This document shows positions 1 to 64,000 of a stretch of 64,000 nucleotides of DNA, piece by piece. Made by a program: the position numbers and the translations under genes. Location of the stretch: NCBI RefSeq assembly GCF_009712225.1, contig NZ_WASP01000006.1, positions 350,448 to 414,447 of the forward strand, read 5' to 3'. This stretch comes from Desulfovibrio sp. GTDB lineage: Bacteria; Desulfobacterota; Desulfovibrionia; Desulfovibrionales; Desulfovibrionaceae. Position 1 is the first letter of the stretch, and the number at the start of each line of letters is the position of its first letter. The notes beneath the pieces are model-generated. The model saw only the letters and a list, made by a program, of their open reading frames with translations. It was not told where the DNA came from and did no database searches.

Positions 1-47
1 CACACCCCCCCGCCCCCACGCACCCCACCCACCCACCCTAACGCCTG

Positions 48-76
48 GCGCCGCCCGGGGGCGGCGCAAGTCTTTT
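48..76 (+). terminator. Rho-independent terminator of an upstream gene
   Basis: An 8-bp GC-only stem (GCGCCGCC / GGCGGCGC) with a CGGG loop is followed by AAGTCTTTT. It probably ends a plus-strand gene lying left of the window. The C-rich run at 1-40 before it holds no gene I can recognise. Confidence 0.7.
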
Positions 77-240
77 GAAATGTGTTCTCCCTGAAACGCA
101 CTGCTCTGGCAAAGCGTTTTGCCGGGTAAGCAGATTGCGGTGCGATCCATCAGGCTGCCCCACAATGGCTGATGCTCGTTTTCAGGGTTAATTGTTCAAA
201 TGTTCCTCTCAATTTTCTGGATGTTGTAAGGAGCCCCCAA

Positions 241-1248
241 ATGGCTGACATCACGGTTACTGAACACCTGCTGCTGCACCAGAAGCGTACCCCCCAGGCA
301 ACGGGCCAGTTCACCGGCCTTCTGTACGACCTGATTCTTTCGGGCAAAAGCATTTCGCGCCGCATTGCCAAGGCTGGCCTGCTTGATATCCTCGGCGGTA
401 CCGGCGAAGTGAATGTTCAGGGCGAGAACGTACAGAAAATGGATTCCATCGCCAACCGCGTCATGCTGTACCGCATGGAACGGTGTGGCGCTCTTTGCGC
501 CATGAGTTCGGAAGAAGAAGCCGATCTTATCCGCGTGAGCAAGGAATTTCCGCGTGGCGATTACATTCTGATTTTTGACCCGCTTGACGGGTCGAGCAAT
601 ATCGACGTGAACATCAACGTCGGCACCATTTTTTCCATTTTGCGCAGGCCCGAGGGCCACACCGGCGAGGTCAGCATTGATGAAGTGCTGCAGCCCGGCG
701 TAAAGCAGGTTGCCGCAGGGTATATTCTGTATGGTCCTTCCACCATGCTGGTGCTCAGCACCGGGCAGGGCGTGCACGGCTTTACTCTAGACCCCGGCGT
801 GGGCGAATTTCTGCTTTCCCACCCCGACATGCGCATTCCCGAGCAGGGGCATATCTATTCCGTCAACGAGGGCAACTGGAAAAACTGGGACGCCCCCGCG
901 CGTGAGGCCGTAACGTGGTTTCATGGTTGCGAAACTTCTGACGGCAAGCCTTATTCCTCTCGCTACGTGGGCGCGCTTGTGGCTGACTTTCACCGTACGC
1001 TTATCAATGGTGGTATCTACATGTATCCGCCTGACGCCAACAAGCCCAACGGCAAGCTGCGCCTCATGTGCGAGGCCAACCCCCTGGCTTTCCTTGCGGA
1101 ACAGGCTGGCGGCAAGGCAAGCGACGGGCATGGCCGCATACTTGAGCGTGTGCCGGACAAACTGCACGCGCGTACACCGCTCTACATTGGCTCGTCGCTT
1201 GATGTAGAGGCCGTGGAAAAAATATACGCGCGGCATGCGGGCAGATAA
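241..1248 (+). CDS. fbp: Class 1 fructose-1,6-bisphosphatase
   Basis: Hydrolyses fructose-1,6-bisphosphate to fructose-6-phosphate in gluconeogenesis, in the cytoplasm. The 335-residue product has the usual family length and shows the metal/substrate motif [12 protein letters not shown] at about residues 113-124, plus the C-terminal [15 protein letters not shown] segment. The ATG at 241 is chosen because TAAGGAG lies 7 bases upstream; an in-frame upstream start at 172 would add 23 residues without family resemblance. It stands alone, with a hairpin terminator directly after its stop, so it is probably a single-gene unit. Confidence 0.95.
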
Positions 1249-1255
1249 TGTTTCT

Positions 1256-1290
1256 GGCAGCCCTCGCACGAGTGCGGCGGCTGCCTTCTT
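1256..1290 (+). terminator. Terminator after fbp
   Basis: Outer arms GGCAGCC / GGCTGCC and inner arms CGCAC / GTGCG form a long hairpin followed by TTCTT. It lies 8 bases after the fbp stop codon and separates fbp from tsaD. Confidence 0.65.
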
Positions 1291-1310
1291 GTACCGGCCT
1301 TGTGCCGTAA

Positions 1311-2384
1311 ATGGCGAAATGCATGCTGTGTCTTGGAATTGAAAGTTCTTGCGACGAAACTGCCTTGGCTCTGGTTGAAGACGGCAGACTGGTTGAAGCA
1401 GTACTGGCAAGTCAGGCAGACGTGCATGCCCTGTTTGGCGGGGTAGTGCCAGAGCTTGCCTCACGCGAGCATTACCGCTTTGTTGGCGCGCTTTTTGACG
1501 AACTGATGCGGCGCAGCGGCAGGGCCAATGCCGAGATCGACCTTATAGCGGCTGCGCGCGGGCCGGGCCTGCTTGGCAGCCTGCTTGTGGGGGTTGCTTT
1601 TGCCAAGGGGCTGGCCCTTGGGCTTGGCAAACCTTTTCTTGGGGTCAACCACCTGCACGCACATCTTCTGGCTGTGGGCCTTGAGCACGAGCTGCGTTTT
1701 CCGGCGCTTGGTCTGCTGGTTTCTGGTGGGCATACCCACCTGTACCGCATGGAATCGCCGTGGGAATGCAGCCTGCTTGGCCGCACTTTGGACGACGCGG
1801 CTGGTGAAGCTTTTGACAAGGTAGGCAAATTTCTTGGTCTTGCCTATCCCGGCGGCAAACTTATGGATGCTCTGGCGCGTGCTGGCACTGCCCAGCCCAC
1901 GTTGTTTCCCCGGCCTTATCTTGATAATGATAATCTTGATTTCAGCTTCAGTGGTTTGAAAACCGCCGCAACCGGGCAGGCCGCTCATTTGCTGGCAGGG
2001 CAGGAATGGCCCCGCCCACTGACAGATTTAGCCTATGCGCCGCAGGCTTTGAAGGACTACTGCGCTTCGTTTAACCTCGCTGTGGTTGAGACCCTTTGCG
2101 CCAAAACAAAACGTGCACTTGACCGCAACCCTGATCTTAAAACATTGATAATGGCTGGCGGTGTGGCCTGCAATTCACTGCTGCGCGACCGTATCAGCCA
2201 GCTGATGCAGGGTAGGGGAGGCGAGGCCTTTATTCCCAGTGGTAAGTTATGCACTGACAATGCGGCCATGATTGCCCATGCTGCATGGCTTTTAGGCAAG
2301 AGTGGCTACAGTCATAGACTGAGTATGGAAACCATACCCCGTGGCAAGGCCATACCAAACGATATGCTGTCCAGCTTGTGCTGA
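1311..2384 (+). CDS. tsaD: tRNA N6-threonylcarbamoyladenosine (t6A37) transferase subunit TsaD
   Basis: Transfers the threonylcarbamoyl group to A37 of ANN-decoding tRNAs, working with TsaB and TsaE in the cytoplasm. The 357-residue product starts near GIESSCDET and has the metal-binding HLHAH motif at residues 114-118 (ASKHA/Kae1 fold) and the GGVACNSLLR phosphate loop near residue 280. No clear ribosome site is visible; the Met at 1323 (MLCLGIESSCDE) matches the usual family N-terminus equally well, so the start is uncertain by four codons. The partners tsaB and tsaE are not in the window. Confidence 0.95.
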   Translation: MAKCMLCLGIESSCDETALALVEDGRLVEAVLASQADVHALFGGVVPELASREHYRFVGALFDELMRRSGRANAEIDLIAAARGPGLLGSLLVGVAFAKGLALGLGKPFLGVNHLHAHLLAVGLEHELRFPALGLLVSGGHTHLYRMESPWECSLLGRTLDDAAGEAFDKVGKFLGLAYPGGKLMDALARAGTAQPTLFPRPYLDNDNLDFSFSGLKTAATGQAAHLLAGQEWPRPLTDLAYAPQALKDYCASFNLAVVETLCAKTKRALDRNPDLKTLIMAGGVACNSLLRDRISQLMQGRGGEAFIPSGKLCTDNAAMIAHAAWLLGKSGYSHRLSMETIPRGKAIPNDMLSSLC

Positions 2385-2419
2385 AATGGTCAAGAAACCA
2401 TGCAAAACAAGAGATTGTC

Positions 2420-2448
2420 TTGACAGAGGGCACATTGGTATCTACTCT
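2420..2448 (+). promoter_or_regulatory. Sigma-70-type promoter for trxA-trxB-bamD
   Basis: A perfect TTGACA (2420-2425) is followed after 17 bases by TACTCT (2443-2448), about 95 bases before the trxA start, in a 159-bp gap. The -35 match and spacing are good; the -10 is moderate. Confidence 0.5.
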
Positions 2449-2543
2449 TACTCAATACAGAAGCATACACATTAAAGCGCTTCTGTTCGCGTCATTGGTT
2501 ATAGTGGCTGTGGCGCGACACAAAGCAACGTAAGGAGATAGTT

Positions 2544-2867
2544 ATGGCTGAACAGGTCACTGACGCCACCTTTGAAAGCGTTGTGCTCAAGTCTGATCTT
2601 CCGGTTCTTCTTGATTTCTGGGCTCCCTGGTGCGGCCCTTGTCGTGCGGTTGGTCCCATCATCGACGAACTGGCTACCGAGTATGACGGAAAGGTACGCG
2701 TTGTTAAAATGAACGTGGACGAAAATCCGGCCACGCCCACCAAGTTTGGCATTCGCGCTATCCCGACTCTTGTCCTTTTCAAAAAGGGCGAAACGGTTGA
2801 GCAGATCACCGGGGCCGTCACCAAGGCTGCCCTGAAAGACCTTATTGATGCAAAGGCTCTGGCATGA
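2544..2867 (+). CDS. trxA: Thioredoxin
   Basis: Small cytoplasmic disulfide reductase that passes electrons from thioredoxin reductase to target proteins. The 107-residue product has the active site WCGPC (C30, C33) and the conserved cis-Pro loop [16 protein letters not shown] lies 7 bases before the ATG. Its stop overlaps the trxB start (ATGA), so the two are translationally coupled, the expected arrangement for a thioredoxin and its dedicated reductase. Confidence 0.97.
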
Positions 2868-3790
2868 AGGAATATGATGCCGTTGTCATAGGCAGCGGCC
2901 CCGCTGGTATTACGGCCTCAATGTATCTGGCCCGTTCTGGCTGCTCGGTGCTCATGCCTGAGCAACTGGCGGCTGGCGGCCAGATTTTGCAGACTGAAGC
3001 CATGGAAAACTATCCTGGTTTTCCCAAGGGCATCAAGGGCTATGAACTGGCGGATCTTTTTGATGCGCATCTGGCCGGTCTAGAGGTAGACCGGCCTGCC
3101 GCATCAGTTGAATCGGTAACCGGTTCTGCAGGGCATTTTGTGGTTCGCGCTGGTGGTGTGGATTACGCGGCCAAGACGGTTATCGTTTGCTCTGGTGCGC
3201 ATCACAAGCCTCTGGGGCTGGAAAACGAAGACAGGTTGCGCGGGCACGGCGTATCGTATTGCGCCATCTGCGACGGCAATTTTTTTCGTAACCAGACCGT
3301 CGCGGTAGTTGGTGGCGGAAATTCGGCGTTGGAAGAGTCGCTTTACCTTGCAAAGATCGTAGGAAAGCTCTATCTTATCCATCGCCGCGACGAATTCCGC
3401 GGGCATAAGATTTATCAGGATAAGCTTGACGCCCATGGCGACAAGATCGAGATTCTGCGCAGCAGCGTTGTAAGCCAGTTACACGGCGAAAACGAGCTCA
3501 CAGGTCTTACGGTTAAGGAACTGAAGACCGGTCAGGAACGGCATCTGCCTGTAGACGGACTTTTCGTCTACGTAGGTTATGAGCCTTCCACCGGCTTTTT
3601 GCCCGCAGAGGTCGTCCGTGACGAACAAGGCTTCATTATCACCGATACTGAAATGCGCACGAATGTTTCGGGCATTTTTGCTGCTGGTGATATTCGCTCC
3701 AAGCTTTGCCGTCAGGTAATCACTGCCGCCGGTGACGGCGCAACTGCCGCGCAGGCGGCGTTTGTATTCTTGGAACAGCTCCATGCATAA
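2864..3790 (+). CDS. trxB: Thioredoxin-disulfide reductase
   Basis: FAD-dependent NADPH:thioredoxin reductase. The 308-residue product shows the FAD-binding GSGPAG near residue 10, the redox-active pair CAIC (C133, C136), a second dinucleotide-binding GGGNSALEE near residue 150, and the C-terminal FAD motif GIFAAGDIR. Length is typical. It overlaps trxA by 4 bases and bamD by 8 bases, so trxA-trxB-bamD form one operon. The pairing with the preceding thioredoxin supports the assignment over the related ferredoxin/flavodoxin reductases. Confidence 0.95.
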
Positions 3791-4514
3791 AAAACTGCTT
3801 CGCTCCCTTTTGCTTGTTATAAGCATGTTTGCGGTATCCGGTTGCGGCATCATCGATATGATATACCTGCCGCCGGCGGAAGATACCGCCCAGGAGGTTT
3901 TTGAAGCCGCCAACGACGCCATGAGTGAGAAAAACTACGTGCGCGCCGTGGAGCTGTACAACAAACTTCGCGATACATATCCATTCAGCCCGTACACGGT
4001 TGATGCGGAACTGTCGCTGGCCGATGCTTATTACCTTGACGAGGAATATGAACTCGCAGCCGAAACCTACAAGGATTTCGAATCGCTGCATCCCCGTCAT
4101 GAAGCTATCCCCTACGTTCTGTACCAGACTGGCATGTCGCTCATGAAGCAGTTCCGGACCATCGACCGGGCTACTACAGAACTTAAGGAAGCTTACGACT
4201 ATTTTGACCGCCTGCGCCAGACCTTCCCCGATTCGCCCTACTCCAAGAGCGCGGAAGAGCACATGCGCATATGCCGTCAGTTGATGGCCGAGCACGAGCT
4301 GTATATTGCCGACGTGTTCTGGCACATGAAGAAATACGGCCCCGCTTGGCATCGCTACGAATATGTCATGGCAAACTTCAAGGATGTGCCTGAGGTTGCC
4401 GAGCATGCCAAGGAAAAGAGTCTTGCTGCGTACCACAACTACCGCGAAATTCAGTCACAGGAAGTTCGCGAGAATCGTGAAGGCAGCTGGAAGAAGTGGT
4501 TTACTTGGCTGTAA
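3783..4514 (+). CDS. bamD: Outer membrane assembly lipoprotein BamD
   Basis: Lipoprotein of the BAM complex, which folds beta-barrel proteins into the outer membrane. The 243-residue product has a type II signal peptide with lipobox VSGC (Cys21), then TPR-type helices with [13 protein letters not shown] and [15 protein letters not shown], which are BamD-like repeats. The ATG at 3783 sits inside the end of trxB and gives a clean lipoprotein signal; the upstream in-frame extension does not. Length equals typical BamD. A hairpin terminator follows. Confidence 0.9.
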
Positions 4515-4554
4515 ACCGATCCAACTGGCCTTACTGAAGTAGATCTAGAAATAA

Positions 4555-4588
4555 CAAACCGGCTGTTTTGTAAAAAACAGCCGGTTTG
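4555..4588 (+). terminator. Hairpin terminator after bamD
   Basis: A 15-bp perfect inverted repeat (CAAACCGGCTGTTTT / AAAACAGCCGGTTTG) with a GTAA loop lies 40 bases after bamD. The flanking T tract is poor, so termination efficiency is uncertain. Confidence 0.55.
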
Positions 4589-4757
4589 TGTCGCATTGGG
4601 CGGTACACTGCGGCAGGCGTACCCATGGTTGTGGTGCTCCAATAATGCAATACTCCAGCAATTTGGCACCAGCCTGTGCAGGATTGCATGAATACCCCAA
4701 AAGCTACTGTCCCCAGTCTTTTTAAACACAATACTTTTGCACGACACAGGATGCGTT

Positions 4758-6218
4758 ATGGATATGCATGCTCACGGTACATACGAAAAAAGCCGCGCCG
4801 CCATGTTTTCGTTGCTGGCGGCACTGGCGCTGACCAGCGTCAAGCTTGCCGTGGGGCTTTATACCAACAGCCTTGGTGTCTTGTCTGAGGCTCTGCACAG
4901 CGGGCTTGACCTACTGGCTGCGGCCCTTACTCTGGCTGCGGTCAAAATTTCGTCCAAACCTGCCGATTCCCGTCATCCTTACGGCCATGGCAAGGCAGAG
5001 AACCTTTCTGCCCTTGCGCAGACCCTGCTTTTGTTTGGCACGTGCGCCTGGGTTGTCTATGAAGGCGTGCACCGTCTGACTTCTGGCGGTAGCACGGTCG
5101 TGCCTTCTCTTTGGGGCGTTGGCGTCATGGCTTTTTCCATGGCCATTGATATCAACCGGGTGCGCGTTTTGCGCCGCGTGGCCAAAACTTTCAACAGTCA
5201 GGCTCTGGAAGCGGACGCGCTGCATTTTTCCACTGATATTCTTTCTTCCGCTGTAGTTCTTGTGGGTGTGCTGGCTGTATGGCTTGCGCAGGCCATGAAT
5301 CTGCCCGAACCCTTGAGCAGGGTGCTTTCACAGGCAGATACGGTGGCTGCCTTGATCGTTGCGGCCATAATTTTTCGGGCCAGCATGCACATGGCTTCTG
5401 ATGCCGTTGATATGCTTATGGATTCTGGGTCTTCGCATGCAAGCGAAGCCATTGTCGGCGCGGTTAAGGGCATAGCGGGTATTTCTGAAGTAAGGCGGGT
5501 GCGCGTGCGCACCAGTGGCCCCCAGAATTTTGTAGACCTCACCGTGGGCGTTGCGCCGGGCCTCAAGGTGAGTGACGGTCACCGGTTGGCGCACGAGGCC
5601 GAAGAAGCCGTGGCAGCGATTTTGCCGGGTGCGGATGTCACCGTGCACGTGGAGCCCCGTAAGTCGTGCCGCATTGACGAAAATAATCCCTTTGCACTTG
5701 TGCAGCTTGTGGCCTCGGAACACGGCCTGGCCGTGCACGATGTGCATGTTTTAAGCGCTGATACCGCCTGCCACATCGAACTGCATGTAGAGCTGCCTGG
5801 CCAGATGCCCTTTGACCGTGGCTATGCGCGGGTCAAGGCCTTTGAAGACGCCCTGCGTGAAGCCCTGCCGGGTGTTGAAATTGTGAGCCATCTTGAGCCC
5901 AAGGCGCCCAGTGCGGCCCTTGAGCCCGGTGCTTCGGTTTCAGTGCCATTTTCTGAAATGGCCTGGCGTGAGATTCAGGCAGCAGTGGAAAAAGAACCCC
6001 TTGCTGGCAAGCCCCATAAATTTTCAACCTACGTGCTGCCAGAGCAGGGCATTTGCATTTCGTTTCACTGCAATGTGAGTGTGGGCCTGTCGGTGGAAGA
6101 GGCGCATAATGTCTGCACCCGGCTTGAAAAGCGCATACGGGAGGCTGTGCCCCAGCTTGGGCGTCTGAGCATTCATATGGAGCCCGCCGTTGTTTCAGAC
6201 AGCGGTAGCAAGGCCTAG
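4758..6218 (+). CDS. Cation diffusion facilitator family metal transporter with three C-terminal metal-sensing-type repeats
   Basis: Proton-coupled exporter of divalent metals across the inner membrane. The membrane part has the two CDF HxxxD metal sites, HSGLD in helix 2 and HFSTD in helix 5, and the HPYGHGKAE loop. The 486-residue product is much longer than a standard CDF (about 300). The cytosolic C-terminal half contains three successive ferredoxin-like dimerisation repeats, each ending in a similar VHVEP, SHLEP or IHMEP sequence. ATG 4758 is preceded by AGGA at a good distance. Metal specificity (Zn, Fe, Mn, Co) cannot be read from the sequence. It is flanked by gaps, so it is probably monocistronic. 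Confidence 0.9.
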   Translation: MDMHAHGTYEKSRAAMFSLLAALALTSVKLAVGLYTNSLGVLSEALHSGLDLLAAALTLAAVKISSKPADSRHPYGHGKAENLSALAQTLLLFGTCAWVVYEGVHRLTSGGSTVVPSLWGVGVMAFSMAIDINRVRVLRRVAKTFNSQALEADALHFSTDILSSAVVLVGVLAVWLAQAMNLPEPLSRVLSQADTVAALIVAAIIFRASMHMASDAVDMLMDSGSSHASEAIVGAVKGIAGISEVRRVRVRTSGPQNFVDLTVGVAPGLKVSDGHRLAHEAEEAVAAILPGADVTVHVEPRKSCRIDENNPFALVQLVASEHGLAVHDVHVLSADTACHIELHVELPGQMPFDRGYARVKAFEDALREALPGVEIVSHLEPKAPSAALEPGASVSVPFSEMAWREIQAAVEKEPLAGKPHKFSTYVLPEQGICISFHCNVSVGLSVEEAHNVCTRLEKRIREAVPQLGRLSIHMEPAVVSDSGSKA

Positions 6219-6404
6219 GCCGCGCATATTCGCTGTCCGGGCCAACCTGTTATGTAAGCTTGCCGCAGGCGCGCAGAAGCGTGCCTCGCATGGCTTGTCA
6301 GTAATGGGGTGATGTTCGGTGAGCGAGACTGCGGCAGTCGTCTGTATCCCAGAATTCTGACGCATGTTATTACCGCCATGCGTGGTGGGCACTTTTCCCA
6401 CAGC

Positions 6405-6423
6405 CGTCATTGCGAGCGAAGGC
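6405..6423 (+). repeat. Fragment resembling a dispersed GTCATTGCGAGCGAAG element
   Basis: CGTCATTGCGAGCGAAGGC in the gap between convergent genes resembles the core of a short interspersed sequence I recall from many bacterial genomes. Only one copy was noticed here, so the repeat status rests on memory, not on this window. Confidence 0.3.
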
Positions 6424-6432
6424 CGTTTTATG

Positions 6433-6466
6433 CCGTTGCAGCACGCCTTGTAACGGGCTGCAACGG
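6433..6466. terminator. Inverted repeat between convergent genes
   Basis: Perfect 10-bp arms CCGTTGCAGC / GCTGCAACGG surround a 14-base loop, 20 bases past the end of engB and at the end of the 268-bp gap after the CDF gene. There is no good T tract on either side. It may end both convergent transcripts. Nothing else was seen in 6219-6486 apart from the short element at 6405. Confidence 0.35.
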
Positions 6467-6486
6467 TGTGGTTATTCTGATCTCGG

Positions 6487-7143
6487 CTAGTCGTTGTTTT
6501 CAGATTTCTGCCGGATTTCCTGCTCGTTTTCCGCCTCGGCGTTTTCAGCAGCGCCGGAAGCCACTCGCTGCGGAACGGCAGTTTCAACCAGTATACGCCA
6601 CAGGTTATCAATGCCAAAGCGATTGCTGGACGAGGTGACCACGGGGCGAGTGCCCAGCAGTTCCTGCCATTCGTTCTGCCGGTTGGCGCGTTCGCGCTGG
6701 GTGCATTTGTCAGCCTTGGTAAGTACGGGAACAATGTTCAATCCATTGGTGCGGGCAAAAGAAGCAAGATTTTTGTCGAGCATCTGGGGTTCCAGACGGC
6801 TGTCCAGCAGCAGGGCCAAGGCCTTGAGGCTGCTGCATTCCACGAGATACCGCTCAAGCAGGTGCGCCCATTTTTCGCGCTCAGAGTGGCTGGCGCGGGC
6901 ATACCCGTAACCCGGCAGATCAACCAGATAGAAGTTGTAGGGCGTGACCTTGTAATAATTTACCGAGCGGGTTTTGCCCGGGGTGGCGCTGACCTTGGCC
7001 AGTTTTTTGCGGCCAGCCAGAGCATTGATAAGCGAGGATTTACCTACGTTTGAACGCCCGGCGAGGGCAATCTGCGGTTCTGCCAGCGAGATAAGCTGCT
7101 CAAGCGTATAGGCTGTAGTTTCAAGGGTAAGAATGGGATTCAT
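6487..7143 (-). CDS. engB: Ribosome biogenesis GTP-binding protein YihA/YsxC (EngB)
   Basis: TRAFAC-class GTPase that helps mature the large ribosomal subunit. The 218-residue product has G1 GRSNVGKS (residues 29-36), G2 [10 protein letters not shown]3 DLPGYG and G4 TKAD in order, the standard EngB layout. The tail after about residue 190 ([18 protein letters not shown]) is a charged low-complexity extension. A GAGG site precedes the ATG. It is convergent with the CDF gene and divergent from efp. Confidence 0.95.
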
Positions 7144-7177
7144 AATAAAACCTCATGTAATACTTTAACTTTGAGCC

Positions 7178-7206
7178 TTGACAAGCAAGCTTGTTTCAGC
7201 AAATAT
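7178..7206 (+). promoter_or_regulatory. Possible promoter for efp-ftsK
   Basis: TTGACA (7178-7183) with a 17-base spacer to AAATAT (7201-7206), about 125 bases upstream of efp. The -35 box is perfect and the -10 weak. Confidence 0.3.
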
Positions 7207-7329
7207 TTTCAATTCAGGGCTGAAGCTTTCAGCCAACTTCCGTATAAGGTAGCCGCTCTTGCCGCACTTGGCAAATGACCGGCCTTACAGCCAGCCTGCG
7301 CCGGTTTGCGGCGACATGTAGGAGGACAG

Positions 7330-7887
7330 ATGTTTTCTACCACAGACTTTCGCAAGGGTCTCAAGATTGAAGTTGAAGGAACCCCTTACGAAATCGTTGA
7401 TTTTCAGCACTTCAAGCCCGGCAAGGGTGGCGCCATGGTGCGCACCAAGCTGCGCAATATCCTTACGGGCCGCATGCAGGATATAACCTTCCGTTCCGGT
7501 GAAAAAGTCGGCAAGCCCGATCTTGAAACCCGCGACATGCAGTTTCTGTATCGCCAGGAAGACGACCTTATCTTTATGGATATGACCACGTACGAACAGC
7601 TGCAAATGCACATCACCACCACCGACGGCAAGGAAGGCTTCCTTAAAGACGGTCAGGAATGCCGCGTGCTGCTGTACAAGGGTAGCCCCCTTGATATTGA
7701 TATTCCTCTGAGCCTGGTTCTGACTGTTGTTGAAACCGAGCCCGGCGCCAAGGGCGACACTGTCAGCAACGTCACCAAGGCTGCCAAGCTTGAAACCGGT
7801 ATTTCGGTTCAGGTGCCGATTTTCGTCAACGAAGGCGATCGCATCAAGGTTGACACCCGCACCAAGGAATACCTGGGCCGGGAATGA
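7330..7887 (+). CDS. efp: Translation elongation factor P
   Basis: Binds stalled ribosomes at polyproline stretches and stimulates peptide bond formation. The 185-residue length and three-domain beta-barrel layout are typical. The tip loop is FKPGKGGA with a lysine at position 32, the usual modification site; no EpmA/EpmB-type modification genes are in the window. ATG 7330 follows TAGGAGGA at ideal spacing, so an upstream in-frame start at 7306 is not used. It ends with two tandem TGA codons, and ftsK follows in the same frame. Confidence 0.97.
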
Positions 7888-7911
7888 TGACCGGTTCGGG
7901 AGGGTAGCCCT

Positions 7912-10389
7912 ACGGACGCCCATAAATTCAGCCGCGAGCTTCTTGGCCTTTTTCTTATCTTCTGGGCGCTGCTGCTTTTGCTCAGCCTGCTCAGTTTTGA
8001 CGCCAACGACCCCAGCCTTAACCATGTGGTTAGCGGCGTTGTCAAGGTAAAGAACAAGGCTGGTCTATTCGGCGCGTACACTGCGGGTTTTCTGAACGAC
8101 GTGTTTGGCGTGGCCGCCTATCTCTGCCCACTGATTTTCGGTGCGCTGGGGGCGGCCTACGTTTCTCCTTCGTACAGTCTGCACTGGTCGCGCTGGCTTG
8201 GCTTTTTTCTGCTCACCATATGTCTGCTTGTCATTGGCGCTGCCGCAGATGTCACCGTGGGTGACATGTGGGGCGGCGGCATGGTGGGCAACGCCCTGCA
8301 CATCAACGCCAGCCGTTTTCTGAGCCCTGGCGGCTCGGCCCTTGTGTGGCTGTTTGTCGCCCTTGTGGGTACGCAGCTTGCCGGTAACATTTCATGGTTC
8401 AATGTTGCAGCACGTGTGTTGCAATGGGTGCAGGAGCGTATTGCCGCGCGCAGGGGCGAATCTGCCCCGTCTGCCCCTGTTAATGAAAGGCAGCCCGAAG
8501 AAGGCGACGGCAAGCGTGGCTGGGCGTTGCGCAACCTGCGTTTGCCTTCCATGGAATTCTGGACACGCTGGCGCGACCGTCTGGGCAATATTCAGCCCAC
8601 TGCGGATTCTCTGCCCGAAGTGTTTGAAGAAAAAAAATCACGCTCTGCTCAAACTCAGGCACAGGCGGAAGGAAAACGTACGCATCAGACAGATGTGGAC
8701 GATGATCCCTTTGCTGTGGCGCAGGATTTTAACGGCGTGACCATCTCACCGGTTCTGGATGCGGCGGAAAGCTACAACCAGAACGGCGAAGGCCCCGCTG
8801 AACAGGCAAATTACGAGGAAGCGCCAGCATCCGCAGCGCCTGCCTCTGCGCAAGCCCCTGCCGATAAGCCACGTGTTGCCGCGCCTGCGGCTTCTGCCGA
8901 GGCTCCCAAAAAGCAGGGTGGCCTTACGGGGTTGCTTGCGGGCATGACTGGCCGCAAGGCCGCCATCCCTCTGCCTGGCCTTGATCTTCTTGCGCCCCCT
9001 GCCAAGGTGGCTGGCAATTCCAGCAAGGAAGACCGCGAGGCCAGGGGTAAGGCTCTGATTGCCTGCCTGCGCGATTTTGACATTCAGAGCGAGCTTGTGC
9101 ATGTCACCCCGGGGCCCGTGGTAACCATGTATGAGGTGCGCCCCGCCCCCGGTATCCGCGTGAGCCGTATCGCCAACCTGAGCGATGATCTGGCGCTCGC
9201 GCTCAAGGCCGTGGCTGTGCGCATTCAGGCACCCATTCCCGGTACAGATACCGTGGGTATTGAAATACCCAACGACAACCGTGAAACCGTCAACTTCAGG
9301 GAACTGGCAGCCAGCGAGCCCTTCCGCAAGGGTTGCGGCCCTCTGACCATGATTCTGGGCAAGGACATATCGGGCAAGCCCATCATGGCCGACCTTACCC
9401 GCATGCCGCATCTGCTTGTGGCGGGCGCTACAGGCGCGGGCAAAAGCGTGTGCCTCAACGGCATTCTCATAAGTCTGCTGTACCACACGCAGCCCAAGGA
9501 CATGCAGCTGCTGCTCATTGACCCCAAGCGCATTGAAATGGCCGTGTACGCAGACGAGCCGCATCTGGTGCACCCTGTGGTCACGGAAATGAACGAGGCC
9601 AAGAACGCACTTGACTGGGCCGTTCACGAAATGGACCGGCGCTACGAGGCCATGGCTCGCCTTGGCGTGCGCAATGTGGCTGGCTTTAACCAGAAGCTTG
9701 CCGCCTGCAAAAATGATCTGCCGCCGGACTTTGCCGACCTTGAACCCTTGCCCTATCTCGTTATAGTAATTGACGAGCTGGCAGACCTCATGATGACCGC
9801 CGCCCGCGAAGTGGAAACCAGCATCGTGCGCCTGGCACAGCTGGCCCGCGCCGCTGGCATTCACATGATTCTTGCCACACAGCGCCCCAGTGTGGACGTG
9901 GTGACAGGGCTGATCAAGGCAAACTTTCCGTGCCGCATATCGTTTCAGGTCACCTCAAAGCACGATTCGCGCACCATTCTTGACCAGGTGGGCGCTGAAC
10001 ATCTGCTTGGCAGGGGCGACATGCTCTTCAAGCCCAGCGGTGGCCGTTTGCAGCGTCTGCACGGCCCCTTCCTGAGTGATGAAGAAGTCGCCAGCGTTGT
10101 AAGCTACTGGAAACGCCAGCTCAGCCCCTCATACAAGGTCGATTTTGCCCAGTGGGGGCTCGACTCTGGCAACGGCGGCGGCTCTGGCGGTGGGGGCGAT
10201 GCGGCGCAGGACCCCTTGTATGGTGAAGTACAGGCCTTTGTGAGCGAGCAGGGCCGCGCGTCCATTTCGCTGGTGCAACGTCGCTTTAAAATCGGCTTTA
10301 ACCGGGCCGCCCGTCTGGTTGAGCAGCTTGAACACGATGGCATCATCGGCCCGGCAGACGGCAGCAAACCGCGCGCCGTGGTCAAGTAA
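7912..10389 (+). CDS. ftsK: DNA translocase FtsK (start codon non-canonical, ACG proposed)
   Basis: Septal ATPase that pumps chromosome termini toward dif for XerCD resolution. The N-terminus has several membrane helices, the first being LLGLFLIFWALLLLLSLLSF. A Pro/Ala-rich linker (about residues 140-335) follows, then the RecA-like motor with Walker A GATGAGKS near residue 500, DPKRIE, Walker B VIVIDELADL, and a winged-helix gamma domain at the C-terminus after a Gly-rich hinge. No ATG, GTG or TTG lies in frame before 7978 (TTG), and that TTG would remove most of helix 1. The frame is open from 7891. An ACG at 7912 has GGAGG 8 bases upstream and gives a natural N-terminus (xDAHKFSRELLGL). 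The C-terminal end is certain; the start is inference. Confidence 0.9.
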   Translation, partial: TDAHKFSRELLGLFLIFWALLLLLSLLSFDANDPSLNHVVSGVVKVKNKAGLFGAYTAGFLNDVFGVAAYLCPLIFGALGAAYVSPSYSLHWSRWLGFFLLTICLLVIGAAADVTVGDMWGGGMVGNALHINASRFLSPGGSALVWLFVALVGTQLAGNISWFNVAARVLQWVQERIAARRGESAPSAPVNERQPEEGDGKRGWALRNLRLPSMEFWTRWRDRLGNIQPTADSLPEVFEEKKSRSAQTQAQAEGKRTHQTDVDDDPFAVAQDFNGVTISPVLDAAESYNQNGEGPAEQANYEEAPASAAPASAQAPADKPRVAAPAASAEAPKKQGGLTGLLAGMTGRKAAIPLPGLDLLAPPAKVAGNSSKEDREARGKALIACLRDFDIQSELVHVTPGPVVTMYEVRPAPGIRVSRIANLSDDLALALKAVAVRIQAPIPGTDTVGIEIPNDNRETVNFRELAASEPFRKGCGPLTMILGKDISGKPIMADLTRMPHLLVAGATGAGKSVCLNGILISLLYHTQPKDMQLLLIDPKRIEMAVYADEPHLVHPVVTEMNEAKNALDWAVHEMDRRYEAMARLGVRNVAGFNQKLAACKNDLPPDFADLEPLPYLVIVIDELADLMMTAAREVETSIVRLAQLARAAGIHMILATQRPSVDVVTGLIKANFPCRISFQVTSKHDSRTILDQVGAEHLLGRGDMLFKPSGGRLQRLHGPFLSDEEVASVVSYWKRQLSPSYKVDFAQWGLDSGNGGGSGGGGDAAQDPLYGEVQAFVSEQGRASISLVQRRFKIGFNRAARLVEQLEHDGIIGPADGSKPRAVVK

Positions 10390-10433
10390 TAGCAACATTC
10401 GGCACAACTGGCGGCGTATGCCGTGGAGGTGTT

Positions 10434-11105
10434 ATGCGTATAAACGGCATGTTGGCCCTGGCAGTCGGGCTGGTACTTTGTGTGGCAACCGCTGCCCAGG
10501 CTTCAGATATAGCCAATACCATTCAGGCGCGGTATGACAAACTGCGCACTTTTTCCGCCACCTTTGAGCAGACCCTTACCCACAAGGAAAGCGGTTCGGT
10601 AGAAAAGCGGCAGGGTAACCTGCTGTTTCAGAAGCCCCTGCTCATTCGCTGGCAGACAGACAAGCCCCACGAAGAAACCCTGGTGGTGACCAGCAAGGAA
10701 ATTTGGGATTACCTTGCTGACGAAGAAATTGCCTACCGTTATCCCCTTGAACTTGTGCGTGATTCGCGCAGTATTATTCAGGTGATTACCGGCCAGGCCG
10801 CACTGACCAAGGATTTTGACGTGAAAGAAGACGGGCAGGAAAACGGTCTTGCCAAGCTGCATCTGTACCCCAAGGAAGCCGCGCCGCAGATGGTTGAAGC
10901 TCTGTTGTGGGTCGAGCCTGCCACCGGCTACATCCGCAGGGCCAGCATTATCGACTTTTACGGCAATTCTAACGATGTGCGCTTTACGCAGTTCAAGCCC
11001 GACACCTCGCTCAAGGCCTCTGACTTTACCTTTACCGCGCCCAAGGGTGTGGAAGTGGAAGACCGTATTGATCGCAAGGTGCAGGAACGGGAACTCTTCA
11101 AATAG
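10434..11105 (+). CDS. lolA: Outer membrane lipoprotein carrier protein LolA
   Basis: Periplasmic chaperone that ferries lipoproteins from LolCDE to the outer membrane. The 223-residue product has a Sec signal peptide (cleavage near AQAS), then the LolA beta-sheet pattern with FSATFEQTL, GNLLFQKPLLIRW and IIDFYGNSNDVRFTQF. GGAGG precedes the ATG. It follows ftsK by 44 bases, a common ftsK-lolA pairing. A second, more diverged LolA-like gene lies in the polyene cluster (31888); this copy looks like the general one. Confidence 0.9.
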   Translation: MRINGMLALAVGLVLCVATAAQASDIANTIQARYDKLRTFSATFEQTLTHKESGSVEKRQGNLLFQKPLLIRWQTDKPHEETLVVTSKEIWDYLADEEIAYRYPLELVRDSRSIIQVITGQAALTKDFDVKEDGQENGLAKLHLYPKEAAPQMVEALLWVEPATGYIRRASIIDFYGNSNDVRFTQFKPDTSLKASDFTFTAPKGVEVEDRIDRKVQERELFK

Positions 11106-11121
11106 ATTTGCACGGTTACGC

Positions 11122-11160
11122 AAAAAAGGCCTTGGTGTTAGTACCAAGGCCTTTTTTATT
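11122..11160 (+). terminator. Bidirectional terminator after lolA
   Basis: Perfect 15-bp arms AAAAAAGGCCTTGGT / ACCAAGGCCTTTTTT with a 6-base loop. The A and T runs serve both strands: lolA (plus) and the thioesterase gene (minus). Confidence 0.85.
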
Positions 11161-11175
11161 TGTGGGAGGCCGTTT

Positions 11176-11628
11176 TCAGGCGCAGAGCATTTTGAAAATG
11201 GCAGTGGCGTCCTTGTCCACAACGGGAAAGGAAGTTTGCAGTTCTTCTGGTACGCTCACAGGTTTGCCGCTGACCATATCAATGAAAACCCACTGGGTTT
11301 CAGCTTCGGCCAGCAGGTTTTTTTCTTCCGTATTCCAGAATACGTAACGGCGTAAGCTGCGTCGCGATGCGTATGAGGCTATCCATGTGGCGGCAGTGAC
11401 CACATCCCCCAGAAAGGCGGGGCGCTTGTAGGTGATGGTGTGCTGGCGCACAACCCAGCCCTGGCTGATGCTTTCATAGCGTTCCATGGGCCAGCCGCAT
11501 ACCGCAGAGTGGGCCACTGCCACGTCCTGCATCCAGGCCACGTAGCGCAGGTTGCTGACGCGCCGCTGCATGTCTATGTCGTCCTGCCCTATGACAATCT
11601 GCTGCGTATATATGTTGATTTGAGCCAT
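11176..11628 (-). CDS. Acyl-CoA thioesterase, YbgC/4-hydroxybenzoyl-CoA thioesterase type
   Basis: Hot-dog fold thioesterase that hydrolyses an acyl-CoA or acyl-ACP in the cytoplasm. The 150-residue product matches the family in length and layout: QQIVIGQDDIDMQRRVSNLRYVAWMQD holds the usual D..G.v.n..Y..w pattern, with Val-Ser where many members have a glycine/His. RPAFLGDVV and SLRRYVFW follow. A GGAGGA site precedes the ATG. It is isolated between terminators, so its substrate cannot be inferred. Confidence 0.8.
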   Translation of the reverse strand: MAQINIYTQQIVIGQDDIDMQRRVSNLRYVAWMQDVAVAHSAVCGWPMERYESISQGWVVRQHTITYKRPAFLGDVVTAATWIASYASRRSLRRYVFWNTEEKNLLAEAETQWVFIDMVSGKPVSVPEELQTSFPVVDKDATAIFKMLCA

Positions 11629-11680
11629 ATGTCCTCCGGAAGCGTGATGGCGCAGAACATACGCCCTGAATGCAAAAAAT

Positions 11681-11721
11681 AAAAGACACGCGGGCTTGCA
11701 TACATTGCCCGCGTGTCTTTT
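11681..11721 (-). terminator. Terminator of the hydrogenase operon
   Basis: Perfect 15-bp arms (GCCCGCGTGTCTTTT on the plus strand at 11707-11721) with an 11-base loop. Read on the minus strand it is followed by a TTTTATTTTTT tract, about 60 bases after the end of the protease gene. Confidence 0.85.
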
Positions 11722-11779
11722 GCTTTACGGAATGCCGCTTTACCGGCGTGGAATGTTTTTGGGCTACAGCTGAATGGTT

Positions 11780-12313
11780 CTATGCATAGCTTTGGGCCAG
11801 GGTATCAAGCACCGCCGCAGAAAGGTGTCGTGGGTGGGCTCTCAGACTTGGGGAAATTCCCCATTGCTGCAATACGTTCAGGGCCATGTTCTGTGCGGCT
11901 TCAAAACTTTCGCTCACCGGCGTGGAGAGAGGTGCTGCCAGTGTCATGGCCGCGGGCTGCACGCCAATAAGAGTACATTGCTCGGGCGCAGTGCCGCGCA
12001 GGGCGGCAAGCCCCATTACCTCCGAAAAACTGTTCTGGTGTGGGCCTATCTTTTGTGCCGTGAGGTAGGCAGGCACGTTGTCGCGCTGCAGCAGTTCTCC
12101 TGGTTCAAGGCCAAAATCCACCGCATCCAGCACCAGCAGCCTGTCGGCGCGTTCCACAAATGTCAGCAGGGTTTGCCCCTGCGTACCGCCGTCCACCACT
12201 TCCACATTTTCTGGAAAATCCCAGTGGGCGTAGAGCCTTTGCGCCAAAAGCACGCCAAAACCCTCGTCGCCGTACAATATGTTGCCAAGACCAAGAATGA
12301 TGATCTGTTCCAT
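11780..12313 (-). CDS. hyaD: Hydrogenase maturation protease (HyaD/HybD type, peptidase M52)
   Basis: Cleaves the C-terminal peptide from the hydrogenase large subunit after nickel insertion. The 177-residue product has GLGNILYGDEGFGV (nickel-binding Glu/Asp region), VVDGGTQG, VLDAVDFG and IGVQPAAM, the M52 series. It is the last gene of the minus-strand operon small subunit - large subunit - cytochrome b - protease, the same order as E. coli hyaABCD. AAGGGA precedes the start. A strong terminator follows. The symbol is by analogy with that order. Confidence 0.9.
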   Translation of the reverse strand: MEQIIILGLGNILYGDEGFGVLLAQRLYAHWDFPENVEVVDGGTQGQTLLTFVERADRLLVLDAVDFGLEPGELLQRDNVPAYLTAQKIGPHQNSFSEVMGLAALRGTAPEQCTLIGVQPAAMTLAAPLSTPVSESFEAAQNMALNVLQQWGISPSLRAHPRHLSAAVLDTLAQSYA

Positions 12314-12374
12314 GCAGGTTCCCTTGTTAAAGGGGGGCGACCGCGGTGGGCCGCCCTGGAATTATGCCGTTGCG

Positions 12375-13079
12375 CTACGGCTTGCGACGTTCGCGATAGC
12401 CGCTGAACATGGACGAAACAAGGGTGGTTTTGCCCATGATTTCTTCGCGTATGACCATGTACAGGTGCACTGTCACAAAGGTGATAAGCAGCAGCATGCC
12501 CAGGCGGTGCAGGCTGCGGGTCATCTGGCCGTTGCCGCCAAACCAGTTGTTTATCCAGTCCTGCACAAAGGTAAAAAAGTGGATAAACGGTACGTGGCTA
12601 TCCTGAGCGTACATGCCAAGGCCCGTCAGCATGATAACGAGCATAAAAATCATGCCCGTGCCCATGCCGATCTGCGCCAGCGGATTGTGGCCGACATGCG
12701 CGCCACATTCCTTGTTCAGGAAGAGATACCAGCGTACGTCCTGCCACAGGTCGTTCCACCAGTCCTTGCTCCACACAGGCATGATGATGAGCTCACGCGA
12801 ATAGCGGTTGCCCCACACCAGACCGTAAATATAGCGCAGTACGGTTGAAATGATCAGCACAAAACCCGCAATAAAGTGCGCCATGCGGGTGTAGCCCATG
12901 TAAAAAGTGTTGTAAGGCTCGCCCGTGACAGAAAGCCAGGGTTTGCCAATGATGTAGCCCGTAACAATAAGCACGCATACGCAGGCCACCATAACCCAAT
13001 GCCATATGCGGATGGGCAGCTGGTATACGTAAATGCTTTTGCCCATGGGCATTTGCGGCAGCAAATGTTGTTCGCTCAT
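12375..13079 (-). CDS. hyaC: Ni/Fe-hydrogenase b-type cytochrome subunit
   Basis: Diheme membrane cytochrome that anchors the periplasmic hydrogenase and passes its electrons to the quinone pool. The 234-residue product has four membrane segments with His-containing helices (IRIWHWVMVACVCVLIVTGY, RMAHFIAGFVLIISTVLRY, LHRLGMLLLITFVTVHLY) and the HyaC/CybH loop LSVTGEPYNTFYMGYTRMAHF. GGGAGA precedes the start. Its presence separates this enzyme from the soluble periplasmic HynAB type, which usually reacts with a cytochrome c3. Confidence 0.93.
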   Translation of the reverse strand: MSEQHLLPQMPMGKSIYVYQLPIRIWHWVMVACVCVLIVTGYIIGKPWLSVTGEPYNTFYMGYTRMAHFIAGFVLIISTVLRYIYGLVWGNRYSRELIIMPVWSKDWWNDLWQDVRWYLFLNKECGAHVGHNPLAQIGMGTGMIFMLVIMLTGLGMYAQDSHVPFIHFFTFVQDWINNWFGGNGQMTRSLHRLGMLLLITFVTVHLYMVIREEIMGKTTLVSSMFSGYRERRKP

Positions 13080-13130
13080 GACGTTCTCCCGGCGGAAGGC
13101 TTGTATTCCGCGGCTCGGATTGCCCGAACG

Positions 13131-14945
13131 CTAGAAGCAGTTGTCTGTTCTCACTGATAACAGCTCTGATCCATCCGGCCCGATAATGTGCGTGGAGCAG
13201 GCCAGGCAGGGGTCAAAGCTGTGCAGGGTACGCAGGATTTCAAGAGGCTGGTTGGGAACCGCCATCTTCGTACCCATGAGCGATGCTTCGTAGGCGCTGA
13301 GCTGTCCGTCGGGGCTGCGGGGCGCACCATTCCATGTGGTGGGAACAACACACTGGTAATTCTGTATTTTTCTGTCCTTGATGGTAACCCAGTGCCCCAG
13401 GGCACCACGAGGGGCCTCGGTAAAGCCCACGCCGCGAAGGGCAGTGGTAGGCCAGCTTTCGGGTTTCCACATCTTGGTATTGGCCGTGGTGCGGTTGCCA
13501 TTTTTAAGGTTGGCCACAAGCTTGTCGTAAAAATACCGCATCTTGTCTGCCGACCATGCCAGTTCGAGCGAGCGGGCGGCTATGCGGCCAAGGGTTGATT
13601 GAAGGGCTGCAACCGGGGCCTTGGCCTGGCCGAGAAAGTCATCAATGAGACCCTTGATTTCGGGATCTTTTTTGGCGTAGCCCACCAGCAGGCGGGCCAG
13701 GGGGCCCACTTCCATCTGATGGCCGCGCCAGAGCGGTGTTTTGATCCACGAATACCTGTCACGTTCGTCCACCTGCTTGAGATCCGTAGGCGTTCCCTTG
13801 ATGTTGGGGCCTGGGGCATAGTTGGGCTCTGTCACACCGTCAAAGGGATGCAGGCCGGTTTTGCCGCCTGGGTAGGGCTTGTACCACGAGTGGGCCACGG
13901 ACTCCTGAATTTCTTCTGGATTGCGTAGGTCAACGGGCAGTACTTCATTGAAGTTGCCGTTGATGATGGCGCCACGCGGCAGCAGCAGGCTTTTGTCCGA
14001 GTAGTCGTTGGCGATGTTGGGGATAGCACCGTAAGAAAGTACGGAAAGCTTGGAAAGCCCGCCGCCGATTTTCAGCCAGTCGCCGTAAAACGCGGCAAGC
14101 GCCAGCGTGTCGGGTATGACCACCTGCTGGGCAAAGGTGCGGCAGCGTTCGATGAGCTGCAACACAAGCTCCAGCCTTTCCTGATTGATCACGTCAGCTG
14201 CGCCGTGTGCGTCAAGATTGAGCGAGCAGGGCACACCGCCTACCAGCCAGTTGGGGTGGGGATTTTTGCCGCCAAAGATGGTGTGTATCTGCACCATGTC
14301 TTTCTGGAAATCGAGCGCTTCCAGATAGTGGGCAACCACCAGTAGGTTTGCTTCGGGCGGCAGCTTGTAGGCCGGGTGGCCCCAGTAACCATTGGTAAAA
14401 ATGCCCAGCTGTCCCGATTCGATAACGCGGGTAAGGCGGTCTTTGATGGACTTGAAGTAACCCGGCGATGAATTGGGCCAGGGAGTGAGTTTCTGCGAAA
14501 GCTCTGAGGTTGCCTTGGGGTCGGCCTTGGCGGCAGAAACCACATCCACCCAGTCAAGACCGGCCAGATGGTACAGATGCACCAGATGGTCATGGTACAT
14601 GAGGCATAGGTGCATGATATTGCGGATAATATTGGCATTGTCGGGAATTTCGATGCCAAGCGCGTCTTCTACCGCATGCACCGAGGCAAGGGCGTGCGTG
14701 CCCGTGCAAACGCCGCAGATACGTTCCACAAAAGCCCATGCGTCGCGTGGGTCGCGGCCTTTGAGGATGATTTCAATACCTCTGAAAATGGTGCCGCACG
14801 AAACAGCGTTGGTGATGACGTTGCTGTCGTCGAGGTTAACCTCGCAACGTAGGTGCCCCTCGATGCGGGTAACCGGATCAACAACAACGCGGCGGCCAGA
14901 ATCCTTAACGGCATAACCCTGTGAAGTCGTATATTCGTAGGCCAT
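13131..14945 (-). CDS. hyaB: [NiFe] hydrogenase large subunit
   Basis: Holds the Ni-Fe(CN)2CO active site for H2 oxidation on the periplasmic side. In the 604-residue product the L1 motif RICGVC supplies C77 and C80, and L2 DPCLACSTH supplies C580 and C583. The maturation protease should cut after H586, removing an 18-residue tail. RIEGH near residue 27 and the active-site Arg in [10 protein letters not shown] are present. There is no signal peptide, as expected for export with the Tat-targeted small subunit encoded 11 bases upstream. Overall wording resembles E. coli HyaB (group 1d). Confidence 0.97.
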
Positions 14946-14956
14946 GGGGTATTTCC

Positions 14957-16057
14957 TCAGCTGTTGGAGTCGGTGTCAGAGGTTCCCTTGCTGTTTTTGC
15001 AGGCGGCATGGCGCACCATGCTGGCGACGCCGTGCGCTGCCACGCCCGCAGCCACGCCCGCCACAGCGGCAACGCCAACGGTTTCAGCCGTTGCATTGGT
15101 GCCCATGTGCGGGATGGTGGTTATGCGGTCATAAAACGATCCCTGATCCCAGAAATTCTGTTCCGAACAGCCGATGCAGCCGTGACCAGACTGAATGGGG
15201 AAGGAAACGCCGTTGTTCCAGCGTGTGGAGGGGCAGGCATTGTATGTGGTGGGGCCTTTGCAGCCCATCTTGTACAGGCACAGGCCAGCGCGCGCGCCAG
15301 CATCGTCCCATGATTCCACGTACTCGCCAGCGTCAAAGTGCGCCCTGCGGTAGCAGTGGTCGTGCACGCGTTTGCCGTAGAACATTTCGGGCCTGCCCTG
15401 TGAATCGAGAGTGGGCAGCCTGTCGTAGGTGATGATGTAGGTCAGGATAGAGCTCATGACCTCAGGAATGGCCGGACAGCCGGGAACCTTGATTTGAGGC
15501 TTGTTGGGAAAGAGCTTGTGCAGTGGCGTGGCACCCGTTGGGTTGGGGTGGGCAGCCTGTACACAGCCCCACGAGGCGCATGTTCCCCAAGCCACCAGGG
15601 CCTTGGCATTCTCCACGCCGTCCTTGAGCTTTTCGTAAAAGGGCTTGCCCGCGTCAATGCAGTACATGCCCTGGCCGTTGAGGGGCACGTTGCCTTCCAC
15701 CGCCAGAATATACTGGCCCTTGTATTTATGAATGGCCTCTTCATACGCAGCGTTGGCCTGATCGCCAGCGGCCGCCATGATGGTATCCTGATAATCCATC
15801 GTGATCATTGAGAGCACAATGTCGGTCGCCAGCGGGTGGGCTGTGCGCAAAAATGATTCAGTGCAGCATGAGCAGGAAAGCCCGTTTATCCAGAGCACCG
15901 GAAGCCGGGGTTTTGTTGACAGTGCCTGTGCTATTGCCAGATCTGCGCCGGGGCCAAGGCCCAGAGCTACTGCGGTAAGTGCACAGAATTTCATGAAATC
16001 TCGGCGGCTGACACCACGATTACGCAAGGCTTGTTCGGTAGTTTCGAGATGAGCCAT
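14957..16057 (-). CDS. hyaA: [NiFe] hydrogenase small subunit with six-Cys proximal cluster signature
   Basis: Carries three FeS clusters from the active site to the cytochrome. The 366-residue precursor starts with a Tat signal (SRRDFMK, residues 18-23). Proximal-cluster ligands are C62, C64, C65, C160, C165 and C194 (motifs CSCC, CASWGC, PGC). Subtracting 45 gives 17, 19, 20, 115, 120 and 149, the positions reported for oxygen-tolerant E. coli Hyd-1. Distal ligands H232, C235, C260, C266 and medial C275, C294, C297 also fit. An Ala/Val-rich hydrophobic stretch near residues 327-347 is the membrane anchor, followed by a short polar tail. A GAGGT site precedes the ATG. Confidence 0.97.
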
Positions 16058-16180
16058 AAGTACCTCGAGAAGAACATGGTTGCAGGGTTTGGATGCACAA
16101 TATCCAAATACTTAAAGCGCTCCTTTTAGTTCAGCGTATAGCATGTGCAGGCTGTTTGCTGCACTATAGCCTATAAATGG

Positions 16181-18295
16181 TTACAAGATACTCTTCTTTA
16201 CGTTGGTATTGTTCAAATCATTCATAACGTCAACAAGAATGTCGGTCTGGTTGCGCAATTCGCCCAGAACAGCCGTTGCCTGATCCATGGCGGTTGCGGT
16301 CATAAGGGCAAGACGGTTGATGTCTTCAAGACTTCTGTGGATGGTTTCACTTGAGGCCGATTGCTCCTCAGAGGCCGTTGCAATCGATTGGGCCTGGGAA
16401 GTGGATTCTCTGGCAAGCTTTACCAGTTCCAACAGGGCATCGCCCGACTGCCGGGCAAGCAGCGTGACAGACCCTATGGTTTCTGCTGTCTGCCCTACAT
16501 GACCAATGTGCTTGCGTGTGCCGCTCTGGATTGCATGAATTGCCTCACCTACCTCCTTTGTGGCTGTCATGGTTTTTTCGGCCAGTTTGCGAACCTCGTC
16601 GGCCACCACGGCAAAACCACGACCGGCGTCGCCTGCCCGTGCCGCTTCAATGGCGGCGTTAAGGGCAAGTAGGTTGGTTTGATCTGCAATATCACTGATG
16701 ACATTCAATATCTGGCCTATGCCCTCGGCCTGCTGACCAAGAACACCCATGTCAACCTTCATGTCGTCAGACTGTTTTTGCACCTGCGCTATGGCGGTAA
16801 TGACGTTTTCAACCACAGACGAACCCTTTGTTGCCTGCTGGTGAGAATTGTCTGCCGTCTGGGCGGCATCGGCGGCGTTTTTGGCTACTTCCACAACCGT
16901 AATGCTCATTTCCTGCATTGCGGCAGTGGTGTTTTCCAGCCGGTGCGACTGGGTTGTTGCACCTTCGGTAGACGTTTGCACCTGCTCCGAAAGAGCATTG
17001 AGGGCAATATTGAGCGATTCAACAACCCCCTGGATCTTGTCTACAGCGGTCATAAGGGTCTTTGCCCTGGCGCTGGTGGCCTGCTCGGCCTTTTCTGCTG
17101 CCTCGCGGCACTGGTCAGCTACTTTGCCTTTTTCTTCGGCCATATTCTGCAGATGTTGGGCTGCCTGAATTTGTTCCTTGAGCCTCCTGACCATTTCTCG
17201 CAGCACGTTGGCAAGACCGCCAATTTCATCGCGCTGGTCTACGGCCAGCGCCGCGTCAAAATCGCCCTGTGTAACGCCCTGAGCATAGCGCAGGGTTCTG
17301 CGCACAGGTCTGCCAATGGTGACGCAGATTCTCCACCCCAGCAAAATGGTAAAACAGGCAACAAGTAGTGCGCCAGCGCATGAAACCACAAGCTCCTGTC
17401 TGGCAGACCGCACATCGGCTCTGGCAATTTCAAGCTGGTGAGCGCCCCACGAGTTTTCTACATCCATAAGACTGTCAATGCGACGGGTAGAGGCCGCAAA
17501 CCATTCTTGCGGTTCCACATCAAGGCTTGATTTCTCAAGGTTGGCGTAAGCCGTATCACGAAAACGGTTTACCTCGTCGTCCATGGCCTTCAGCTTGCCT
17601 TGCAGCATGTTTTGGGCCTGAGCCCCGCCTAGTTCTGCAAAGGAATGCAGATAGGTATTTTGCGCGCTGACCCTATACAGCCAGTCGCGGTACAGCTGTT
17701 TGCTGAACGTGCCCGCAGAAAAAGCCGCGTTGAGCGTGGCACGTTCCTGTCCGGCGATTTCCTTGCCATGCACAAGTTGCAGTATGGATGTGAGAGCCTT
17801 GTGGCTGAGTTCGTTAAGCCCTGAAAAAGCGTTTATGAATTCGTTTATGCTGTTGCCATAAGCGGAGATGGCCTGGAGTGCGTCTATTTTAATATCTCTG
17901 GCAGCAGAACGGGTATTTGCAAGCGCTGCAAACGTGCTGGTTGCAGAAGAAAAAACAGGCGCAAGTGTGCCGTTTTCTTTTGTATCTGCTTCGGCAAGTT
18001 TGGCGGTAAACAGCTTGTAAGCCGCATCGGATTTTTTGATCTGCTCAGGAAGTTCAACGGCAAATTTTTTGCCATGACTGCCCAGATAACCTGCTGTGTA
18101 CCCTCGTTCCTTTTGAAGTTCGTGTATCAGTTCACCCGCAGAAAGGCTCACAACCAGGGCGCGCTCGACAAACTTGAGCTCGTCTATGTCCTTCCAGCGT
18201 TGAATGCTTTCAACAGTGACAAGAAACAGAAATGTTGCCATCGGCAAAATGAGCAATAGGCTGAGTTTGCGGGCAATGTTCAGGTCTGCAAGCAT
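16181..18295 (-). CDS. Methyl-accepting chemotaxis protein with NIT (nitrate/nitrite-sensing-type) domain
   Basis: Membrane chemoreceptor signalling to CheA/CheW. The 704-residue product has a membrane helix at about residues 10-30, a roughly 280-residue all-helical periplasmic domain whose start ([17 protein letters not shown]) fits the NIT family, a second membrane helix near 312-332, HAMP, and a C-terminal signalling domain with the hairpin tip [20 protein letters not shown]. No CheR-type pentapeptide tail is present. AGGAGGG lies before the ATG. It is immediately upstream of the hydrogenase operon on the same strand; whether they are co-regulated is unknown. Confidence 0.9.
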
Positions 18296-19420
18296 GGCGA
18301 CCCTCCTGAGGAATATTTCTGACTCAAGTTCAAACTATGCTGGCAAGCTTCTGTGGATGATTGCTTTTTAAACTTTCCATCCTAGTGAGATGGATTATTG
18401 TTATAGGTATCATAAAAAAAACAAATAACAACCACCTTATAAATATGATTATGGCTAACATAATGTTTGCATTGTAAATAATTGTAATAATCTGAAATAA
18501 AAAGATTTTTATTGGGATGGAGGGGTGCTGTACATCTAGATAATATGTACAAACTGTTTTTGTGGTTTGTCATGAACTGTTTAGAATATTGCTATATTCA
18601 CCTAACATTATGGATTTACAGTTGTTAAATTGTAAAAATATTTGTTAAAAAATTCATTTGTTACGCTGGCATGGTGCAATGATTATATCGTGTGATTTAA
18701 TTTTTTTTTGTATTACCTTGGCAGTTTTGCTTAAAGGCGCAATGAGCGCGTTTGAGCAGTTTCAAATTCTCCGGATATGACCAATGGTGATGTGAGGCAT
18801 CGCGATGATTCTATTCCTGTATTGACTCATGCCGCGTCGTCATTTTCTGCTGGGTCAATGCGCCAAAGATCTATGTCTCTTTTGCCTTGGAAGGCGGAGC
18901 CGTGAGTATCTGATTTTTCCGCGCTTGTGTGAGAAATATTTTTAAGTCAGTCAGAGACAATTTTTTAAAACAAAAAAAAGAATACATACGTATTATGTGT
19001 ATTATGCTGGCTAATAGTGAAATGAACATGATTATATAATAGGTGTAAAAATGTGTAACAGCTCTTGAATTATTACCAGCAATGAAAATGATGCAGCTGC
19101 ATATTCAAATTTTCTAAAACAAATATTCATAATAAATATTTGCTTATTTTTTATATATTATGTGTTGCGTGTATTTTTTTTGGCATGAGCTTATACAAGA
19201 GTACACCTCTTATAAGAATATTCATTCTCCGAATTAAACTCCCAAAGACATTTTTTGTCAGATATGCTATAAATCCAATGAACTGACAGCACAGATGAAC
19301 GGTATCAGCCCTGAGCGGTTGCGCCCGCTCTTGTCTGTCAAATCAGTGCCAAGCGCACTGGTCTTGCACAACATTGTCCCCATTTCAAAACAGGCAACAA
19401 TCCTTAAACAGGGGAGCATT
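18296..19420. other. 1.1-kb AT-rich intergenic region
   Basis: Markedly AT-rich compared with the flanking genes, with many short A and T runs and stop codons in all frames. No convincing gene, RNA or mobile element was found. It must hold the promoter of the chemoreceptor (minus) and of the secreted-protein pair (plus). The only recognised item is a 13-mer at 18520-18532 shared with the other chemoreceptor gene's upstream region. Confidence 0.6.
18520..18532 (-). repeat. 13-bp sequence shared upstream of both chemoreceptor genes, copy 1
   Basis: GAGGGGTGCTGTA on the plus strand (TACAGCACCCCTC in the direction of the gene), 225 bases before the chemoreceptor start. An identical 13-mer lies 196 bases before the second chemoreceptor gene at 48491. 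It is possibly a regulator site. Confidence 0.4.
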
Positions 19421-20404
19421 ATGAGCATGTTTCGCTTTTTGAACGGCAACAAGCGCCATCTTTCTACATCTGAGGCCGCTTGCGGGCGTCGGTCTAGTGC
19501 GGTTGCCGTGCTTGGCCTGTGCTGCCTGATGCTGTGCCCGGGCACTTCGGTCTTTGCCGCATCCCGCACTGTGGGAGAATTTACCGTAGATTTGCCTGCA
19601 GGCTGGAAAACGATCGAAGAAGGGGCCGGCCTGTTATTCACCTCGCCCAAGGATGACTGCAGTATCTCAGTGATGCAGAAAGACTGCTACAATGGTGAGC
19701 TGGATCTGCTGGCCAAGGCCTCTGCCAGTATTACCAGTGGTAATGACCTGCGCACCCTGGGTGAAGGCAAGGGCGTGGTATTTGCTGACAGGCACGCCCG
19801 CTACTGGGTGGGGCTGCTGGACGACAAATATATGGAAGTATCGGTTGAACACAAATGTCGTGGGGCGGGGCCGATCATCAAAAGTCTTAAACTTGCGCCC
19901 AAGGCCAAGGATGCCGCCGCACTCGATAAGCTGCTGGCTCTGGTCCACAGCGCTGAAAACGCCAAGTGGCTCGCAACAGGTGATCGTGCCGACGATGCCA
20001 AGGCTGTTGAACCGTCAGACCCCACGGGTGAAAAGCCCAACTTTGCCGCCCTGAGCGACGGCCAGCCCGCAGCCGAAGCGCAGGAAAAAACCATTCCCAC
20101 TGGCTGGCGCACAACGCACACCGGCGTGTGGGCAATCTATGACAAGCCCGAAGAAAATGTTTGGGTTGCCGTAGGCACGTACCCTCTTAAAAAAGACCCC
20201 GAGGGCAAGTGGGTAGCATCCCTCATAGAGCTTGCGCGCAAGCTTGGCGGCATCAATATCTCTCCCGGTGAGGGTATGGTTGATTTTATGACGCGCGAAG
20301 GGGCCTTGGGTTCAATGCAAACCACCGATGCCAATGTGATTGTTGAATTGTACTTTCCTGAAGAGAATGACGGCCTTTCCGAATTGCGAGATGCGCTGCA
20401 TTGA
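19421..20404 (+). CDS. Secreted protein of unknown function
   Basis: The 327-residue product has a long N-region and a hydrophobic signal segment (VAVLGLCCLMLCPGTSVFA) with likely cleavage near residue 48, so it should be periplasmic or secreted. The mature part contains two loosely similar halves, each with a DLPAGWKT / PTGWRTTH-like motif, a Trp-containing strand and a lysine-rich segment, joined by an acidic linker near residue 200. ATG 19421 is chosen for GGGAG 6 bases upstream; the frame is open further upstream without a ribosome site. I do not recognise a family. It is followed after 61 bases by a second secreted unknown, probably in the same transcript. Confidence 0.75.
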   Translation: MSMFRFLNGNKRHLSTSEAACGRRSSAVAVLGLCCLMLCPGTSVFAASRTVGEFTVDLPAGWKTIEEGAGLLFTSPKDDCSISVMQKDCYNGELDLLAKASASITSGNDLRTLGEGKGVVFADRHARYWVGLLDDKYMEVSVEHKCRGAGPIIKSLKLAPKAKDAAALDKLLALVHSAENAKWLATGDRADDAKAVEPSDPTGEKPNFAALSDGQPAAEAQEKTIPTGWRTTHTGVWAIYDKPEENVWVAVGTYPLKKDPEGKWVASLIELARKLGGINISPGEGMVDFMTREGALGSMQTTDANVIVELYFPEENDGLSELRDALH

Positions 20405-20465
20405 TGCGTGCGCATGCTGAGCACGTACTTCCTGATTTTTCAGCATATATTTTGAGGAGCCATAA

Positions 20466-21407
20466 ATGCGAATGCTCAAACCGTGTGCGGTATGCCTGAC
20501 GGCCCTGTTGGCCTTTGCGCCATCTATGGGGCAAGCCGCAGGCATTGTTCTAAAGAACAGCATGAACGCTGACATAAAGTCGGTTTTTTGTGTGGGCAAT
20601 AATGGCGAGAGGCTTTCTGTTGTCGAGGGGCTACCCAAAAAGTCGTCCAAAACCGTTGCCGCAGCAAAATTCCCCGAACATTCGTGCACACGCATTGGTG
20701 TGACCATGCAAAACGGGGCAGGGTGGCAGTATTATCACGAACCTGAGCCGGGTTCGGCCAGAGAGATCGAATTTTCACTGGATTCCGCAGGTCAGCACGA
20801 TACCCGCAAATATCCCTCTATGTTGATTACCTTACCTGGCAACGATGCATACGTAGCCCCTGCGGGCGTGCCCATGTTTATTTTTACGCAACTGATGAGC
20901 AAGGGCATGGATCAGACACGCTGGAAGGAATTTGCCCTTCCCGGCTATGAGTCACTAAAGGAACCCGGCACGTATGCAGTGTGTTTTGCGGACCAGTCGT
21001 GGAATATTGGGCAAGGCGGCCTTAAGTTTAGCGGCAAGGGTGGAACCCTGGAAACAGTTTCCATGTCGGCGCCATTTGCCAATACAACCTTGGGAGCCGC
21101 ATTTGATGACCTGAAAAAGAACGGCTGGCTGCCCCTGACGCTTGAAGCCAACGGCCAGACCAGCGTATTCAACCCCGAGGGCGCTGCCATGGCTCCCCAG
21201 GAAACAGGCGCTGATTGCCCACAAACCAGCGACGCACTGTGGCAGGCTTTTGAAACACAGTTTGTGAGCAGCACCGAAAGTACAGACAAACCCGTGCGGC
21301 TCGTGCTGGCCCGCGAGGGGCTGACCCTTGCAATAAATCTGAACCTCGATACGGCGCTGGCTGAAATAACCCTTGCGCAAGCACCAGTCGTGACGGCAAA
21401 GCAATAG
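20466..21407 (+). CDS. Secreted protein of unknown function
   Basis: The 313-residue product has a Sec signal peptide (cleavage near GQAAG, about residue 25). The mature part is mostly beta-like with four or five cysteines (FCVGNN, HSCTRIG, AVCFADQ, ADCPQ) that could form disulfides in the periplasm. The start follows AGGAGCC. It lies 61 bases after the other secreted unknown and before a strong terminator, so the two likely form an operon. No family recognised and no catalytic motif seen. Confidence 0.75.
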   Translation: MRMLKPCAVCLTALLAFAPSMGQAAGIVLKNSMNADIKSVFCVGNNGERLSVVEGLPKKSSKTVAAAKFPEHSCTRIGVTMQNGAGWQYYHEPEPGSAREIEFSLDSAGQHDTRKYPSMLITLPGNDAYVAPAGVPMFIFTQLMSKGMDQTRWKEFALPGYESLKEPGTYAVCFADQSWNIGQGGLKFSGKGGTLETVSMSAPFANTTLGAAFDDLKKNGWLPLTLEANGQTSVFNPEGAAMAPQETGADCPQTSDALWQAFETQFVSSTESTDKPVRLVLAREGLTLAINLNLDTALAEITLAQAPVVTAKQ

Positions 21408-21451
21408 GTGAAACAGCCATTTTTGGGGTAATTTATTTGCTTGTGATGATT

Positions 21452-21490
21452 GCAGATGCACATTTCATTTATGTGCATCTGCTTTTTATT
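21452..21490 (+). terminator. Terminator of the secreted-protein pair
   Basis: 12-bp arms GCAGATGCACAT / ATGTGCATCTGC, 7-base loop, then TTTTTATTT, 45 bases after the stop codon. Confidence 0.8.
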
Positions 21491-21692
21491 TCAGGTAGTT
21501 GCATGAGAATATTGTAGTGTTTTTGTGTGAATAATAATTGAAGCTACTCTTTAATAAAAAATTCTGAAACACTTTATCTTTCATATTTTTTTTGAATAAT
21601 TGTTCGTAGTAACAAGCGGTACCAAGCAGCGGGCCCAGATATGTACGACAGCAGGGCACGTATACACAAAACCGAATTGCACGGTGGTCAAG

Positions 21693-21822
21693 ATGGGTAA
21701 TAGAGTGTTTGCCAAAATACTGATCATTGAAGATGCACCCCTGTTACGGTGACTCTGGGCGATCATCTGCGCGACAGGAGATTTGAATGCGTTATTTGTG
21801 CGTCACCCAGTAAATGCAAAAA
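21693..21822 (+). pseudogene. Decayed response-regulator receiver fragment
   Basis: Translation from ATG 21693 gives MGNRVFAKILIIEDAPLLR then a stop at 21750. In the next frame the sequence continues with LGDHLRDRRFECVICAS. Joined by a one-base frameshift, this matches the beginning of a receiver domain (IIED acidic pair, first helix). Everything after about 43 residues is lost, so it is a remnant, not a functional gene. The rest of the 470-bp gap (21408-21878) holds two terminators and nothing else I can identify. Confidence 0.55.
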
Positions 21823-21858
21823 AGTGGCTTATACGTCATGGAGACGGTATAAGCCACT
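21817..21858 (-). terminator. Terminator of the LemA/DUF2207 operon
   Basis: Arms AGTGGCTTATA / TATAAGCCACT plus an inner CGTC/GACG pairing; on the minus strand a TTTTTT run follows. The stem is almost identical to the tmRNA terminator at 57303-57348. Confidence 0.8.
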
Positions 21859-21878
21859 GTAGCTGTTGCGTGCAGGTT

Positions 21879-23945
21879 TTACAGACCGCCGCCCCCGCCG
21901 CCACCAGAGCCGCTACCCGCGCCGCCCCCGCCAGAGCTGAAACCACTGGCGGATGAGGTGCTGGCGGCCGCAGATGAAGCACTAACGGCGCTACCAAAAC
22001 CATTGGAAAAATCGCTCCAGCCGTCATGCCCGTGCACCAGTGCCACATCAACGCCGCTGTCTTCCAGCGCTGCTGCCTGTAGCTGGTCGGCAAACCTGTT
22101 GCACCATGTTTTTTCCAGCCCCAGCACAAGCGCATAGGGCAGCAAACGGCGAAACACCTCAGGTGTGTCTTCCGGCCTTTCGTCTTGCGCGCCAACTTGT
22201 TCCATGCGCGGCAGTTCCGCCGTACGCATGTACATGGCAAGGCCTTCAATTTCATCAAGCACGGCGCGAGCTGCGGGGCTTGGCGCCTTGATGATGGCTG
22301 TGAACACCAGGGACGTGATTATCATGAGCAGAAACAGTAGCCACTCCAGATCATAAAAGTAAAACTGAAGCACAAGCGCAGTTATTCCGGCCAGAGGAAA
22401 AGCTTCAACTCCCAGAGTTGCCAGCAGGGGTCTTGACTGCTGTCGCATGAGCAGCAGGGGGAGTACCAGAGCTGAGAAAAAAGCCACGCACACGGCCAGC
22501 AACAACAGGGTTAATGGCAGTTGCGAGCTATCTGGGGTGAGCAGTGCCGGATCAACCTCCCATGAGCTGGCAACAAAGGCCAGCGGAAGCACCAGAAAGC
22601 AGCCGAGCACAGCAACCCAGGTGTTCAGCTGCCATGCGCCCTTGAAGTTTTGCTTCAAACTTGACGTGGCGGCGTTGAAAATGGTGCGGATATCTTCATC
22701 CTTGGGTCGCAGCAAAAATTTTTTGGCCTTGCCCGTGGTGCGCGCGAGCTCCCGGTACACGGTCTGTTCTTCCGCGCTCAGCTCACCTTTGCGTCCGGCT
22801 GTTCCTTCGGCCAGTTCCAGCGTGTAGGTCTTTGCATCTGCCTTGCTGATGCGGCACAAACCCTTGAAAGCCAGCCCCAGAAATGTGGCGGCAAGCCCCC
22901 GTCCTGTGATGCGGGCAGATTTGTACAGATACTCCACAGCCAGTGGTGAGAGGGATTGTGGCGTGGCCCCGGAATCCATTTTTTCCCCCCACAGGGCCGT
23001 TTTGGGCGGGTAATAGCGGGGAAAGATGGCCCCCTTGGCCGGGTCTATGCCAAGCCGGTGCCAAAGCAGAAAGTAATAAAGAAATACTGCGCAGAATGAC
23101 AGACCCATCGCTGGCAGACTGGGGCTCTCGTACAGCACCTCAAAGAGCAGGCCCCGCGACCTGATGGCTCGTTCTTCTTCCTGCCGGGCTTTTTCAAAGG
23201 CTTCGTCCTCGCGTTGTTGTTGCTGGGCAAGAGCAATCACTGGGTCTGTTATGCTCGCCTTGTCAAAGGCCACAGCCACCGTCAGCTGCGAATCTGGCTC
23301 AAGCGGGCTGGTAAGGGTAAATGCGGCCTCGTTGGCTTGCGGCCTTGTAACGCTAATATTGCCGCTCTCCCTGGAGCCAGCCAGTCCCGCCCATGCGGCG
23401 GTTTGCTGCACGGCCACACCCTTGGGCAGGATGATGCGGCAGGCTGCTTGCTTGATGGGAAAACCCCAGACGCCCGTGGCGTTCCAGTTGAGCTCGCCGT
23501 TGGCTTCGTAAAAGCGCAGATGCAGTGATGTGTCGTATTCAAGCACAAAGCGGTGCACGCCTGTGGAAAGGGGCTGCTTGCCACGCATGAGCACCCGTAT
23601 GTAATCACCACGGGTTTCTGTTTCGATCGGGTTCAGGGACGTACCGTCGATGCTTGCAGAGATGACGGTGAACGGGACTGTGCCGCGGTAGCTTGCAGGG
23701 CCGGAATAGAGCAGGGGCAGCTCTCTGTAGATACCTTTTTTGATCTGGTTGCCTTCTGCCTGCACGGTAATCACTTCGCGCACGTGCATGCTGCCGTCTT
23801 TGTTGATTGTAACGGTGGATGCGAAGCTTTCAATGTGCTCCTGGGCGTAAGCATCAAGGCATAGGACCGTGATGCAGAGCAACAGTGCACAGGCGATGCG
23901 TATCATTGGGCGTGGGAATCTACGGCTGGTGTGGGGCATGTGCAT
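21879..23945 (-). CDS. DUF2207 domain membrane protein with Gly/Ser-rich C-terminus
   Basis: The 688-residue product starts with a signal peptide, then an extracytoplasmic DUF2207 domain (SFASTVTINKDGSMHVREVITV, GIYRELPLLY, about residues 30-250). It has membrane segments near 290, 450-490 and 520-560, and a C-terminal low-complexity tail of Gly and Ser. This layout is typical of DUF2207 proteins, whose function is unknown. ATG 23945 is chosen because AAGGA lies 7 bases upstream; the frame continues upstream to a TTG at 23999 without support. It is last in a minus-strand trio after lemA and a small membrane protein. Confidence 0.85.
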   Translation of the reverse strand: MHMPHTSRRFPRPMIRIACALLLCITVLCLDAYAQEHIESFASTVTINKDGSMHVREVITVQAEGNQIKKGIYRELPLLYSGPASYRGTVPFTVISASIDGTSLNPIETETRGDYIRVLMRGKQPLSTGVHRFVLEYDTSLHLRFYEANGELNWNATGVWGFPIKQAACRIILPKGVAVQQTAAWAGLAGSRESGNISVTRPQANEAAFTLTSPLEPDSQLTVAVAFDKASITDPVIALAQQQQREDEAFEKARQEEERAIRSRGLLFEVLYESPSLPAMGLSFCAVFLYYFLLWHRLGIDPAKGAIFPRYYPPKTALWGEKMDSGATPQSLSPLAVEYLYKSARITGRGLAATFLGLAFKGLCRISKADAKTYTLELAEGTAGRKGELSAEEQTVYRELARTTGKAKKFLLRPKDEDIRTIFNAATSSLKQNFKGAWQLNTWVAVLGCFLVLPLAFVASSWEVDPALLTPDSSQLPLTLLLLAVCVAFFSALVLPLLLMRQQSRPLLATLGVEAFPLAGITALVLQFYFYDLEWLLFLLMIITSLVFTAIIKAPSPAARAVLDEIEGLAMYMRTAELPRMEQVGAQDERPEDTPEVFRRLLPYALVLGLEKTWCNRFADQLQAAALEDSGVDVALVHGHDGWSDFSNGFGSAVSASSAAASTSSASGFSSGGGGAGSGSGGGGGGGL

Positions 23946-24011
23946 GGATTCATCCTTGCGGCAAGCCATTGGTTTTGCAGTGGGGTTGCGCCGTGGCAAA
24001 CAGGCGGGTGT

Positions 24012-24308
24012 TTAGAAAAGTATGTCTGCCAGGCCCAGAGCCGCCAGCGCCATAGAGCCAAGCAGGCCCATGAACGACAGGGCCATCCGCGCAAAGTTGT
24101 CGCGCCTGTAACACAGCCAGGCGTACCACAGCCAGATCAAACCCGCAGCAGCATTGCCGCCAATCAGGGCATCTGTGCGTCGTACCATAAGCAGCACGCC
24201 AGAAAACCAGAGCTGTAACCCAGCCACCAGAAAGACAGCAACCAGATACAGAATCTGCCGCCACAGGCTGCGGACCAAACTTTCTTTGGGGCTATTGCGC
24301 ACCAACAT
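24012..24308 (-). CDS. Small membrane protein of the LemA/DUF2207 operon
   Basis: The 98-residue product has three hydrophobic segments (ILYLVAVFLVAGLQLWFSGVL, AAAGLIWLWYAWLCY, ALSFMGLLGSMALAALGLADI) and a short charged N-terminus. It overlaps the end of lemA by 17 bases if ATG 24308 is used; the frame is open to 24344. No family recognised. Context between lemA and a DUF2207 gene suggests a shared inner-membrane complex, which is inference. Confidence 0.65.
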   Translation of the reverse strand: MLVRNSPKESLVRSLWRQILYLVAVFLVAGLQLWFSGVLLMVRRTDALIGGNAAAGLIWLWYAWLCYRRDNFARMALSFMGLLGSMALAALGLADILF

Positions 24309-24855
24309 CGGGAACTGCCCGCTCTGCTGGTGAATCAAGCTCAAAATATGTCACCGGGGCAAAGTGGAAAAATCCGGCCACCAGATTGCCGGGAAACTGC
24401 CGAACGCGGTCGTTCTGTTCCCTTGCAGCGCCGTTGTAATAGCGCCGGGCCATCTGGATTTCGTCTTCAAGAGTAGCGAGGCTTTGCTGCAACTGCTGAT
24501 AGTTTTCGCTGGCTCTCAACTCGGGGTAGGATTCCGCAATGGCAAACAGCCTGCTCAAAGCCCCGGAGAGCATGCTCTCCGCCTTGGCCTGCGCCGCAAC
24601 ATCACCCTGTACAGAAAGGCTGCGGGCGCGCGCGGCGCTTATTTCTTCAAACAGGCCTTTTTCGTGGCTGGCGTACTGTCTGACGGCACTGACAAGGTTG
24701 GGCACCAGATCGTGCCGGCGTTTGAGCTGCACATCTATGCTGCTCCAGGCTTCTTCCACCATGTTTTTGCCGCGCACCAGCGCATTGTAAAGCCCCACAA
24801 CGACCGCAAATACAACCACGGCAGCCCCAATGCCAATCAAAATACCGGTGCTCAT
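24292..24855 (-). CDS. lemA: LemA family protein
   Basis: The 187-residue product has one N-terminal membrane helix (ILIGIGAAVVVFAVVVGLY) followed by a long antiparallel helical domain with the LemA signature NMVEEAWSSIDVQLKRRHDLVPNLV and YYNGAAREQNDRVRQFPGNLVAGFF. AAGGAG lies before ATG 24855; an in-frame upstream start would add 21 poorly matching residues. LemA proteins are often coupled to TPM or DUF2207 proteins, as here. Molecular role unknown. Confidence 0.92.
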   Translation of the reverse strand: MSTGILIGIGAAVVVFAVVVGLYNALVRGKNMVEEAWSSIDVQLKRRHDLVPNLVSAVRQYASHEKGLFEEISAARARSLSVQGDVAAQAKAESMLSGALSRLFAIAESYPELRASENYQQLQQSLATLEDEIQMARRYYNGAAREQNDRVRQFPGNLVAGFFHFAPVTYFELDSPAERAVPDVGAQ

Positions 24856-25126
24856 ACGAACTCCTTGATTTGTGGGAGCCTGCGCGGGCTCATGCATCAG
24901 CGTGGTGCGCACGGCCACAGCCGCTGGCAGAGGCGGCGGGCCTGTTTATGCTTTCATAAAAACTGGCATATGCTAGATATTCGGTCAATGGGGGAAGTAA
25001 ACATATGTGTGGCTGCCATAAATAAGGATGGAGCCTTGACTGAGACAGCTTTGACGCCTGAGGTTGCAGCAATATGCGGATGTTGGTTGTATGTTGCTAC
25101 GCATTGCAAAGCCAGCTCAAGCCAGT

Positions 25127-25288
25127 TTACTTGGTCTGCTCATCCTTATAGCCATCTTTATAGCCCTGCTGAACAGAATCAACCTTTCTTTCTATTTTAG
25201 CAGAAGCCTTGCCAGCTGTTCTGCCAACCCAGCTACAGCCAAAAGAAAAGAAAAATGTGGCGATTAGCGCTACTGCAAGAATTCTCAT
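25127..25288 (-). CDS. Small lipoprotein (53 residues)
   Basis: ATG at 25288 opens a 53-codon frame with a classic lipoprotein signal: positively charged start, hydrophobic core LAVALIATFFFSF and lipobox SFGC (Cys18). The mature part is only 36 residues, Lys-rich, and ends with a doubled YKDGYKDE motif. It is divergent from the 19-gene polyene operon, 120 bases away, so both may share a control region. No family recognised. The only other feature in the 553-bp gap 24856-25408 is this gene. Confidence 0.6.
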   Translation of the reverse strand: MRILAVALIATFFFSFGCSWVGRTAGKASAKIERKVDSVQQGYKDGYKDEQTK

Positions 25289-25408
25289 GATGGATTCCAT
25301 CCTAAATTGAGAGTTGTTTTAACCGATTGTCTTGTATATGCTGTTGATATCCTATCTGATGCCCTTTTTAATAAATAAAGGCATGCAAACATGCAAGCAG
25401 GGGAGCAA

Positions 25409-26137
25409 ATGCAAAATTCGCCCATTGCCCTGATAACTGGTGCAAGCAAAGGAATTGGCAAGACCATTGCTCTTGGTCTGGCAGCCGATGGTTTTGATAT
25501 CTGGCTTAATTACCGTAACGACCACGACGCGGCCGAGGCCGTGCGCGACGATATTGAGGCTCTGGGCCGCAGATGCGTTTTGTTGCCATTTGACGTGGCG
25601 GATAAAAATGCGGTGGAAGCCGCCCTTGATCCTCTGCTGGCGGCAGAAACACCCTATGCCCTGATCAACAACGCGGGCTTTGCGCGCGATACTGTTTTTG
25701 GCCTTATGTCCGAAGAACAGTGGGATTCTGTTATTGGGGTGCATCTTAACGGGTTTTTTCATGTATCACGCAAGGTTGTGCCTCGTATGCAGCGGGCACG
25801 CACAGGGCGTGTGGTAAACATTGTTTCCACCTCGGGGCAGGCTGGCATGGCCGGTCAGGTTAACTATTCTGCCGCCAAGGCCGGTCTTATTGGCGCAACC
25901 CGCGCCCTTGCCCGCGAGCTTGGGCGGCGCAACGTACTTGTTAACGCCGTGGCCCCTGGTTTTATCAGCACAGAGATGACTGCCGGGCTGCCCGTAGACG
26001 AATATATGAAAAGCGTGCCCCTCGGCAGGCCGGGTTTGCCGGAAGAAGTGGCAGGGTGCGTGCGTTTTTTGTGTTCAAATCTGTCATCGTACGTGACCGG
26101 GCAGGTACTGTCCGTCAACGGCGGATTGTACATGTGA
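25409..26137 (+). CDS. 3-oxoacyl-ACP reductase (FabG-like, ApeQ-type)
   Basis: NADPH-dependent short-chain dehydrogenase that reduces the beta-keto group after each condensation. The 242-residue product has TGASKGIG near residue 10, NNAG near 85, the catalytic Ser in VSTSGQ and YSAAK (Tyr-Lys pair), and the C-terminal VNGG. ATG 25409 follows AGGGGAG at good spacing. It is the first gene of a 19-gene operon whose content matches aryl-polyene-type clusters, so it most likely serves polyene synthesis rather than general fatty acid synthesis. Confidence 0.93.
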   Translation: MQNSPIALITGASKGIGKTIALGLAADGFDIWLNYRNDHDAAEAVRDDIEALGRRCVLLPFDVADKNAVEAALDPLLAAETPYALINNAGFARDTVFGLMSEEQWDSVIGVHLNGFFHVSRKVVPRMQRARTGRVVNIVSTSGQAGMAGQVNYSAAKAGLIGATRALARELGRRNVLVNAVAPGFISTEMTAGLPVDEYMKSVPLGRPGLPEEVAGCVRFLCSNLSSYVTGQVLSVNGGLYM

Positions 26138-26143
26138 GGCCCG

Positions 26144-27358
26144 ATGCGGCGAGTTGTCATAACTGGCGTGGGGTTGGTATCTGTTCTGGGCGTGAGCCGC
26201 GATCAGGTAGCCAATGCGCTGTATAATGGAGTTTCTGGCATTGTGGCCGAGCCACAGCGGCTGGAGCAGGGATTTCGCAGCCCGCTTACCGGGCGTATTG
26301 ATGGGTTTGACGGCGCGCGCCATCTTACCCGCAAGCAGCGCAAGAGCATGCCTGATTTTGCCATTCAGGCGCATGCGGCAACTCTTGATGCCCTGAATCA
26401 GGCCGGGCTTGCGCCAGAGGATCTGCGATCAGACCGATACGGTCTTGTTTTTGGCAATGACTCCACCGTGCAGTCTGTTGTTGATCAGCAGGCCGCACTG
26501 CTGGAAGCAGGCTGTACCTCTGGTATGGGCAGCGGACATGTCTTTCGCTGCATGAATTCCACCATCACCATGAATCTTAATGTGCTGTTCGGTAACACCG
26601 GCCCAAGCTGGACGGTAAGCGCTGCCTGCGCCAGCGGTGCGTATGCCATCGGCCAGGCGGCAGACCAGATTCGCCTTGGGAGACTCGACAGCGTGGTCTG
26701 CGGGGCGGCACAGGAACTAAACTGGCCGTCAGTCTGCTCCTTTGACGGTTTGGGGGCTTTTTCTGTACGCACCCCGGCGGTTGAGGCCTCACGCCCCTTT
26801 GACAAAAGCAGGGATGGACTGGTTCCCAGTGGCGGTGCTGCGGCCCTGTTGCTCGAAGATTATGACACGGCCCGCAAGCGTAATGCCCCCATTCTGGCGG
26901 AAGTGCTGGGATTTGGTTGCAGCGCGGATGGCGAAACCCTTTCCGTACCCAGCCGTACAGGCCTTGCGCGGGCCATGCGCATGGCTCTGGCAGAGGGCGG
27001 GCTGAACACAGCTGATGTGGATGTTGTCAACGCGCACGCCACATCCACCCCGCAAGGTGACGCCGCAGAGGCAGCCAACCTGCGCGCTGTGTTCGGCTCT
27101 GGCTGCCCCGATGTCATGGCGCTGAAAAGCCTCACCGGGCATGAGCTGTGGATGTCTGGCGCGGCTCAGGTGGCCTATGCCGTTATTATGGCACAGGCGG
27201 GTTTTACGGCTGCCACCATAAATTATGAAGGGCCGGACGAGGATACCGCCGGTATTCCCGTACTTGTTCGCAGGCGGGAACAACCTCCGCGTGTGGTGCT
27301 GAGCAATGCGGCAGGCTTTGGCGGCAGCAACGCCAGTATTGCCCTGAGGCTCGGCTGA
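26144..27358 (+). CDS. Beta-ketoacyl-ACP synthase I
   Basis: Condensing enzyme extending an acyl chain with malonyl-ACP. The 404-residue product keeps the Cys-His-His triad: SAACASG (Cys near 164), NAHATST and LTGHELWMSGA. The last motif deviates from the usual KSxxGHxxGAxGA because a Trp-Met replaces the small residues, a sign of a specialised ketosynthase (ApeR-like by position). It begins 6 bases after the reductase, and its stop overlaps the next start (TGATG). Which chain position it serves is unknown. Confidence 0.9.
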   Translation: MRRVVITGVGLVSVLGVSRDQVANALYNGVSGIVAEPQRLEQGFRSPLTGRIDGFDGARHLTRKQRKSMPDFAIQAHAATLDALNQAGLAPEDLRSDRYGLVFGNDSTVQSVVDQQAALLEAGCTSGMGSGHVFRCMNSTITMNLNVLFGNTGPSWTVSAACASGAYAIGQAADQIRLGRLDSVVCGAAQELNWPSVCSFDGLGAFSVRTPAVEASRPFDKSRDGLVPSGGAAALLLEDYDTARKRNAPILAEVLGFGCSADGETLSVPSRTGLARAMRMALAEGGLNTADVDVVNAHATSTPQGDAAEAANLRAVFGSGCPDVMALKSLTGHELWMSGAAQVAYAVIMAQAGFTAATINYEGPDEDTAGIPVLVRRREQPPRVVLSNAAGFGGSNASIALRLG

Positions 27359-28815
27359 TGCGCTGCGTGGTTGCAGGCAGCGGCATTACCGGGTTGACCG
27401 CCGCTCTGCTGCTGGCGCGCCAAGGGCACGATGTTACGGTTGTGGAGGCGGGAGCGCGGGTTGCCCCTCTGTTACGCGGTTTCTGGCGTGAGGGCCTGTA
27501 TTTTGACACGGGCTTTCACTGTGGCGGCGGGTTGCATGCCGGGGGCGTGTTGCGCCGCTGGCTGCGGGCGCTGGGTGTAGAAAGGCATTTGCAGCAGGTC
27601 ACGACTCATCGCACCGAGGTTTTTCACTTTGCTGATGGGCAGGTTTATTGCCTTCCCGCTGGGCACGGTGTCGTAGAAGAGACTGTTGAGTGGCAGTTTC
27701 CGGGATCAGGCGCGGCCATGGCTACATTCCTGCGTCTTATGGATGCAGAGCTGGGCCATTCTCCCTACCTCAACCCTGCCGTGCGGGCCGAGCCTGCGTT
27801 TGCGCTCAACAGCGCGGGCAGCATTGCCCAGTATACTGCATCCGCGGGCTTTCCTGCCCATTTGCAGGCCATGATTGGCACACGGTGCCTTTTATATGGT
27901 GTGCGTCCTGAAGAATCTTCACTTGAAGAATATTCCCTTGTGGCCGGGCCGTATTTTCAGTCCAGCGGTTCGTGGCAAGGTGGTGGGCTGGCGCTGGTTG
28001 AGGCGCTTCTAGCCTGCCTCAATGAGCAGGGCGTAACCATTCGTTGCAATGCCACCGTTACAGGTATTGATGCTGACAAGGCGCAGGGTGTACGCGGCGT
28101 GCATCTGGGCGATGGCTCTAGCCTTGCCTGCGAGCGCTGTTTTTTTACCGGGCACCCGTCGCAGCTTGAAAAGCTGATTCCCCGGGGGCTTGTGCGCCCG
28201 GCCTATCTGCACCGCATAAGCGAACTGCCCGAAACACGTTCTGCAATGCTGCTGTTTGCCGAAACCCGTGATTGTCTGGATGAAAACGAAAGCATCTACC
28301 TTCTGCCTCATCCTTCGGCGCAAGAATTGTTCCCCGGGGTGGAGAGCGCGCAACCCAGCGTGTATCTTTTTTGCGACAGGCCGCAGGCAGATGGCAGGAA
28401 AGCCGTGATGGCCGTTGCTCTAATGGAAAACAACGACCTGCCCGTTGGCAACCCCCATCCGCGACCGGTCTGCTATGTGGGGTGGAAGCGTGAGGCCTCT
28501 GCCCGATTACAGGCATACATTGAACAGCGCCTGCCGGAACTGGCAGGGCACTGGCGGGTTTTGGATGCTGCAAGCCCGCTGACCATGCGACACTGGGTTC
28601 ATGGTGCAACGGGCAGCCTCTACGGTGTGCAGCACCATATGGGCGCCATGCCCATGCTGCCTGTCACCCGTTTACCGGGGCTGTTTCTGGCCGGGCAGAA
28701 TATTCTGCTGCCCGGTGTGCTTGGCGGCATGGTCAGCGCCGCGCTGGCCGTGGGGTTTTCCTTTGGTCACGATAACGTTCTCAAGGAGTTCAGGGAATGC
28801 GCGGAAGACGAGTAG
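27358..28815 (+). CDS. FAD-dependent oxidoreductase, phytoene desaturase/carotenoid isomerase-like
   Basis: The 485-residue product begins with the Rossmann FAD motif VVAGSGITGL and VVEAGA, followed by FDTGFHCGGG. It ends with LPGLFLAGQNILLPGVLGGMVSAAL, the C-terminal FAD-contact motif of the phytoene desaturase / retinol saturase / CrtISO family. It is translationally coupled to the ketosynthases on both sides (4 bases shared upstream, 19 downstream), so it acts in the same pathway. By family it could desaturate, isomerise or reduce conjugated double bonds of the polyene. I do not recall this enzyme class in the described enterobacterial aryl polyene loci, which makes it the most distinctive member here. 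Confidence 0.85.
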   Translation: MRCVVAGSGITGLTAALLLARQGHDVTVVEAGARVAPLLRGFWREGLYFDTGFHCGGGLHAGGVLRRWLRALGVERHLQQVTTHRTEVFHFADGQVYCLPAGHGVVEETVEWQFPGSGAAMATFLRLMDAELGHSPYLNPAVRAEPAFALNSAGSIAQYTASAGFPAHLQAMIGTRCLLYGVRPEESSLEEYSLVAGPYFQSSGSWQGGGLALVEALLACLNEQGVTIRCNATVTGIDADKAQGVRGVHLGDGSSLACERCFFTGHPSQLEKLIPRGLVRPAYLHRISELPETRSAMLLFAETRDCLDENESIYLLPHPSAQELFPGVESAQPSVYLFCDRPQADGRKAVMAVALMENNDLPVGNPHPRPVCYVGWKREASARLQAYIEQRLPELAGHWRVLDAASPLTMRHWVHGATGSLYGVQHHMGAMPMLPVTRLPGLFLAGQNILLPGVLGGMVSAALAVGFSFGHDNVLKEFRECAEDE

Positions 28816-30044
28816 TCGTTACTGGCATGGGGGCGGTTTCGCCATTTGGCGAGGGTGTGCCTGCCATGTACGATGGTGTGAGCCAAAACCGTTGCGCGCT
28901 TTCCCCTCTGCCAGAGTACAAACTTGAGGGTTTGTCGTGCCGGGTTGCCGGCCTGGTGCCTCCGTTGCAGGAAAAACGTATTCCCCGTGAATTGCGGCGG
29001 TCCATGTCGCCCATGTCCATTTTTGCCTGCCTGGCCGCCTGGGAGGCTTTGACCAGTGCCGGACTGAGCACGCGCCCCGAGCCGCGTATGGGCGTGGCGG
29101 TTGGCTCAACCGTGGGCAGCCCCACCATGCTGCACGAATTTTTTGAAATGTTTTTGCGTGAGCACAGCGTTGAAAGCATGCGCAGTACCGTTTTTTTCAA
29201 GGTCATGAGCCACACGGTTGCCGCCAATGTGGCCCTGGCTTGTGGATGCGCCGGGCGCACCCTTGCACCTGCAGCAGCCTGCGCTTCAGGCCTTATGAGT
29301 CTGTGTCTCGGTTTTGAGGCCATCGCGGCAGGACGTGAGGAAATGATGCTCTGCGGCGGTGCGGACGAATTCCATCTTTTGACATCTGCCACGTTTGACC
29401 GCCTGGGCGCTGCCTCGCATGTGGAAGACCCTGACTGTGCCTCGCGTCCGTTTGATATGGATCGCACAGGCATTGTTTGTGGAGAGGGTGCGGGCATTCT
29501 GCTGCTGGAAAGCCTGGAGAACGCGCAAGCCCGCAATGCACCCATACTGGCCGAAATACGCGGCGCGGCCATGTCCTCCTCGCCCGGCAGCATTGCCCAG
29601 CCAGACTCGGCCGCCATAGCCGACTGTATGCGCAGAACTCTTGAAGATGCCGATGCCCAGCCGCAGGATGTGGCCTATGTAAACGCCCACGCTACAGCTA
29701 CTGAATTCGGCGATATCGCGGAAGGGCAGGCCATCGAGGCCGTTTTTGGCTCTTCAATGCCCGTCAGCAGTTTCAAGGGGCACTTGGGGCATACCATGGC
29801 GGCCAGCGGCGCGCTGGAAAGTATTTTGTGCATAGAAATGCTGCAGACGTCCACCTTTTTTCCGACACGCGGATTACAAAAACCCGATGTTAGATGTGGA
29901 AATCTGAATCACATGAATAAACAGATGTATAAACCAAGTGGATTGGTATTAAAAAATAGTTTTGCACTTGGTGGTTGCAATTGCACTATCATTTTTGATA
30001 GGTTGCATGAAAATTCAATGAATGTGGAAAAGAATGAACGATAA
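28797..30044 (+). CDS. Beta-ketoacyl-ACP synthase II
   Basis: FabF-type condensing enzyme of 415 residues with the full triad: AAACASG (Cys), NAHATATEFGD (His) and KGHLGHTMAASGA (His). AAGGAG lies 11 bases before ATG 28797, inside the end of the flavoenzyme gene. The last 55 codons (from about 29880) are strikingly AT-rich compared with the rest (for example MNKQMYKPSGLVLKN), and this shift continues through the following ACP gene. It is coupled to the ACP start by an 11-base overlap. Confidence 0.9.
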   Translation: MRGRRVVVTGMGAVSPFGEGVPAMYDGVSQNRCALSPLPEYKLEGLSCRVAGLVPPLQEKRIPRELRRSMSPMSIFACLAAWEALTSAGLSTRPEPRMGVAVGSTVGSPTMLHEFFEMFLREHSVESMRSTVFFKVMSHTVAANVALACGCAGRTLAPAAACASGLMSLCLGFEAIAAGREEMMLCGGADEFHLLTSATFDRLGAASHVEDPDCASRPFDMDRTGIVCGEGAGILLLESLENAQARNAPILAEIRGAAMSSSPGSIAQPDSAAIADCMRRTLEDADAQPQDVAYVNAHATATEFGDIAEGQAIEAVFGSSMPVSSFKGHLGHTMAASGALESILCIEMLQTSTFFPTRGLQKPDVRCGNLNHMNKQMYKPSGLVLKNSFALGGCNCTIIFDRLHENSMNVEKNER

Positions 30045-30303
30045 TAAAATTAGAGAGACGATTGACGCGGCCTTGAGTGAAGAGTTTGAATTGTCCCCAG
30101 AACAGCTTGTTCCGTCGGCGCATATCAAGGAAGACCTTGGACTGGATAGCCTGGATATCGTGGATATGGTCATTGTGCTGGAAAAGGCCTTCAACTTTAA
30201 ATTGCAGAATAAAGAATCCTTGGTGAAAATACAGACACTAGGGGATATTTATGCATTCATCGAGGCCCTGCGCGATGAAGGTACCGTTAAGTCGGATCAG
30301 TAA
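30034..30303 (+). CDS. Acyl carrier protein 1
   Basis: The 89-residue acidic product carries the phosphopantetheine site GLDSLD (Ser39) in the expected helix-2 position, followed by the DIVDMVIVLEKAFN helix. It carries the growing chain between the cluster enzymes. The start overlaps the preceding ketosynthase. An in-frame GTG at 30022 would add four residues. Codon use is AT-rich at the beginning. One of two ACPs in the cluster, as in known aryl polyene loci. Confidence 0.92.
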   Translation: MNDNKIRETIDAALSEEFELSPEQLVPSAHIKEDLGLDSLDIVDMVIVLEKAFNFKLQNKESLVKIQTLGDIYAFIEALRDEGTVKSDQ

Positions 30304-31039
30304 CATAGTGTCTAATATTGCCATAAGCGCAATTTTTATTTGCTGGACAATCGTTATTTTGCCCATGACGCTGTGTATTGCAGTGTTACATGCGGTTTTT
30401 CCCAGAACCATGTGCTCGGCCAACAGGCGGTATATCTGGCTGTATGGCCGCTCGACGCTGTTTTTGCTGCGGCCGTGGTTGCCGGTTCGTATGCGCAACT
30501 CCCAAATGGCCGTGGAGCATCCTGGTTCGGTTGTAGTATGCAACCATCAATCTTTTTTAGATATTTATCTGCTTGCAGCGCAGGATCAGGCCAATGTGTG
30601 CCTGATAACAAAAAGCTGGCCCTTCCGGCTGCTTTTTTTCTTTGCGCCCACCATGCGCAGCGCAGAGTATATTGATGCAGAGAGTTTGCCCACAGAGCAG
30701 GTTGAAGCTCAGTGCCTTGAGCGCCTGCGTGATGGAGCTACTCTGGTTGTGTTTCCGGAGGGCAGCCGAACCCGCACCGGGGCGTTGGGCAAGTTTCGGT
30801 CTGGCGCTTTTCATGTTGCCGTAAAGGCCGGGCGACCAGTGCTTCCATTACTTATCCACAACAGCTTTCAGGTGTTTCCTCCTGGTGGCAAAGGTTTTTA
30901 TCCTGCAACCATCCATATGGAATTTCTTGATCCTGTGTGGCCACAGACCTTTTCTGAAGAACTTTTACCGCATCGGGCCATGATGCGGCATGTCAGAAAC
31001 CTTTATGTAAAACATTTAACGAATGCGACAGGAGAATAA
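30251..31039 (+). CDS. 1-acyl-glycerol-3-phosphate acyltransferase-like (PlsC family)
   Basis: The 262-residue product has an N-terminal membrane helix (SAIFICWTIVILPMTLCIAVL), the acyltransferase motif NHQSFLDIYLL (catalytic His and Asp spaced by four), and FPEGSRTR as motif III. It probably acylates a glycerol or sugar hydroxyl to build a lipid anchor, using cluster ACP or general acyl-ACP (inference). AGGGGA lies before ATG 30251, deep in the ACP gene; ATG 30275 (MKVPLSR) is an equally credible start. Confidence 0.88.
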   Translation: MHSSRPCAMKVPLSRISNIVSNIAISAIFICWTIVILPMTLCIAVLHAVFPRTMCSANRRYIWLYGRSTLFLLRPWLPVRMRNSQMAVEHPGSVVVCNHQSFLDIYLLAAQDQANVCLITKSWPFRLLFFFAPTMRSAEYIDAESLPTEQVEAQCLERLRDGATLVVFPEGSRTRTGALGKFRSGAFHVAVKAGRPVLPLLIHNSFQVFPPGGKGFYPATIHMEFLDPVWPQTFSEELLPHRAMMRHVRNLYVKHLTNATGE

Positions 31040-31044
31040 CGATA

Positions 31045-31461
31045 ATGAAAAAATATCTTCTGCTTACGGTGCTGGTTCTGACTCTTGCGGCCATTGGCTG
31101 CCGGTTTGGTCAGCCTGTAGGTACTTTTGCCTATGACTTCCCCTCTGCCGAAGCCAGCAAGAATATTTCCGAAAAAAAGATGCATGATGCAATAGTAAAA
31201 GCTTGCGCTGACAGCGGCTGGCGTGTTTCTGAACCTGCCGTCAATACCATTGAAGCCACAATCATGGTGCGCAACAAGCACACTGTGGTGGTGTCCATTC
31301 CCTATACGGCCTCCCACTACAGCATCAACTACAAGGCCAGTACCAATATGGAATACAAGGCCAAGAGTGACGGCAGTGCTGTTATCCACCCCAACTACAA
31401 CAAATGGGTTGGCATTCTTGACCAGAACATCCGCCGGAATGTGGCGAGTAGTGAATACTGA
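31045..31461 (+). CDS. Lipoprotein of unknown function in the polyene operon
   Basis: The 138-residue product has a short lipoprotein signal with lipobox AIGC (Cys19) and a small mature domain with TIMVRNKHTVVVSIPYTASHYSINY, a beta-rich pattern. GGAG lies 12 bases before the ATG. It sits between the acyltransferase and a dehydratase. Since the product is thought to reach the outer membrane, a role in periplasmic handling is possible, but I see no motif proving it. Confidence 0.8.
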   Translation: MKKYLLLTVLVLTLAAIGCRFGQPVGTFAYDFPSAEASKNISEKKMHDAIVKACADSGWRVSEPAVNTIEATIMVRNKHTVVVSIPYTASHYSINYKASTNMEYKAKSDGSAVIHPNYNKWVGILDQNIRRNVASSEY

Positions 31462-31888
31462 TTCTCAGCAGTCTCTTACGGCTCTGATGCCGCACCGTGC
31501 CCCCATGCTTCTTCTGAGCAGGCTTGAAAGCTTTACCTCGGAAGAAGCGCGGGCAACGGCGACCGTGCTGGAAGACAATCCTTTTTTGCGGCCAGATGGC
31601 AAACTTGAACGTGTGGCCTATGCGGAAATAATGGCCCAGTGTTTTGCCGCCGGTGCTGGTGCCAGTCTGTTGGCCACTGGCGGATCATGTGCGGGCTGGG
31701 GCTACCTTGCAGCCCTGCGCGATGTGACCGTGCACACCGACGCGCAGGTGGGGCAGCATCTGGATGTGCAGGTGCGCGTTTCTGCCCGGCTTGGCGAAAT
31801 AGCCGTGGTTGACGGCAAAGTTCATGCAGACGGGCAGTTGCTGGCCACAGGGCAGTTCAAGATATTTATGCCGGAGGAATCGGCCTGA
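31439..31888 (+). CDS. Hot-dog 3-hydroxyacyl-ACP dehydratase (ApeP-like)
   Basis: The 149-residue product has LMPHRAPMLLLSRL at the N-terminus, the hot-dog dehydratase start seen in FabZ/ApeP relatives, and a central helix AEIMAQCFAAGAGASLL. It should remove water from the 3-hydroxyacyl chain to make the conjugated double bonds. The start is uncertain: ATG 31439 overlaps the lipoprotein gene by 23 bases, and GTG 31451 is possible. Its stop overlaps the next start (TGATG). A second dehydratase-like gene lies at 35514; in Xenorhabdus the two are reported to act as a pair. Confidence 0.82.
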   Translation: MWRVVNTDSQQSLTALMPHRAPMLLLSRLESFTSEEARATATVLEDNPFLRPDGKLERVAYAEIMAQCFAAGAGASLLATGGSCAGWGYLAALRDVTVHTDAQVGQHLDVQVRVSARLGEIAVVDGKVHADGQLLATGQFKIFMPEESA

Positions 31889-32610
31889 TGCGCTCATCCA
31901 AGGCCCTGTTGCTTCTGGCCAGCCTCTTGATGGTTTTTGCTTCTGCATCAGCTTTTTCTGCGCAGAGTCAGGCGGTTGGCAGCGCTGACGCTCTGCTTGA
32001 CGCAGCTGCACGGCAAAGCGCTGGCATTGGCAGCTTGAGCGCCGATTTTATGCAGGAAAAATCCATGACTGTGTTGGCCCGCCCCATGACCTCGCAAGGC
32101 TATTTTTGCCTGCGCCGTGGAGATCATGCAGCTAATACACAAGCGAGTAGACCTGCTGACGCCAGCGGTTTTCAACCCACCGACAGCCTGCTTTGGGCTT
32201 ATACCCGTCCTCTTGCTTCTGGATTTATCTACAAGGATGGACGGGGCGCACTGTGGGAGGGCACGCCGGAAGCAACGCGCCCTGCCAACGAGCGTGAATC
32301 CACAGTTATTACAGCCATAATACGGAATATTCTGGACTGGATCAGCATTGATCCTGCGGCCCTGCGCGCCACCTACAGGCTTGAGCGCCCGCAGGCAGAC
32401 AAGCCCGTACTGACGCTTTATCCTCTGCGCCAGTCTTTTTTTGCCCGGCTTGAAGTGACGTTTGCCGATGACCTCAAGAGTGTGCGGCAGCTGACCTTTA
32501 CAGAACGCAACGGTGATTCGGTGCGCATTGTTTTTAACCGCACCCAGATCAACGAGGCCTTGCCAGCGCCCTGCGCGTCGCTGGGCACAACGGGTAACAA
32601 TGGTAAGTAG
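31888..32610 (+). CDS. LolA-like periplasmic carrier (ApeL-type)
   Basis: The 240-residue product has a signal peptide (cleavage near SAFSA) and a diverged LolA fold: ADFMQEKSMTVLARPMTSQGYF, LLWAYTRPLASGFIYKDG and LYPLRQSFFARLEVTF. LolA-like proteins in aryl polyene clusters are thought to carry the polyene lipid across the periplasm. It is distinct from the general lolA at 10434. Adjacent to the MMPL exporter, consistent with handing cargo from one to the other (inference). Confidence 0.82.
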   Translation: MRSSKALLLLASLLMVFASASAFSAQSQAVGSADALLDAAARQSAGIGSLSADFMQEKSMTVLARPMTSQGYFCLRRGDHAANTQASRPADASGFQPTDSLLWAYTRPLASGFIYKDGRGALWEGTPEATRPANERESTVITAIIRNILDWISIDPAALRATYRLERPQADKPVLTLYPLRQSFFARLEVTFADDLKSVRQLTFTERNGDSVRIVFNRTQINEALPAPCASLGTTGNNGK

Positions 32611-32614
32611 GCCT

Positions 32615-34969
32615 ATGGGCAAGCCTTTTATTGTCAGGCTTCACTGCTGGATGCGTGCACACAAGATTTTGGCTTTCAGCCTGGTTCTTGTCTGTTGGGC
32701 TGTGTTTGCCCTGCTTGCGGCCCGCATGCAGCCCGATTCCAGCAGCCTGGCCTTTTTCCCTGACGACGCGCCCCAGGTGCGACGCATGGCCAGGGCCCTG
32801 GATGTTTCCCCGGCTTCAGGCCTGCTTTTTATTGATCTTTTTACAGAGCGCCCCGGTGGCAAGTATGCGCTTGCCAGCACTGCCGATGCCATGGTGGGCG
32901 ATTTGCCCCCGGAGTTGGCTGAGAGGGTTGGGGTCATGGGCATGCCCGATGCACAGGCGCTCATGGCTTTGCTGCCGTACTTTACGGACGAGGCCACGCT
33001 TGCCCAGCTGCAAACAGCAACCAGCGCCTCACAGATTGATACGTCTGTACGCGCGGCCCACGACAATCTGAACAGCCTTCTTGCAGCCGGCCCGGCGCAG
33101 GAATGGTTGCGAGCCGATCCTCTTGGGTTGCGCCAGCGTATACTCTCGCGTTTGCCAGCCGAACATGCCGGTGCCATGCCAGACCCTGTGCTGGGCTATC
33201 CAGTGAGCGCGGATGGCAAGCACCTGCTGCTGGTACTGCGACCTGCCCATTCCCTGCACGATGTCAGCGCGGCGGCTCTATTGATGGACGCTGTTCATGC
33301 ATCCATGCAGAAAAACCTTGCATCAGACATGCAGGGGCTTGTGGTGGGTGGGCACAGACACAGTGCAGTCAATGCGCAGGTTATCCAGCGCGATATTACC
33401 AATATTGTCTTTTTTTCCATGTTGGGGTTCGTACTGGTATACGCACTGCTGGTGCGCTCACGCGGCGTGCTTTGGCTTATGCTGGTGCCAGCATTTGCAG
33501 CCAGTTTTGCCCTTGGGGGGATGACCCTGCTTTCACCCGCGCTGTCCGGTCTGGCGCTGGGCTTTGGCGCATCTGTTCTTGGCGTGGCAGAAGACTACGC
33601 CGTGCATATGCACTTTGCCCTGCGCAGTGGTGATTCGGCAGAAAGTGTGCTGGGGCATATCACGCCGCCCCTGTTTCAGGGGTATCTGGTCAACGCCTCT
33701 GGCTTTGCCGTATTGCTGCTTTCGGGTATTCCGGCCGTGCGCCAGCTGGCCTTGTTTGCCCTGCTGACATTGAGTGCCGGCTTTGCGCTGGCTGTAATTG
33801 TGCTTCCTGTTTGCCCTTGGTTCAACACCCCAGCCCTTCCTGTGCACAAGCAGAACACTGATCCACGCAGGCCTGCAGGGCTGCGCGTTTTTTTGAGTAT
33901 TTCTGCCTTGTTGCTGCTGTGTTATGCGCTTTTTTCCATTGTGCAGGTTGATGTTTCGCCTCGCACAATGGGGGCGGACATGGCGCAGTTGCAACAGGAC
34001 GGCGAAAAACTCAAGGCCGTATGGGGATCGCGCGATAGCAATATTCTTGTGGTTGAAGGAAAAAATACGGATGCAGCCCTGGCCCACGGGCGCGCCGTGG
34101 TGTCATCGCTACGAGCCCTTGAACCAGAGAACAAGCTCGGTACGCTTACTGATGTGTGGCCATCGAAAGAGCAGGCGCAGGCCAACGTAATGCGGTGGGA
34201 AGCCTTTGCCGCAGCTGAGGGGCCGCGTGTGCGGGCTCAATTGATATCGGCCGCGCAACGCCATGGATTTACGGTAGAAGCATTTGTTCCCTTTATACAG
34301 CTGATTGAACGCCCTGTGGCAGAATTTGACCCGTCTGTGTTGCGCGCCGCAGGCCTTGGCGAAATGATGGACGTGTTTCTGCATGGGCCGAATGCCGATG
34401 ATTCGGTGGCGAGGCTTTTGCTCTTTACCACCAGCAAGGCGGATGTGAGCCGCCTGGAACCAGCCCTTGCCGAGCTAACAACGGCGCTGGCCCCAGGCGA
34501 ACTTGAAGCAACTCTGTTGCAGCAGCTTGATATGGAAAAAAGGCTTGTGCCGCTGGCCTGGCTTGCCTGCCTGACGCTTCTGTTTCTGTATTTTCGCGAT
34601 GTGCCACGAACCCTGCTTGCATCTTTGCCACCGTTATGTTCCGTTGCCTGTATCCTTGCGTGGATGTCCATTACCAGCCATCCGCTGACGCTGGCGGGCA
34701 TGGCGGCAATGCCGCTTGTGCTGGGTCTTGCGGCAGACCACGGTATAGTGGTTACCCACGACCTTGTTAGTGGGGTAAAAATGGGGGTAGAGCGGGCTGT
34801 TGTTGTGTCTTCACTTACTACATTTACAGGTATGGGATTGCTGGCCCTCGCCCAGCATCCTGCTCTCAAAGCTATGGGCGAAGTGATTTTCTGGGGCTTG
34901 ATTGTGGAAGTTCCAGTGGCTTTGTGGCTTTTGCCGATGCTTTGCCGGGTAGAAGGAAAACAGGCATGA
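32615..34969 (+). CDS. MMPL/RND-family exporter (ApeM-type)
   Basis: The 784-residue inner-membrane protein shows the two-fold RND layout: one helix, a large periplasmic loop, then five or six helices, twice. The GFGASVLGVAEDYAVHMHFAL and GLAADHGIVVTHDLV segments are the charged helix-4 and helix-10 positions used for proton coupling. It resembles lipid exporters of the MMPL family. ATG 32615 is 4 bases after the LolA-like stop; ATG 32600 is possible. It probably flips or extracts the finished polyene lipid toward the carrier. Confidence 0.88.
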   Translation: MGKPFIVRLHCWMRAHKILAFSLVLVCWAVFALLAARMQPDSSSLAFFPDDAPQVRRMARALDVSPASGLLFIDLFTERPGGKYALASTADAMVGDLPPELAERVGVMGMPDAQALMALLPYFTDEATLAQLQTATSASQIDTSVRAAHDNLNSLLAAGPAQEWLRADPLGLRQRILSRLPAEHAGAMPDPVLGYPVSADGKHLLLVLRPAHSLHDVSAAALLMDAVHASMQKNLASDMQGLVVGGHRHSAVNAQVIQRDITNIVFFSMLGFVLVYALLVRSRGVLWLMLVPAFAASFALGGMTLLSPALSGLALGFGASVLGVAEDYAVHMHFALRSGDSAESVLGHITPPLFQGYLVNASGFAVLLLSGIPAVRQLALFALLTLSAGFALAVIVLPVCPWFNTPALPVHKQNTDPRRPAGLRVFLSISALLLLCYALFSIVQVDVSPRTMGADMAQLQQDGEKLKAVWGSRDSNILVVEGKNTDAALAHGRAVVSSLRALEPENKLGTLTDVWPSKEQAQANVMRWEAFAAAEGPRVRAQLISAAQRHGFTVEAFVPFIQLIERPVAEFDPSVLRAAGLGEMMDVFLHGPNADDSVARLLLFTTSKADVSRLEPALAELTTALAPGELEATLLQQLDMEKRLVPLAWLACLTLLFLYFRDVPRTLLASLPPLCSVACILAWMSITSHPLTLAGMAAMPLVLGLAADHGIVVTHDLVSGVKMGVERAVVVSSLTTFTGMGLLALAQHPALKAMGEVIFWGLIVEVPVALWLLPMLCRVEGKQA

Positions 34970-35517
34970 ACGCCATTCGTTGCACAGGCCTGTTGCTGAT
35001 TTTGGCCGTGCTTGCCGGTTGCGGCACGCATAAACGCGTGGTGCTGTTGCCGCAGCATGAGGCAGGGCAGCAACATATTTCGTTTGTGGCCCAGTTTGGC
35101 GCGCGTCTGGGCATTGGCGGGCAGAGCATACCCGTGCAGGGTGAAGTGCAGATGAGCGAATCTGGCGGCAGCCTGGCACTTATTCTTCCGCATGGCAGAA
35201 CTCTGGGGGTCTGCACGTACAGTGCAGATGCCAAACCAGCAAGCGGGCCAAAGGGTGCAGCAGGCGTGCAACCTGTGAAAATGGAATGCACCCCGGCGGA
35301 AGGCATGGGCGGGGAGGCCACTGGCCTGCTGTTCCGTACTGGTGTGGCCGTTTACAGAATATTGCCTGCCCTAGGTCAGAACCCTGCGCAGTTTCAGCTT
35401 GAGGGCAAGGGGTGGAACGCGCATTTCAGCCCAGTAGCTGACAGCCTGAACGGCATTTATACAGAGCAGGACGGAATGACCATGGACATGTATTTTGTGG
35501 AGATTTCTCACTTATGA
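34966..35517 (+). CDS. DUF3261-type lipoprotein (ApeN-like)
   Basis: The 183-residue product has lipobox LAGC (Cys19) and a LolB-like beta-barrel pattern (HISFVAQFGARLGIGGQSIPVQGEVQMSESGG in the first strands). By position after LolA-like and MMPL genes it fits the DUF3261 outer-membrane acceptor of aryl polyene clusters. ATGA overlap with the exporter gene shows tight coupling. The family name is assigned by context and pattern, not by search. Confidence 0.72.
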   Translation: MNAIRCTGLLLILAVLAGCGTHKRVVLLPQHEAGQQHISFVAQFGARLGIGGQSIPVQGEVQMSESGGSLALILPHGRTLGVCTYSADAKPASGPKGAAGVQPVKMECTPAEGMGGEATGLLFRTGVAVYRILPALGQNPAQFQLEGKGWNAHFSPVADSLNGIYTEQDGMTMDMYFVEISHL

Positions 35518-35879
35518 GCGTGATGCGTCGTGCCGTGCTGCAGGCGGCCAGCCAGCTGGAACACCTGCCCGATCAGGGTGTGTGGCGTCAGAGATTTTGC
35601 TTTGCGGCAGACAGTGCTGTTTTTGCCGGACATTTCCCGGGGCATCCCGTGTTGCCCGCTGTTGTACAGGTGCTCATGGTTCAGGTGATACTTGAAGCAA
35701 TCGGGCAACCTGCCGATCTGGCGTGCATACCACAGGCAAAATTTCTCGCACCTGTCGGGCCGGCTATGGATATTCTGCTGACCCTGAGCAAGGGGCGGCG
35801 CAACAATCGATGGGCGTGTACCCTGCACTGTGGTGAAATCCTTGCTGCCCGCATGCAGGTTGAGGTACCAGCCCCATGA
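35514..35879 (+). CDS. FabA/FabZ-like dehydratase (ApeI-like)
   Basis: The 121-residue product has FAGHFPGHPVLPAVVQVLMVQV, the FabZ/ApeI active-site loop with HFPGHPVLP. Residues such as FLAPVGPAMDILLTL follow in the hot-dog sheet. It likely forms the second dehydratase subunit with the protein encoded at 31439. Overlaps both neighbours by 4 bases. Confidence 0.85.
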   Translation: MSVMRRAVLQAASQLEHLPDQGVWRQRFCFAADSAVFAGHFPGHPVLPAVVQVLMVQVILEAIGQPADLACIPQAKFLAPVGPAMDILLTLSKGRRNNRWACTLHCGEILAARMQVEVPAP

Positions 35880-36358
35880 GCATGCACCGTGCCTCACGCA
35901 CCCGCCGCCGTGGCGCGCCGGAAGTACCCTCGCTTTGCGTAAGTGTTCCGCGCACCGTGCGGTTTGAAGAGGTGGACGCCGTGCGCTTCATGTGGCACGG
36001 CCGTTATGCCAGCTGGCTTGAAGATGGCCGCGAAGCAATGGGGCAAGCCTATGGCATCAGTTATCTCGATTTTCGCGAAAGTGGCGTGGTGGTGCCTCTC
36101 AAGCTCTTTCATCTGGATTTCCATCATCCGCTGCTGTACGGTCAGACATACACCATCCATGCAGAATTGTTCTGGAATGAAGCTGCCGTGCTGGATTTTG
36201 AATACCGCATTGAAGACGCGCAAGGCCTTGTGACCACCACCGCCAGCACAACCCAGCTTATGCTGGATCTGAACGGCAACCTGCTCATGGAGCCACCAGC
36301 CTTTTACCGTGAATTCTGCGCGCAGTGGCGGCAGGGCAAGGCCATATGCCGCCTGTAA
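35876..36358 (+). CDS. Acyl-CoA/ACP thioesterase (ApeK-like, 4HBT family)
   Basis: The 160-residue hot-dog protein has VRFEEVDAVRFMWHGRYASWLEDGREA, the 4-hydroxybenzoyl-CoA thioesterase pattern with Asp and His positions, and LKLFHLDFHHPLLYGQTYTI. It may release the polyene or edit stalled intermediates. Basic N-terminal extension (HRASRTRRRGA) is unusual; a later start is conceivable, but ATGA overlap with the previous gene supports 35876. Confidence 0.85.
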   Translation: MSMHRASRTRRRGAPEVPSLCVSVPRTVRFEEVDAVRFMWHGRYASWLEDGREAMGQAYGISYLDFRESGVVVPLKLFHLDFHHPLLYGQTYTIHAELFWNEAAVLDFEYRIEDAQGLVTTTASTTQLMLDLNGNLLMEPPAFYREFCAQWRQGKAICRL

Positions 36359-37509
36359 CAGCCGTGGTCATTCCGGTGTACAACCACCGGGAAGGCGTGC
36401 GCAATGTGGTGCAGCGCGCCCTGGGCCATTGCAGCACAGTTATTGTGGTTGACGATGGCTCCACAGACGGCAGTGCTGACAGCCTGGAAGGCTTGCCCGT
36501 TACCCTTGTGCGCCTGCCGCGTAATGGCGGCAAGGGGGTCGCCTTGCTGGCTGGCGCAGCCGAGGCCACAAGGCTGGGTGCTGCCCACATGATTACGCTT
36601 GATGCAGACGGGCAACACTACCCGGAAGACATCCCGCTGTTTTTTCAGGCTATTGCGCAGAACCCCGGCGCGATTATTGTGGGATGCCGCGATTTTAGTG
36701 TGCCGCATGTGCCGGGTTCGTCCCGTTTTGGCAGGGCATTTTCTGCATTCTGGATGCGTGTGCAGACCGGTGCCCGGGTGCGCGACATGCAGAGCGGTTT
36801 TCGCGCCTATCCTTTGCGCTTGCTGGACTGTCTGAAATTTACCGAGCCTGGCTACGCCTTTGAGGTAGAGGTGCTGGTACGCGCCGTCTGGGCCGGATTT
36901 GAAGTACATGAAATAGACATTCGGGTGTATTATCCACCGCGGGAAGAACGTGTTTCACACTTCAAGGCATTCAAGGACAATGTTCGCATTTCTCTGTTGA
37001 ATACGCGGCTCACCATACGTGCGCTGGTGCCGGTGCCCTTTCGTCAGCACAATGTGGATGAGCAGGGCCGTATCTCCTTGTTGCGGCCCATGGATTCACT
37101 GCGTCGTCTGCTTGCAGACAGGGCAACACCGTGGCAGCTCGGACGTTCGGCTGCGGTGGCCATAGCGGTTTCCACACTGCCTTTGCCGGGCTTGCAGAGC
37201 ATTCTGCTTTTGTTGTGCATAGGCTGGCTGCGCTTGAGCAGGCTTTGTGCACTAGCCATGATTCCGCTCACGTGGCCGCCTTTTGTGCCGGGACTTGGGG
37301 TTTTGCTGGGTTACAGGCTGCGCAATGGCAACTGGCTGACAGAATTTTCTTTGCAAACCCTTGGCTACGAAGCTCCTCAGCGCATACTGGACTGGCTGGT
37401 GGGCGCGCTGGCGCTTGCTCCTGTACTTGGCCTGCTGGCTGGGGCCGTAGTATGGATACTGGCCTGCCTAGCTGCGCACGGAATGGCGCAACGGTGCGAC
37501 GATGCATAA
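36346..37509 (+). CDS. Family 2 glycosyltransferase fused to DUF2062 membrane domain
   Basis: The 387-residue product has a GT2 catalytic domain (VVIPVYNH, VDDGSTDGSAD, LDADGQHYPED with the DxD metal site) over residues 1-230. A membrane domain follows with LPLPGLQSILLLLCIGWLRL and WPPFVPGLGVLLGYRL, the DUF2062 pattern, and a final hydrophobic helix. It probably adds a sugar or similar polar group to the polyene lipid on the cytoplasmic face. ATG 36346 overlaps the thioesterase gene by 13 bases. Confidence 0.88.
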   Translation: MPPVTAVVIPVYNHREGVRNVVQRALGHCSTVIVVDDGSTDGSADSLEGLPVTLVRLPRNGGKGVALLAGAAEATRLGAAHMITLDADGQHYPEDIPLFFQAIAQNPGAIIVGCRDFSVPHVPGSSRFGRAFSAFWMRVQTGARVRDMQSGFRAYPLRLLDCLKFTEPGYAFEVEVLVRAVWAGFEVHEIDIRVYYPPREERVSHFKAFKDNVRISLLNTRLTIRALVPVPFRQHNVDEQGRISLLRPMDSLRRLLADRATPWQLGRSAAVAIAVSTLPLPGLQSILLLLCIGWLRLSRLCALAMIPLTWPPFVPGLGVLLGYRLRNGNWLTEFSLQTLGYEAPQRILDWLVGALALAPVLGLLAGAVVWILACLAAHGMAQRCDDA

Positions 37510-38404
37510 CAAACGTCCAACCGTTGATACGCTTGGTTCCCGACTTCAGTACGGTTTTTTTGAAGTTCTGGTACATTGCAGAATGCTCTTTGTGGCGCGT
37601 ATGGTGTTGGCTTTTGTTGTATTGTATTATGCCATGCTGCCCCATGTGCGCCAGCGGTGCGCGGCCTATATTGAACGTCGTTTTCCCGACGCAGGGGGGT
37701 GGCGCAGGTTTGCGCACGCCTACCTCCTGTACCTGAACTTTGGGCAGGTGCTGTTGGACCGGATGATTGCCGGAGTAACGGGTCGTTTTCCTTTTTGCGA
37801 AACAGACCAGCATGTGCGGCAGTGTTTTGTTGAGGCCGGGGACAACCCGCATGGCTGCATTGTGCTGACTGCGCACATTGGCGCTTGGCAGGTGGGCATT
37901 GCCGGGCTTGACCAGTTCGACCGACCGGTGAATGTGGTACAGTTGTATAACCCGACAGATCAGGGCAAACACTATTTTCAGCACGGCAAGGGCCGGCCTT
38001 TCAGAATCATCGATTCTGCTGATCCTGTGGGTTCGATGGTAGAGGCTGCTGCAGCGTTGCAGCGTGGCGAGGTGGTTTGCCTTATGGGTGACCGCCTGCA
38101 TGGCACACGGCAAACGGGGCAGGGGGTGGATGTGGCTTTTATGGGCGGCAGTATTCGCGTTCCGGTCAGCGCATACGCCCTTGCGTCCATCACCGGGGCA
38201 GAACTGCTCATGCTTTTTACCGTGCGCGAAAATGGCGTAACCAGAGTTTTCAAGGCAGAGCGGCTGGCCGTTCCTGCTGGTTTGCCGCGCCGCGATGTTC
38301 TTGTTTTTCAGCCGTATGCACAGCAGTTTGCCGCAGCCATGGAGACAGTTGTGGAACGGCATCCTTACCAGTTCTTTAATTTTTACGATATGTGGTCGCA
38401 ATGA
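37502..38404 (+). CDS. LpxL/HtrB-like lipid acyltransferase
   Basis: The 300-residue product has a membrane-proximal N-terminal helix (MVLAFVVLYYAMLPHV) and the acyltransferase segment TAHIGAWQVGIAGL in place of the usual NHxGNWE of LpxL, followed by GDRLHGTRQ and FMGGSIRVPVSAYALA. It probably O-acylates the polyene lipid or its glycerol/sugar carrier. Overlaps the glycosyltransferase gene by 8 bases and the ACP gene by 4. The acidic residue of the HX4D/E motif is not obvious, so catalytic detail is uncertain. Confidence 0.82.
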   Translation: MHNKRPTVDTLGSRLQYGFFEVLVHCRMLFVARMVLAFVVLYYAMLPHVRQRCAAYIERRFPDAGGWRRFAHAYLLYLNFGQVLLDRMIAGVTGRFPFCETDQHVRQCFVEAGDNPHGCIVLTAHIGAWQVGIAGLDQFDRPVNVVQLYNPTDQGKHYFQHGKGRPFRIIDSADPVGSMVEAAAALQRGEVVCLMGDRLHGTRQTGQGVDVAFMGGSIRVPVSAYALASITGAELLMLFTVRENGVTRVFKAERLAVPAGLPRRDVLVFQPYAQQFAAAMETVVERHPYQFFNFYDMWSQ

Positions 38405-38673
38405 TGACAAAAAATGAATTGGAATCTGCCCTGAAAGTGGCAATTATTGACGGTCTGCGCCTTGAAGATGTTACTGTTGAAGATATTGATTCTTCGGCTC
38501 CGCTGTTTGGCGATTCCGGCCTGATGCTGGATTCGTTGGACGCTGTGGAGCTTGTGGTGGTCGTTGAAAAGCATTTTGGCGTTGCCATTGCAGATGCCGA
38601 AGAAGCGCGCAAGGCCTTTACCTCTGTAAGCGGGCTTGCAGACTTTATCATCACCCGCAAAGCGCAGGCGTGA
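38401..38673 (+). CDS. Acyl carrier protein 2
   Basis: The 90-residue acidic protein has the attachment site LMLDSLDAVE (Ser45) and the following VELVVVVEKHFG helix. Its first helix and loop differ clearly from ACP1 (30034), so the two may load different enzymes, for example starter and elongation. Start overlaps the preceding acyltransferase stop (ATGATGA). Confidence 0.9.
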   Translation: MMTKNELESALKVAIIDGLRLEDVTVEDIDSSAPLFGDSGLMLDSLDAVELVVVVEKHFGVAIADAEEARKAFTSVSGLADFIITRKAQA

Positions 38674-38681
38674 GAATAACA

Positions 38682-39899
38682 ATGCAGCACGGCTCTGGTG
38701 TTGTTGTAACAGGCATGGCCTGCCTGTGCGCGGCGGGCGATACCCCAGCTGCGGTGCTGGATGGCCTGCAAAACGGGCGGCGTGGGCTGGTTGCGGCATC
38801 TGTGCTGGACAGTCGCGCATTACCGTATCCGTTTTTTGGGCTGGATGAAAAGTATTTTCCCGGCGGGCGCAAGCATTCCGCGCAGGATACCCTTACGCTT
38901 GCCAGGGCCGTATGCCGCAGCGCGCTTGCCGAGGCAGCGCTGCCGCAGCATCTGTTGCGCGAGGCGGGCGTTGTGCTGGGCACAACAGCAGGGAGTGCAT
39001 CGCATTTTTTGGAGGCTTATGCCGCCAGCCGCGAAGATGCGGCAGGGCAATCCACAGCAGATTCTGCCAGCTGCCCATGCCTCGCACCCTGTGCCGACCG
39101 CGACGACTACTTTAGCGCCAATCTGGCGCTGGAGATGGACGTGGACGCCCGTGGCCCGCGCCTTACGGTTACCGATGCCTGTACTTCTGGCGCAGACGCC
39201 ATAGGGCTGGCAATGGATCTCATCACCTCCGGGCAGTGCCAGTGTGTGCTGTGCGGCGGTGCTGACGCTCTGAGCCTTGTGCCGCATACCGGCTTTGCGC
39301 GGCTGATGATATATTCCGACCAGCCCTGCCGTCCCTTTGACCGCGACCGCAAAGGCCTGAATCTTGGTGAGGGTGCTGCCGCGCTGGTTCTGGAAAGTGC
39401 CGAGCATGCGCGCAGGCGTAACGCCAATGTGCTGGGGCTGGTGCTGGGCTATGGCAACGCATCTGACGCGCACCACTTTACCGCGCCGCATCCTGAAGGG
39501 CGGGGTTTGGCTTCTGCCATACGCTCGGCCTTGCGCCAGGCAGGCCTTGCGGCGGCAGACATTGCCTTTGTGAATGCCCATGGCACGTCTACCCTTGAAA
39601 ATGACAGGGTTGAAGGACGGCTTTTACGCACCATGCTGCCGGGTGTACCCGTATGGGCCAGCAAGGGCGGCACCGGACATACCCTTGGAGCTGCTGGCGC
39701 GCTGGAAGCGGTGCTGACTCTTGAAGCCCTGCGCTGTGGCACAGTTCCGGCCTCACCGGGATTCAGCTCTGTTGATCCCGAAATCGGTTTTGCGCCCACG
39801 CAGAGCCCACTTCCGGCTGTCTTACCTTGTGCGCTTTCAACCTCACTGGGCTTTGGCGGCGGCAATGCCGCCCTGGTGATGGGGAGGGCCAGACCATGA
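38682..39899 (+). CDS. Beta-ketoacyl-ACP synthase III-in-cluster (catalytic KS, ApeO-like)
   Basis: FabF-type fold, 405 residues, triad intact: TDACTSG (Cys), NAHGTSTLEND (His) and GGTGHTLGAAGA (His). It is followed, with a 4-base overlap, by a shorter ketosynthase-like gene lacking the catalytic Cys. The pair resembles the KS and chain-length-factor arrangement of type II polyketide synthases and of ApeO-ApeC. Start: ATG 38682, or GTG 38670 overlapping the ACP stop. The label III refers only to order in this operon, not to FabH. Confidence 0.9.
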   Translation: MQHGSGVVVTGMACLCAAGDTPAAVLDGLQNGRRGLVAASVLDSRALPYPFFGLDEKYFPGGRKHSAQDTLTLARAVCRSALAEAALPQHLLREAGVVLGTTAGSASHFLEAYAASREDAAGQSTADSASCPCLAPCADRDDYFSANLALEMDVDARGPRLTVTDACTSGADAIGLAMDLITSGQCQCVLCGGADALSLVPHTGFARLMIYSDQPCRPFDRDRKGLNLGEGAAALVLESAEHARRRNANVLGLVLGYGNASDAHHFTAPHPEGRGLASAIRSALRQAGLAAADIAFVNAHGTSTLENDRVEGRLLRTMLPGVPVWASKGGTGHTLGAAGALEAVLTLEALRCGTVPASPGFSSVDPEIGFAPTQSPLPAVLPCALSTSLGFGGGNAALVMGRARP

Positions 39900-40792
39900 G
39901 TACTGCGCTTTCTGTGGCAGGTGCCGGGCTAGTGCACAGTCTGGGCGGCAAGGATGCCCTTGCAGCCGTACAGCTTGGGCAAACCCCTGTCTTTTCCACT
40001 CCTGATGTTTCATCGCTCGCGGCATTGTTGCCGGGTGTTTCGCTGCGCCGCATTCCGCGTTATGCGCGCATGGCGCTTTTGGCCGCAGTGCAGGCTCTGG
40101 ATGAGGCTGGCTGGCGGCAAAAAGAAGTGTTGCACAATACCGCGCTTGTTTTTGGCACTGCCTACAGCAGCTCGCAAATGAGCATGGATTTCATGGATTC
40201 CATTCTGGACAATGGGCCACATCTGTCCTCGCCAACTGCCTTTTCACACGCTGTTAATAATATGGGCGCTGGCCTGCTCAGCCTGTTGCTTGGTATTGAG
40301 GGGCCGTGTTTTACCATTTCGCAGTTTGAGCTTTCTTTTGCCGGGGCTGCAAGCACTGCAACAGCTTTGCTGAACGCGGGACGTGTAGAGAGGGTTTTGC
40401 TGTGTGCCGTAGACGAATGCGACAGCCGTTTTCTTCACTGCTGCCCTCAGTACCTGCAAGGCAAGCACCCGCTGACCGAAGGGGCTGTTGCCCTGTGTCT
40501 GACCAGAGAAATGGCGGGTACCTCATTATTGCGGGTATGCTGGGAGCAGCAACCTGAAGTATGTGCCCCTGTTTTCGCCTCTGGAACTGCCGCCGGGCCC
40601 GCTTCTGGGACAGCATCTGGACCAGACTGGATAAATAATGAGTACCTGTATGGGCATGGTCCATTGGCGCAGGCTCTGGATGTGATGCTGGCCTTGAACA
40701 TGGCGCAAACCGCCAGGGCCAAAGTTGTTAACTGTGTCTGCGCTGCTGCTGTGAGCGGCAGGCAGGCCATAATTGAAGTGCGGGGTGCATAA
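39896..40792 (+). CDS. Ketosynthase-like protein without active-site Cys (chain-length-factor-like)
   Basis: The 298-residue product is about 100 residues shorter than its partner. It keeps the ketosynthase scaffold (FSHAVNNMGAGLLSLLLGIEGPCFTIS) but where partners read SAACASG it has SQFELSF, so the nucleophilic Cys is replaced by Glu. The His motifs are also missing. This is expected of a chain-length factor (ApeC-like) that forms a heterodimer with the preceding KS. The C-terminal part carries an unusual Gly/Ala/Ser repeat (ASGTAAGPASGTASGP). Confidence 0.82.
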   Translation: MSTALSVAGAGLVHSLGGKDALAAVQLGQTPVFSTPDVSSLAALLPGVSLRRIPRYARMALLAAVQALDEAGWRQKEVLHNTALVFGTAYSSSQMSMDFMDSILDNGPHLSSPTAFSHAVNNMGAGLLSLLLGIEGPCFTISQFELSFAGAASTATALLNAGRVERVLLCAVDECDSRFLHCCPQYLQGKHPLTEGAVALCLTREMAGTSLLRVCWEQQPEVCAPVFASGTAAGPASGTASGPDWINNEYLYGHGPLAQALDVMLALNMAQTARAKVVNCVCAAAVSGRQAIIEVRGA

Positions 40793-42003
40793 TGGAGTCC
40801 TGGCCACTTGATCGGATTCCACAACTTGATTTAAGGGCCATAACGGCCATTGTGCAATCTGTAGCACAAACAGAATTGAGCCAGTACAGCCCACTAAGCT
40901 TTGCGGCTCGGACTCCACACGAGTTCGCGTCCATGCGATGGGAAGCGCTGGGCCTTGATGGGGCAGTGTTGGAAAATGTGGCACAGAGGTGCAACGCCAT
41001 GTTTCACACAACTGCGACAGCACCCGGGGTTGGGGCGCTGTGCGGCGATTTGGCGCAACAGGTTTTGCAGCAGTGGGAAAACAGCGATCGTTCGCTCACG
41101 TTTTTTACTTCCGGTTCAACCGGAAAACCCAAACCCTGCACGCATAAAGAAAGCCATATTCGGCAGGAAGTGACCAGTCTGGCCCCCATTGTGGCCGACA
41201 GAACCTCGGCTCTGGTTACGGTTCCCATGCATCACATGTATGGCTTTACCTTTGGGCTGCTGTTACCCCTGAGCCTGGGCGTGCCCATTCGCAGCGTGCC
41301 GCCATTGCCCACAACGGTTGAAGCGCAGATGTGCCCCGGTGATCTTGTTATCAGCATACCCTTGTTGCTGTCGCGCTTTGTGGATATGCGAGGGTGGCAG
41401 ACCACCTCCTCTGAAGCGGGACAGGGTATAACCCTGCTAACCGGAACTTCGCCCACGCCGCCAGAGGTGATGTATGCGCTGGAGCGGCAGGCATTTCGCG
41501 TCATGGAGTTTTTTGGGTCGTCCGAAATGGGCGTGGTTTGTGGCCGCTTTGAGCCTGAGGCCGATTATGAGCTGCTGCCCCATGTAGAGCGTGGGGAAGG
41601 GGAGCATATCAACGCACTGGTGCGCTGCCTGCCGGACGGCCTGGTGCAGCACTACCCCCTGATGGATAACGTAACCTGGACAGGCCAACGGCATTTGCGC
41701 CCGGGCGCACGCATCGACAAGGCCGTGCAGGTGGGGGGCATCAATGTGTTTCCCCAGTATGTGGCTTCGGTAATTGAGCGGCATGAAGGGGTCAAACAGT
41801 GCCTGGTGCGGCTAATGCGGCAGGACGAGGGGTACAGGCTCAAAGCCTTTGTTGTGCCAGCGCCGAATTGTGATGTTCCGGCACTGCACAAGGCCCTGGT
41901 TCAGTACGCACGCCGTGAGCTGAGCGACGTGCAGCGCCCCGGAGCCTATACCTTTGGCCCGGATATTCCCCGAGGGCCGCTTGGTAAGCCCATGGACTGG
42001 TAA
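40792..42003 (+). CDS. AMP-dependent acyl ligase (ApeH-like)
   Basis: Adenylate-forming enzyme of 403 residues, shorter than standard (about 500), as in aryl polyene loci. Core motifs are FTSGSTGKPK near residue 108, VPMHHMYGF, EFFGSSEMG near 245 and a C-terminal lysine in PLGKPMDW. It probably activates an aryl or acyl acid and loads it on an ACP as starter. TAATG overlap with the previous gene. It is the last gene of the operon; no strong terminator was seen after it. Confidence 0.87.
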   Translation: MESWPLDRIPQLDLRAITAIVQSVAQTELSQYSPLSFAARTPHEFASMRWEALGLDGAVLENVAQRCNAMFHTTATAPGVGALCGDLAQQVLQQWENSDRSLTFFTSGSTGKPKPCTHKESHIRQEVTSLAPIVADRTSALVTVPMHHMYGFTFGLLLPLSLGVPIRSVPPLPTTVEAQMCPGDLVISIPLLLSRFVDMRGWQTTSSEAGQGITLLTGTSPTPPEVMYALERQAFRVMEFFGSSEMGVVCGRFEPEADYELLPHVERGEGEHINALVRCLPDGLVQHYPLMDNVTWTGQRHLRPGARIDKAVQVGGINVFPQYVASVIERHEGVKQCLVRLMRQDEGYRLKAFVVPAPNCDVPALHKALVQYARRELSDVQRPGAYTFGPDIPRGPLGKPMDW

Positions 42004-42306
42004 GGTGGTTCAGGCAAGCAGGGACAGAAGATTAAAAAAATATAATTGTGATGACAGATCACTGTAAAATTTTTTGCCAACCTTGTTTGGGATGGTTCTG
42101 TGGTTCAGGCTTCCATGGTTACTGCCAATAACCAATGGGCCACATTGGTAGATAATCGACCACATCAACGCTGGCTGGCCAGCGGCCCGCCTTCTTCTTT
42201 ATCGCCTGCCTGGTTTACGTCAATGGGCATGGGCTTGTTGCGGATCCGTTTTGAGTTGGAGTGGGGTGTAGCTGAGACAAGCAGAGGGTTGGGCTGTCTT
42301 CATTGT
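42004..42306. other. Gap after the polyene operon
   Basis: 303 bases between the convergent operon end and the M23 gene. A weak 5-bp hairpin (GTGAT / ATCAC near 42047-42057) before an AAAATTTTTT tract may end the operon. No gene seen. Confidence 0.4.
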
Positions 42307-42876
42307 TTATCCCCAGCAAACAACAGATAAAGGGTCTACCTGCTGATTGAACTTAAGAACTTCAAAATGCAGGTTTACACCTGTAGTTCTGCCAGTTCTG
42401 CCGACAGTTCCAATTGTCTGGCCAGCCTTTACTTTTACACCTCCCTTTACTGTTATCTTATCAAGATGTGCATAGCGGGTTACTAGGCCGTTGCCATGGT
42501 CAATCTCTATCATGTAGCCGTATGCGCCCTTGCGGCCAGCAAATGTTACATGCCCCGTGGCTGCAGAAACAACCGCCGCGCCACGTTTGGCGCTTAAATC
42601 GACACCTTTGTGCTCTCGTGCCTTCTTTTTTTTGCTCAGCTTGCGATTGCCATAATTAGAAGAAAGTGTGCCCTTTGTTGGCATTACATGCAGGTCTGAG
42701 GTGCTGGAATCTGTGATCTTGCCGTTTTCGACAGGTTTGCGAAGCTTTTCTGTGTAGTTGTCGGCGCGAATGTCGGCATTATTGTCAAGCCGTGGAGTGT
42801 GGGGATTTGTATTGCCAACACAAGCTGAAGTAATCAATGCAATTATGGCAATGGAAAATAAACGTGAATATCGCAT
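42307..42876 (-). CDS. M23/LytM-domain lipoprotein, HxH motif altered
   Basis: The 189-residue product has lipobox TSAC (Cys18), a short linker and a C-terminal LytM domain with EHKGVDLSA (zinc ligands His, Asp) and RYAHLDKI. The closing motif reads VNLHFEV, so the first His of the usual HLHFE is an Asn. Family members lacking catalytic residues (EnvC, NlpD) act as amidase activators; whether this one cuts peptidoglycan is uncertain. ATG 42876 follows AGGAG. Confidence 0.88.
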   Translation of the reverse strand: MRYSRLFSIAIIALITSACVGNTNPHTPRLDNNADIRADNYTEKLRKPVENGKITDSSTSDLHVMPTKGTLSSNYGNRKLSKKKKAREHKGVDLSAKRGAAVVSAATGHVTFAGRKGAYGYMIEIDHGNGLVTRYAHLDKITVKGGVKVKAGQTIGTVGRTGRTTGVNLHFEVLKFNQQVDPLSVVCWG

Positions 42877-42950
42877 TTTACTCCTGATATGTTTTATGCA
42901 TGGTGATGATGTGATTTCAGGCAAATAGTTATGAATGATTGTGAATGTAA

Positions 42951-42993
42951 TACAACACGCTGCATGAGTAATTATCCCATGCAGCGTGTTGTA
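42951..42993 (-). terminator. Hairpin after the TPR gene
   Basis: Perfect 16-bp arms TACAACACGCTGCATG / CATGCAGCGTGTTGTA with an 11-base loop, 8 bases after the end of the minus-strand TPR gene. T tract is weak (TTGTATT). Confidence 0.65.
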
Positions 42994-43000
42994 AACAAAT

Positions 43001-43573
43001 TTATATAGAATCTATTTCTTTTTTTATGGCCTTCACTGCATCTTTTTCTTCGGGTTTGGCGTCGAGGGCTTTTTGAAAATAGGTTTTGGCCTTGCCAGCA
43101 TCCTTGATTTCATACTTATAAATCATGCCAAGGTAGTACAGGGCATGATAGGCTCCTGCATCTAGGGCCACAATCTGTTCAAAATCGGTGATGGCATCCT
43201 GGTATCGTTCGGCCTGCAACAGCGCCATACCACGATGGTTAAGCGCATTGGCATCGGTGGGGGTAATCGCCACAACCTTTGACCAGAATTGCACAGCCTT
43301 ATCCCATTCTTCGTTACGACTGAAGGATTCTGCAATTTCCTGCAATGCTTCCACGTCTGTGGGGTTATCCTTCAGGCGTGCCATAAGTGCCGCGATGTTA
43401 GATTGTGAATCGCCAGCGGTAGTGCGCGTTGCCTCCTGACGGCCATCAGGAATGCCAGCACCATTTACAAGCAGGGTCATGAAGATTGCCATGAGGCCAA
43501 AAGCCACAATGGTCACAATCATCTTTTGCAGAGAAGTCACTTCCGAGGGCTGGATGCGTTTTTTAGCGGACAT
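43001..43573 (-). CDS. Membrane-anchored TPR protein, possible cytochrome c biogenesis factor (CcmI/CycH-like)
   Basis: The 190-residue product has one N-terminal membrane helix (MIVTIVAFGLMAIFMTLLVN) and three TPR units from about residue 75 (AVQFWSKVVAITPTDANALNHRG, AITDFEQIVALDAGAYHALYYLG, AKTYFQKALDAKPEEKDAV). It overlaps ccmF by 11 bases, so it is coupled to it. CcmI-type proteins hold apocytochrome c for the heme lyase; this shorter form would fit but is assigned by context. GAGGAGG precedes ATG 43573. Confidence 0.8.
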   Translation of the reverse strand: MSAKKRIQPSEVTSLQKMIVTIVAFGLMAIFMTLLVNGAGIPDGRQEATRTTAGDSQSNIAALMARLKDNPTDVEALQEIAESFSRNEEWDKAVQFWSKVVAITPTDANALNHRGMALLQAERYQDAITDFEQIVALDAGAYHALYYLGMIYKYEIKDAGKAKTYFQKALDAKPEEKDAVKAIKKEIDSI

Positions 43574-45461
43574 GGTTTGCCTCCTCTGCTGTTTTTCTTC
43601 TGCGCAAGGCCAAGAGGGGGAATATGCAGATGAGGATGCTGCCAATCCAAACCCAGTTGATAAGTGGGTGAACACTTACTCGCAGCGGTTGCAGCAGCCC
43701 GCTGTCGATGTCATGAATAGTCGCGTACACCTCTGTACCAAGGCTAAACAGTGTGGAGACCTCACTGTTCGGGTGATTAAAGTTCTTATACATCCGCTGT
43801 TGCGGATACAGTGTACCCACAGGCGCACCGTCTTTTTTGACATCAATGGCAGCTTCGGCAACAGTCATCATTTCATTGCTAAAACTACGCAAGCCCGTGT
43901 AAGTAAACGTGTATCCACTGGCGGAGAAACTTTCATTCAGGGCCAGCTGGCGTTCCCAGCTTTGCTGAAATGGACCGGATACCGCCACACCCAGAACCAT
44001 AAGGGCAAAAGCCAAGTGTGCGCCCTGAGCCGCAAAAAATGAGGGGCTCCACGCAGCCCGCCCTTTTACAACTATCAGGCTTGTGGTTGTAACTACTATT
44101 GAAGCTGCGGAAGCTATGCCAACAATGCTGAGCATTGGTCCCTTTATTGTTGCCACGCCAATGGCGATGCCACCAACCCATGCCAGAACTGTTGCTGCGG
44201 CAAAGTAGGGATTCCACACACCGCCTTTCCATCCAAGCCACGGAGCTACGGCCAGCAACACAGCCATAATGACGAACAGAGGCAGGCAGACCACGTTGTA
44301 GAATCCCTGCGAAACAACCATGGGCTTTGTTTCCCAAAACTGGCTGAAGACTGGCCAGATGGTTCCAAGCACAACAACCAGTCCAAGAACGAGCAGTAGC
44401 CATATGAGCATTATTGTCATGCCTGTGCGACTTGCCAGCGAGGGGAGTTCCTCGGAGCCAGAGCGGGCCATGACCACAATAGCTACAACACTTAGCAGCG
44501 AGAAAATTATTATGCCAAGCAGCAGCGGTGCTCCAACCGCACCCTGGCCAAATGCATGCAGCGATTGCACAACGCCGCTACGCACAAGGTATGTGGCAAA
44601 AATGCACAAAACAAATGTAATACACGCAAGAAAGACTGTCGTGCGCGACAAATAGCCAAAGCGCCGTTCTACTATGCGGGCATGGAGCAGGCCTGTTGCT
44701 GTGAACCAAGGAATAAGTGAGGCATTTTCAACTGGGTCCCATGCCCAATAGCCGCCCCAGCCAAGCTCCATGTACGCCCACCAACCACCGAGCAGTATGC
44801 CCGCTGTCAATGTTGCCCACGAGGCAATAATCCAGTTATGCGCGGGGGCATGCCACGCAGTGCATTCGCCAGCGGCTACTGCTCCAAGTGCCAGGCATAC
44901 CGGAACTGTAAACCCTGCGTAGCCCAGAAATAGCAGCGGGGGATGCAGCACCATGCCTATATTGCGAAGCAGGGGGTTGAGCCCTTGCCCGTCAGACAAT
45001 ATCATGCCCTGCCCGACAAAAGGGTTGCTCATTTTTGCCAGCAAAAGCAGAAAAAATGCCTGGATAAACATGTAGAAAAGCCAGAAATAGAGCTTATGCC
45101 GACTAGATATTTTTTTGTAGGTGGGTGACTTTATGGCAATGCACCCAAAACACACCACCAAGGTTGCCCAAAACAGCAAAGAACCTTCCTGTCCTGCCCA
45201 AACTGCCGCAATTGTGTAGAAGAGAGGAAGAGAATTATCTGTGTATCTGGCTACATATAAAAGTGAATAATCGCGGGCTAGCAATGCATAAAGCAAAATT
45301 ACAAATGCTATTGCAATAAATCCAAATGAGCAAAATTGTAATTTTTCCAAGATATCAATTCGATCACTGCGTCCACTCCATGCCCCATAGCAGGCTATTG
45401 CGGCTCCTGCCAAACAAGCTGTCAATGTCAGCAGCAGTGCTCCATGCGCTGTAAAAATCAT
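43563..45461 (-). CDS. ccmF: Cytochrome c-type biogenesis protein CcmF (heme lyase subunit)
   Basis: Large membrane protein that attaches heme to periplasmic apocytochromes c. The 632-residue product is typical in length, has about 15 hydrophobic segments and the tryptophan-rich WWD motif GWGGYWAWDPVENASLIPW near residue 230-248, with conserved His in VLHPPLLFLGY and LLHARIVERRFGYL. GGAGGTGG immediately precedes the ATG. Other ccm genes (A, B, C, D, E) are not in the window, so the system is split or the rest lies elsewhere. Confidence 0.95.
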   Translation of the reverse strand: MIFTAHGALLLTLTACLAGAAIACYGAWSGRSDRIDILEKLQFCSFGFIAIAFVILLYALLARDYSLLYVARYTDNSLPLFYTIAAVWAGQEGSLLFWATLVVCFGCIAIKSPTYKKISSRHKLYFWLFYMFIQAFFLLLLAKMSNPFVGQGMILSDGQGLNPLLRNIGMVLHPPLLFLGYAGFTVPVCLALGAVAAGECTAWHAPAHNWIIASWATLTAGILLGGWWAYMELGWGGYWAWDPVENASLIPWFTATGLLHARIVERRFGYLSRTTVFLACITFVLCIFATYLVRSGVVQSLHAFGQGAVGAPLLLGIIIFSLLSVVAIVVMARSGSEELPSLASRTGMTIMLIWLLLVLGLVVVLGTIWPVFSQFWETKPMVVSQGFYNVVCLPLFVIMAVLLAVAPWLGWKGGVWNPYFAAATVLAWVGGIAIGVATIKGPMLSIVGIASAASIVVTTTSLIVVKGRAAWSPSFFAAQGAHLAFALMVLGVAVSGPFQQSWERQLALNESFSASGYTFTYTGLRSFSNEMMTVAEAAIDVKKDGAPVGTLYPQQRMYKNFNHPNSEVSTLFSLGTEVYATIHDIDSGLLQPLRVSVHPLINWVWIGSILICIFPLLALRRRKTAEEANHVR

Positions 45462-45516
45462 GCCACCTCCTGAAGTTACTTGACCCTATTCTGTCTTCTA
45501 GCCTGTCAAAGTTTTT

Positions 45517-46158
45517 TTAAAATCCCCATCCACTGGGGGCTACGGCAGGCGGAATATTTGTTTCAGTTTTCTCTTTGATTGCGGCGGCCACATCAGCCGG
45601 GATGCCAAGCTGCGTGGCAAGCGCGTCGAGATAGCTGCTTTCCATGAAGTGATCGATTTCAATTACAGAGCAGCTGAGCAAAAAGATTTCTGCGGCTTCG
45701 TCCTGCGAGGTGACACCGGCAGCAATAACCTTGGGATCGAGCGGTTGCGCCAGAGCGGTATTGATTATTTCCTCTGCGGCAGGGCCAAGTTGCAGTTGCT
45801 CAACATGTGCGCGGATCACTGCTTCTTCTTTTTTATCAATAATTCCATCGCTTTTTGCGGCAAAAACCATTGCCGTTATAAGACGTGCCATTCTTGGGTC
45901 GGGAAAAGCAGGAATTTGCTGCGCCGTTGCATCCTGGGGCTGAACGGTGCGGGCGCTGTACTTGTTCCATAAAACGCTAGCCAAGGCAGCACCACCGCCA
46001 ACAAGTAGTACATTGCCCACCATCTTTTGGCCGCTCTTGCCTGTCAGCAGCGCTCCAACAATGCCGCCAAAGGCTGCGGGGGCTATGGCGCCAGCATTGA
46101 TGCCTGTTTTGTTGTTAACCTCGTCAAGTACCGATTGTATCTTTTGCATCCACTGCAT
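45517..46158 (-). CDS. TerB-like DUF533 family protein
   Basis: The 213-residue product has a Gly-rich hydrophobic stretch (GAIAPAAFGGIVGALLTG and VGNVLLVGGGAALASVLW, residues 22-65), then a helical TerB-type domain (ARLITAMVFAAKSDGIIDKKEEAVI, DHFMESSYLDALATQLGI). The acidic helix pair resembles the metal-binding TerB fold. ATG 46158 follows GAGGT. DUF533 members (E. coli YebE) have no settled function. It lies 55 bases upstream of ccmF on the same strand; a link is not evident. Confidence 0.82.
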   Translation of the reverse strand: MQWMQKIQSVLDEVNNKTGINAGAIAPAAFGGIVGALLTGKSGQKMVGNVLLVGGGAALASVLWNKYSARTVQPQDATAQQIPAFPDPRMARLITAMVFAAKSDGIIDKKEEAVIRAHVEQLQLGPAAEEIINTALAQPLDPKVIAAGVTSQDEAAEIFLLSCSVIEIDHFMESSYLDALATQLGIPADVAAAIKEKTETNIPPAVAPSGWGF

Positions 46159-46318
46159 ATGTGTAACCTCTGTATATTGTTTGCAGGCAGCTGGTAATTT
46201 GCACTGCCTCAGCGCTCTGGTGTGATCAAGTTTTCCACTGCGGTGTGGTGATAAACATATTCGTTTAGTATGCTTTTTGAGCATGCGCCTTGCCCTAAGC
46301 TGCAAGGTGAAATGCCTG

Positions 46319-48295
46319 CTAGGGTGTGCCGCTGTTTCCTGTTTTTGCGAGCGCCTTGAGTTCTCTGGCCATTGCGGCTAGCGCGGCTGATGATTCCTTG
46401 GATGCTTCAACGCCAGCAGCTGTTTCGCGAGAAATGGCATCTACCTCATTTATGCTGACTTCTATGGCGGCATTGGCGGCAAATTGTTCCTTGGCGGCAT
46501 CCGCAATGCGTTCGATCTGGCGGGATGTTTCTTCAACAAGGGGGACAATGCTGTTCAATGCCTGGCCAGAGAGAGCGGCCAGGTCTGCCGCATGGGAAAC
46601 CGCCTGTGCAGCCTGTTCCATGTCTGCAATATTGCTTGAAACGCCTGATTGTATCCGGTCAACAGCCTCGCCCACTTCCTTTGTTGCCAGCATGGTTTTT
46701 TCGGCGAGTTTGCGTACTTCATCGGCAACAACGGCAAATCCTCGTCCGGCATCGCCAGCCCTTGCGGCCTCTATGGCCGCATTGAGGGCAAGAAGATTCG
46801 TCTGATCTGCAATATCGGTTATCACGCCCATTATCTGGCCGATGGCTTCGGCCTGCCCCCCAAGGCCAGAGAGGCTTTGCTTGAGATTTTCAGATTGCTG
46901 TTGCACAACGCCGATTGCCGCCACTGAATCGAGTACAATGGTTGCGCCATGCCGGGCTTTTTCTTTGGCATCGCCAGCCAGACGCGAAGCATTTGTTGCA
47001 TTGGCGGCCACTTCTTCCACGCTGGATGAAATGCAGCTAATGGAGTTGGCAGCCTCTGTTACACGCTGACTTTGAATGGCCGAGCCGCTTGCGGCCTGTT
47101 CCATCTGGCTGGCGATACTCTCTGTGGCTTCAGAAATTTTGCTGGCCGCGCTATCAAGGGACGCATTTACGCGTTCGATTTGCGCAAGGTGCGCCGCAGT
47201 CTCGCGCTCTTTACAGGCAACCACAGTAATATCGCGTGCCACTTCAAGATATCCAAGGAGGTTGCCTTCAGGGTTGGCAACGGCAATGGCATTTGGCTGT
47301 AAAAACAGCGAGTCAGTTTTCGTTGGGTATTCAATAAGCTCCATCTGCCTGCCCCATTGCTGTGCGGGGCGCAGTTCTGTGCCGCACAGTGCTGGTTTTA
47401 TCACTGTGGTGCAGCGTTGGCCGATCATTTGCTCTTTTGGCATGCCAGCAAGTTGTTCCGCCGCTGTGTTTGAAAGAATGATTATGTCTTCCTTGTCAGT
47501 CATAAATATGGGATCTGGAACAGCGCTCAGCACGGCTTCGTTCAAAGCCAGGCTGCCGGCAATACGATCAAGCAGGTGGTCAATGGCCCGCGAGAGATCG
47601 CCGATTTCGTCGGTTTCTTTTCTGTTCATGCGCAGATGCAGAGCGCCGTTGGCAATGTTGCTGGCCATTGCAGATATCTCTGTTATCGGGCGCGTCACAC
47701 AGCGCCGGATGAAATAGGCTATGGCAACACACAACAGCAGTGTGAGCGCGCACGTTGCCACCATGGTCCAGCGCATAACGTCCACAAGGTTGTCTGCTGT
47801 TTCGGCGGTTGCCTGCGCAAGCCCCATCTGGGTTGTTTTGAGGGCTTCAATACTCTTTTCGAGCGATTCCTTTGACGGCTCGCTAACTGCTATGTCCTGG
47901 CTTGCTGCGGCTACAAACGCCCTGTAGTCATCTTCGATACGTTTCAGTTCTCCAAGGGCAGATGTCTTGTTTTCTTGCCTGAACATTTCGGCAATTTGGG
48001 CTGAGCTTGAAAAAAAGCTCTCAGTAACTTTGCGCAACTCATCACTTTTTGTGGAATTGCCCTGTGTGCTCGATTGGGAATTTGACAGCAAATACTGAGC
48101 GCGAAGCACATTGTCTCCCATTTTGTCTGCATTAATTGCATTTGGGAGCAACTCGTCAACAAAATGCATGACTGATTTGTCTATTTTTGCAAGAAATATA
48201 ACTCCAAAAAGACTGTTAAGCATAAAGATAACCGCCATAATACAAAATACAGACATTATCTTGGTGCTAATTCTCCAGCCATTTACGGTTTCCAT
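46319..48295 (-). CDS. Methyl-accepting chemotaxis protein with periplasmic four-helix domain, HAMP and PAS
   Basis: The 658-residue receptor has a first membrane helix (about 14-36), a helical periplasmic domain, a second helix ([20 protein letters not shown], near 180-200), HAMP, a PAS domain ([23 protein letters not shown], about 255-360) and a signalling domain with the same tip [20 protein letters not shown] as the other receptor. Both signal domains share long identical stretches, so they likely feed one CheA pathway. A sigma-54 promoter candidate and a shared 13-mer lie upstream. Confidence 0.92.
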
Positions 48296-48405
48296 GGTGC
48301 ATCCGGTTTTTATGGTCGTATGATACTCAATCTACAGTAGGTCCAATTGTAACAGCGCGGGCTAGAGCAACGGTGCCCTTAACACTTATACTGTTTGCGG
48401 TAAGA

Positions 48406-48420
48406 GCAACCGTCATGCCA
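48406..48420 (-). promoter_or_regulatory. Sigma-54 promoter candidate for the PAS chemoreceptor
   Basis: On the minus strand TGGCAT-GACGG-TTGC, nine of ten key positions of TGGCAC-N5-TTGC, with exact spacing, about 110 bases upstream of the start codon. Besides this site, the shared 13-mer and the terminator at 48638, nothing was seen in 48296-48713. Confidence 0.6.
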
Positions 48421-48490
48421 AATTGAATTTAATGCCTAACTTGCTAAAATTAAAAAATAAATATTTGATTGTGTGGGTATTTTAAACTCT

Positions 48491-48503
48491 GAGGGGTGCT
48501 GTA
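48491..48503 (-). repeat. 13-bp sequence shared upstream of both chemoreceptor genes, copy 2
   Basis: Identical to 18520-18532 (GAGGGGTGCTGTA on plus), 196 bases upstream of this chemoreceptor start and 71 bases beyond the sigma-54 promoter, where an activator could bind. Confidence 0.4.
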
Positions 48504-48637
48504 TGAGTAAAATTTATCCACATGCATGCTAGCGGCGGATATTATTTACTCAGGGCAAGGGTGAGATGCCCTCTAAAAAAAGCGTATATAAATCGAATGC
48601 AGGATTGTTCTGTCGCTGCTTTATGCACCAGCTACTA

Positions 48638-48672
48638 ACAAAAACACCGCGCTGCCTGCGCGGTGTTTTTGT
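48638..48672 (-). terminator. Terminator of the kinase-phosphatase operon
   Basis: 15-bp arms ACAAAAACACCGCGC / GCGCGGTGTTTTTGT, 5-base loop; minus-strand tail GTTTTTGT. Lies 42 bases after the PP2C gene. Confidence 0.8.
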
Positions 48673-48713
48673 GTGATATCCTACAAATCTCTATATATAT
48701 CAGGTGAAAACAA

Positions 48714-49430
48714 CTATGTGTAGGATGCAACAATAATTGTAATATTGTCCTTTCCTCCACAGTTTAAGGCCGAGTAGAGCAGTTTATTGATTTTTTCCTG
48801 AAGGTCAGATTCTTCAAGGAGTATCTTTTCTATAGTAGAAAAAGGTACCTCATCGTACAGGCCATCAGTACATAACAGCAGTATATCGCCCTGATCTAGT
48901 GCTGCGGCTCCATAATCTGGGTCAATTTCGGGACAACCCAAAGACTGGTCAAGTATATTGCGGAAAGGATGGCGTTTGGCTTCGGCAATTGTCATATCGC
49001 CATCGCGCACCATGCTTTCCACAAAACGGTGATCTGTTGTCAGCAGATAGAGTTTGTTTTTATGATAGCGGTACAGTCGGCTATCACCCACGTGGGCCCA
49101 GTTGACGACACCCTTATGAACAAGACAAAGCGTCATGGTTGTGCCCATGCCGTCATTGCCCGAATGTGATCGTCCATAGCGAAGAATAGCATTATGCGCT
49201 TTAAGCATGAGTGCTTTGAGTTTTTGCTGAGGGGGGGCTGCCAGGTTCTGCATTTCATGCAGACATTCCACGGCAATACTTGCTGCTTTTTCTCCCTGCG
49301 GGGCTCCACCCATGCCATCGGCAACAGCCAGCAAAAGTTCACCATCCGTCAGGCTGGAAACAAAGAGCCTGTCTTCATTTCGCTTGCGCAAATTTCCAGT
49401 GTGGCTAGCGCTTGCAATCTGCATGCTCAT
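48714..49430 (-). CDS. PP2C-family serine/threonine phosphatase
   Basis: The 238-residue cytoplasmic metal-dependent phosphatase has all key motifs: NEDR, VADGMGG, AHVGDSRLY, TDHRFVE, CTDGLYDEV and GGKDNITII. Length fits the minimal bacterial PP2C (Stp/PrpC type). It overlaps the upstream kinase gene by 4 bases, so the pair is co-translated and presumably acts on the same targets. No type VI secretion or other partner genes are nearby. Confidence 0.94.
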   Translation of the reverse strand: MSMQIASASHTGNLRKRNEDRLFVSSLTDGELLLAVADGMGGAPQGEKAASIAVECLHEMQNLAAPPQQKLKALMLKAHNAILRYGRSHSGNDGMGTTMTLCLVHKGVVNWAHVGDSRLYRYHKNKLYLLTTDHRFVESMVRDGDMTIAEAKRHPFRNILDQSLGCPEIDPDYGAAALDQGDILLLCTDGLYDEVPFSTIEKILLEESDLQEKINKLLYSALNCGGKDNITIIVASYT

Positions 49431-51232
49431 GGCCGTACTTCCAGTTGGGCGAGGGGGCGCACGGTTCTAAACCCCAGATCTGGCAATGATTCCCATTTTT
49501 GCCTGACTATGGGGCACATCGGCGCACCGGCTTGCGGAGAAGCCAAGGAAAAAAACTTCATCATGGGTTGCCCCTGTTCATACCCCCATTCGGCAAAACC
49601 ATTCGTAAGGCCAGCCATCTGCCCAGCTTTCATTGCCAAACTCCATTGTGCCGGAGTTGGTAAATCTCGATTGTAATAGTGAGCATAAGCCAGTGCCCCC
49701 TCTGCGGTAACCCTGACAACTGGCCGCTCACCATATTGCGGGTCAGATACTATAAATTTACCCTGCTGGTAGAGTATGGGCGTGTAGCCTTCCCTGGCTT
49801 CCCCAAGGAGTACCAGCACGGTGTCCTGAAAATATACGGCGCTGTCTCTGACCGAAATCTGGCTGACAATGTCGTTCAAAAAAGAAATATAACGGATATT
49901 GGAAACGGGATTTGTCTCTATATAATAAGCAGGAATTGTCTCTTTTCGAAGCTCCTGGCGTGTGTGATCTGGCTGCCATTCCGTCTCGCCGCCAGCAACC
50001 ATCTGCAACCGGGCTCCGTCAATTTCGGTCAGGGTGCTGGCCACTAGATGCGTCTTCTGGTCTTTGGCTGTACCCACATAGGGCATGCTGCCCTTGCTTT
50101 CAGCATCGCTGATAATAGAGGACTGTGCGGGGGTAGCATTCGGGTGCGGATGTCTGCCGCTCAATGATGATGGCGGCCCATAAAAGTGGTAAATTGTAAG
50201 CAGTGTAACAGGGATAAGGATTGCGATGACTGTAATGTAAAAACGCTTTCTGATGCGAATAAAGCGTTCTGACCGTTGTTGAGCTTTTTCGTCCAGCGCG
50301 GCGATTGCCAGTGAGTGCAGGCTGGTACGCAATTCGTGCACATTGGGGGTACGCTTTTGCGGTTCTTCTGCTGTGGCCTGCCGGATAATGACATCAAGTT
50401 GCGAAAAAAATACGGCGGCTGCATCTGTGCTTTGGGGTGGGACAAGTCCAACCTGCTTGAAGATATTCTTTTTGGTGTTGGTTATTTTACCAGTAATGGC
50501 CTCATACAGTATCCTGCCCAAAGAATACACATCTGCCCGCGCGTCAACAGAAGCGCCATCTTCAAATTGCTCCTTGGGCATATAGAAAATTGTTCCAAGG
50601 ACGTCATACGACTGCGTTAATCCCTGTTTTTGCGGCATTTGTGCCAATCCAAAATCTGCAACCTTGGGGATAGCACCGTCCATAAGAATGTTTTCAGGTT
50701 TGATATCCCTATGCACGATGCCTGATTTATGTACTGACTCAATTCCTTCAAGGACTGGCAAAAAATAGTCTGTAATCCATCTGGCAACTGCCTGACGGCT
50801 GTAGCCAATTCCTTCAATGGGCATTACTGAACGCAACGTAGAGTTCGGCAGGTATTCCATAACAATGTATTCAATTTTTTTGCCTTCTACGTCCGCAATA
50901 TCATAATCAAAAACCTGCAAAACATTGGGATGACGGATCTGGGCCATCGCCTGAACTTCGCGCCGGAACCGTTCTTCCTCCAGAGCCTGGTCGCCCTCTT
51001 GGTCATCCAAAAAGTCAGGCGAGATAACTTTTAATGCGACATTGCGTTCAAGGTTTTTTTGATGCGCTCTGTATACATCTCCTTTTCCACCTGAAGCAAT
51101 GTGCTCAATAATTTCCCATTTTCCATTAAGAACCAACCCAGAAGGAAGGGGGCAGCGCGGTTTTCGTGACGCGTCGGTGGATGACGAGCCTGTGTGCAGC
51201 GTCATTGAGGTATATTCGTTAGTTACAGTCAT
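49427..51232 (-). CDS. Serine/threonine protein kinase with C-terminal sulfatase-modifying-factor-like domain
   Basis: The 601-residue product has a Hanks-type kinase domain (about 30-300): ASGGKGDVYRAH, ALKVI, HRDIKPENIL, DFGLAQ and an APE-equivalent. A single membrane helix follows near 325-345 (FYITVIAILIPVTLLTIYHF), then a periplasmic domain with the FGE-sulfatase pattern (PVVRVTAEGALAYAHYY, RDLPTPAQWSLA, GFRTVRP). The catalytic cysteines of true formylglycine enzymes are absent, so this part likely binds a ligand. The first Met at 51232 has GGAG 10 bases upstream. Coupled to PP2C. Confidence 0.9.
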   Translation of the reverse strand: MTVTNEYTSMTLHTGSSSTDASRKPRCPLPSGLVLNGKWEIIEHIASGGKGDVYRAHQKNLERNVALKVISPDFLDDQEGDQALEEERFRREVQAMAQIRHPNVLQVFDYDIADVEGKKIEYIVMEYLPNSTLRSVMPIEGIGYSRQAVARWITDYFLPVLEGIESVHKSGIVHRDIKPENILMDGAIPKVADFGLAQMPQKQGLTQSYDVLGTIFYMPKEQFEDGASVDARADVYSLGRILYEAITGKITNTKKNIFKQVGLVPPQSTDAAAVFFSQLDVIIRQATAEEPQKRTPNVHELRTSLHSLAIAALDEKAQQRSERFIRIRKRFYITVIAILIPVTLLTIYHFYGPPSSLSGRHPHPNATPAQSSIISDAESKGSMPYVGTAKDQKTHLVASTLTEIDGARLQMVAGGETEWQPDHTRQELRKETIPAYYIETNPVSNIRYISFLNDIVSQISVRDSAVYFQDTVLVLLGEAREGYTPILYQQGKFIVSDPQYGERPVVRVTAEGALAYAHYYNRDLPTPAQWSLAMKAGQMAGLTNGFAEWGYEQGQPMMKFFSLASPQAGAPMCPIVRQKWESLPDLGFRTVRPLAQLEVRP

Positions 51233-51316
51233 GGGGTGATGCTCCGCGAATGAATATATTTAGGGTAGTAAAATACAATAAAGATGAATATTTAACTATA
51301 ATACCATTTATACAAA

Positions 51317-51358
51317 GTTCGTCAGCCGATATATTTTCTGCATAACCGGCTGACGAAC
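51317..51358 (-). terminator. Hairpin after the zraP-like operon
   Basis: 12-bp arms GTTCGTCAGCCG / CGGCTGACGAAC, 18-base loop, 5 bases after the stop; minus-strand tail TTTGTAT. Separates the metal locus from the kinase gene downstream. Confidence 0.6.
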
Positions 51359-51362
51359 ATAG

Positions 51363-51761
51363 TCACCAGCAATTATTCTCCAGCACAGATCCGTCATGGT
51401 GAGCAAATGTTGCGGGGTTAATGCCATTTTTTACCAATGCAGAGTTAAACTCGTCATTTATGGTAAATAATTGTGTTTTTGCTTCTGCCATCTCCTTGTA
51501 AATATTTCGCACTGTGGAAAGATTGGCTCCAGAAGTTGCATCCTGGTTATTCAATTCACTTCGCAGTTCGGCAAGCTTCTGCTCAATGGAATAAATATTT
51601 TGATTATGTGCTGCATATAAATGTTGCGCAATGACCGCTTGTTCCTGAGTGATAGCATTGTCGGCGAATTCTTGAGGCAACGCCTGTGCTGTGTTTTGGA
51701 GTATCACCAGGGCAATCAAGCCCCACAGTAGCGTTGTAGTTACAGTTGTTGATTTTGACAT
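51363..51761 (-). CDS. zraP: ZraP-like periplasmic zinc resistance-associated protein
   Basis: The 132-residue product has a signal peptide (LLWGLIALVILQNTAQALP), then a helical domain ITQEQAVIAQHLYAAHNQNIYSIEQKLAELRSELNN typical of the ZraP/Spy/CpxP family, and a C-terminal FAHHDGSVLENNCW with His and Cys that could bind metal. ATG 51761 lacks a clear ribosome site; the frame stays open upstream, overlapping the small gene at 51790. Divergent from the kinase/regulator pair, as in E. coli zraP-zraSR. Acts probably as a zinc-dependent chaperone. Confidence 0.75.
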   Translation of the reverse strand: MSKSTTVTTTLLWGLIALVILQNTAQALPQEFADNAITQEQAVIAQHLYAAHNQNIYSIEQKLAELRSELNNQDATSGANLSTVRNIYKEMAEAKTQLFTINDEFNSALVKNGINPATFAHHDGSVLENNCW

Positions 51762-51789
51762 GATGGTTGTTATTTGCCACACGATGAGC

Positions 51790-51963
51790 CTACCAGCCGC
51801 AACCACCGTGGCTGCCATGCCCACCATGCCAGGGTTGGGCAACAATATTCGTTTCGTTGGGCGTTTGTGCACGGCTACTAGTGGGCAAGAAGAGCGCAAA
51901 TAGTATTAAAAGCGAAAGAGATGCCGCCATAAAGCCAAAGATATTTGTTGATGTGGTAGACAT
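51790..51963 (-). CDS. 57-residue secreted His/Gly-rich peptide
   Basis: ATG 51963 with AAGGAG 7 bases upstream opens a 57-codon frame: signal peptide (MAASLSLLILFALFLPTSSRAQ), then a 25-residue mature peptide ending WHGGHGSHGGCGW. Four His/Cys within 13 residues suggest Zn, Ni or Cu binding. It is the middle gene of a minus-strand trio (SHOCT protein, this peptide, ZraP-like) under a sigma-54 promoter. Short enough to be missed by standard gene callers. No family recognised. Confidence 0.75.
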   Translation of the reverse strand: MSTTSTNIFGFMAASLSLLILFALFLPTSSRAQTPNETNIVAQPWHGGHGSHGGCGW

Positions 51964-51982
51964 GAATTGCTCCTTGGTGTGG

Positions 51983-52219
51983 TTAAAGGATTTTTTTCAG
52001 GACATTAAATTCTTCTATAGATATTTCTCCCTTTGCCAGCCGCGATTTTATTATCTCCATGGAGTCAAGGCGGTCGGCATTAATGCGGTTTTTCTTTTTG
52101 CAAAAGACCATTACCAACCAGGTTACGGCAGCGCCTGCTAGCATAAACATGCCACCCATGACCCACCAATTCCAATGCGCAAAATTTCCGATTTCGCAGC
52201 CCATATCTTCACGCTCCAT
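51983..52219 (-). CDS. Small membrane protein with C-terminal SHOCT domain
   Basis: The 78-residue product has one membrane helix (WWVMGGMFMLAGAAVTWLVMVFC), a basic stop-transfer KKKNR, and a C-terminal SHOCT motif (IIKSRLAKGEISIEEFNVLKKIL). SHOCT tails occur on many small membrane proteins and probably mediate oligomerisation. GAAGAG lies 5 bases before the ATG. First gene of the trio; its ATG is about 63 bases from the predicted sigma-54 transcription start. Confidence 0.8.
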   Translation of the reverse strand: MEREDMGCEIGNFAHWNWWVMGGMFMLAGAAVTWLVMVFCKKKNRINADRLDSMEIIKSRLAKGEISIEEFNVLKKIL

Positions 52220-52293
52220 AAAGACTCTTCATTACCGCTCTTGGCTGGTTTGGTATTTGCAGTATGCAGGCATATGAAGGTATTCTGGTATTG

Positions 52294-52308
52294 GCAAAGG
52301 GTGTGCCA
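52294..52308 (-). promoter_or_regulatory. Sigma-54 promoter of the SHOCT-peptide-zraP operon
   Basis: On the minus strand TGGCAC-ACCCT-TTGC matches the sigma-54 consensus at all ten positions with the exact 5-base spacer. The predicted start is near 52282. E. coli zraP is transcribed from a sigma-54 promoter activated by ZraR, so this fits the adjacent activator gene. Confidence 0.8.
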
Positions 52309-52377
52309 ATCTTGCTATGTTTGTATAACTGTATAAAAAATTTGAATATAAAATTTTATTGAACAAGGCAGTGTTCG

Positions 52378-52401
52378 CGTGATGCATAAAAAATGCTCAC
52401 G
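52378..52401. promoter_or_regulatory. Candidate upstream activator dyad 1
   Basis: Near-palindrome CGTGA-T-GCAT, A-run, ATGC-TCACG, about 108 bases upstream of the predicted sigma-54 transcription start. Probably a binding site for the NtrC-type regulator. Confidence 0.5.
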
Positions 52402-52415
52402 AAACAATATGGCGG

Positions 52416-52432
52416 CGAGTAAAAAATACTCG
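52416..52432. promoter_or_regulatory. Candidate upstream activator dyad 2
   Basis: Perfect 6-bp dyad CGAGTA-AAAAA-TACTCG, with its centre 34 bases (about three helical turns) from dyad 1, about 142 bases upstream of the sigma-54 start and 24 bases before the kinase gene. Confidence 0.55.
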
Positions 52433-52455
52433 ACCCATTCGGGAATGGTATCTTT

Positions 52456-54240
52456 ATGGATGTTACTAAAGCAGAGCGCTCAGAGCCATCTTCCGGGAGG
52501 CTCTTTTTTGGTTTGTCGCCATGGTTGTTGATCGGGGTTTCTTTGATTTTGGGGTTGGCTATTGTGGTGCTGGCCATCAGAAATTCCGGTCGGGAAAAAA
52601 TGCATATCACGCAAAATTTGCTCGACCGGGCCGACTCTCTGATCTGGGCACTGGAGGCCGGAGCGCGAACCGGCATTAATGACAAAACGCGGCAGTCGGT
52701 TTTGCAATCGCTGATTGTAGAAACAGCAAAGCAACCTGGTGTCATCTATATTGCAGTCATTGACCGTAGCGCAAAAATTTTGGCCCACAGCGACCCCAAC
52801 AAGGTAGGAAGCAGCCTTGCACAAGGCGAGTTGCCAGGCGTTTCGCCCGAAGATGCCGTTAAGCCCGTGCTGACAGGCAGCATTGAAGCAAACCTGTTTG
52901 AAGTTTACCGCGGGTTTTCTCCCTTGCAGGATATCTCTGGCCGCAGCCATGAGCATGAGGGGCATGCCTCCATGCACTGGGACATGCAGCCTGAGGATGC
53001 CTCACAGATGGCGCCAGCAACGGCCACAAGCTATGCATTTGTTGGCATAGACAGAAAACCGTTTGCCGAAGCCTTGTCGGTTGATTACTGGAACAACATC
53101 CTGGCGGCGTCCATTGTGGCCGCCTTTGGTCTTGCCGGGGTTATTTCGCTATTCTGGGCGCACAGTTACAAGCGTTCGCGGCGCAAATTGAAAGGGAGCA
53201 AGGCCTTTGCCGAAGCCGTAGTAACCAGCCTGCCGGTCGGACTTATTACCAGTGACCCCGACGGCAAAATCAGCATGATCAACGAGACGGCACGCAACAT
53301 GCTTCGCATTGCGGACCAAGGCATTGACGACATGGCGGTGGCAGATATTCAAGGCCTGGATTGGCAGGCCATCGCGTCAACGCTGACGGGTAAGCGAAAG
53401 GTTTTTGAACGCGAAATGGATTTTGTCTCGCCTGATTCAGAGGCTGTGCCCATCAGTGTCAGCGCATCGGAAATCCGCGACGAAGACGGACTTTTTTTGG
53501 GCCATCTTTATATCCTCAGGGACATCGCAGAAGTAAAACGCTTGCAGGCCGAGGTGCAGCGCAATGAACGCCTGACCGCTCTGGGCAACCTGGCGGCTGG
53601 TGTTGCCCATGAAATACGCAATCCCCTCAGCTCAATCAAAGGGCTTGCGTCATTTCTGGCAAGCAAAATGGCGCCCGGCGGGGCGGAAGAAGATGCCGCA
53701 AAAACTATGGCTTTTGAGGTAAATCGTCTGAACAGGGTAGTTTCAGAACTGCTTCAGTTTGCCCGCCCCAACGCCATAGCTCTGACCAGCACTGATATAA
53801 ATGAAGTTATCACACGGGCCTTGCGCCTGGCCGAGTCAGATATCAGTTCCAGGGGCATAACCGTGCGGTTCAAGCCTGATACTGAGTTTACGCCGGTTAA
53901 CATCAATGCCGAGCGGATGACGCAGGCCTTGCTCAACCTGTTTTTAAACGCAGTGCAGGCCATGGAGCAGGGTGGCATTCTTGGTGTGCGTGTGGAAAAG
54001 AAAGACGATGGCATGTTTGCAATAATTGTTACAGATACCGGCAAGGGCATGGATAAAAAAACACTCGCCGCAATTTTTACGCCATATTTTACCACCAAGG
54101 GAGCGGGCACGGGCCTTGGCTTGCCCATAGTCCATCAAATCGTTGAAGGCCATGCCGGTAAAATTTCAGTTGCAAGCACGCCAGGGGTGGGTAGCGTATT
54201 TACCATGCTGCTGCCATTGCACAAAGAGCAGGAGAAGTAG
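52456..54240 (+). CDS. zraS: Sensor histidine kinase, ZraS-like
   Basis: The 594-residue inner-membrane sensor has membrane helices at about 22-41 and 214-235, a periplasmic domain of 170 residues, a PAS-like domain (250-360), and kinase boxes: H box GVAHEIRNP (His385), N box NLFLNAVQAM, and G boxes DTGKGM and GTGLGL. The periplasmic loop contains a His cluster H165, H167, H170, H174 with nearby Met (HEHEGHASMHWDM), a likely metal-binding segment. It is 2 bases from the regulator gene. Symbol by synteny with zraP. Confidence 0.87.
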   Translation: MDVTKAERSEPSSGRLFFGLSPWLLIGVSLILGLAIVVLAIRNSGREKMHITQNLLDRADSLIWALEAGARTGINDKTRQSVLQSLIVETAKQPGVIYIAVIDRSAKILAHSDPNKVGSSLAQGELPGVSPEDAVKPVLTGSIEANLFEVYRGFSPLQDISGRSHEHEGHASMHWDMQPEDASQMAPATATSYAFVGIDRKPFAEALSVDYWNNILAASIVAAFGLAGVISLFWAHSYKRSRRKLKGSKAFAEAVVTSLPVGLITSDPDGKISMINETARNMLRIADQGIDDMAVADIQGLDWQAIASTLTGKRKVFEREMDFVSPDSEAVPISVSASEIRDEDGLFLGHLYILRDIAEVKRLQAEVQRNERLTALGNLAAGVAHEIRNPLSSIKGLASFLASKMAPGGAEEDAAKTMAFEVNRLNRVVSELLQFARPNAIALTSTDINEVITRALRLAESDISSRGITVRFKPDTEFTPVNINAERMTQALLNLFLNAVQAMEQGGILGVRVEKKDDGMFAIIVTDTGKGMDKKTLAAIFTPYFTTKGAGTGLGLPIVHQIVEGHAGKISVASTPGVGSVFTMLLPLHKEQEK

Positions 54241-54242
54241 TC

Positions 54243-55595
54243 ATGGCAAGAAACAAAACACAGATACTGGTGGTTGACGATGATCAGGGACACCGCTCAA
54301 CCCTTGCCACACTGCTTTCAGACTGGAGCCATCGTGTAACTGCCGTGGTGGACGGAGAGTCAGCAATCGATGCGTGCAAAAATTCTCCCTTTGATCTGGT
54401 GCTCATGGATGTTCGCATGACCGGCATCAGCGGCATTGACGCCCTGAAAGCAATCAGGGTGCATAACCCGGCAATACCCATCATCATTATGACGGCGTAT
54501 TCGGATGTGAGCAATGCCGTGGAGGCGCTTAAAGCCGGAGCTTATGACTATTTGACCAAACCCCTGGATTTTGAGGAGCTTAAACTTACGCTGGAGCGTG
54601 CGGCTGAGCATCTCAAACTTATTGATGAAAACAGCGCGCTAAAAATGGCGCTCGCCCAAACCTTCAACCCTGGCGAAGTAATTGGCAAAAGCCCTCAGAT
54701 GCACGCGCTTTTTGAAATGGTTTCCACTATTGCCTCGTCTGAGGCAACGGTTTTGATTACAGGCGAATCCGGCACGGGCAAGGAGGTTGTGGCTAAAATG
54801 ATCCACGCCAACAGTAACCGAAAAAACGGGCCATATATCGCTGTAAACTGCGCAGCGCTTACGGAAACCCTGCTGGAGTCAGAGCTGTTCGGTCATGAGC
54901 GTGGTGCGTTTACCGGGGCGGAAAAAAAGAGGGAGGGGCGTTTTTGGGCCGCCAATAAAGGAACCATCTTTCTGGATGAAATTGGCGAAATCCCACTGGC
55001 CATGCAGGCCAAGCTGCTGCGTGTCATTCAGGAGAGGGAAATTCAGCGTGTGGGTGGGGACCATGTTCTTAAGGTCGATGTGCGCATTCTGGCTGCAACC
55101 AACAAGGTTCTAAAAGAAGAAGTGACGGCTGGGCGTTTTCGGCAGGATTTGTACTACAGGCTCAATGTTGTTTCGCTCCGCTTGCCGGCATTGCGCGAGA
55201 GAAGGGAAGATATTCCGCCTCTTGCCATGCATTTTCTTAAAAAATTTGCCAAGAAAAATGAAAAGAACGTCAAAGGATTCACCCCTGGCGCAATGGATGT
55301 CCTTGTAAAATATGCGTGGCCAGGAAATGTGCGCGAGCTGGAAAATACTGTTGAGCGCGCTGTTGTGCTGCTAATGGGAGAATATGCGAGCGAGCGCGAG
55401 CTGCCGCCAGCCCTTTTTGATCAGGCTGAAGAAGAAATTGCCCCATCAAGGGATTTTTCTGACATGACACTGGAAGAAATTGAACGTGTAATTCTTACAG
55501 AAGTTGTTGAAAATGTGGGGGGTAACAAGAGTGAAGCGGCGCGCCGCCTGGGCATCACCAGAAAAACGCTTGCTTCAAAAATGCAGCGTTCATGA
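54243..55595 (+). CDS. zraR: Sigma-54-dependent response regulator, ZraR/NtrC family
   Basis: The 450-residue product has a receiver domain (DDD near 12-14, phospho-acceptor D56 in VLMDVRM, T and K at 84 and 106), an AAA+ domain with Walker A GESGTGKE, the sigma-54 contact loop GAFTGA and Walker B IFLDEIGE, and a C-terminal Fis-type helix-turn-helix ([21 protein letters not shown]). It should activate the sigma-54 promoter at 52294 and perhaps that at 56759. It ends tail-to-tail with the methyltransferase gene, overlapping by 6 bases. Confidence 0.9.
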
Positions 55596-56234
55596 CTGGG
55601 CGTGATTGCTAACCGGAAATGTATAGGCTTCTACTCTTGCTGGCGGAATGTTTCTCATAACAATACAAGCCGCGTGCGGGCGCAAACCATACGTGCTGAG
55701 CGGATATTTGCGCCACCATGCGTATGTATACTGCACGTATATGCCGCCGCGAGTCGCAAGCACCTGACGTATTTGCGCCATAACCTTTTTTTGCACTCTG
55801 GCATGCAGCACGCGCATGGGTAGGGAAGATATAATGGCGCATACACGCCTGCTTCCATAGCGCGCGGAAATAATGGATTCAAGTGCGCAGGCATCTCCCA
55901 CAACCAGTGGCACATCGGGGCATCGCCTGGTGAATGCCTCGCCAAAACCGTTTGATATCTCAAGCGGCATAATGCGATGGGGCGCTATGCCTGAACTGAC
56001 AAGCGCCTCACTTACAATGCCCGAGCCCGCGCCCAGATCCACAATCAGGCCTTCGCCAGCGGGGATCATACCTATAAGAGCTCCGGCAAGAAATCTGCTG
56101 CTAGGGCAGATTGACCCCACCGAAGATGGCGATTGGATAAATTCACTGATAAATGTCCACGATTCATGTACACTGGGGAGCTCTTGCTTGCGATTCTTTT
56201 TGAGCAAGGGGTTGTGAAATAGCTGGGAGAGCAT
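55590..56234 (-). CDS. SAM-dependent methyltransferase, phospholipid N-methyltransferase-like
   Basis: The 214-residue product has SVGSICPSSRFLAGALIG, the PmtA/KsgA-like substrate entry motif, followed by the SAM-binding motif I VDLGAGSGIVSEAL and LEISNGFGEAF (acidic ribose contact). Catalytic-loop ISSLPMRVL replaces the NxPY-like motif. It may methylate phosphatidylethanolamine, but KsgA-type rRNA methyltransferases are related. ATG 56234 is preceded by AAGG. Its 3' end overlaps the regulator gene by 6 bases. Confidence 0.75.
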   Translation of the reverse strand: MLSQLFHNPLLKKNRKQELPSVHESWTFISEFIQSPSSVGSICPSSRFLAGALIGMIPAGEGLIVDLGAGSGIVSEALVSSGIAPHRIMPLEISNGFGEAFTRRCPDVPLVVGDACALESIISARYGSRRVCAIISSLPMRVLHARVQKKVMAQIRQVLATRGGIYVQYTYAWWRKYPLSTYGLRPHAACIVMRNIPPARVEAYTFPVSNHAQS

Positions 56235-56261
56235 TGTTGCCGCCTTATGAATAAATGTAGT

Positions 56262-56303
56262 GGAGCACAGCAAGTTCGTTTTAAAAGCCCTTCGCTGTGC
56301 TCC
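56262..56303 (-). terminator. Inverted repeat after the His-rich protein gene
   Basis: 10-bp arms GGAGCACAGC / GCTGTGCTCC with a 22-base loop containing a second partial pairing. No T tract. Possible terminator or processing site between the His-rich gene and the methyltransferase. Confidence 0.35.
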
Positions 56304-56318
56304 TGTTGTCTGTGCGTA

Positions 56319-56681
56319 TTAATCTACATGGTTGGGGTTTTTCGCTTCGCTGCTGTGAATGGCGGCGTTGTTGGCGGCCTGTTCATGTCCCCCGCCGTGT
56401 GCTTCAAAAGAGACCGCCTGCGTTGTGCCCTGCTGCGGGGCTGTGCTGCGCTCGGCAGCGTGGACAGTCGCATTGTTATTTGCCTGCTCATGCCCACCGC
56501 CATGCTCGCTGTAGGCTACCACTTTTTGTGCGGCTGCGGCTGAACCAGGACGGTGCTCTCCACTCTGATGCGCCGCTGGCGAGTCGTGTCCGTATTCTCC
56601 ACCCCAGGCGTAGGCAGCGCTTGCTGCGCCACAAAGAGTTATGGTCAGCGCCGCAGCGATAATTCCTTTGTTCATTTTCAT
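56319..56681 (-). CDS. Secreted His-rich tandem-repeat protein
   Basis: The 120-residue product has a signal peptide (AALTITLCGAASAAYA) and a mature part of 90-odd residues rich in His, Gly, Ala, Asn and Glu. Two repeats of about 20 residues read SEHGGGHEQANNNATVHAAE and EAHGGGHEQAANNAAIHSSE, separated by 15 residues. It likely binds metal in the periplasm. A sigma-54 promoter lies 78-92 bases upstream, suggesting control by the neighbouring regulator. No known family recognised. Confidence 0.8.
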   Translation of the reverse strand: MKMNKGIIAAALTITLCGAASAAYAWGGEYGHDSPAAHQSGEHRPGSAAAAQKVVAYSEHGGGHEQANNNATVHAAERSTAPQQGTTQAVSFEAHGGGHEQAANNAAIHSSEAKNPNHVD

Positions 56682-56758
56682 GGTGTTCTCGATTGCAGTA
56701 GTGTTTTAGAAAAGAAATTTGCAAACCCAGTATCCTCACTAGGATTACTGGTAGTAAG

Positions 56759-56773
56759 GCAAGGATTATGCCA
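56759..56773 (-). promoter_or_regulatory. Sigma-54 promoter candidate for the His-rich protein
   Basis: On the minus strand TGGCAT-AATCC-TTGC, nine of ten key positions with correct spacing. Predicted start near 56747, giving a 66-base leader. Confidence 0.6.
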
Positions 56774-56821
56774 GATATTTTTTATAATTAAATCATATTG
56801 TTGTATTTAATAGCATCGAGG

Positions 56822-56850
56822 CGGGCAAGATGATGCATCATTTTTACCCG
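56822..56850. promoter_or_regulatory. Candidate activator site with perfect 12-bp palindrome
   Basis: ATGATGCATCAT (56830-56841) is flanked by imperfectly mirrored CGGGCAAG and TTTTACCCG, about 90 bases upstream of the predicted sigma-54 start. A TACTCGAC half-site at 56876 repeats the one in dyad 2 of the zra region. It is inferred to bind the same regulator. Confidence 0.4.
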
Positions 56851-56988
56851 AAAAGAAGACCCGCTGCGCATATTTTACTCGACAGCGCATTACTGATGAG
56901 AATGCGGGCAGAGATGCGCATTCACGGTAGCACAAATGCAGAGGATAGATATTTAGCAGAGATTTTAAGCAACGAAATATGGTGCTGA
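56830..56988 (+). CDS. Possible small ORF (52 residues)
   Basis: ATG 56830 with GAGG 8 bases upstream opens a 52-codon frame ending IWC. Basic N-terminus and a plausible helix (ALLMRMRAEMRIHG). It overlaps the candidate palindrome, so the frame may be chance. No family recognised. Confidence 0.25.
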   Translation: MMHHFYPKRRPAAHILLDSALLMRMRAEMRIHGSTNAEDRYLAEILSNEIWC

Positions 56989-57116
56989 GGATTAACTTGG
57001 CCGCGTCATTAATGGAAATAAAGATTCCGGAGTCATCGCATTATTATATCACAAAGTATGCAAATAGATTACGTGCTGAAATTGTTATAAGTACTATTTA
57101 TGATGCAATTGTTTAG
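56982..57116 (+). CDS. Possible small ORF (44 residues)
   Basis: GTG 56982 overlaps the stop of the previous small frame and opens 44 codons (IPESSHYYITKYANRLRAEI in the middle). Very AT-rich. Either a coupled small gene or chance. The gap 56682-57302 shows no other gene. Confidence 0.15.
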   Translation: MLRINLAASLMEIKIPESSHYYITKYANRLRAEIVISTIYDAIV

Positions 57117-57302
57117 TGTATATAAAACTCGTTTTTGTGATATATTGATTATATTTTCTGAATTATCAGTGTGGCACATGTCTGTAAGTATTATATTGAA
57201 GCACTCATTGTCACGAACGTCGAGAGCGTACAGACGTAGTCCTACATCCACAATAATCTCTGGTGACATCAAAAATATAGAGAGAAGTTTGCTGTATTAA
57301 AT

Positions 57303-57348
57303 AAAAAAGTGGCTTATACGTCTTATCCAGAGCGTATAAGCCACTTTA
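57303..57348 (-). terminator. tmRNA terminator
   Basis: 15-bp arms AAAGTGGCTTATACG / CGTATAAGCCACTTT with a 12-base loop and, on the minus strand, a TTTTTTAT tail. Lies just past the tmRNA 3' end. Twin of the terminator at 21817-21858. Confidence 0.88.
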
Positions 57349-57359
57349 ATTTATGGGGG

Positions 57360-57739
57360 TGGTGGAGGCGGGGGGAGTTGAACCCCCGTCCGAGAACTGT
57401 CCACACGAAGCATCTACAGGTTTATGTCAGGAATTAATTTCACCGTGGTGGTAGCCCCTGACCGGGCGCATCACGGCAATCTTTCCGGTAAACTCCTCGC
57501 GGAAAACCCCGGTAAGAACCGATTTCCGCCAGCCTGATAAGTGTCGCCATTTAGGGTTATCAGACATGGCCCTGAATGACGTGACCGCCTAGGCGGTCGT
57601 TGCCTCGCTGTTTTTAGGCAGCGTAAGCGTAGTCGTAATCGTTGTTGGCAATTACTTTTGTTGCCGCTTTTTACGAGGCCAGCGGCGCCTCGACCTGCCG
57701 CTAAGGCTTCCACGTCCCCGTCGAAACCAGTGCGCCCCC
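57360..57739 (-). ncRNA. ssrA: Transfer-messenger RNA (tmRNA)
   Basis: Rescues ribosomes stalled on broken messages and tags the product for degradation. The 380-base RNA begins GGGGGCGCACTGG and ends GGTTCAACTCCCCCCG then CCTCCACCA. The first seven bases pair with CGCCUCC of the 3' end to form the acceptor stem. The tag frame at 57614-57649 (minus) encodes ANNDYDYAYAA and stop; the resume codon is GCC. A CCA is encoded. A strong terminator follows and a promoter precedes. smpB is not in the window. Confidence 0.97.
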
Positions 57740-57754
57740 ATTGGGTCAAACATT

Positions 57755-57783
57755 ACAATAAGTCGCTTATGCCAGTTTGGCAA
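57755..57783 (-). promoter_or_regulatory. Promoter of ssrA
   Basis: On the minus strand TTGCCA, 17-base spacer, TATTGT; the -10 lies about 15 bases before the mature 5' end. Confidence 0.5.
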
Positions 57784-57786
57784 GCG

Positions 57787-58323
57787 CTAACGAATGTAGA
57801 AATGTGAAAGCGGCCCCTTGAGGCACATGTGATAGTGCTCCAGCAGAGGGGTGGCGTCGTCCGTATGTTCCAGCATGTCGTTCTGAATCTGGGTTGCCAG
57901 CTCCACTCCGTGTGAAAGCATGGCCACCTGCGCCATCACTTTAAAGCTCTTTTGCAAATCTGGTTTGCGGGCAATTATGTCGCACAGCAGGTCGGCGTCA
58001 TTGTCTGTACCTTCGACCACCAATGACCCCTCTGGCGAGAGGTACAGATGCAGGCGATCTTCCGGGCGCAAATGCCGTTCCTGAAGCTGCGTGTTCAGCA
58101 TGTCCATAAACGCTTCCTGAAGCTCGTCCAGCCGGGCCTCAAGTGCGGTAACAAGCCCTTCACCGTCTTTTGCCAGGCTGTTCAAAGCCCTGACAGATGT
58201 TTCGTCAAGGCCAGAAAGCGCCTGACCCGTACTTGGGTAGTGCCGTGCTGACGAGGTTGCCTCGGAAGCGCCAGATTGCATGTGGAGCATGGCGCTTATG
58301 CAATTATTATTTTCGTTAGTCAC
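57787..58323 (-). CDS. Hypothetical protein under a sigma-54 promoter
   Basis: The 178-residue product starts with GTG (GGGGGAG just upstream) or, less likely, at an internal ATG 58290. No signal peptide or membrane segment. The centre is helical and acidic (SVRALNSLAKDGEGLVTALEARLDELQEAFMDML), followed by LHLYLSPEGSLVVEGTDNDADLLCDII. No family recognised. Near-consensus sigma-54 promoter at 58381 implies conditional expression, possibly with the motility/chemotaxis genes, which is speculation. Confidence 0.8.
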   Translation of the reverse strand: MTNENNNCISAMLHMQSGASEATSSARHYPSTGQALSGLDETSVRALNSLAKDGEGLVTALEARLDELQEAFMDMLNTQLQERHLRPEDRLHLYLSPEGSLVVEGTDNDADLLCDIIARKPDLQKSFKVMAQVAMLSHGVELATQIQNDMLEHTDDATPLLEHYHMCLKGPLSHFYIR

Positions 58324-58380
58324 ATGCTCCCCCTGTGGCTATGGTCAATTTTGCCTTGCAGTCATTTGCCTTGGGTATAA

Positions 58381-58395
58381 GCAAAATAAGTGCCA
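58381..58395 (-). promoter_or_regulatory. Sigma-54 promoter candidate of the 178-residue hypothetical gene
   Basis: On the minus strand TGGCAC-TTATT-TTGC, matching the consensus at all ten positions. Predicted start near 58369, 46 bases before the GTG. Confidence 0.7.
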
Positions 58396-58588
58396 GAATG
58401 ATTCATAGTCCCAAAATGGGGAAAAAGTTTAGAAAAAGTCAAAAAAATGTCGGTGAATACTGTCGCTTCAAACACATATGACGGGGAAATGGCCTGTTAC
58501 AAACAGGTTGTGGTTGACCAATGAGGCTCAGGCGGCAAATTTTGCAGAGTATGTTGTCGTTGGTCTGGCAGGGGCCAGACGCAAAACC

Positions 58589-60193
58589 CTAGGCTTCCAG
58601 GCTGCGGGCCACGGCCTCGCCCTGTGCGCCGCCGCCAGCCATGCGGGCAAGTTCTGCATGGCGGTCTGCCTTGTTGAGAGGCGAGCAGAGGGTAAAGGTT
58701 TCGCCATCGCGCACAACCTTGACGATCTGGAAATGCCTGCGGGCTCGGGCCGCAAGCTGCGGCCAGTGGGTGATAAGCAGCATCTGGCGTGTTTCGGCCA
58801 GTGCGTAAAGCTTTTCGGCCAGTTTGTTCAGGGTCATGCCGCCAACGCCAGCGTCAACTTCGTCGAAAATAAAGGTTGCGCCTTCGTCATCCTGCTGCAC
58901 ACTGGCTAGGGCCAGCAAGAAACGTGAAAGTTCACCGCCAGAGGCGATTTTATCCAGCGGCTGAGGAGGTTGGCCAGGGTTGGGTGCCCACAGAATACGG
59001 CCCCGTTCGTCTTGCACGCCGGGCCAGATTTCCTGCGCGGCAAAATCGGGAATAACCCGTACCTCTTCTGAAAAGCCAAGCTGGCGCAGTTCGTTTTCCA
59101 GGTTCGCGGCAATAGTGGCTGCGGCCTCGCGGCGCGCCGGAATGATGCGGGCAGTCACGGCGGCCAGCTCTGCGGCAAGAGCTGCCGCTTCCTTGTCCAG
59201 CCGGGTTATGTCCAGAGCGCATACATCAAGGAAGGAAAGATTCTCTGCAATTTCTTCGCGCAGGGCCAGAATTTCAGGCAGGGTGCGGTGCAGCTTGCGC
59301 TTGAGTTGGGCAAGGGCAAAAAGGCGTTCTTCCAGATGGTCCATGTCGGGCATTTCGTCCAGCCCGGGCAAGGCCGGGGGCCTGCGCAACTTGCCGCCAA
59401 GGTGGGCCAGCTGCTGGCGCAATGCGGCCACTGCGTCGGCATCGGCCTGAAGGGAATCATCCTCGCGGGCCATGCGCACCAAAAGTTTTTCAAGCTGACC
59501 CAGCTGGTCGACCACGCCTTCCTGTTCATCGCCTTGCAGCAGCATCAGGGCCTGTTCGTAATTTTCCTGCTGGTGCTCCATGGAGCGGGCCATAGCGCGG
59601 ATTTCTTCAAGGCGTTCTTCTTCGCCTTCTTCTGGCGAAACCTTGTCTATCTCCTGCTGCTGCATCTCGAGCAGCTCGCGGCGCTCCACAAGCCCGGTCT
59701 GTCTGTTCAGCAGGGCAGTGCGCTGGGCCGCGTTAGCCTGGAGACGCGAGAGCAGATCGTCGCGCTGCGCGAGCAACTCGGGACAGCTAATGCCGCCTTC
59801 AAGCAGACGTGCCTGAAATGATGCCTGAAGCAGTTTTTGCTGGGCGTGCTGGCTGGTGTGGGCCACAAGGCGGTTGCGCAGATCGCGCAGGCTGTCCTGC
59901 GAGCGTAGCTCATCATTGATGTACAGGCGACTGCGGCCGGTTTCTGCCACAATTTCGCGGCGCAGCACCATGTCGGCCTCGGCGGTGCTAAAGAGAGCTT
60001 CGACCTGAGCGCGCTCCGCTCCAGCCCGAACCATGTCTGCCGACAGTTTGTCGCCAAGCAGAAAGCCCAGCGCTTTAAGAATAAAGCTCTTGCCCGCCCC
60101 GGTTTCACCCGTAAGCACGTTCATGCCGGATGAAAATTCCAGTTCCATGTCTTCAATAAGGGCCAGATTGCGAATGCGCAGGTATTCAAGCAT
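58589..60193 (-). CDS. recN: DNA repair protein RecN
   Basis: SMC-like ATPase acting early in double-strand break repair. The 534-residue product has Walker A GETGAGKS near residue 30, two long coiled-coil arms with a central turn, the ABC signature IASGGELSR near 420, and Walker B FIFDEVDAGVGG. Length is slightly short for RecN (about 550). It stands alone with ample flanking space; no LexA-like box was recognised upstream, though I could not search for one systematically. Confidence 0.95.
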   Translation of the reverse strand: MLEYLRIRNLALIEDMELEFSSGMNVLTGETGAGKSFILKALGFLLGDKLSADMVRAGAERAQVEALFSTAEADMVLRREIVAETGRSRLYINDELRSQDSLRDLRNRLVAHTSQHAQQKLLQASFQARLLEGGISCPELLAQRDDLLSRLQANAAQRTALLNRQTGLVERRELLEMQQQEIDKVSPEEGEEERLEEIRAMARSMEHQQENYEQALMLLQGDEQEGVVDQLGQLEKLLVRMAREDDSLQADADAVAALRQQLAHLGGKLRRPPALPGLDEMPDMDHLEERLFALAQLKRKLHRTLPEILALREEIAENLSFLDVCALDITRLDKEAAALAAELAAVTARIIPARREAAATIAANLENELRQLGFSEEVRVIPDFAAQEIWPGVQDERGRILWAPNPGQPPQPLDKIASGGELSRFLLALASVQQDDEGATFIFDEVDAGVGGMTLNKLAEKLYALAETRQMLLITHWPQLAARARRHFQIVKVVRDGETFTLCSPLNKADRHAELARMAGGGAQGEAVARSLEA

Positions 60194-60270
60194 GGCTTCA
60201 ACGTGTTGTTATGGCGGTTTATGTGGTTAAAGTATAGCTTTAACTTTTAAAAATATTCAGCATAATAAAG

Positions 60271-61107
60271 CTATTGGCGTAGTCTTGGGTCAAAAATATC
60301 TCGCAGGCTTTCACCCAGCAGGTTGTAGCCCAACACCGTAACCAGTATGGCCAAACCGGGGTATACCGACAGCCAGGGCGCAGTTTCAATCACCGCCTTG
60401 CCGTCCATAAGCATATTGCCCCAGCTTGCCGCAGGTGGCTGCACGCCCAGGCCCAGAAAGCTGAGGCTCGATTCTACCAGAATTGCCCCGGCCACGCCAA
60501 GGGTGGCTGTTATCAGCACCGGGGCGAGGGCATTGGGCAGTATGTGCCGAAACAGTATACCAGCGGTTGATGTGCCCGCCAGTCGGGCAGCATCAACAAA
60601 TTCGCGCTCACGCAGGCTGAGAGCCTCGGCGCGCACAAGCCTGGTGACGCCCATCCACGAGGTAAGCCCAATGACCACCATGATATTGGTAAGATTGGGT
60701 TCCAAAAAGGCAATGACCGCCAGAATAAGAAAAAATGAAGGGAAGCAGAGCATTATGTCGACCACGCGCATGATGCACTCGTCCACCCAGCGGCGAAAAT
60801 AGCCGCTCACCAGCCCCAGCACCGTGCCAATACTTACCGATATGCCCACGGCCACAAAGCCCACCCACAGCGAAACGCGCCCACCGTAAAGCAGGCGCGA
60901 AAAAACATCGCGCCCCAGCCGGTCTGTACCGAGCAGAAAGCGGGAGGAGGGCGGTTCCAGAATATTTTGCAGGTGCAGGGCGTTGGGGTCAAAAGGCGCA
61001 ATCCACGGCGCCAGCAGGGCAGCCAGCGACATGCCGAGCACAATTACAAGGCCCAGCGCCAGCATGAAGTTGCGGCCAAGCAGCTTTTTGACAGCAAGGG
61101 GCAGCAT
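60271..61107 (-). CDS. ABC transporter permease, DppC/OppC family
   Basis: Inner-membrane subunit of a dipeptide/oligopeptide/nickel-type importer. The 278-residue product has the OppC-type N-terminal helix, PFDPNALHLQNILEPPSSRFLLGTDRLGRDVFSRLLYGGR, and the EAA loop EREFVDAARLAGTSTAGILFRHILPNAL. ATG 61107 overlaps the stop of the DppB-type gene (TGATG). No ATPase or binding-protein gene is adjacent, so the substrate is unknown. Confidence 0.93.
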   Translation of the reverse strand: MLPLAVKKLLGRNFMLALGLVIVLGMSLAALLAPWIAPFDPNALHLQNILEPPSSRFLLGTDRLGRDVFSRLLYGGRVSLWVGFVAVGISVSIGTVLGLVSGYFRRWVDECIMRVVDIMLCFPSFFLILAVIAFLEPNLTNIMVVIGLTSWMGVTRLVRAEALSLREREFVDAARLAGTSTAGILFRHILPNALAPVLITATLGVAGAILVESSLSFLGLGVQPPAASWGNMLMDGKAVIETAPWLSVYPGLAILVTVLGYNLLGESLRDIFDPRLRQ

Positions 61108-62138
61108 CAGGCGTTGTCCTTTGCGTTGCGAATGCGCGGGTCTGCCAAACCGTAGCAAAAATCGGCCAGCAGGTTGCCAGCGAGGGTAAGCACAGCTCCA
61201 AGCACCAGGTTACCCATGATCATGGTGTAATCGCGCGCCATTACAGCGCCGTAAAAAAGCTGGCCCAGCCCCGGCAGGGCAAAAATTGATTCAATGATCA
61301 CGCTGCCGCCAATGAGCCCCGGCACAGAAAGCCCAAGCAGGGTAATGACCGGCAGCAGGGCGTTGCGCAAGGCGTGCCGCCATATCACGGCTGTCGCGCC
61401 AAGGCCTTTGGCCCGCGCGGTAAGAATATAATCCTGCCGCAGTACCTCAAGCATGCAGGCCCGCATATAGCGCGACATGCCCGCCAGACCGCCAACCGTG
61501 TACACCAGGGTGGGCAGAGCCAGGTGCCTGGCCAGGTCGCAAAATTTGCCCCACGCGCTCAACTGCGCGTAGTTCATGGAAGTAAGGCCAGAAATGGGCA
61601 ACCATTGCAACTCAATGCCAAAAAACATCATGAGCAGCAGGGCCAGCCAGAATGAAGGCATGGCAAAACCCAAAAAAACCAGCACAGTAACTGACTTGTC
61701 GAGCAGCGAATTCTGCCGGCAGGCAGAAACAATGCCCACAGGAATGGCTATGAGCAGGGTGAGCACCAGCGAAACAACATTCATGCCAACGGTAAGGGGC
61801 AGCCGCTCAAGAATCTTGGTAAGCACCGGGCGCGAATCGGCAGACATGGAGTTGCCAAAATCAAGCTGTACAATGCGCGTCAACCAGTCCCAGTACTGCA
61901 CGTACAGTGGGCGGTCGAGGCCATACAGCACCTCAAGGCGCTGGCGGGCAGCAGCGCCAGCCAGCGGATTGAGTGTGGTTTCCAGATCTGTGGGTGAGCC
62001 CGGGGCCAGATGAATGACCCAAAAGCTGATGATGGTAATGCCCCACAGCACAAGCAGCATCCACAGCGTTTTGCGTAAAACGTGCAGAAGCGGGCCAGAT
62101 AGGCGGCTTTTTGCGGCAGTTGAGGGCAGGGTGCTCAT
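61107..62138 (-). CDS. ABC transporter permease, DppB/OppB family
   Basis: The 343-residue partner of the DppC-type permease shows the OppB-type loop [31 protein letters not shown], six or so membrane segments, and EAA loop [32 protein letters not shown]. It begins 9 bases after the RdgC-associated gene, so all four minus-strand genes (62148-63317 and the permeases) may form one transcript. Confidence 0.93.
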
Positions 62139-62147
62139 GTAAGGCGG

Positions 62148-62675
62148 TTACTCCGTACGGGTCATCCACTGGCGCATGTCGTCCACTTCCTTCTGCCAGG
62201 CAGAAGAAAGGCGCAGCTTGAGAAAGCGGGCGTACAGGGAATCCAGCAGGCCGGTGCACACTTCCATAAGATAGAATTTTTCCAGCAGCAGGGCATCGGG
62301 ATCGTCGTCGGTGTCGCCCTTGTCGAGCTTGGGAGTTTTAAGGCTGTTGAGGCAAAAATCCTCGGCCTTAAGGCTCACCTGAAAGGCCAGCTCTTCTTTT
62401 TCAAGACGCAGAAGGGCACGGCTGACCTGCTTGCCGGTGCCAAGGCCAAAGCGGGCCTCGCGAAGAGGGGAGAGCGAGCCGGAAACAGAGGCTGTTTCGC
62501 GGGCGTCACCTTCGCCGCCTTCAACCACAATGCGCTGTTCCATTGATACGGCAAAGGGGGCGCCTTCCTTGTCGGTAAACGCGCCGGGGGCGGTGTCGCT
62601 CTGGTACCAGAGCCAGGTCAGAAATTCTTTGCCGAGAATGCTGTCTGTGGATTCACCAAGATAAGGCATATTCAT
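62148..62675 (-). CDS. RdgC-associated protein (putative C-terminal half of an RdgC system)
   Basis: The 175-residue product starts with LGKEFLTWLWYQSD, a motif I associate with RdgC-like proteins, followed by a beta-rich segment (AFAVSMEQRIVVEGG-like) and C-terminal helices (LLEKFYLMEVCTGLLDSLYARFLKLRLSSAW). It is 18 bases downstream of the RdgC-like gene. The pair may correspond to a split RdgC or a distinct family; the assignment is tentative. GGAG precedes the ATG. Confidence 0.6.
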   Translation of the reverse strand: MNMPYLGESTDSILGKEFLTWLWYQSDTAPGAFTDKEGAPFAVSMEQRIVVEGGEGDARETASVSGSLSPLREARFGLGTGKQVSRALLRLEKEELAFQVSLKAEDFCLNSLKTPKLDKGDTDDDPDALLLEKFYLMEVCTGLLDSLYARFLKLRLSSAWQKEVDDMRQWMTRTE

Positions 62676-62693
62676 GGGGGCTCCGTGCCGTCA

Positions 62694-63317
62694 TCAGGAA
62701 AGGGGCGCGAACTGCGTGGGTTCCAGCTTATCCAGGCGGATAAGGCTTTCTTCATCCAGCATGGAAACCGCCAGATTGTAAGGAGTCAGTTGCTCCAGGT
62801 GCAGCTCGAAGGTCTTGAGAAATTCTTCCATGAAGAGGTCGATCATCTTGTTTTGGGTCGATGCAAACCAGACTTCATTTTTATCCGTGGCCCACAGCAC
62901 GTTGAATTCGCCGGGAACAGGCAAAAAACGCGAGCGAAGGCGCAGCAAAACCTGCTCCTTGAGCTCCTTTTTGCGTTCGCGGGCAATGTAATTCTTGCCC
63001 TGTTGAGCCATACGCGCTTTTTCTTCCTTGAGGGCAAGGGCCACATGCTTTTTGACCACGCCTGCAGGTATGCGACGCATATCGAGCCGCAACGAAAAAA
63101 CGATGTACGAGCCTTTTTGGGGCGGGGCCGTAACCCAGTCGGTATCGAGCATGTCCTCAAAACATGCCCAACCCTGGCCCTGCATTTCAGGAATATCATC
63201 AATGTCGCGCATGGCGAACTGCTTCAGTTTGTCCGGTATCTGCGGCCAGAGCGTGGCCGGAACGGGATCAAGAATACGAAACCGTGTAAAGCTGCAAGAG
63301 CTGTTGGCAAAGCCCAT
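62694..63317 (-). CDS. RdgC-like recombination-associated protein
   Basis: The 207-residue product begins MGFANSSCSFTRFRIL, continues with LPEM-like IDDIPEMQGQGWACFEDMLD, and carries VVKKHVALALKEEKARMAQQGKNYIARERKKELKEQVLLRLRSRFLP, the RdgC central region with VKxxxE and KELKEqVL...R.lP. E. coli RdgC is about 300 residues; this is shorter, with its C-terminal part possibly in the next gene. AAGGAG precedes ATG 63317. Binds DNA in a RecA-modulating role in E. coli. Confidence 0.78.
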   Translation of the reverse strand: MGFANSSCSFTRFRILDPVPATLWPQIPDKLKQFAMRDIDDIPEMQGQGWACFEDMLDTDWVTAPPQKGSYIVFSLRLDMRRIPAGVVKKHVALALKEEKARMAQQGKNYIARERKKELKEQVLLRLRSRFLPVPGEFNVLWATDKNEVWFASTQNKMIDLFMEEFLKTFELHLEQLTPYNLAVSMLDEESLIRLDKLEPTQFAPLS

Positions 63318-63902
63318 GTAAACTCCTTGCTTGTAAAACCTGTGTTGGCAGTGTTGTACGTCAGAGCCGCCCCGGGGGCAAGTGCATGACGAGGCAGGGG
63401 CTGGCAGGGCTAGCGCATGTGAGCGGCAGAATTTGCGGCCGCACGTATATTTATAAGGAAAGGAATTCACATTTGGCAGAAGGTCATGATTGGCTGGCAA
63501 GAGAGCCACTGGCTGCTGAAAACATGCCGGGTTTTATACCCACACACATCCAAAGCCGGCAAGAATATTCAGGTGCCGCAAAAACCGCCAGCAGCATACA
63601 TTTGAAGAACAAGCTTCATCATTTTGAGCCAGCGCCAAATCAGGGCCAGCTGATTTTATGTGAGGAGAGAGCTGTGTTGCCAGAGCCGTTTTGAGGGCAT
63701 TTTTTACCCCTTTCCGGGGCGAGAGTTGCGCCATGGTCGGATGTTATAAATGTCCCATAATGATAATTATGTAAACTTTTGAAGATGGAAAGGCCCTGGA
63801 AGCCTTGTTTCAGGAGACTGCCGGCTGCCTCCCCTGTGCATACTCTTGACGGCATGCTCCACTTCACGCACCATGTGCGCATCTTGCCAAGGAGAAATCA
63901 CC
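63318..63902. other. Gap of 585 bases
   Basis: Contains promoters for the RdgC-like operon (minus) and the edge gene (plus) but no gene, RNA or repeat I can support. Short frames on both strands lack ribosome sites and family resemblance. Confidence 0.5.
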
Positions 63903-64000
63903 GTGCCGCCCAAACATTCCGGCAATGCCGGATCGACCGCCAATAAACGTTCCCAAACCAGTTCGTCTTCACGGCCATCAAAAAAAGAACCTTCCAGAGA
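63903..64000 (+). CDS. Partial gene cut by the window edge, basic N-terminus
   Basis: GTG 63903 with AAGGAG 8 bases upstream opens a frame running off the window. The 32 visible residues are rich in Ser, Lys and Arg (KRSQTSSSRPSKKEPSR), a disordered basic leader like that of some RNA-binding enzymes (ribonuclease R, helicases, pseudouridine synthases). The identity cannot be told. Confidence 0.5.
   Translation, partial: MPPKHSGNAGSTANKRSQTSSSSRPSKKEPSR

Follow-up and report, generated by a model that had tools for sequence, protein, structure and literature searches.

The open reading frame described here is probably (we would put it at roughly 0.6) the gene for an exported, tail-only ZraP-like metal-binding peptide that is induced by ZraR from a sigma-54 promoter. 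It lies in a stretch of 64,000 nucleotides, referred to below as the window, as the middle gene of a three-gene operon that encodes a SHOCT protein, the peptide and a ZraP-like protein and that is divergent from zraS-zraR. The features of the operon are as follows.

51983..52219, minus strand: operon gene 1, SHOCT-domain small membrane protein of 78 residues (Pfam SHOCT, E 1e-5, slightly below the cut-off)
51975..51970, minus strand: Shine-Dalgarno sequence AAGGAG, by direct reading
51963..51790, minus strand: mini-peptide ORF, 57 residues, MSTTSTNIFGFMAASLSLLILFALFLPTSSRAQTPNETNIVAQPWHGGHGSHGGCGW (ATG at 51963, stop codon at 51792..51790)
51868..51963, minus strand: predicted signal-peptide region, residues 1-32, with a hydrophobic core and ending in S-R-A, by direct reading
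51793..51867, minus strand: predicted mature part QTPNETNIVAQPWHGGHGSHGGCGW, with the tail WHGGHGSHGGCGW, from the translation
51363..51761, minus strand: ZraP-like protein, 132 residues, with its own signal peptide and the C-terminus ENNCW (NCBIfam PRK11546, E 5e-5)
51317..51358, minus strand: 12-bp perfect inverted repeat GTTCGTCAGCCG/CGGCTGACGAAC, 3′ of the zraP-like gene, by direct reading

A sequence-only reading of this DNA had proposed a secreted peptide of 57 residues with a good ribosome site, inside a sigma-54 operon. The ORF is indeed present at exactly 51790-51963, on the minus strand, with AAGGAG situated 6 nt before the ATG. The translation likewise contains the Gly-spaced mature part of 25 residues that had been described, with three His and one Cys, and two Trp in addition. 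The position in a sigma-54 operon was also borne out, by the following elements and by the ZraR-type context.

52308..52294, minus strand: sigma-54 -24/-12 element TGGCACACCCTTTGC (TGGCAC-N5-TTGC), upstream of the operon
52372..52406, no strand assigned: imperfect inverted repeat TGTTTCGTGAGCAT...ATGCATCACGCGAACA, second candidate activator site, by direct reading
52416..52432, no strand assigned: palindrome CGAGTATTTTTTACTCG, candidate upstream activator site, from a palindrome search

ZraR-type regulators activate sigma-54 promoters. The sigma-54 element alone is weak evidence, because approximately 0.5 such elements are expected by chance in 64 kb; it becomes convincing because the same element was found at a matching position, approximately 88-112 bp 5′ of the SHOCT gene, in 17 of 20 related loci. 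An activator role for the palindrome CGAGTATTTTTTACTCG is not established, since GAGTA-N-TACTC was found elsewhere in only one locus (L129), and a search for an exact palindrome revealed no ZraR box common to all loci. The inverted repeat at 51317..51358 is likely to mark the end of the operon; no T run follows the repeat, and it was not among the calls of a terminator scan. For the SHOCT gene, an alternative start at 52204 (MGCEIGNF...), which matches the homologues, is possible. The zraP-like gene starts at 51761 (minus strand), 28 nt past the peptide stop codon, and has no clear Shine-Dalgarno sequence; it may therefore depend on translational coupling to the peptide gene. Its product matches the library models weakly (PRK11546, E 5e-5; Metal_resist, E 0.011) and the ZraPs of relatives more clearly in a profile comparison (E 2.3e-8, probability 95%); its tail is short, without the usual Gly/His/Met-rich sequence.

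ZraP (zinc resistance-associated protein; NCBIfam NF008584/PRK11546, Pfam PF13801 Metal_resist, structure 3LAY) consists of a chaperone core with metal-binding ends. The ZraP homologues collected often end in a Gly/His/Met/Cys tail, and a C-terminal C-x(0-2)-W was observed in 34 of 101 of them (an approximate count, a few being extended frames of short peptides or related copies) as compared with 1 of 416 long ORFs from the same loci. The peptide ends in GGCGW, as compared with ENNCW in the ZraP-like protein of the window. Like ZraP, the peptide is encoded in a sigma-54 operon beside zraSR and has a Gly/His/Cys-rich end with the terminal C-x(0-2)-W of a third of the homologues, and it may likewise be exported; unlike ZraP, it is devoid of the helical core, and PF13801 and PRK11546 are unmatched. 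By membership tests, then, the predicted peptide is no ZraP, though a ZraP tail and its context are common to both. In effect, it resembles a ZraP metal-binding tail encoded by a gene of its own.

Two loci of other genomes are instructive in this regard. A small-peptide gene of Humidesulfovibrio L141 (5661-5855) and the next gene, zraP (5915 onward), agree at 107 of their first 109 positions; beyond these, the peptide gene lacks the part for the helical core and continues only into a tail that ends in CGGWGW. The shared DNA at L141 reflects a duplication or conversion that is recent and in which the ZraP core was lost. G293 likewise encodes a peptide of 56 residues that copies, in shortened form, the N-terminal portion of the ZraP next to it (97 of 122 bases). 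The L141 and G293 copies indicate that coreless ZraP mini-proteins do arise from zraP. For the peptide gene of the window, no DNA trace of such a derivation was seen. A frameshifted or split ZraP was considered for the window and discarded: the zraP-like gene starts independently and encodes a signal peptide of its own, and in relatives the peptide is a separate closed frame.

Profile searches of the order revealed syntenic peptides outside the genus. In G216 the operon order is SHOCT, MKTRTNTKRGTILAAIALGAAILLGQAMPSQAQTASASPAATTTSSSWHGGGGWHGGGHGGGCCGW, ZraP. In a third genus (G158 and G163) the peptide ends in YHGGHGGHGGCNW, as compared with WHGGHGSHGGCGW in the window. Among 5000 shuffles of the partner, not one gave as good a tail match; such counts overstate the strength of the tail similarity as evidence, however, because Gly/His-rich tails are low in complexity. 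In the genus of G216 and in that of G158 and G163, ccmF lies directly 3′ of zraP. In the window, a CcmF-like gene (43563..45461), identified by its resemblance to those ccmF genes, is found a few genes downstream of the zra operon, which together with the arrangement in the two genera suggests one ancestral locus. The region from the CcmF-like gene to the zra operon (43563-51232, minus strand) also encodes a Ser/Thr kinase with a sulfatase-modifying-factor domain, a PP2C phosphatase, a chemoreceptor-like protein and a further small gene product.

Other zra operons of the order contain further small proteins. In the Humidesulfovibrio operons L141-L143, two or three small secreted peptides lie in tandem 3′ of SHOCT. 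The operons L252 (G196) and L270/L296 (G326) contain at least four small secreted or lipobox-bearing proteins around SHOCT and zraP, some of them lipoproteins, with Gly/Tyr/Trp/Cys tails; none of these matched a Pfam family. In L257 (G161), SHOCT is kept, zraP is gone and the peptide frame is without the HGG...C-x-W tail. Beyond the order, nothing convincing was observed in a sample of 178 genomes of the phylum, an absence that is no proof because a limited number of candidates was scored per genome. It is apparent that the window peptide is one of several predicted small secreted proteins of zra operons with ZraP-like tails, some of which are plainly coreless ZraP copies.

His is not universal in this set, because the tails of the other genera are poor in His and rich in Gly, Tyr, Trp and Met. 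That composition, together with the tail common to the peptide and to ZraP C-termini, would suit a role as an accessory subunit of the ZraP chaperone, or as an extension of it that binds clients, without any function in metal handling; the Gly/aromatic/Cys tail would then help to solubilise unfolded envelope proteins or anchor ZraP. Such a role is nevertheless unlikely, given that the window tail and those nearest to it retain His clusters and a Cys and that ZraS has a His-rich loop.

The divergent genes that encode the two-component system are as follows.

52456..54240, plus strand: ZraS-like sensor kinase with an sCache domain and a His-rich periplasmic loop SHEHEGHASMHWDM; best NCBIfam model ZraS (E 8e-129, under the strict cut-off), sCache_3_2 E 1e-10
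54243..55595, plus strand: ZraR-like sigma-54-dependent response regulator; best NCBIfam model ZraR (E 4e-174, under the strict cut-off), Sigma54_activat E 2e-73

Approximately 0.7 kb past zraR, on the minus strand (56319-56681), is a gene for a 120-residue secreted protein with two His-rich repeats, SEHGGGHEQANNNATVH and EAHGGGHEQAANNAAIH, and no Pfam family.

A feedback role has reportedly been proposed for ZraP in E. coli. The peptide could be a regulatory ligand that, in its metal-loaded or metal-free form, binds to the sensor domain of ZraS in the periplasm and lowers the kinase activity. Its expression from a promoter divergent to zraSR, which it always adjoins, and the sCache domain and His-rich loop of ZraS fit such an arrangement. 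The tails, however, differ greatly among genera whereas ZraS is conserved; we therefore regard the ligand role as quite improbable. For regulation in other organisms, DVU3384 of D. vulgaris is presumably zraP. Under envelope stress response, DVU3382-DVU3381 and DVU3384 are listed as targets of the D. vulgaris regulator DVU3381 (PMC4641369). ZraR of E. coli controls both zraP and zraSR; it is debated whether the Zra system serves zinc resistance or a broader envelope stress response (PMC7657598).

The signal peptide that had been proposed stands in part. The hydrophobic core and a putative signal peptidase site, SRA|QT (called by eye), are present; the n-region, with no Lys or Arg, is atypical for a signal peptide, and for that reason export of the window peptide is likely but not certain. 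Zero Lys/Arg before the hydrophobic core and one Arg after it would be compatible with an uncleaved membrane micro-protein, its hydrophobic segment remaining embedded in the membrane and its tail facing either side. The S-R-A sequence where cleavage is expected, and the n-region Lys and A-x-A sites of related copies, make this a distinctly poor prospect.

It was of interest to establish how far the peptide is conserved within the genus. A single-sequence search gave weak matches, none of them significant; two of these (E ~0.3) are true copies, judging by their position. With the SHOCT gene or protein as the anchor for finding related loci, 20 SHOCT copies were identified in 16 of 79 genomes of the genus. 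The sequence-only reading had named a non-conserved frame, or no translation signal, as grounds for refutation; frame and position are kept in 14 strong copies from 13 of the 79 genomes, and the Shine-Dalgarno sequence was found. In all 14 copies, that of the window included, the peptide gene immediately follows SHOCT and precedes zraP on the same strand. A second copy in the genome of the window lies on another contig (L118, MSTPKLALIFASLALALAWAVTTPAANAAEIQPQSSWCGGQQSGPHGPHGYGSGH). A search for plasmid-borne copies yielded none.

So that the test would not be circular, the window copy was left out of the profile, which was made from the other 13 genus copies; the window ORF ranked first of the 788 ORFs in the window (E 2.7e-5; next, 0.014). 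Pooled pN/pS ratios, for the related copies rather than the window copy and from non-independent pairs, were 0.35 and 0.38 in two groups of relatives, the constraint being equally strong in the mature and the signal part. As far as such ratios can be read, they show purifying selection on the peptide in relatives. The ligand set is not fixed, because the Cys shifts or disappears among relatives, one genus copy having WRG instead of WCG. The closest zraS locus (L128, in G023) has zraSR and SHOCT; neither the peptide nor zraP was found within the 380 bases that extend to the end of the contig. A chance or decayed ORF without a product, in keeping with the short length and with the absence of a close orthologue of the exact copy outside its own operon type, is contradicted by the conserved frame, position and tail, the coding constraint and the profile rank, and is scarcely credible. 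On comparative grounds, the predicted peptide gene and its family are well supported.

This family is new, in that it is absent from the Pfam and NCBIfam models, none of which matched the peptide or its relatives in a library search, and from the literature searched. Literature searches found no paper linking SHOCT with zinc resistance-associated protein, and none on small His-rich secreted metal-binding peptides. Two known groups resemble the peptide by description. The disordered periplasmic metal-binding proteins of the SilE/PcoE type are likewise exported, flexible and presumed to buffer metal, but are longer, form Met/His helices upon metal binding and belong to sil/pco operons. The Hpn and Hpn-like nickel proteins of Helicobacter are, like the peptide, His-rich and of approximately 60 residues, but are cytoplasmic, have far more His and lack the zra context.

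The preferred reading, that of a ZraR-induced, tail-only metal-binding peptide, may be set out as follows. ZraS would sense periplasmic metal or envelope stress, and ZraR would switch on the sigma-54 promoter at 52308..52294, from which all three genes of the operon (SHOCT, peptide and zraP-like) would be expressed together. Cleavage of the signal peptide would release a flexible 25-residue peptide, the end of which, WHGGHGSHGGCGW, would be a free-standing ZraP metal-binding tail. Its His cluster and near-terminal Cys would bind a soft or borderline metal (Zn, Cu or Ni), and the peptide would buffer periplasmic metal, probably alongside the ZraP-like protein that is without the usual Gly/His/Met-rich tail. 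Metal capture in the periplasm alongside that short-tailed protein would be the simplest role for the peptide. Metal binding and the choice of metal we infer from its composition and from the ZraP tail, and a partnership with ZraP is suggested in the same tentative manner. Counted against this reading are the strong down-regulation of zraP by Cu(II) in D. alaskensis (PMC8836040), the lack of peptide and zraP in L128, the variable Cys and the atypical n-region. The metal-binding interpretation offered earlier is reasonable, if still tentative. Of the minimal periplasmic peptide then envisaged, a real gene with a likely exported product and a Gly/His/Cys tail remains; it is not isolated, however, but one of a set of ZraP-tailed small proteins.

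It is possible, as a tentative extension, that in the Desulfovibrionaceae the metal-binding ZraP tail has been separated from the chaperone core more than once, giving a family of exported, tail-only mini-proteins (up to three in tandem in a single operon) that may act as metal-handling subunits or as feedback signals to ZraSR. The zra operons of sulfate reducers contain small-protein genes for which the libraries searched have no family model. An end of ZraP made as a separate peptide, beside or replacing the tail on ZraP itself, would be a natural separation of functions, and the part of the tail in metal binding and in the control of ZraS could therefore be tested alone.
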